12,805 nt of DNA from an uncultured Bacilli bacterium. GTDB lineage: Bacteria; Bacillota_I; Bacilli_A; RF39; UBA660. The stretch spans positions 1 through 12,805 of the forward strand of contig CANQNA010000029.1 in assembly GCA_947625005.1 (NCBI GenBank). The letters are read 5' to 3'. Below, one piece after another: positions 1-12,805 of the stretch. The notes below the pieces were generated by a model. The model saw nothing but the letters and a program-made list of their open reading frames with translations, was not told where the DNA came from and did no database searches. The position numbers and the translations under genes are program-made. Positions within the stretch are counted from its first letter, which is position 1; the number at the start of each line of letters is the position of its first letter.

Positions 1-192
1 ACAATTGCTGATCAAACTCATCCATTAGCAAATCGTAAAATGACAACTAATGGTACTAATAAAAAATATTATTATTTAGTTGTTGAATATCCAAATACAG
101 AAAATCAAACAGCAACAGATTTAGGTAAACCTATTGCAGTTAAATTAGAAGCAGAAAATATTGTATCTGCAGTTCAGGCTGCTGCTGAATAA
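1..192 (+). CDS. C-terminal fragment of a probable TasA/camelysin-like surface protein (SipW substrate)
   Basis: Only the last 63 codons lie in the window, in frame 1 and ending with TAA. The fragment is a beta-strand-rich tail containing the pattern YYLVVEYPNT, then NQTATDLGKPIAVKLEAE, then an Ala-rich end. A strand of the form Y-x-L-x-V-x-Y-x-N-x, then N-Q-x-x-x-D-x-G-K, then an alternating strand is the usual ending of SipW-dependent secreted proteins (TasA, CalY/camelysin and relatives), which form extracellular fibres. The next gene encodes a SipW-type signal peptidase, which fits enzyme and substrate side by side. A hairpin terminator follows, so this gene probably ends its own transcript. 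The N-terminus and signal peptide are outside the window, so the family call is an inference from the tail and the neighbour. Confidence 0.6.
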   Translation, partial: TIADQTHPLANRKMTTNGTNKKYYYLVVEYPNTENQTATDLGKPIAVKLEAENIVSAVQAAAE

Positions 193-213
193 AAATAAAT
201 AAAACAAATAAAT

Positions 214-240
214 GATGAGAGGGCAAGTCTCATCTTTTTC
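214..240 (+). terminator. Rho-independent terminator after the partial surface-protein gene
   Basis: GATGAGA (214-220) pairs perfectly with TCTCATC (228-234) around a 7-base loop, followed by TTTTT. It lies 21 bases after the stop codon and separates the first gene from the sipW promoter. Confidence 0.85.
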
Positions 241-308
241 TATTTTGAAAAAATAAGAAATATGTAATATTTTAAATTATTCTTTGCTTGAATTTTATTT
301 TAAACCTA

Positions 309-337
309 TTGCTATTTCTATTTTTTTTTTATATAAT
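309..337 (+). promoter_or_regulatory. Sigma-A-type promoter for the sipW-like gene
   Basis: TTGCTA (309-314) and TATAAT (332-337) are separated by 17 bases. The predicted transcription start (about 344-346) lies only about 8-10 bases before the ATG at 354, leaving almost no 5' leader. Confidence 0.6.
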
Positions 338-353
338 TATTTTATAGAATAAT

Positions 354-1073
354 ATGGTGATTAATGTGGCTAGTTTTAAAAAACAGAGAAAAAAAATTAA
401 ACCTTTTTTTGAAAAAATTGGTAAAGTTATTTCTTATGCTGTTATAACAGTGTTAGTTTTTTGTGGCTTGTTTTTTGTATATTATTTCTTGTCTAATGCA
501 GTATATAAAAGTAATCCAAATAGTAAACTTCCTAGATTTGGTTTATATACTATAATTAGTCCTAGTATGGAACCTAATATTAAGGTTTATGATGTTGTAG
601 TTACAATGACTACAGAACCAGAAACTGTTAAAGTTGGAGATGTTATTTCTTTTATTTCAAATAGTAGTATAAGTAGGGGTTTGTTAGTTACGCATCGTGT
701 TGTAAGTGTTACTAAAGCTTCCAATAATGAATTAGCATTTCAAACTAAGGGTGATAATAACAATACTGCAGATTCAGCAATGGCAATGGCTTCTAGTTTA
801 GTAGGTAAAGTTGTTTTTAAAATTCCTCAATTAGGAAGAATTCAATTTTTAATTGCTAACAAAGCAGGATGGTTATTAGTGGTTGTCTTACCAGCATTAG
901 GTGTTATTATTTATGACTTTATTAAATTATTTAAATTATTAGGAGTCAATCAAAGGATGGAAAAATTAGGGGTTATTAATAAAAGTTATAAAGAAGATAT
1001 TGATATTGATGATTTGGAAAATTTAAATAAAGTTTATGATAAATTAAAACATAGTAAAAAGAAGAGGAAGTGA
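354..1073 (+). CDS. sipW: SipW/ER-type signal peptidase I
   Basis: This membrane serine peptidase of the S26B (SipW, archaeal/ER) group removes signal peptides from selected exported proteins outside the membrane. It is 239 residues long, with a basic N-terminus, a membrane helix at about 27-46, the catalytic Ser in IISPSMEP (S71), the catalytic His in VTHRVV (H114) and the conserved Asp in TKGDNN (D134). Having His where Sip/LepB enzymes have Lys defines the SipW class. A second helix spans about 170-191, followed by a basic and acidic cytoplasmic tail of about 48 residues, longer than I expect for the family. The likely substrate is the TasA-like protein just upstream. The next gene begins within 6 bases, so the two are cotranscribed. 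No Shine-Dalgarno sequence precedes ATG 354; GTG at 357 and 366 are alternative starts but also lack one. Confidence 0.9.
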   Translation: MVINVASFKKQRKKIKPFFEKIGKVISYAVITVLVFCGLFFVYYFLSNAVYKSNPNSKLPRFGLYTIISPSMEPNIKVYDVVVTMTTEPETVKVGDVISFISNSSISRGLLVTHRVVSVTKASNNELAFQTKGDNNNTADSAMAMASSLVGKVVFKIPQLGRIQFLIANKAGWLLVVVLPALGVIIYDFIKLFKLLGVNQRMEKLGVINKSYKEDIDIDDLENLNKVYDKLKHSKKKRK

Positions 1074-1079
1074 TTGTTA

Positions 1080-2615
1080 ATGAATTTAAATGATTTAGAA
1101 AAAAAATTAGATTTAGCAATTAAAGTTTTGGAAAATAATTCTGATAAAAAAGATGAAAAACGTTATGAATTATTAGAGAATATTATTAAAGAAACTCAGG
1201 ATTATTTATTAACAGGAAATTATTTAGAAGATTCTAATAAAGAATTAATGAAAGAGTTACAAGTTTGTATTGATAGATTTAAGAAAGATAGATTAATTAT
1301 TCTTATATTAATAATTTTGTTTGGTTTATTGGTTGTAGGTGGAGTTTTTTATATAACTTATGCTAATATATTAGGTGGTAAACCTGGGGGTTCTAGTAAT
1401 ATTTGTTTGGTAAATTGCGATGAAAATCATGATGGAAAGCTTGATTACAATATTGATTATGGTAACAATAAAAAACCAACTTTTAATGTAAAAAACTCAG
1501 ATGGTTCTTTAAGAAATAAAGTTGATCAGGATACAAATCATGATAATATATGTGATTTAAATTGTGACACAAATAATGATGGAAGACCAGATATAAATAT
1601 TGATTTAGATAATGATGGAAAACCTGATTTAAATTTAGATATTAATAGAGATGAAATACCAGATATAAATATTGATGATAATAGTGATGGAACACCAGAT
1701 AGAAACTTAATGAATCAAGATACAGATGGTGATGATGAACCTGATTTAAATGTAGATAGTGATAATGATGGATGGCCAGATATTAATATAGATGTAGATG
1801 GTGATGGAGAATCTGATATAAATATTGACACAGATAATGATGGAAAGCCCGATAAAAATGTAGATACAAATAAAGATATGGTTTGTGATGTAAATTGTTA
1901 TAATGATAATAACATTTGTACAAAGAATTGTGATGTAAATCATGATAATGTATGTGATTTGAATTGCTATAATGATGCAAATGTTTGTTATAAAAATTGT
2001 GATATAAATTTAGATGGTGTTTGTGATTCATTGTGTGATGCAGATGCTAATTTAAAACCTACTACAACAACAAAGAGACCTCATAAAACAACTAAAACTA
2101 CCACAACAACAACTAAACGTGTAGTTTCAAATAATGATAAAAGTGAATCAGGATTTGTAACAGTCATATTTGATAATTCTAATTTGATGGATTTAAATAA
2201 TTTATATCCTGTAGATGATCCTGTAGGATTAAAAAGTAAACCTGTTACTTGGAGTTTATCAAGTAATTTAACAAATAGTTCTAAAAATTATGTAGTTACA
2301 TATGCTATTAATTTAAAAGATGATATTTCAAACATTCCGAAAAATGAATTATTAGATATTTCTCATTTAAAATTCCAATTATTGGTAAAAAATAAAGGTA
2401 AAGTAGTATATAATTCTAATACTCAGCTTTTAAAAGATTATCCAGAAGTACAAACTGGTTATAGGCCTATTATAGTTGGTCAAACCTTTAAAAAAGATGA
2501 AAAGCTAGATTTTGAGTTAAGAATGTGGGTAGAAAGTTCTACTGATAATTCTCAACAAGCTAAGAGATACAGATTTAATATTGATATTGAGAGTACATAT
2601 GACTTTATAGATTAA
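1080..2615 (+). CDS. Membrane-anchored, Asp-rich Cys-paired repeat protein with a TasA-like C-terminal domain
   Basis: This 511-residue protein has no named family I recognise. Residues 1-70 form a charged, helical cytoplasmic part; a membrane helix covers about 71-95. Residues 109-324 hold about 15 units of 12 residues with the form D-x-N-x-D-G-x-P/C-D-x-N-x, like thrombospondin type 3 calcium loops. Seven CxxxC pairs sit at both ends of the array (C109/113, C158/162, C269/273, C280/284, C292/296, C303/307, C315/319), and Pro-type units fill the middle. A Thr-rich linker (about 327-347) leads to a beta-rich domain (358-511). That domain ends in FELRMWVESS and RYRFNIDIES, the pattern of SipW-dependent TasA/camelysin-like proteins, although this protein has a plain membrane anchor. 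The inferred job is anchoring or starting the fibre made by the neighbours. ATG 1080 follows AGGAAGTGA with normal spacing; TTG 1074 is an alternative start that would add two residues. Confidence 0.85.
   Translation: MNLNDLEKKLDLAIKVLENNSDKKDEKRYELLENIIKETQDYLLTGNYLEDSNKELMKELQVCIDRFKKDRLIILILIILFGLLVVGGVFYITYANILGGKPGGSSNICLVNCDENHDGKLDYNIDYGNNKKPTFNVKNSDGSLRNKVDQDTNHDNICDLNCDTNNDGRPDINIDLDNDGKPDLNLDINRDEIPDINIDDNSDGTPDRNLMNQDTDGDDEPDLNVDSDNDGWPDINIDVDGDGESDINIDTDNDGKPDKNVDTNKDMVCDVNCYNDNNICTKNCDVNHDNVCDLNCYNDANVCYKNCDINLDGVCDSLCDADANLKPTTTTKRPHKTTKTTTTTTKRVVSNNDKSESGFVTVIFDNSNLMDLNNLYPVDDPVGLKSKPVTWSLSSNLTNSSKNYVVTYAINLKDDISNIPKNELLDISHLKFQLLVKNKGKVVYNSNTQLLKDYPEVQTGYRPIIVGQTFKKDEKLDFELRMWVESSTDNSQQAKRYRFNIDIESTYDFID
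1419..2051 (+). repeat. Tandem 36-base repeats encoding calcium-loop units
   Basis: About 15 degenerate 36-base units encode 12-residue Asp/Asn-rich loops. Unit pairs such as those ending PDINID recur nearly verbatim at about 1590, 1660, 1780 and 1815. The repetition is at codon level inside an open frame, so this is a protein repeat array and not a CRISPR or intergenic repeat. Confidence 0.8.
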
Positions 2616-2637
2616 GGATTTTACAATCCTTTTTTTA
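2614..2637 (+). terminator. Terminator overlapping the stop codon of the repeat-protein gene
   Basis: AAGGATT (2614-2620) pairs with AATCCTT (2625-2631) around a 4-base loop TTAC, followed by a T run. The stem begins inside the TAA stop codon. The loop and flanking bases also form the -35 box of the next promoter. Confidence 0.85.
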
Positions 2638-2648
2638 TTTGATATAAT
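2620..2648 (+). promoter_or_regulatory. Promoter for the glucosaminidase gene, embedded in the preceding terminator
   Basis: TTTACA (2620-2625; 5 of 6 consensus bases) and TATAAT (2643-2648) have an exact 17-base spacer. The -35 box occupies the loop of the preceding terminator hairpin. Transcription should begin near 2655, leaving a leader of about 18 bases that contains the AAGGAG ribosome site (2660-2665). Confidence 0.7.
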
Positions 2649-2672
2649 GAATTTACCGTAAGGAGATTAAAA

Positions 2673-3437
2673 GTGAAAAAGAATTTAATTGTTTTATTAT
2701 ATGCTGTTATTTTTATTTTAATCGCAGTAATAAATGTTATAAGTATAAAAAAATTTTTTGATAAAAAAGTAGAAGAAAATGATATAAAGTTTTCTACTGT
2801 TAATAATTATGTAGTTGAGTTTATTAGTTATAATCCAGAAAAAGCTGAAGATTTAAAAGAAACTGAAAATAATGCTCAAGTTATAGAGACTACTGAAGCA
2901 ATTGAGAATGTTGAAACACAAGAAGTAGTTACAACAACTACAACAACTAAAGATACGACAACTAAATTTTTAGAAATACCCCAAGCAGATAAAAAAGAAG
3001 AAAAAACAACAACAAATATTTTATTTGATAATTTAACAGAACAAGAATTATTAGAAAAACTTAATCGTAATTTAAAAAATGAATTAGCTGGTACAGGAAC
3101 TTATTTTGTAGAGTATTATAAAAAGACTGGATTAGATCCTTATTTAGCAATTGCAATTATTCTTCATGAAACAGGTTGTACTTGGTCTTGCAGTGATTTA
3201 GTTAAGACTTGTTATAATTTTGGAGGATTAAAAGGAGGAGAAAAGAAATATAATAATACTAACTATACTTGTTATGGTTCTAAAGAAGAGGGTATTAATG
3301 CTTTTTTAAATATTTTATATAATAATTATTATTCTCAAGGATTAACTACAGCAGAATTAATTAATCCAAAATATGCCTCAAGCTTGACTTGGGCTGCTAA
3401 AATTAATAATTATATTAATAAAATTAAAAATAATTGA
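2673..3437 (+). CDS. Membrane-anchored endo-beta-N-acetylglucosaminidase-like peptidoglycan hydrolase
   Basis: This is predicted to cleave glycan strands of the cell wall, as do FlgJ/LytG/autolysin-type glucosaminidases. It has 254 residues: a membrane helix at about 5-24, a charged spacer with Thr runs (87-97 and 112-114), then the catalytic domain at about 120-254. The family signature is visible as LAIAIILHETG with catalytic Glu E166, then NFGGLKGG (182-189, matching the usual NxFGxKG), then a YGSKEEGINAFLNIL helix and the NPKYASS/W ending. Four cysteines (C169, C173, C180, C200) crowd the active-site region and could form two disulfides. The start is GTG at 2673, set by AAGGAG 7 bases upstream. 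It has its own promoter but shares Thr-rich linkers with the preceding surface protein, suggesting it opens or remodels the wall for that fibre system. The in vivo substrate is not shown by the sequence. Confidence 0.82.
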   Translation: MKKNLIVLLYAVIFILIAVINVISIKKFFDKKVEENDIKFSTVNNYVVEFISYNPEKAEDLKETENNAQVIETTEAIENVETQEVVTTTTTTKDTTTKFLEIPQADKKEEKTTTNILFDNLTEQELLEKLNRNLKNELAGTGTYFVEYYKKTGLDPYLAIAIILHETGCTWSCSDLVKTCYNFGGLKGGEKKYNNTNYTCYGSKEEGINAFLNILYNNYYSQGLTTAELINPKYASSLTWAAKINNYINKIKNN

Positions 3438-3462
3438 TTAAAAATAGTTTATTTGTTATAAT
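3434..3462 (+). promoter_or_regulatory. Promoter of the tyrS T-box operon
   Basis: TTGATT (3434-3439) and TATAAT (3457-3462) are separated by 17 bases. The -35 box contains the TGA stop codon of the glucosaminidase gene, so there is no room for a separate terminator between them. The predicted start is near 3469. Confidence 0.7.
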
Positions 3463-3468
3463 CGTAGT

Positions 3469-3599
3469 GTTGATGGAGAAAGGATTTACAACCCTGGAGT
3501 CAAATCGTTAAATCGCGTTAAGATATTTAAGATAACTAAAGTTATAAATTAAGGTGGTACCACGGAGTATAACTTCGTCCTTATGTTTATAACTTTTTT
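3469..3599 (+). promoter_or_regulatory. T-box riboswitch, tyrosine-specific, with shortened Stem I
   Basis: This leader senses uncharged tRNA-Tyr and controls readthrough into tyrS. The T-box core AAGGTGGTACCACGG starts at 3551; its TGGT pairs with a tRNA ending ACCA. The specifier is TAC (Tyr) at 3487-3489, followed by A, and sits just before TGGA (3495-3498), as ATC does in the Ile leader of this window. The predicted start is only about 18 bases before the specifier, and the usual apical AG bulge and GGTTGGTG loop of Stem I are absent. A hairpin TTAAAT/ATTTAA (3508-3530) presents CGCGTTAAGA. The terminator pairs 3538-3548 with 3586-3596, followed by T residues, and competes with the antiterminator. 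Confidence 0.88.
3538..3599 (+). terminator. T-box terminator of tyrS
   Basis: An 11-base-pair outer stem (AAAGTTATAAA with TTTATAACTTT) plus TAAGG/CCTTA enclose the T-box core, and a 6-T tract follows. It also appears to be the only terminator available for transcripts of the upstream glucosaminidase gene. Confidence 0.85.
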
Positions 3600-3615
3600 A
3601 TATAGGAGGCATATT

Positions 3616-4809
3616 ATGAAATTATTTGATGAATTAAAATGGAGAGGTTTAATAAAAGATATCACTAGTCCAGAATTAGAAGAAAAATTAAATAAAGGTG
3701 GTATGACTTTTTATATTGGAACTGATCCAACTGCAGATTCAATGCATATTGGTCATTTATCATCATTTTTAATTAGTAAAAGATTAAAAGATGCTGGACA
3801 TAATCCAATTTTATTAATTGGAGGAGCAACAGGAATGATAGGAGATCCTAAAGCAACTAGTGAAAGAGCATTAATTAGTAAAGAGAAAGTTCAAAAAAAC
3901 TTTGAAGGTTTAAAAAAACAAGCAGAAAAGATTTTTGGTTTTGAAGTAGTAAATAATTATGATTGGTGTAAAGATATCAATATGTTAGATTTTTTAAGAG
4001 ATTATGGAAAACATTTTAATATTAATTATATGTTAGATAAAGATATTATTAGAAGAAGATTAGAAACAGGTATAACTTATACAGAATTTTCTTATATGTT
4101 AATTCAAGCTTTAGATTTTATGCATTTACATATTGCTAAGGGAGTAGATTTACAAGTCGCTGGATCTGATCAATGGGGTAATATAACAGCTGGTGTAGAT
4201 TTAATTAGAAAAGCTTGTGGAGATGAAGTTTATGCATTTACTATGCCTCTTATTACCGATTCTCGTGGAGTAAAATTTGGTAAAACTGAAGGAAATGCTT
4301 TATGGTTAGATAAAGAGAAAACTAGTCCTTATGAAATGTATCAGTTTTTAGTTAATAGTGAAGATGCGATGGTAATTGATTATTTAAAAGTTTTTACTTT
4401 TCTTTCTAAAGAAGAAATAGAAGCAATTGAAAAAGAACATTTACTTGCTCCAGAAAAAAGACTTGCTCATAAAACTCTAGCTTATGAAGTAGTAAAATTT
4501 TTGCATGGAGAAGAAGAAGCAGAAAAGGCTAAAAAAATTAGTGAAGAAGTTTTTAAAACTGGTTTAAGTGCAGATATGCCAACTAAAGAAATTACAACTG
4601 CTGAATTAGGTTTATTAGATTTATTAGTTAATTTAGAATTAGTCCCTTCTAAAAGTGAAGCAAGAAGATTAGTTGTACAAGGAGGTATTAGTATTAATAA
4701 AGAAAAAATAATGGATCCTAGTGTAGAAGTTAAAGATTTATTAAAGGAAGATTCTTGTATTTTACAAAAAGGGAAAAAAACATTTATTAAGATAGTTTTA
4801 AAGAAATAG
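3616..4809 (+). CDS. tyrS: Tyrosine--tRNA ligase (TyrRS)
   Basis: This cytoplasmic class I synthetase charges tRNA-Tyr with tyrosine. It has 397 residues, slightly shorter than the roughly 410-420 of typical bacterial TyrS. Visible features are the HIGH motif as HIGH (44-47), GATGMIGDP (70-78), the tyrosine-binding helix YMLIQALD (Y160, Q164, D167), GSDQWGN (183-189), the KMSKS equivalent KFGKT (220-224) and a C-terminal S4 RNA-binding domain (about 330-395, with PSKSEARRLVVQGGI). ATG 3616 is the start because AGGAGG (3604-3609) lies 6 bases upstream; longer in-frame starts fall inside the T-box terminator. Expression should rise when uncharged tRNA-Tyr accumulates, through the leader. From memory, tyrS and ezrA are also near neighbours in Bacillus subtilis, so the tyrS-ezrA pairing here is probably ancestral and the intervening genes may be insertions. 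Confidence 0.98.
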   Translation: MKLFDELKWRGLIKDITSPELEEKLNKGGMTFYIGTDPTADSMHIGHLSSFLISKRLKDAGHNPILLIGGATGMIGDPKATSERALISKEKVQKNFEGLKKQAEKIFGFEVVNNYDWCKDINMLDFLRDYGKHFNINYMLDKDIIRRRLETGITYTEFSYMLIQALDFMHLHIAKGVDLQVAGSDQWGNITAGVDLIRKACGDEVYAFTMPLITDSRGVKFGKTEGNALWLDKEKTSPYEMYQFLVNSEDAMVIDYLKVFTFLSKEEIEAIEKEHLLAPEKRLAHKTLAYEVVKFLHGEEEAEKAKKISEEVFKTGLSADMPTKEITTAELGLLDLLVNLELVPSKSEARRLVVQGGISINKEKIMDPSVEVKDLLKEDSCILQKGKKTFIKIVLKK

Positions 4810-4817
4810 AGTGTTTT

Positions 4818-4846
4818 TTGACAAATTCCCCATTTTGTGCTATAAT
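4818..4846 (+). promoter_or_regulatory. Perfect-consensus promoter upstream of the attenuator-like leader
   Basis: TTGACA (4818-4823), 17 bases, then TATAAT (4841-4846), with TGC directly before it as an extended -10. It begins 9 bases after the tyrS stop codon. Transcription should start near 4853, just before the second arm of an inverted repeat. Confidence 0.85.
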
Positions 4847-4914
4847 TTATTTATCAATGGGGGATTGGTTAGGTTTTATTTAGTTATGGTTTAAAATCCT
4901 CATTGAAGGATTTT
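4824..4914 (+). promoter_or_regulatory. Four-segment attenuator-like leader (segments A, B, C, D)
   Basis: A (4824-4834, AATTCCCCATT) pairs with B (4856-4866, AATGGGGGATT) over 11 pairs including one G-U. B, extended to 4854, pairs with C (4895-4906, AATCCTCATTGA) over 12 pairs with one bulged G. The 5' part of C (4893-4900) pairs with D (4907-4914) as a terminator stem. A-B and C-D can coexist; B-C excludes both. A lies between the -35 and -10 boxes, so it is absent from RNA started at the local promoter but present in readthrough from tyrS. The A/B inverted repeat around the -10 could instead be a protein operator. The ligand, if any, is unknown. Confidence 0.55.
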
Positions 4915-4920
4915 TTGTTT
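4893..4920 (+). terminator. Terminator between tyrS and the small membrane-protein gene
   Basis: AAAATCCT (4893-4900) pairs with AGGATTTT (4907-4914) around the 6-base loop CATTGA, followed by TTGTTT. It terminates tyrS readthrough, the local transcript, or both, depending on the competing pairing. Confidence 0.8.
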
Positions 4921-4934
4921 ATTAGGGGGTTTTT

Positions 4935-5435
4935 ATGAAAAGTATTGTTAGATGTGTGATAGAAATTTGTTTGGCTGTTTTAATAATAGTAGTTAGTTAT
5001 CCTATTTGGAAATCATTAAATGTGGAAGCTTATGAAAAATCAATAAAAGATTATAATAATGGTGATACTAACATATCAGTAGATGAAGAATTTGGTCAAT
5101 TAGTGTATTTACAATATGCTGATAATATTGAAGAAACACCAGTAGTGTTTTTGAATAACTATAAAAATAGTAAAGAAAATTTTAAATTAGTTTTAGTTCT
5201 TAATGAAATAAGTGAAGAGTTAGCAAATAATTTATATTTATTAGCAAAGGGAAAGACGATTCCTTTAAATGAGATGTTAATGAAAAGAGACAACGATAGT
5301 TATTATTATTTTATTAAAGATGTTCAACTTAATAAATATGAAAAAGAATCATATGATTTTAGATTATTATTAGATGATGACTTTAATATAGATAATTATC
5401 AAAGTTTTAATTATAATTTTATCAAAGAAGTATAA
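4935..5435 (+). CDS. Hypothetical membrane-anchored extracellular protein
   Basis: I do not recognise a named family. The protein has 166 residues: a short N-terminus, one membrane helix at about 7-24, then an extracellular domain of about 140 residues rich in predicted beta strands. The order of strands resembles the SipW-substrate fold: PVVFLNNYKNSKENFKLVLV, then LYLLAKGKTIPL, then YYYFIKDVQL, then YDFRLLLDDD, as in the YxLxLWLD endings of that group. This similarity is weak and is an inference. It has no SipW-type signal of its own, only a plain membrane anchor, like the repeat protein at 1080. The start ATG is fixed by AGGGGG (4924-4929) with 5-base spacing. It has a very strong promoter and an attenuator-like leader, so its expression is apparently conditional. 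A strong terminator follows the gene, making it monocistronic. Confidence 0.75.
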   Translation: MKSIVRCVIEICLAVLIIVVSYPIWKSLNVEAYEKSIKDYNNGDTNISVDEEFGQLVYLQYADNIEETPVVFLNNYKNSKENFKLVLVLNEISEELANNLYLLAKGKTIPLNEMLMKRDNDSYYYFIKDVQLNKYEKESYDFRLLLDDDFNIDNYQSFNYNFIKEV

Positions 5436-5468
5436 AAAAATATATTTTTTGAAAAATTTATTGAAATT

Positions 5469-5501
5469 AAAAATCTGTTAGAAAAAATTAACAGATTTTT
5501 T
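5469..5501 (+). terminator. Strong terminator after the small membrane-protein gene
   Basis: A perfect 12-base-pair stem pairs AAAAATCTGTTA (5469-5480) with TAACAGATTTTT (5489-5500) around an 8-base loop, with a T run on the 3' side. The A run on the 5' side would let it act on the opposite strand too, but no minus-strand gene is seen. Confidence 0.9.
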
Positions 5502-5611
5502 AAATTGGATAAAGAAATAACAAAATTAGAAGGAAAAATGGGACAAATTTTAAAAATCACGAATTTGCTATTGAAATAACTTTGTGTTAGCCTCAAAAAA
5601 GGGAGGGAAAA

Positions 5612-6442
5612 ATGCAAAAATTTTATACAGCAAAGTATGATGTAATATTTAAAACAATCTTTTGTGATGAAAATAATAATAAATTATTAAAAGTAATATT
5701 AAGTGAAATATTAGAAAGAGAAGTAAAACATTTAATTTTTTTAAATAAAGAATTACCAATAAAGAAAAGAACAGAAAAACTAAAAATAGTAGATGTATTA
5801 GCAATAGTAGATAATGAGTATGTTCATATAGAATTAAATAGTAATAATTTAAGTTATTTACATCCAAGAAATTTAACATATTTTTGTGATATATATGCAA
5901 CAAAAAATAAAAGGGGAGAAAATTATAATGCCAAGACAAAATTTATTCATATAGACTTCACATATCGAATGAAAGAGAAATATGATTATAGGAGATATAA
6001 AATACAAAGTGATAAAAAGGAAAAGTATGTAGAAAACTTTGAAATAATAGAATACAATATGGACAGAATAAAAGAATACTGTTACAATGGGAATAAAGAG
6101 AAGTATGAGAAATATAAACATTTAATAATGATAGATATGAATGAAGAAGAGTTAGAGAAATTTAGTAAGGGAGATGAAGTTATGAAAGAGTATAAAGAAA
6201 AGATTCAAATGATAAATGATACAGATAAGTATGAGAGTTTTATAACACCGGAAGAAGATTTTCAATATTGTTTAAATAGTGAAAGAGAACTAGGATTAGA
6301 AGAAGGATTAACTCAAGGAATAAATCAGGGAATTACAGATTTAATAAAAAGATTAACAGAACAAAATTATTCAGAAAAAGAAATTTTAAGTATTGCTAAT
6401 ATAAGTAAAGAAAAATATAATGAATTATTAAAAAACATTTGA
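5612..6442 (+). CDS. Rpn/transposase_31 family PD-(D/E)XK nuclease
   Basis: This family contains DNA endonucleases related to E. coli Rpn proteins, linked to recombination and phage defence. The 276-residue protein opens with the family pattern YDVIFKTIF (9-17), followed by the nuclease core VDVLAIVDNEYVHIELN. The core acidic residues are D61 and E74; the position after E is L-N, where many relatives have x-Q or x-K, so the third active-site residue is atypical. The RNLTYFCDIY helix and the FIHIDF strand follow. A charged helical region (about 150-230) and a small C-terminal helical domain (231-276) complete it. GGGAGGG (5601-5607) sits 4 bases before ATG 5612. No clear promoter was found. 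From 6128 on, 192 bases are repeated almost exactly in the next gene. An internal ribosome site and ATG at 6182 could yield a separate 86-residue C-terminal protein. Confidence 0.85.
   Translation: MQKFYTAKYDVIFKTIFCDENNNKLLKVILSEILEREVKHLIFLNKELPIKKRTEKLKIVDVLAIVDNEYVHIELNSNNLSYLHPRNLTYFCDIYATKNKRGENYNAKTKFIHIDFTYRMKEKYDYRRYKIQSDKKEKYVENFEIIEYNMDRIKEYCYNGNKEKYEKYKHLIMIDMNEEELEKFSKGDEVMKEYKEKIQMINDTDKYESFITPEEDFQYCLNSERELGLEEGLTQGINQGITDLIKRLTEQNYSEKEILSIANISKEKYNELLKNI
6128..6319 (+). repeat. First copy of a 192-base tandem duplication
   Basis: It matches 6443-6634 with only four base differences (6133, 6226, 6235 and 6286). All four are third-codon changes that keep the amino acid. The flanking octamer AAACATTT also precedes both copies, with a short length difference before the ATG. 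Confidence 0.97.
6167..6184 (+). promoter_or_regulatory. Internal ribosome binding site and ATG inside the Rpn gene
   Basis: AAGGGAG (6167-6173) lies 8 bases before an in-frame ATG (6182). Translation from it would give the last 86 residues (6182-6442). Published E. coli Rpn work describes small C-terminal proteins made this way that inhibit the full-length nuclease; applying that here is an inference. The same site is preserved at 6482-6499 in the downstream copy. Confidence 0.5.
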
Positions 6443-6634
6443 ATGATTGATATGAATGAAGAAGAGTTAGAGAAATTTAGTAAGGGAGATGAAGTTATGA
6501 AAGAGTATAAAGAAAAGATTCAAATGATAAATGATACAGACAAGTATGAAAGTTTTATAACACCGGAAGAAGATTTTCAATATTGTTTAAATAGTGAAAG
6601 GGAACTAGGATTAGAAGAAGGATTAACTCAAGGA
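6443..6634 (+). repeat. Second copy of the 192-base tandem duplication
   Basis: Same length and frame as 6128-6319, about 98% identical, with an identical 64-residue translation. Similarity breaks sharply after the Gly codon at 6632-6634, beyond which the two genes encode different tips. Confidence 0.97.
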
Positions 6635-6751
6635 GAAAACCAAGAAAAAATAAAAATGGCTTACAAATTAAAAGACAAGAATTATAGTATAGAAGAAACT
6701 GCAGAATTAACAGAATTGCCAATAAATACATTAAAAGAAATATTTAATTAA
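6443..6751 (+). CDS. Stand-alone Rpn C-terminal domain, possible RpnS-like inhibitor or cassette
   Basis: The open frame starts with ATG directly after the TGA of the Rpn gene and encodes up to 102 residues. It has no nuclease core. Residues 1-64 are identical to Rpn residues 173-236. The last 38 (from ENQEKIKMAYKLKDKNYS) differ in sequence but keep the small helical pattern of Rpn tails. No ribosome site precedes ATG 6443, though stop-start coupling is possible. AAGGGAG (6482-6488) lies 8 bases before ATG 6497, so an 84-residue product from 6497 is the more likely protein. All four differences from the first copy are synonymous, which argues that this copy is translated and under selection, not a decaying fragment. 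It could be a free-standing antitoxin, an alternative 3' cassette for recombination, or the remnant of a second Rpn gene. Confidence 0.65.
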   Translation: MIDMNEEELEKFSKGDEVMKEYKEKIQMINDTDKYESFITPEEDFQYCLNSERELGLEEGLTQGENQEKIKMAYKLKDKNYSIEETAELTELPINTLKEIFN

Positions 6752-6760
6752 ATAATGAGT

Positions 6761-6796
6761 ATAACAATAATTCGCTCTTTTTTCTTGTTATTTTTT
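6761..6796 (+). terminator. Terminator after the Rpn pair
   Basis: ATAACAA (6761-6767) pairs with TTGTTAT (6785-6791) across a 17-base loop and is followed by TTTTT. The AT-rich stem and long loop make it weaker than the others here. Confidence 0.55.
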
Positions 6797-6797
6797 A

Positions 6798-6806
6798 TGA
6801 TAAAAT
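6798..6806 (+). promoter_or_regulatory. Extended -10 promoter element for ezrA
   Basis: TGA directly precedes TAAAAT (6801-6806), an extended -10. No good -35 box is seen at 17 bases, only a T run. The start would be near 6813, and AAGGAG (6816-6821) sits 8 bases before the ezrA ATG. Confidence 0.5.
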
Positions 6807-6829
6807 ATACATAGTAAGGAGAGTTTTCT

Positions 6830-8548
6830 ATGAGTGATAATTTATATTTATATGTAGGTATTATATATTTTATTGTTGCTGCTATTTTAATAACTCTTAC
6901 TTTAGTTTTAATAAATAAACACAATAAGAAAAAATATAATGAAGCTTTAAGAGTTTTGGAAAGAGATAAAAATTTAATTATATCTGCTTCTATTTTAAGT
7001 GAATTAAATAAAGTAGAATCGTTAATAAATAATAAAGAATTAGAAGGAATATATGATAACTGGAAAGCAAAATTCAAACAAATTAAAGATAAGGAAGTTC
7101 CTAAAATAACTGATGAACTTATTGAAGTAGAAGAACTTTTTAAAACAAAAAAATATAAATTAATTGAAGAAAAATTAGCGAAAATAGAATTAGATATTTA
7201 TTATGTTAAAAGTAAAGCACAATTTTTGTTAAGTGAAATTAGAGAAATTACTTTAAGTGAAGAAAAGAATAGAGAAATTGTGACAAAACTAAAAACAACT
7301 TATCGTAATATATTTAATAAGTATAATGAACATAAAGAAGATTATTATTTGATTAATGCTTCAATTGAATTACAGTTTGAGAATGTTGATAAATTATTTT
7401 CTAGTTTTGAAGTTGCTATGGATAATAATAAATATAGTGAAGTAGGAAAAATAGTAAAAGCCTTAGATGATATTATAGGTAATTTAAGTATTGTTATAGA
7501 AGAAACTCCAAGTATTATTTTAATGGGTAAAAATATTATTCCTAAGAGAATTCAAGATATTCGAGAATTAAATGATAAAATGACTAAGGATGGATTTAAT
7601 TTAGATTATTTGAATATAGAATATAATATAGGAGAATCAGAAAAAAAGATTGCTGATATATTTGATAGATTAAATGTTTTAAATTTAGAGGATTCTATAT
7701 TTGAACTTAAAACAATAATGGATTATTTTGATTCTCTTTATAATGATTTTGAAAAAGAAAAAGTTAGTAAGAAAATGTTTTTAGAATATGTAAGAGTATT
7801 AGGAATAAAAAGTAAAAAAATTAATTCAATTATATCTAATATTATGAAGAAAATTGATGAAATCAAATATAGTTATGATTTAAGTGATGCCGAAGTTGTT
7901 ATAATTGATGAACTTAACTTACAAAGTAAAAGCATTCAAAGTGATTATGAGACAATAGTAGATAATTATCGTAATAAATCATTCGCTTATACTAAACTTA
8001 ATAAAGAAATGGAATTTTTAAATTTAAAAATATCTAAAATAGAAGATAGATTGGATTATACTCTTAAGAGTTTAGGTAGTTTAAAAGAAGATGAACTAAG
8101 GGCTCGTGAACAATTAGAAGAAATTAAAGATATTTTAAATAAAGCTAAAAGAAAAATCAAAAGTTTTAAACTTCCTGTAGTACCAAAAGCTTATTATATA
8201 GAATTAGATGAGGCAACTGAGGCAATTAGAGAGATGATCAAAGAATTAGAACATCAACCTATTTCTATAAAAACTTTGAACACAAGAGTTGATACAGCTA
8301 GAGATTTAGTTTTAAAGCTTTATAATACAACTAATGAAACAATAAAAACTGCATGGATGGCAGAAAATGCTATTATTTATGGAAATAGATATAGAGCTGA
8401 AAATAAAGAAATTAATATGGGATTAGAAAAAGCTGAAACAGCTTTTATGAAAGGTAATTTTAAATTAAGTTTAGAAAACTCTATAAATGCTATAAATATA
8501 GTGGAGCCAGGGATTCATAAAAGATTATTAAAAGCATATGAAAAATAG
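6830..8548 (+). CDS. ezrA: Septation ring formation regulator EzrA
   Basis: EzrA is an inner-membrane protein that binds FtsZ and restrains Z-ring assembly away from midcell, and also supports septal wall synthesis. The 572-residue length matches the family. An N-terminal helix at about 7-28 anchors it with the rest in the cytoplasm. The long alpha-helical, coiled-coil body shows family landmarks: LEGIYDNWKAKF (71-82), the SEEKNREIVTKLKTTYR stretch (143-159), the IEETPSI segment (223-229), DGFNLDYL (254-261), the YGNRYR patch (517-522, corresponding to the conserved QNR region) and the NIVEPG ending (556-561). The start is set by AAGGAG and its position after the promoter. The zinc-ribbon gene follows 11 bases later and shares its transcript. 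Nothing is truncated. Confidence 0.93.
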   Translation: MSDNLYLYVGIIYFIVAAILITLTLVLINKHNKKKYNEALRVLERDKNLIISASILSELNKVESLINNKELEGIYDNWKAKFKQIKDKEVPKITDELIEVEELFKTKKYKLIEEKLAKIELDIYYVKSKAQFLLSEIREITLSEEKNREIVTKLKTTYRNIFNKYNEHKEDYYLINASIELQFENVDKLFSSFEVAMDNNKYSEVGKIVKALDDIIGNLSIVIEETPSIILMGKNIIPKRIQDIRELNDKMTKDGFNLDYLNIEYNIGESEKKIADIFDRLNVLNLEDSIFELKTIMDYFDSLYNDFEKEKVSKKMFLEYVRVLGIKSKKINSIISNIMKKIDEIKYSYDLSDAEVVIIDELNLQSKSIQSDYETIVDNYRNKSFAYTKLNKEMEFLNLKISKIEDRLDYTLKSLGSLKEDELRAREQLEEIKDILNKAKRKIKSFKLPVVPKAYYIELDEATEAIREMIKELEHQPISIKTLNTRVDTARDLVLKLYNTTNETIKTAWMAENAIIYGNRYRAENKEINMGLEKAETAFMKGNFKLSLENSINAINIVEPGIHKRLLKAYEK

Positions 8549-8559
8549 GGAGATAAAAT

Positions 8560-9531
8560 ATGTATTGTGAAAATTGTGGACATAAATTAAAAGATAAAGA
8601 TTTATATTGTGAAGAATGTGGAACAAAAGTAAAAAGAAAAGAAATTATTGCAGATAAACCTAAAAAAGATAGTAGTTTAAAAATTGTTTTGATTGTTTTA
8701 GGTTGTATTTTTGGAGGATTAATTTTCTTAGGTCTTATAGTCGCATTTATTGTGTTATTAGGTTATTCTTATGTGGATAAACTGGATGTTGATTATGATT
8801 GGGATAATGCCATTAATAATTATTCGACTTACTCTCATTTAAAAACAGATGAAGAATTTTTAAAGGAAATTCCTAATTTAAAAGATACTTACTTAGAGAG
8901 CAAAGATATATATAGTGGATTTTATTCTTATTATAATGCTGATTTTATTACACCAAGTAATATGAATCAAAATATTTTAGTTTCTATTGTTTTTAATGAT
9001 ATAGAAAAAAAAGAAGCAACGATTATTGATAATACTTATGATATAGATAAAAACAATATAGACAGTTTTAAGGTATTAGATAATATAGAAGATAACTATT
9101 TTAAGTTAGATGATTTATTTGTATTTTCAGTTAGGGAAGAAGAGATTCATTCTCGAGTAAAAAATTTATTTAATGTAGATATTGATCCATCTTTAATTAA
9201 TTATAAAAATGATATTTGTGAAGGTTATATTAGATATATAGACAAAAGTAAAATATATCGCAAATATTATGAAGAATGTGATAATGGTAAATATTTTACA
9301 AAAATTGCGAATATAGTAAATTATGGTGATTATGTAAAAGTTCAAGAATATGTGGGATTTATTAAAGATGATAAAGTTTTTGACGAATTTGATGGAGATT
9401 ATATTTGTGAGGTAAATGAAGTAAAAAAATTCTATCAAGATTTAGAAAAGGAAGAAAAAGTCTTTAGAAAAAGAAATGATGGAACTTATTATTTAGAAAG
9501 TATAAGTGATACTGATATTTATTTTGATTAG
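8560..9531 (+). CDS. Zinc-ribbon membrane protein of unknown function
   Basis: The 323-residue protein begins with a cytoplasmic zinc ribbon, YCENCGHKL then YCEECG, with ligands C3, C6, C17 and C20. A basic linker precedes one membrane helix (about 40-69). The remaining 250 residues are extracellular by the positive-inside rule, rich in Tyr, Asp and Lys, with predicted mixed strands and three cysteines (C220, C240, C283). This zinc-ribbon plus membrane-helix architecture is common in low-GC Bacillota, but the extracellular part matches no family I know. AGGGAG (8547-8552) overlaps the ezrA stop codon and sits 7 bases before ATG 8560, so the two genes are one operon and may be translationally coupled. 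A division or envelope role is a guess from the neighbour only. No terminator separates the gene from the ileS promoter, which begins 7 bases after the stop codon. Confidence 0.8.
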   Translation: MYCENCGHKLKDKDLYCEECGTKVKRKEIIADKPKKDSSLKIVLIVLGCIFGGLIFLGLIVAFIVLLGYSYVDKLDVDYDWDNAINNYSTYSHLKTDEEFLKEIPNLKDTYLESKDIYSGFYSYYNADFITPSNMNQNILVSIVFNDIEKKEATIIDNTYDIDKNNIDSFKVLDNIEDNYFKLDDLFVFSVREEEIHSRVKNLFNVDIDPSLINYKNDICEGYIRYIDKSKIYRKYYEECDNGKYFTKIANIVNYGDYVKVQEYVGFIKDDKVFDEFDGDYICEVNEVKKFYQDLEKEEKVFRKRNDGTYYLESISDTDIYFD

Positions 9532-9538
9532 ATTTATA

Positions 9539-9567
9539 TTGACAAAAAAAGCTGAAAATTCTATAAT
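9539..9567 (+). promoter_or_regulatory. Perfect-consensus promoter of the ileS T-box operon
   Basis: TTGACA (9539-9544), an exact 17-base spacer, and TATAAT (9562-9567) match the sigma-A consensus fully. Transcription should start near 9575. Confidence 0.88.
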
Positions 9568-9574
9568 TTAGTTG

Positions 9575-9787
9575 TAAAACAAATGAAAAAGACGGTAAAT
9601 AGAGGAATTTTTAGAGAGTTTGTGGTTGGTGAAAACAAATAAAGGAATCTATTTATAGATCACTTTGGATGTGTTTAAGTTAAAGCTTAAAACGTATGCT
9701 CGCGTTAAGAGTTTAAGTGTATGATTTACTCATAAATTAAGGTGGTACCACGGAGTATGACTTCGTCCTTTAGTTTATGAGTTTTTT
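9575..9787 (+). promoter_or_regulatory. T-box riboswitch, isoleucine-specific, canonical Stem I
   Basis: It senses uncharged tRNA-Ile to allow readthrough into ileS. Stem I pairs AAATAGA (9597-9603) with TCTATTT (9648-9654) and carries the classical AGAGAG bulge and apical loop GGTTGGTGAAA, closed by TTTGT/ACAAA. The specifier ATC (9659-9661) is followed by A and then TGGA (9666-9669). A CTTAAA/TTTAAG hairpin (9685-9717) contains CGCGTTAAGA. The T-box core AAGGTGGTACCACGG starts at 9739; its TGGT suits an ACCA tRNA end. The terminator competes with the antiterminator as usual. Confidence 0.95.
9728..9787 (+). terminator. T-box terminator of ileS
   Basis: ACTCATAAA (9728-9736) pairs with TTTATGAGT (9774-9782) around the T-box core, followed by a 6-T tract. 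It is also the first terminator met by ezrA and zinc-ribbon transcripts. Confidence 0.87.
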
Positions 9788-9806
9788 ATTGGAAAGGATA
9801 AATTTT

Positions 9807-12805
9807 ATGAAAAATTTTAAAGAATTAGACAAAAGAAATGCTCATGAGGTTGAGTCAACTATTTTAGAAAATTGGAAAAAAGAAAATATTTTGGATAAAA
9901 CTATTGAAAATAGAAAAGGTGCCAAAGATTGGGTTTTCTATGATGGACCAGCAACTGCTAATGGAATGCCAGGATTACATCACATGGTTTCTAAGTTTTT
10001 AAAAGATACTTTTTGTAAATATCAAACTATGAAAGGTCATAGAGTTTTAAGAAAAATTGGATGGGATACTCATGGGTTACCTGTAGAAGTTAATGTAGAA
10101 AAAAAATTAGGATTTACAGGAAAAAATGATATTGAAAAATATGGTATTGAGAAGTTTAATAAATTATGTAAAGAGACTGTTTGGGATAATGAAAATGCAT
10201 TTCGTAAATTAACGGAAGAAATGGGACAATTTATTGATTTGGATAATCGTTATATTACTTATGATAATAATTATATTGAAACTGAATGGTGGATTTTAAA
10301 AAAGTTTTTTGAGGAAGGGTTATTTTATGAAGGAGTAAAAATTATGCCTTGGTGTCCAAGATGTGGAACTGGTTTAGCTTCTCATGAAGTCGCTCAAGGA
10401 TATAAAGAAATAGATGCAAATACTGTAATTGTACCATTTAAAAAGAAAGATGAAGATGTTTATTTCTTAGTTTGGACAACTACTCCTTGGACATTAATAA
10501 GTAATGTTGGTTTATGTGTTAATGCTCAAGAAGATTATGTTTTAGTAGAATCTAAAGGTTATAAATTTATTTTAGGTAAAACTTTAGCAAGTAGTGTTTT
10601 AGGTGATGATTATACAGTTTTAAAAACTTATAAAGGTAAAGACTTAGAATATATGGAGTATGAACAATTAATTCCAAGTTTAGAAGTAAAAGGTAAAGCT
10701 TTTTATGTTATGTGTGATGATTATGTTACGATGAGTGATGGTACTGGTATTGTTCATATTGCACCAGCTTTTGGAGAAGATGATGCTAGAGTTGGTAAAA
10801 AATATAAAATGCCATATTTAAATCCTGTGGGAGAAGATGCTACTTATACAGAAGGCTTATGGAAAGGTATGAATATCTTTGAAGCAGATTTAGAGGTAAT
10901 TAAATGGTTAAAAGAAAATGATAAATTATTTAAAAAACAAAAAATTAAACACGATTATCCTCATTGTTGGAGATGTGATTCTCCTTTAGTATATTATTCT
11001 CGTCCATCTTATTATTTAGAAGTAACTAAATTTAAAGATAAGATTATTGCAGAAAACAAAAAAGTTAATTGGTATCCTAGTTATGTTGGGGAAAAAAGAT
11101 TTGGTAATTGGCTAGAAAATATGAATGATTGGGCAATTAGCCGTAATCGTTATTGGGGTACTCCACTTCCTTTATGGACATGTTCTTGTGGACATATGGA
11201 AATGATAGGCTCACGAGAAGAGTTGGCAAGTAAGGCAATAGAAAAAGTTGATGTTAAAACTATTGATTTACATCGTCCTTATGTTGATGATATACATCTT
11301 AAGTGTTCTAAATGTGGAAAAGAAATGACTCGTACTTTTGAAGTTATTGATTGTTGGTTTGATTCAGGCGCAATGCCTTTCGCTCAATATCATTATCCTT
11401 TTGAAAATAAAGAATTATGGGAAAGTCAATATCCTGCTGATTTTATTGCTGAAGGAATTGATCAAACAAGAGGATGGTTCTATTCTTTGTTAGTTTTAGG
11501 TGTATTTGTTACAGGAGTTAGTCCTTATAAAAATGTTTTAGTTAATGAATTATTATTAGATAAAAATGGTCATAAAATGCATAAATCTAAAGGTAATGCT
11601 GTGGAACCATTTACAATAATGAATAAATATGGAGCAGATGCTATTCGTTGGTATATTCCTTATGTATCACCAACTTGGACACCTTTGAAATTTGATGAAA
11701 ATGGATTAAAAGAAGTTCACTCTAAATTCTTTAATCCTTTAAGAAATACTTATTCTTTCTTTCAAATGTATGCAAATACTGATGGTATTGATATTGATAA
11801 ATGTAGAGTTCCTTATGAAAAAAGAGAAGAAATTGATAAATGGTTATTAAGTAAATTTAATAAATTAATTAAAGTTTGTACCGATAGTTATGAAAAATAT
11901 GATTTAAATGAAGTTGTTAAAAATATTACAAGTTTTGTATCAGAAGACTTATCAAATTGGTACATTAGACGTAATCGTAATAGATTTTGGAGCAGTGAAG
12001 TAGACGACAGTAAAAAAGCTGTTTATGAAACTACTTACGAGGTTTTAGTTGGTTTATGTAAATTATGTGCTCCTATTATTCCTTATACAACTGAAGAGAT
12101 TTATCAAGATTTAACTGGAGAAAAATCAGTCCATTTAAGTGATTTTCCAGAGTATAAGGAAGATTTAATTAATGAAAATATTGAAGTAAAAATGGATTTA
12201 GTTCGTGATTTAATTTCTACAGGAAGATTTGTTAGAGAAGAGACAAGAATAAAGGTGCGTCAACCTATTAGTGAATGTTTAATTGATGGAAGTTATGAAG
12301 AAATATTAGGAGATTTAGTTAATTTAATTAAAGAAGAATTAAATGTAAAAAAAGTTACTTTTGTTTCTGATTTAAGTGAATATATGAACTTTACTATAAA
12401 ACCTAATTTTAAAGTATGTGGAGCAATGTTTGGAGCAAAAATGAAAGATTATCAAGCTTTACTTGGTGATTTAGAAGAAGAGGATAGAGAACTTCTTTTA
12501 AAAGAAGAAACTATTACAGTTGATTTTAATGGAGAAAGATTAGATATTACTCCAGATATGGTTGATGTAAGAATTGAAAGCAAAGAAGGTTTCAATGTAG
12601 GTATGGAAAATAATAAATTTATTATTTTAAATACAGAGTTGACTAGAGAACTTATCTTAGAAGGTTTAGCTCGTGAAGTAGTTTCTAAAGTGCAAAATAT
12701 GAGAAAAGAAAAAGACTTTAATATAATTGATAGAATTAATCTTTATTATGATACTGATGAAGAAGTAGAAGAAGCAATAAAAATGTTTAAAGATTATATT
12801 ATGAG
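9807..12805 (+). CDS. ileS: Isoleucine--tRNA ligase, IleRS2-like, with GxHH motif (3' end outside window)
   Basis: This cytoplasmic class I synthetase charges tRNA-Ile and edits valine errors. The open frame of 999 codons runs off the window end with no frameshift; IleRS2 proteins usually exceed 1,000 residues, so only a short tail is missing. Visible features: DGPATANGMPGLHH (46-59), WDTHGLPVE (86-94), first zinc motif CPRCG (183-187), editing-domain WTTTPWT (223-229) with VHIAPAFGEDD later, second zinc set C459, C461, C500, C503, and KMHKS (590-594) in GHKMHKSKGN. The HxGH catalytic motif reads G56-L57-H58-H59, and KMSKS reads KMHKS. Overall style (WDTHGLPVE, the HKMHKSKGN context) is the eukaryote-like IleRS2, the natural mupirocin-resistant class. 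ATG 9807 follows AAAGGA (9793-9798) with 8-base spacing. Expression is under the Ile T-box just upstream. Confidence 0.96.
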   Translation, partial: MKNFKELDKRNAHEVESTILENWKKENILDKTIENRKGAKDWVFYDGPATANGMPGLHHMVSKFLKDTFCKYQTMKGHRVLRKIGWDTHGLPVEVNVEKKLGFTGKNDIEKYGIEKFNKLCKETVWDNENAFRKLTEEMGQFIDLDNRYITYDNNYIETEWWILKKFFEEGLFYEGVKIMPWCPRCGTGLASHEVAQGYKEIDANTVIVPFKKKDEDVYFLVWTTTPWTLISNVGLCVNAQEDYVLVESKGYKFILGKTLASSVLGDDYTVLKTYKGKDLEYMEYEQLIPSLEVKGKAFYVMCDDYVTMSDGTGIVHIAPAFGEDDARVGKKYKMPYLNPVGEDATYTEGLWKGMNIFEADLEVIKWLKENDKLFKKQKIKHDYPHCWRCDSPLVYYSRPSYYLEVTKFKDKIIAENKKVNWYPSYVGEKRFGNWLENMNDWAISRNRYWGTPLPLWTCSCGHMEMIGSREELASKAIEKVDVKTIDLHRPYVDDIHLKCSKCGKEMTRTFEVIDCWFDSGAMPFAQYHYPFENKELWESQYPADFIAEGIDQTRGWFYSLLVLGVFVTGVSPYKNVLVNELLLDKNGHKMHKSKGNAVEPFTIMNKYGADAIRWYIPYVSPTWTPLKFDENGLKEVHSKFFNPLRNTYSFFQMYANTDGIDIDKCRVPYEKREEIDKWLLSKFNKLIKVCTDSYEKYDLNEVVKNITSFVSEDLSNWYIRRNRNRFWSSEVDDSKKAVYETTYEVLVGLCKLCAPIIPYTTEEIYQDLTGEKSVHLSDFPEYKEDLINENIEVKMDLVRDLISTGRFVREETRIKVRQPISECLIDGSYEEILGDLVNLIKEELNVKKVTFVSDLSEYMNFTIKPNFKVCGAMFGAKMKDYQALLGDLEEEDRELLLKEETITVDFNGERLDITPDMVDVRIESKEGFNVGMENNKFIILNTELTRELILEGLAREVVSKVQNMRKEKDFNIIDRINLYYDTDEEVEEAIKMFKDYIM

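Follow-up and report, generated by a model that had tools for sequence, protein, structure and literature searches.

A gene for a putative Rpn nuclease of an anti-phage type is followed, in the DNA of an uncultured Bacilli bacterium, by a second copy of its own 3' end that carries a different terminus (tip), which raises the question of what the second copy encodes and against which nuclease its product would act. Rpn proteins are widespread and their C-terminus is hypervariable. The stretch analyzed here (the window) comprises 12,805 nucleotides of low-GC bacterial DNA (contig CANQNA010000029.1). The favored reading, to which we assign a probability of roughly 0.57, is that the locus would consist of an RpnL/RpnS toxin-antitoxin gene and a displaced, mismatched second RpnS gene, which would more likely serve as immunity against another tip, or as a reservoir of it, than as a second inhibitor of the neighboring nuclease. 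The readings weighed below overlap, and their probabilities need not sum to one.

The full-length gene (positions 5612 to 6442, forward strand; 276 residues plus stop) would encode an RpnL-like PDDEXK_2 nuclease. Its product scores above the curated cutoff for PF12784 (E 9.6e-15, 55.4 bits against a cutoff of 27.4) and just under that for TIGR01784 (51.1 bits against 52.1), and residues D61, E74, and N76 are invariant across 34 aligned relatives. The main start has a Shine-Dalgarno (SD) duplex of -11.7 (duplex energies are given in kcal/mol). The gene is flanked by an open reading frame of 166 residues without a Pfam match on one side and by ezrA (PF06160) on the other. Loci with relatives of the gene belong mostly to uncultured Bacilli, Bacillales, and Tenericutes (48 loci). 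The protein had zero matches in plasmids and a single partial match, of 31% identity, in phages; the best E value among PADLOC profiles was just 0.005-0.008, and a Foldseek search with the whole modelled protein returned no match at E 0.001 or better.

The two copies form a 193-base repeat on the forward strand, of which the upstream copy (6127 to 6319) lies within the full-length gene and the downstream copy (6442 to 6634) starts on the final base of that gene's stop codon. When aligned they have four differences (6133, 6226, 6235, and 6286), all synonymous, and divergence sets in at 6320/6635. The first-pass annotation placed AAGGGAG at 8-base spacing ahead of in-frame ATGs at 6182 and 6497, and the motif is indeed found at 6167-6173, ahead of the ATG at 6182 (Met191; feature 6167 to 6184), and at 6482-6488, ahead of the ATG at 6497 (feature 6482 to 6499), with a duplex of -8.5 kcal/mol each in identical context. 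Initiation at 6182 would give a predicted intragenic RpnS of 86 residues plus stop (6182 to 6442). The nuclease and this protein have tip 1 in common (6320 to 6439), which comprises the second half of a long helix and the last two helices. The downstream open reading frame (6443 to 6751, forward strand) has 102 residues if read from the ATG at 6443; among its starts the ATG at 6497 alone is strong (-8.5), the next best has -1.1 and the first ATG +2.0, and the product is most likely a protein of 84 residues begun at 6497. Its tip (tip 2, 6635 to 6748) has 11 of 36 final residues the same as tip 1. The annotation's account of 86- and 84-residue products that differ in their tips is borne out, as the initial 46 residues are identical and the tips diverge thereafter.

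The downstream frame lacks a Pfam match and has a partial, sub-cutoff match of 35.9 bits to model positions 192-273 of TIGR01784, the C-terminal part. In the structure model of the full-length protein, helices are predicted at residues 189-203, 213-250, 255-262, and 266-274, and residues 226-271 of the model align with the RpnA-S crystal structure 7th0, a three-helix bundle, at a modest Z. The window protein has four-residue repeats with a glycine at each fourth residue from 228 to 240 (LGLEEGLTQGINQG). A protein search for free-standing homologues returned the window's own protein alone among 6 candidates, which says little because shared five-residue words were required. A terminator scan found no terminator-like site.

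A small protein of this kind has been studied in Escherichia coli, where translation that starts inside rpn genes yields RpnS, and RpnS blocks RpnL (Zhong et al. 2023, PMC10327210). Free-standing rpnS genes are known downstream of rpnE (ypaA, whose protein was detected by tagging) and of rpnC, and separate rpnS genes have undergone gains, losses, and fusions among strains (PMC10327210). Thus, the arrangement in the window belongs to a known kind; a separate inhibitor with a different tip had been put forward as new in the first-pass annotation, and the rpnE-ypaA pair (rpnE-S) is already such a case. As in the window, an intragenic SD and ATG are followed by a free-standing copy directly behind the gene; both K-12 copies open with the same SD and ATG, AAGGAGAGATTAATG, and their alignment begins at the SD. 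The K-12 S proteins have 56 and 61 residues and start just ahead of the repeats, whereas those of the window, with 86 and 84, start about 40 residues ahead of them. Between the K-12 copies both repeat number and tip vary, between the window copies only the tip.

The internal start could owe nothing to translation. Elsewhere in the window, other genes contain 106 in-frame internal ATGs, of which 2 are preceded by an SD duplex of -7.5 kcal/mol or lower; strong internal sites lie ahead of the ATGs at 3835 in tyrS (-9.3) and at 10344 in ileS (-8.7). The SD-like sites of rpn might nonetheless be a by-product of the conserved K-G-D-x-x-M motif, in which case no small protein would be made. For the window gene alone, synonymous shuffles (which hold the protein and codon use fixed) give an equally strong site (null mean -8.71, p 0.905), and its SD is not significant because the residues KGDEVM alone yield such a site. 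Among 63 distinct full-length genes, the SD signal peaks at the bin of window residues 190-199 (63 Mets, mean -7.2, 42 at -6 or lower), the remaining ten-residue bins having means between about +0.8 and -3.4. An ATG lies within residues 180-212 in 62 of the 63 genes; in 44 of the 63, the strongest SD in this stretch is -6 or lower. The shuffle test was done on these first 63 genes and not on a later set of 101. The SD at 61 Mets of residues 190-196 averaged -7.31 against a synonymous mean of -5.24 and was stronger in 50 of the 61 (Wilcoxon 1e-7, too optimistic a value because the genes are related and kinship was uncorrected). At 262 other internal Mets it averaged -0.40 against a null of -0.54 and was thus on average slightly weaker than the null. 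Amino acid content accounts for much of the family signal (null -5.24 versus -0.54), and just 11 of 62 genes pass the 5% level singly. A by-product would nevertheless not be expected to exceed the synonymous null at these Mets and not at others, nor to follow the ATG as its position moves (190, 191, 192, 195, or 201) while the SD persists ahead of it. Additionally, RpnS was made in E. coli from a cloned rpn gene of Clostridioides difficile and was lost when the ribosome binding site and start were mutated (PMC10327210). A by-product is therefore very improbable, and the strong internal start appears to be a feature of the family, where its support sits, rather than of the window gene singly.

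A second copy is not peculiar to the window. In a set of 101 distinct full-length genes, 97 with at least 300 bases downstream were counted, and 7 of the 97 (the window, L015, L019, L105, L110, L126, and L181) are followed, on the same strand, by a second copy of their C-terminal part, a rate that is biased because some genes were picked for a C-terminal piece beside them. The set was hand-picked from profile matches, with all 20 regions of one batch and at least 4 of 80 others picked for a neighboring C-terminal piece. L079 is an eighth pair and stands outside the 97 because the contig ends within its upstream gene. Apart from this truncation, the seven loci other than the window, from gut Bacilli, have a full-length PDDEXK_2 gene with a downstream C-terminal copy as the window does. 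Within 1200-base flanks, N-terminal copies were found downstream of 0 of 97 genes and C-terminal copies upstream of 1 of 94 (L164, where the piece begins at the contig edge). N-terminal copies upstream numbered 0 of 94 at 1200 bases (Fisher 0.014 against the 7 of 97) and 1 of 94 at 1500 or 3000 bases, the one being L001, where a 49-residue frame (4645-4791) about 1.2 kb upstream of the full-length gene matches just the first 40 or so Rpn profile residues. The surplus of C-terminal copies downstream relative to N-terminal copies upstream (7/97 versus 1/94 within 1500 bases, Fisher p 0.065) is suggestive only, and this weaker contrast is the one relied on here.

The state of these copies bears on whether they work. 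The frame is open in 8 of 8 spare copies, and a strong SD with the homologous ATG is kept in 7 of 8 (6 of the 7 loci other than the window) and, at -8.9, in both copies of 10 of 10 two-copy E. coli haplotypes, which are not independent and in part near-identical. Together with the family-wide internal start and the modest structural alignment with RpnA-S, this gives good support to the RpnS-like reading that the first-pass annotation gave to the intragenic and the free-standing product. Upstream of the spare ATG, ungapped homology between the copies spans 21-108 bases in six pairs; in L181, 11 of 15 bases are alike before the ATG and homology fades above (12/30). Unequal exchange among rpn paralogues, of which these genomes hold many, might instead have left a nonworking 3' fragment. 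Such debris would fit the spare copy of L079, whose ATG has become ATA, the N-terminal fragment upstream of L001 that leaves the C-terminal excess not significant at the 1500-base flank, and the window itself, where the copies have just four differences, which may predate copying, and where promoter-like matches are at the level of shuffles (12 versus 11.0, no excess). RefSeq, too, annotates K-12 ypaA as a pseudogene and RpnE as inactive, and most other free-standing copies examined are marked incomplete. The open frames and retained starts count against debris, as do a pN/pS of 0.10 after the ATG (seven pairs, 29 differences), although this constraint may predate the copy, and the detection of tagged YpaA protein in E. 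coli (PMC10327210). On balance, we consider debris unlikely.

Abundant orphan C-terminal genes were also considered and dropped, since in 14 of 20 regions a contig end falls on the match or no more than about 130 bases from it, which points to a truncation. A fifteenth region is that of L079. Three mid-contig candidates (L080, L092, and L098) were rejected as well, as in each a frame break seems to have divided a single gene. Two solitary mid-contig C-terminal Rpn pieces (L085, 2250-2522; L097, minus strand, 1192-1476; frames of 91 and 95 residues) have no full-length rpn in the 4-kb region around them and are possibly orphan RpnS genes distant from any rpn. In G007, G008, and L081-L084, contigs stop within rpn at about residue 195-199, close to the internal start, with differing tips behind. 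Up to this point, the body may be common to the paralogues of a genome.

The spare RpnS is unlike the RpnS of its neighbor in 8 of 8 pairs, by the number of four-residue repeats or by the tip. Five of the seven loci compared with the window differ by whole repeats in the spare (L015 -3, L105 -7, L126 -2, L181 +2, and L079 -2), and in L079, L015, and L181 tip residues change too. In the other three pairs (the window, L019, and L110) the number of whole repeats is constant and the tip changes. The spare tip of L019 equals, over 33 residues, that of L026, a further nuclease encoded in its genome, with the repeat region four residues different. A consistent mismatch is absent from the main text of PMC10327210; we do not claim that it is unpublished, as our coverage of the literature is partial.

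The mismatch weighs on the reading in which two antitoxins serve one nuclease, both S proteins binding a dimerization surface shared with the neighbor and the free gene adding inhibitor dose or separate control. The two S proteins of the window are identical over their first 46 residues, and the free ATG at 6497 lies on the same strand 54 bases from the nuclease stop (10 to 469 bases in six measured Bacilli loci). Likewise, the spare tips of L105 and L126 match those of their neighbors at 36 and 34 of 36 final residues. These points favor two antitoxins, but repeat number or tip differs in every pair and in all ten two-copy haplotypes sampled from E. coli. For RpnC the repeat number must match, and one added repeat abolished inhibition by RpnC-S in E. 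coli, a repeat change and not a tip-only change; between RpnA-S and RpnB-S there was no cross-inhibition (PMC10327210). E. coli is distant from the window's organism, and the repeat rule would extend to the window by analogy. Two antitoxins for one nuclease thus seem doubtful. Both possibilities had been raised in the first-pass annotation, and immunity against another tip would fit the comparison better. The 84-residue protein is most likely noncognate to the neighboring nuclease because its tip differs. Heterodimers may form because the identical 46 residues reach to the middle of the long helix, and the mismatch could arise without selection because repeat tracts are unstable.

The E. coli haplotypes (from 14 matches chosen among 40 spread ones listed, with single-copy haplotypes sampled four times) show the same pattern. 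Repeat tracts are unequal in 10 of 10 two-copy haplotypes (3 versus 7 repeat-tract residues in K-12, 35 versus 7 in EH08-18-36), with two tip types. In 4 of 4 single-copy haplotypes the nuclease carries the ypaA-type (spare-type) tip. The inner tip of rpnE is present in 3099 of 5426 E. coli genomes, as is its junction to the free-standing start (3099/5426 at 80% cover), and the ypaA-type tip with its 3' flank in 5363 of 5426. These counts were set aside as a sign of selection for the spare copy because any deletion between the copies takes the inner tip with it and because the genomes are clonally related. Strain UTME-10 (L152, 801-1445), one of the 14 chosen and then left out, has an IS2-type element behind a truncated rpnE frame.

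The favored reading, an RpnL/RpnS gene with a displaced antitoxin behind it, may be set out as follows. The full-length protein would be a nuclease acting on DNA, and a separate product of its C-terminal 86 residues would arise through the SD and ATG at 6182 as a dimerizing inhibitor. Recombination among C-terminal segments that bear the same SD and ATG unit would have placed the second RpnS (84 residues, from 6497), with its different tip, behind the gene. There it could confer immunity to nucleases that bear the other tip and act as a donor for tip switching, because tip 2 would be joined to the nuclease body by recombination between the two 193-base copies. The sequences themselves show the anatomy, the family-wide internal start, the recurrence, the consistent mismatch, and the tip of single-copy E. 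coli. Translation and inhibition in the window's organism, the mismatch in binding, and the immunity role are what we infer.

Polymorphic toxins such as CdiA and Rhs carry orphan C-terminal toxin/immunity modules, which are a displaced variable 3' end behind the active gene. By analogy only, the Rpn spare resembles these modules in that a stretch of common sequence precedes the displaced 3' end; it differs in that the variable part is itself the antitoxin, with neither secretion nor a separate immunity gene. A broader proposal, held tentatively and more probably wrong than right, is that free-standing RpnS genes are systematically mismatched since Rpn would swap its C-terminal specificity at the SD-ATG boundary and keep the old inhibitor as immunity against the former tip, as found in sister strains or paralogues, with deletion between the copies as the way back. 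The minimal unit of exchange would then consist of the ribosome site, the start, and S. The comparison puts the boundary of exchange at the internal ribosome site, which would account for a joint, one-step change in the specificity of toxin and antitoxin, and it yields a testable rule, that a spare antitoxin does not match its neighbor.

Other features of the window were observed in passing. A T-box leader (9574-9773; RF00230, 118 bits) lies 5' of ileS. The stretch at about 3470-3600 before tyrS has a 58-base end in common with this leader (91% alike) and resembles a second T-box, with a score below the Rfam gathering score. At 1389-2030, an open reading frame of up to 513 residues contains 36-base repeats that encode Asp/Asn-rich units (NDGKPDINID-like), which are perhaps calcium binding.
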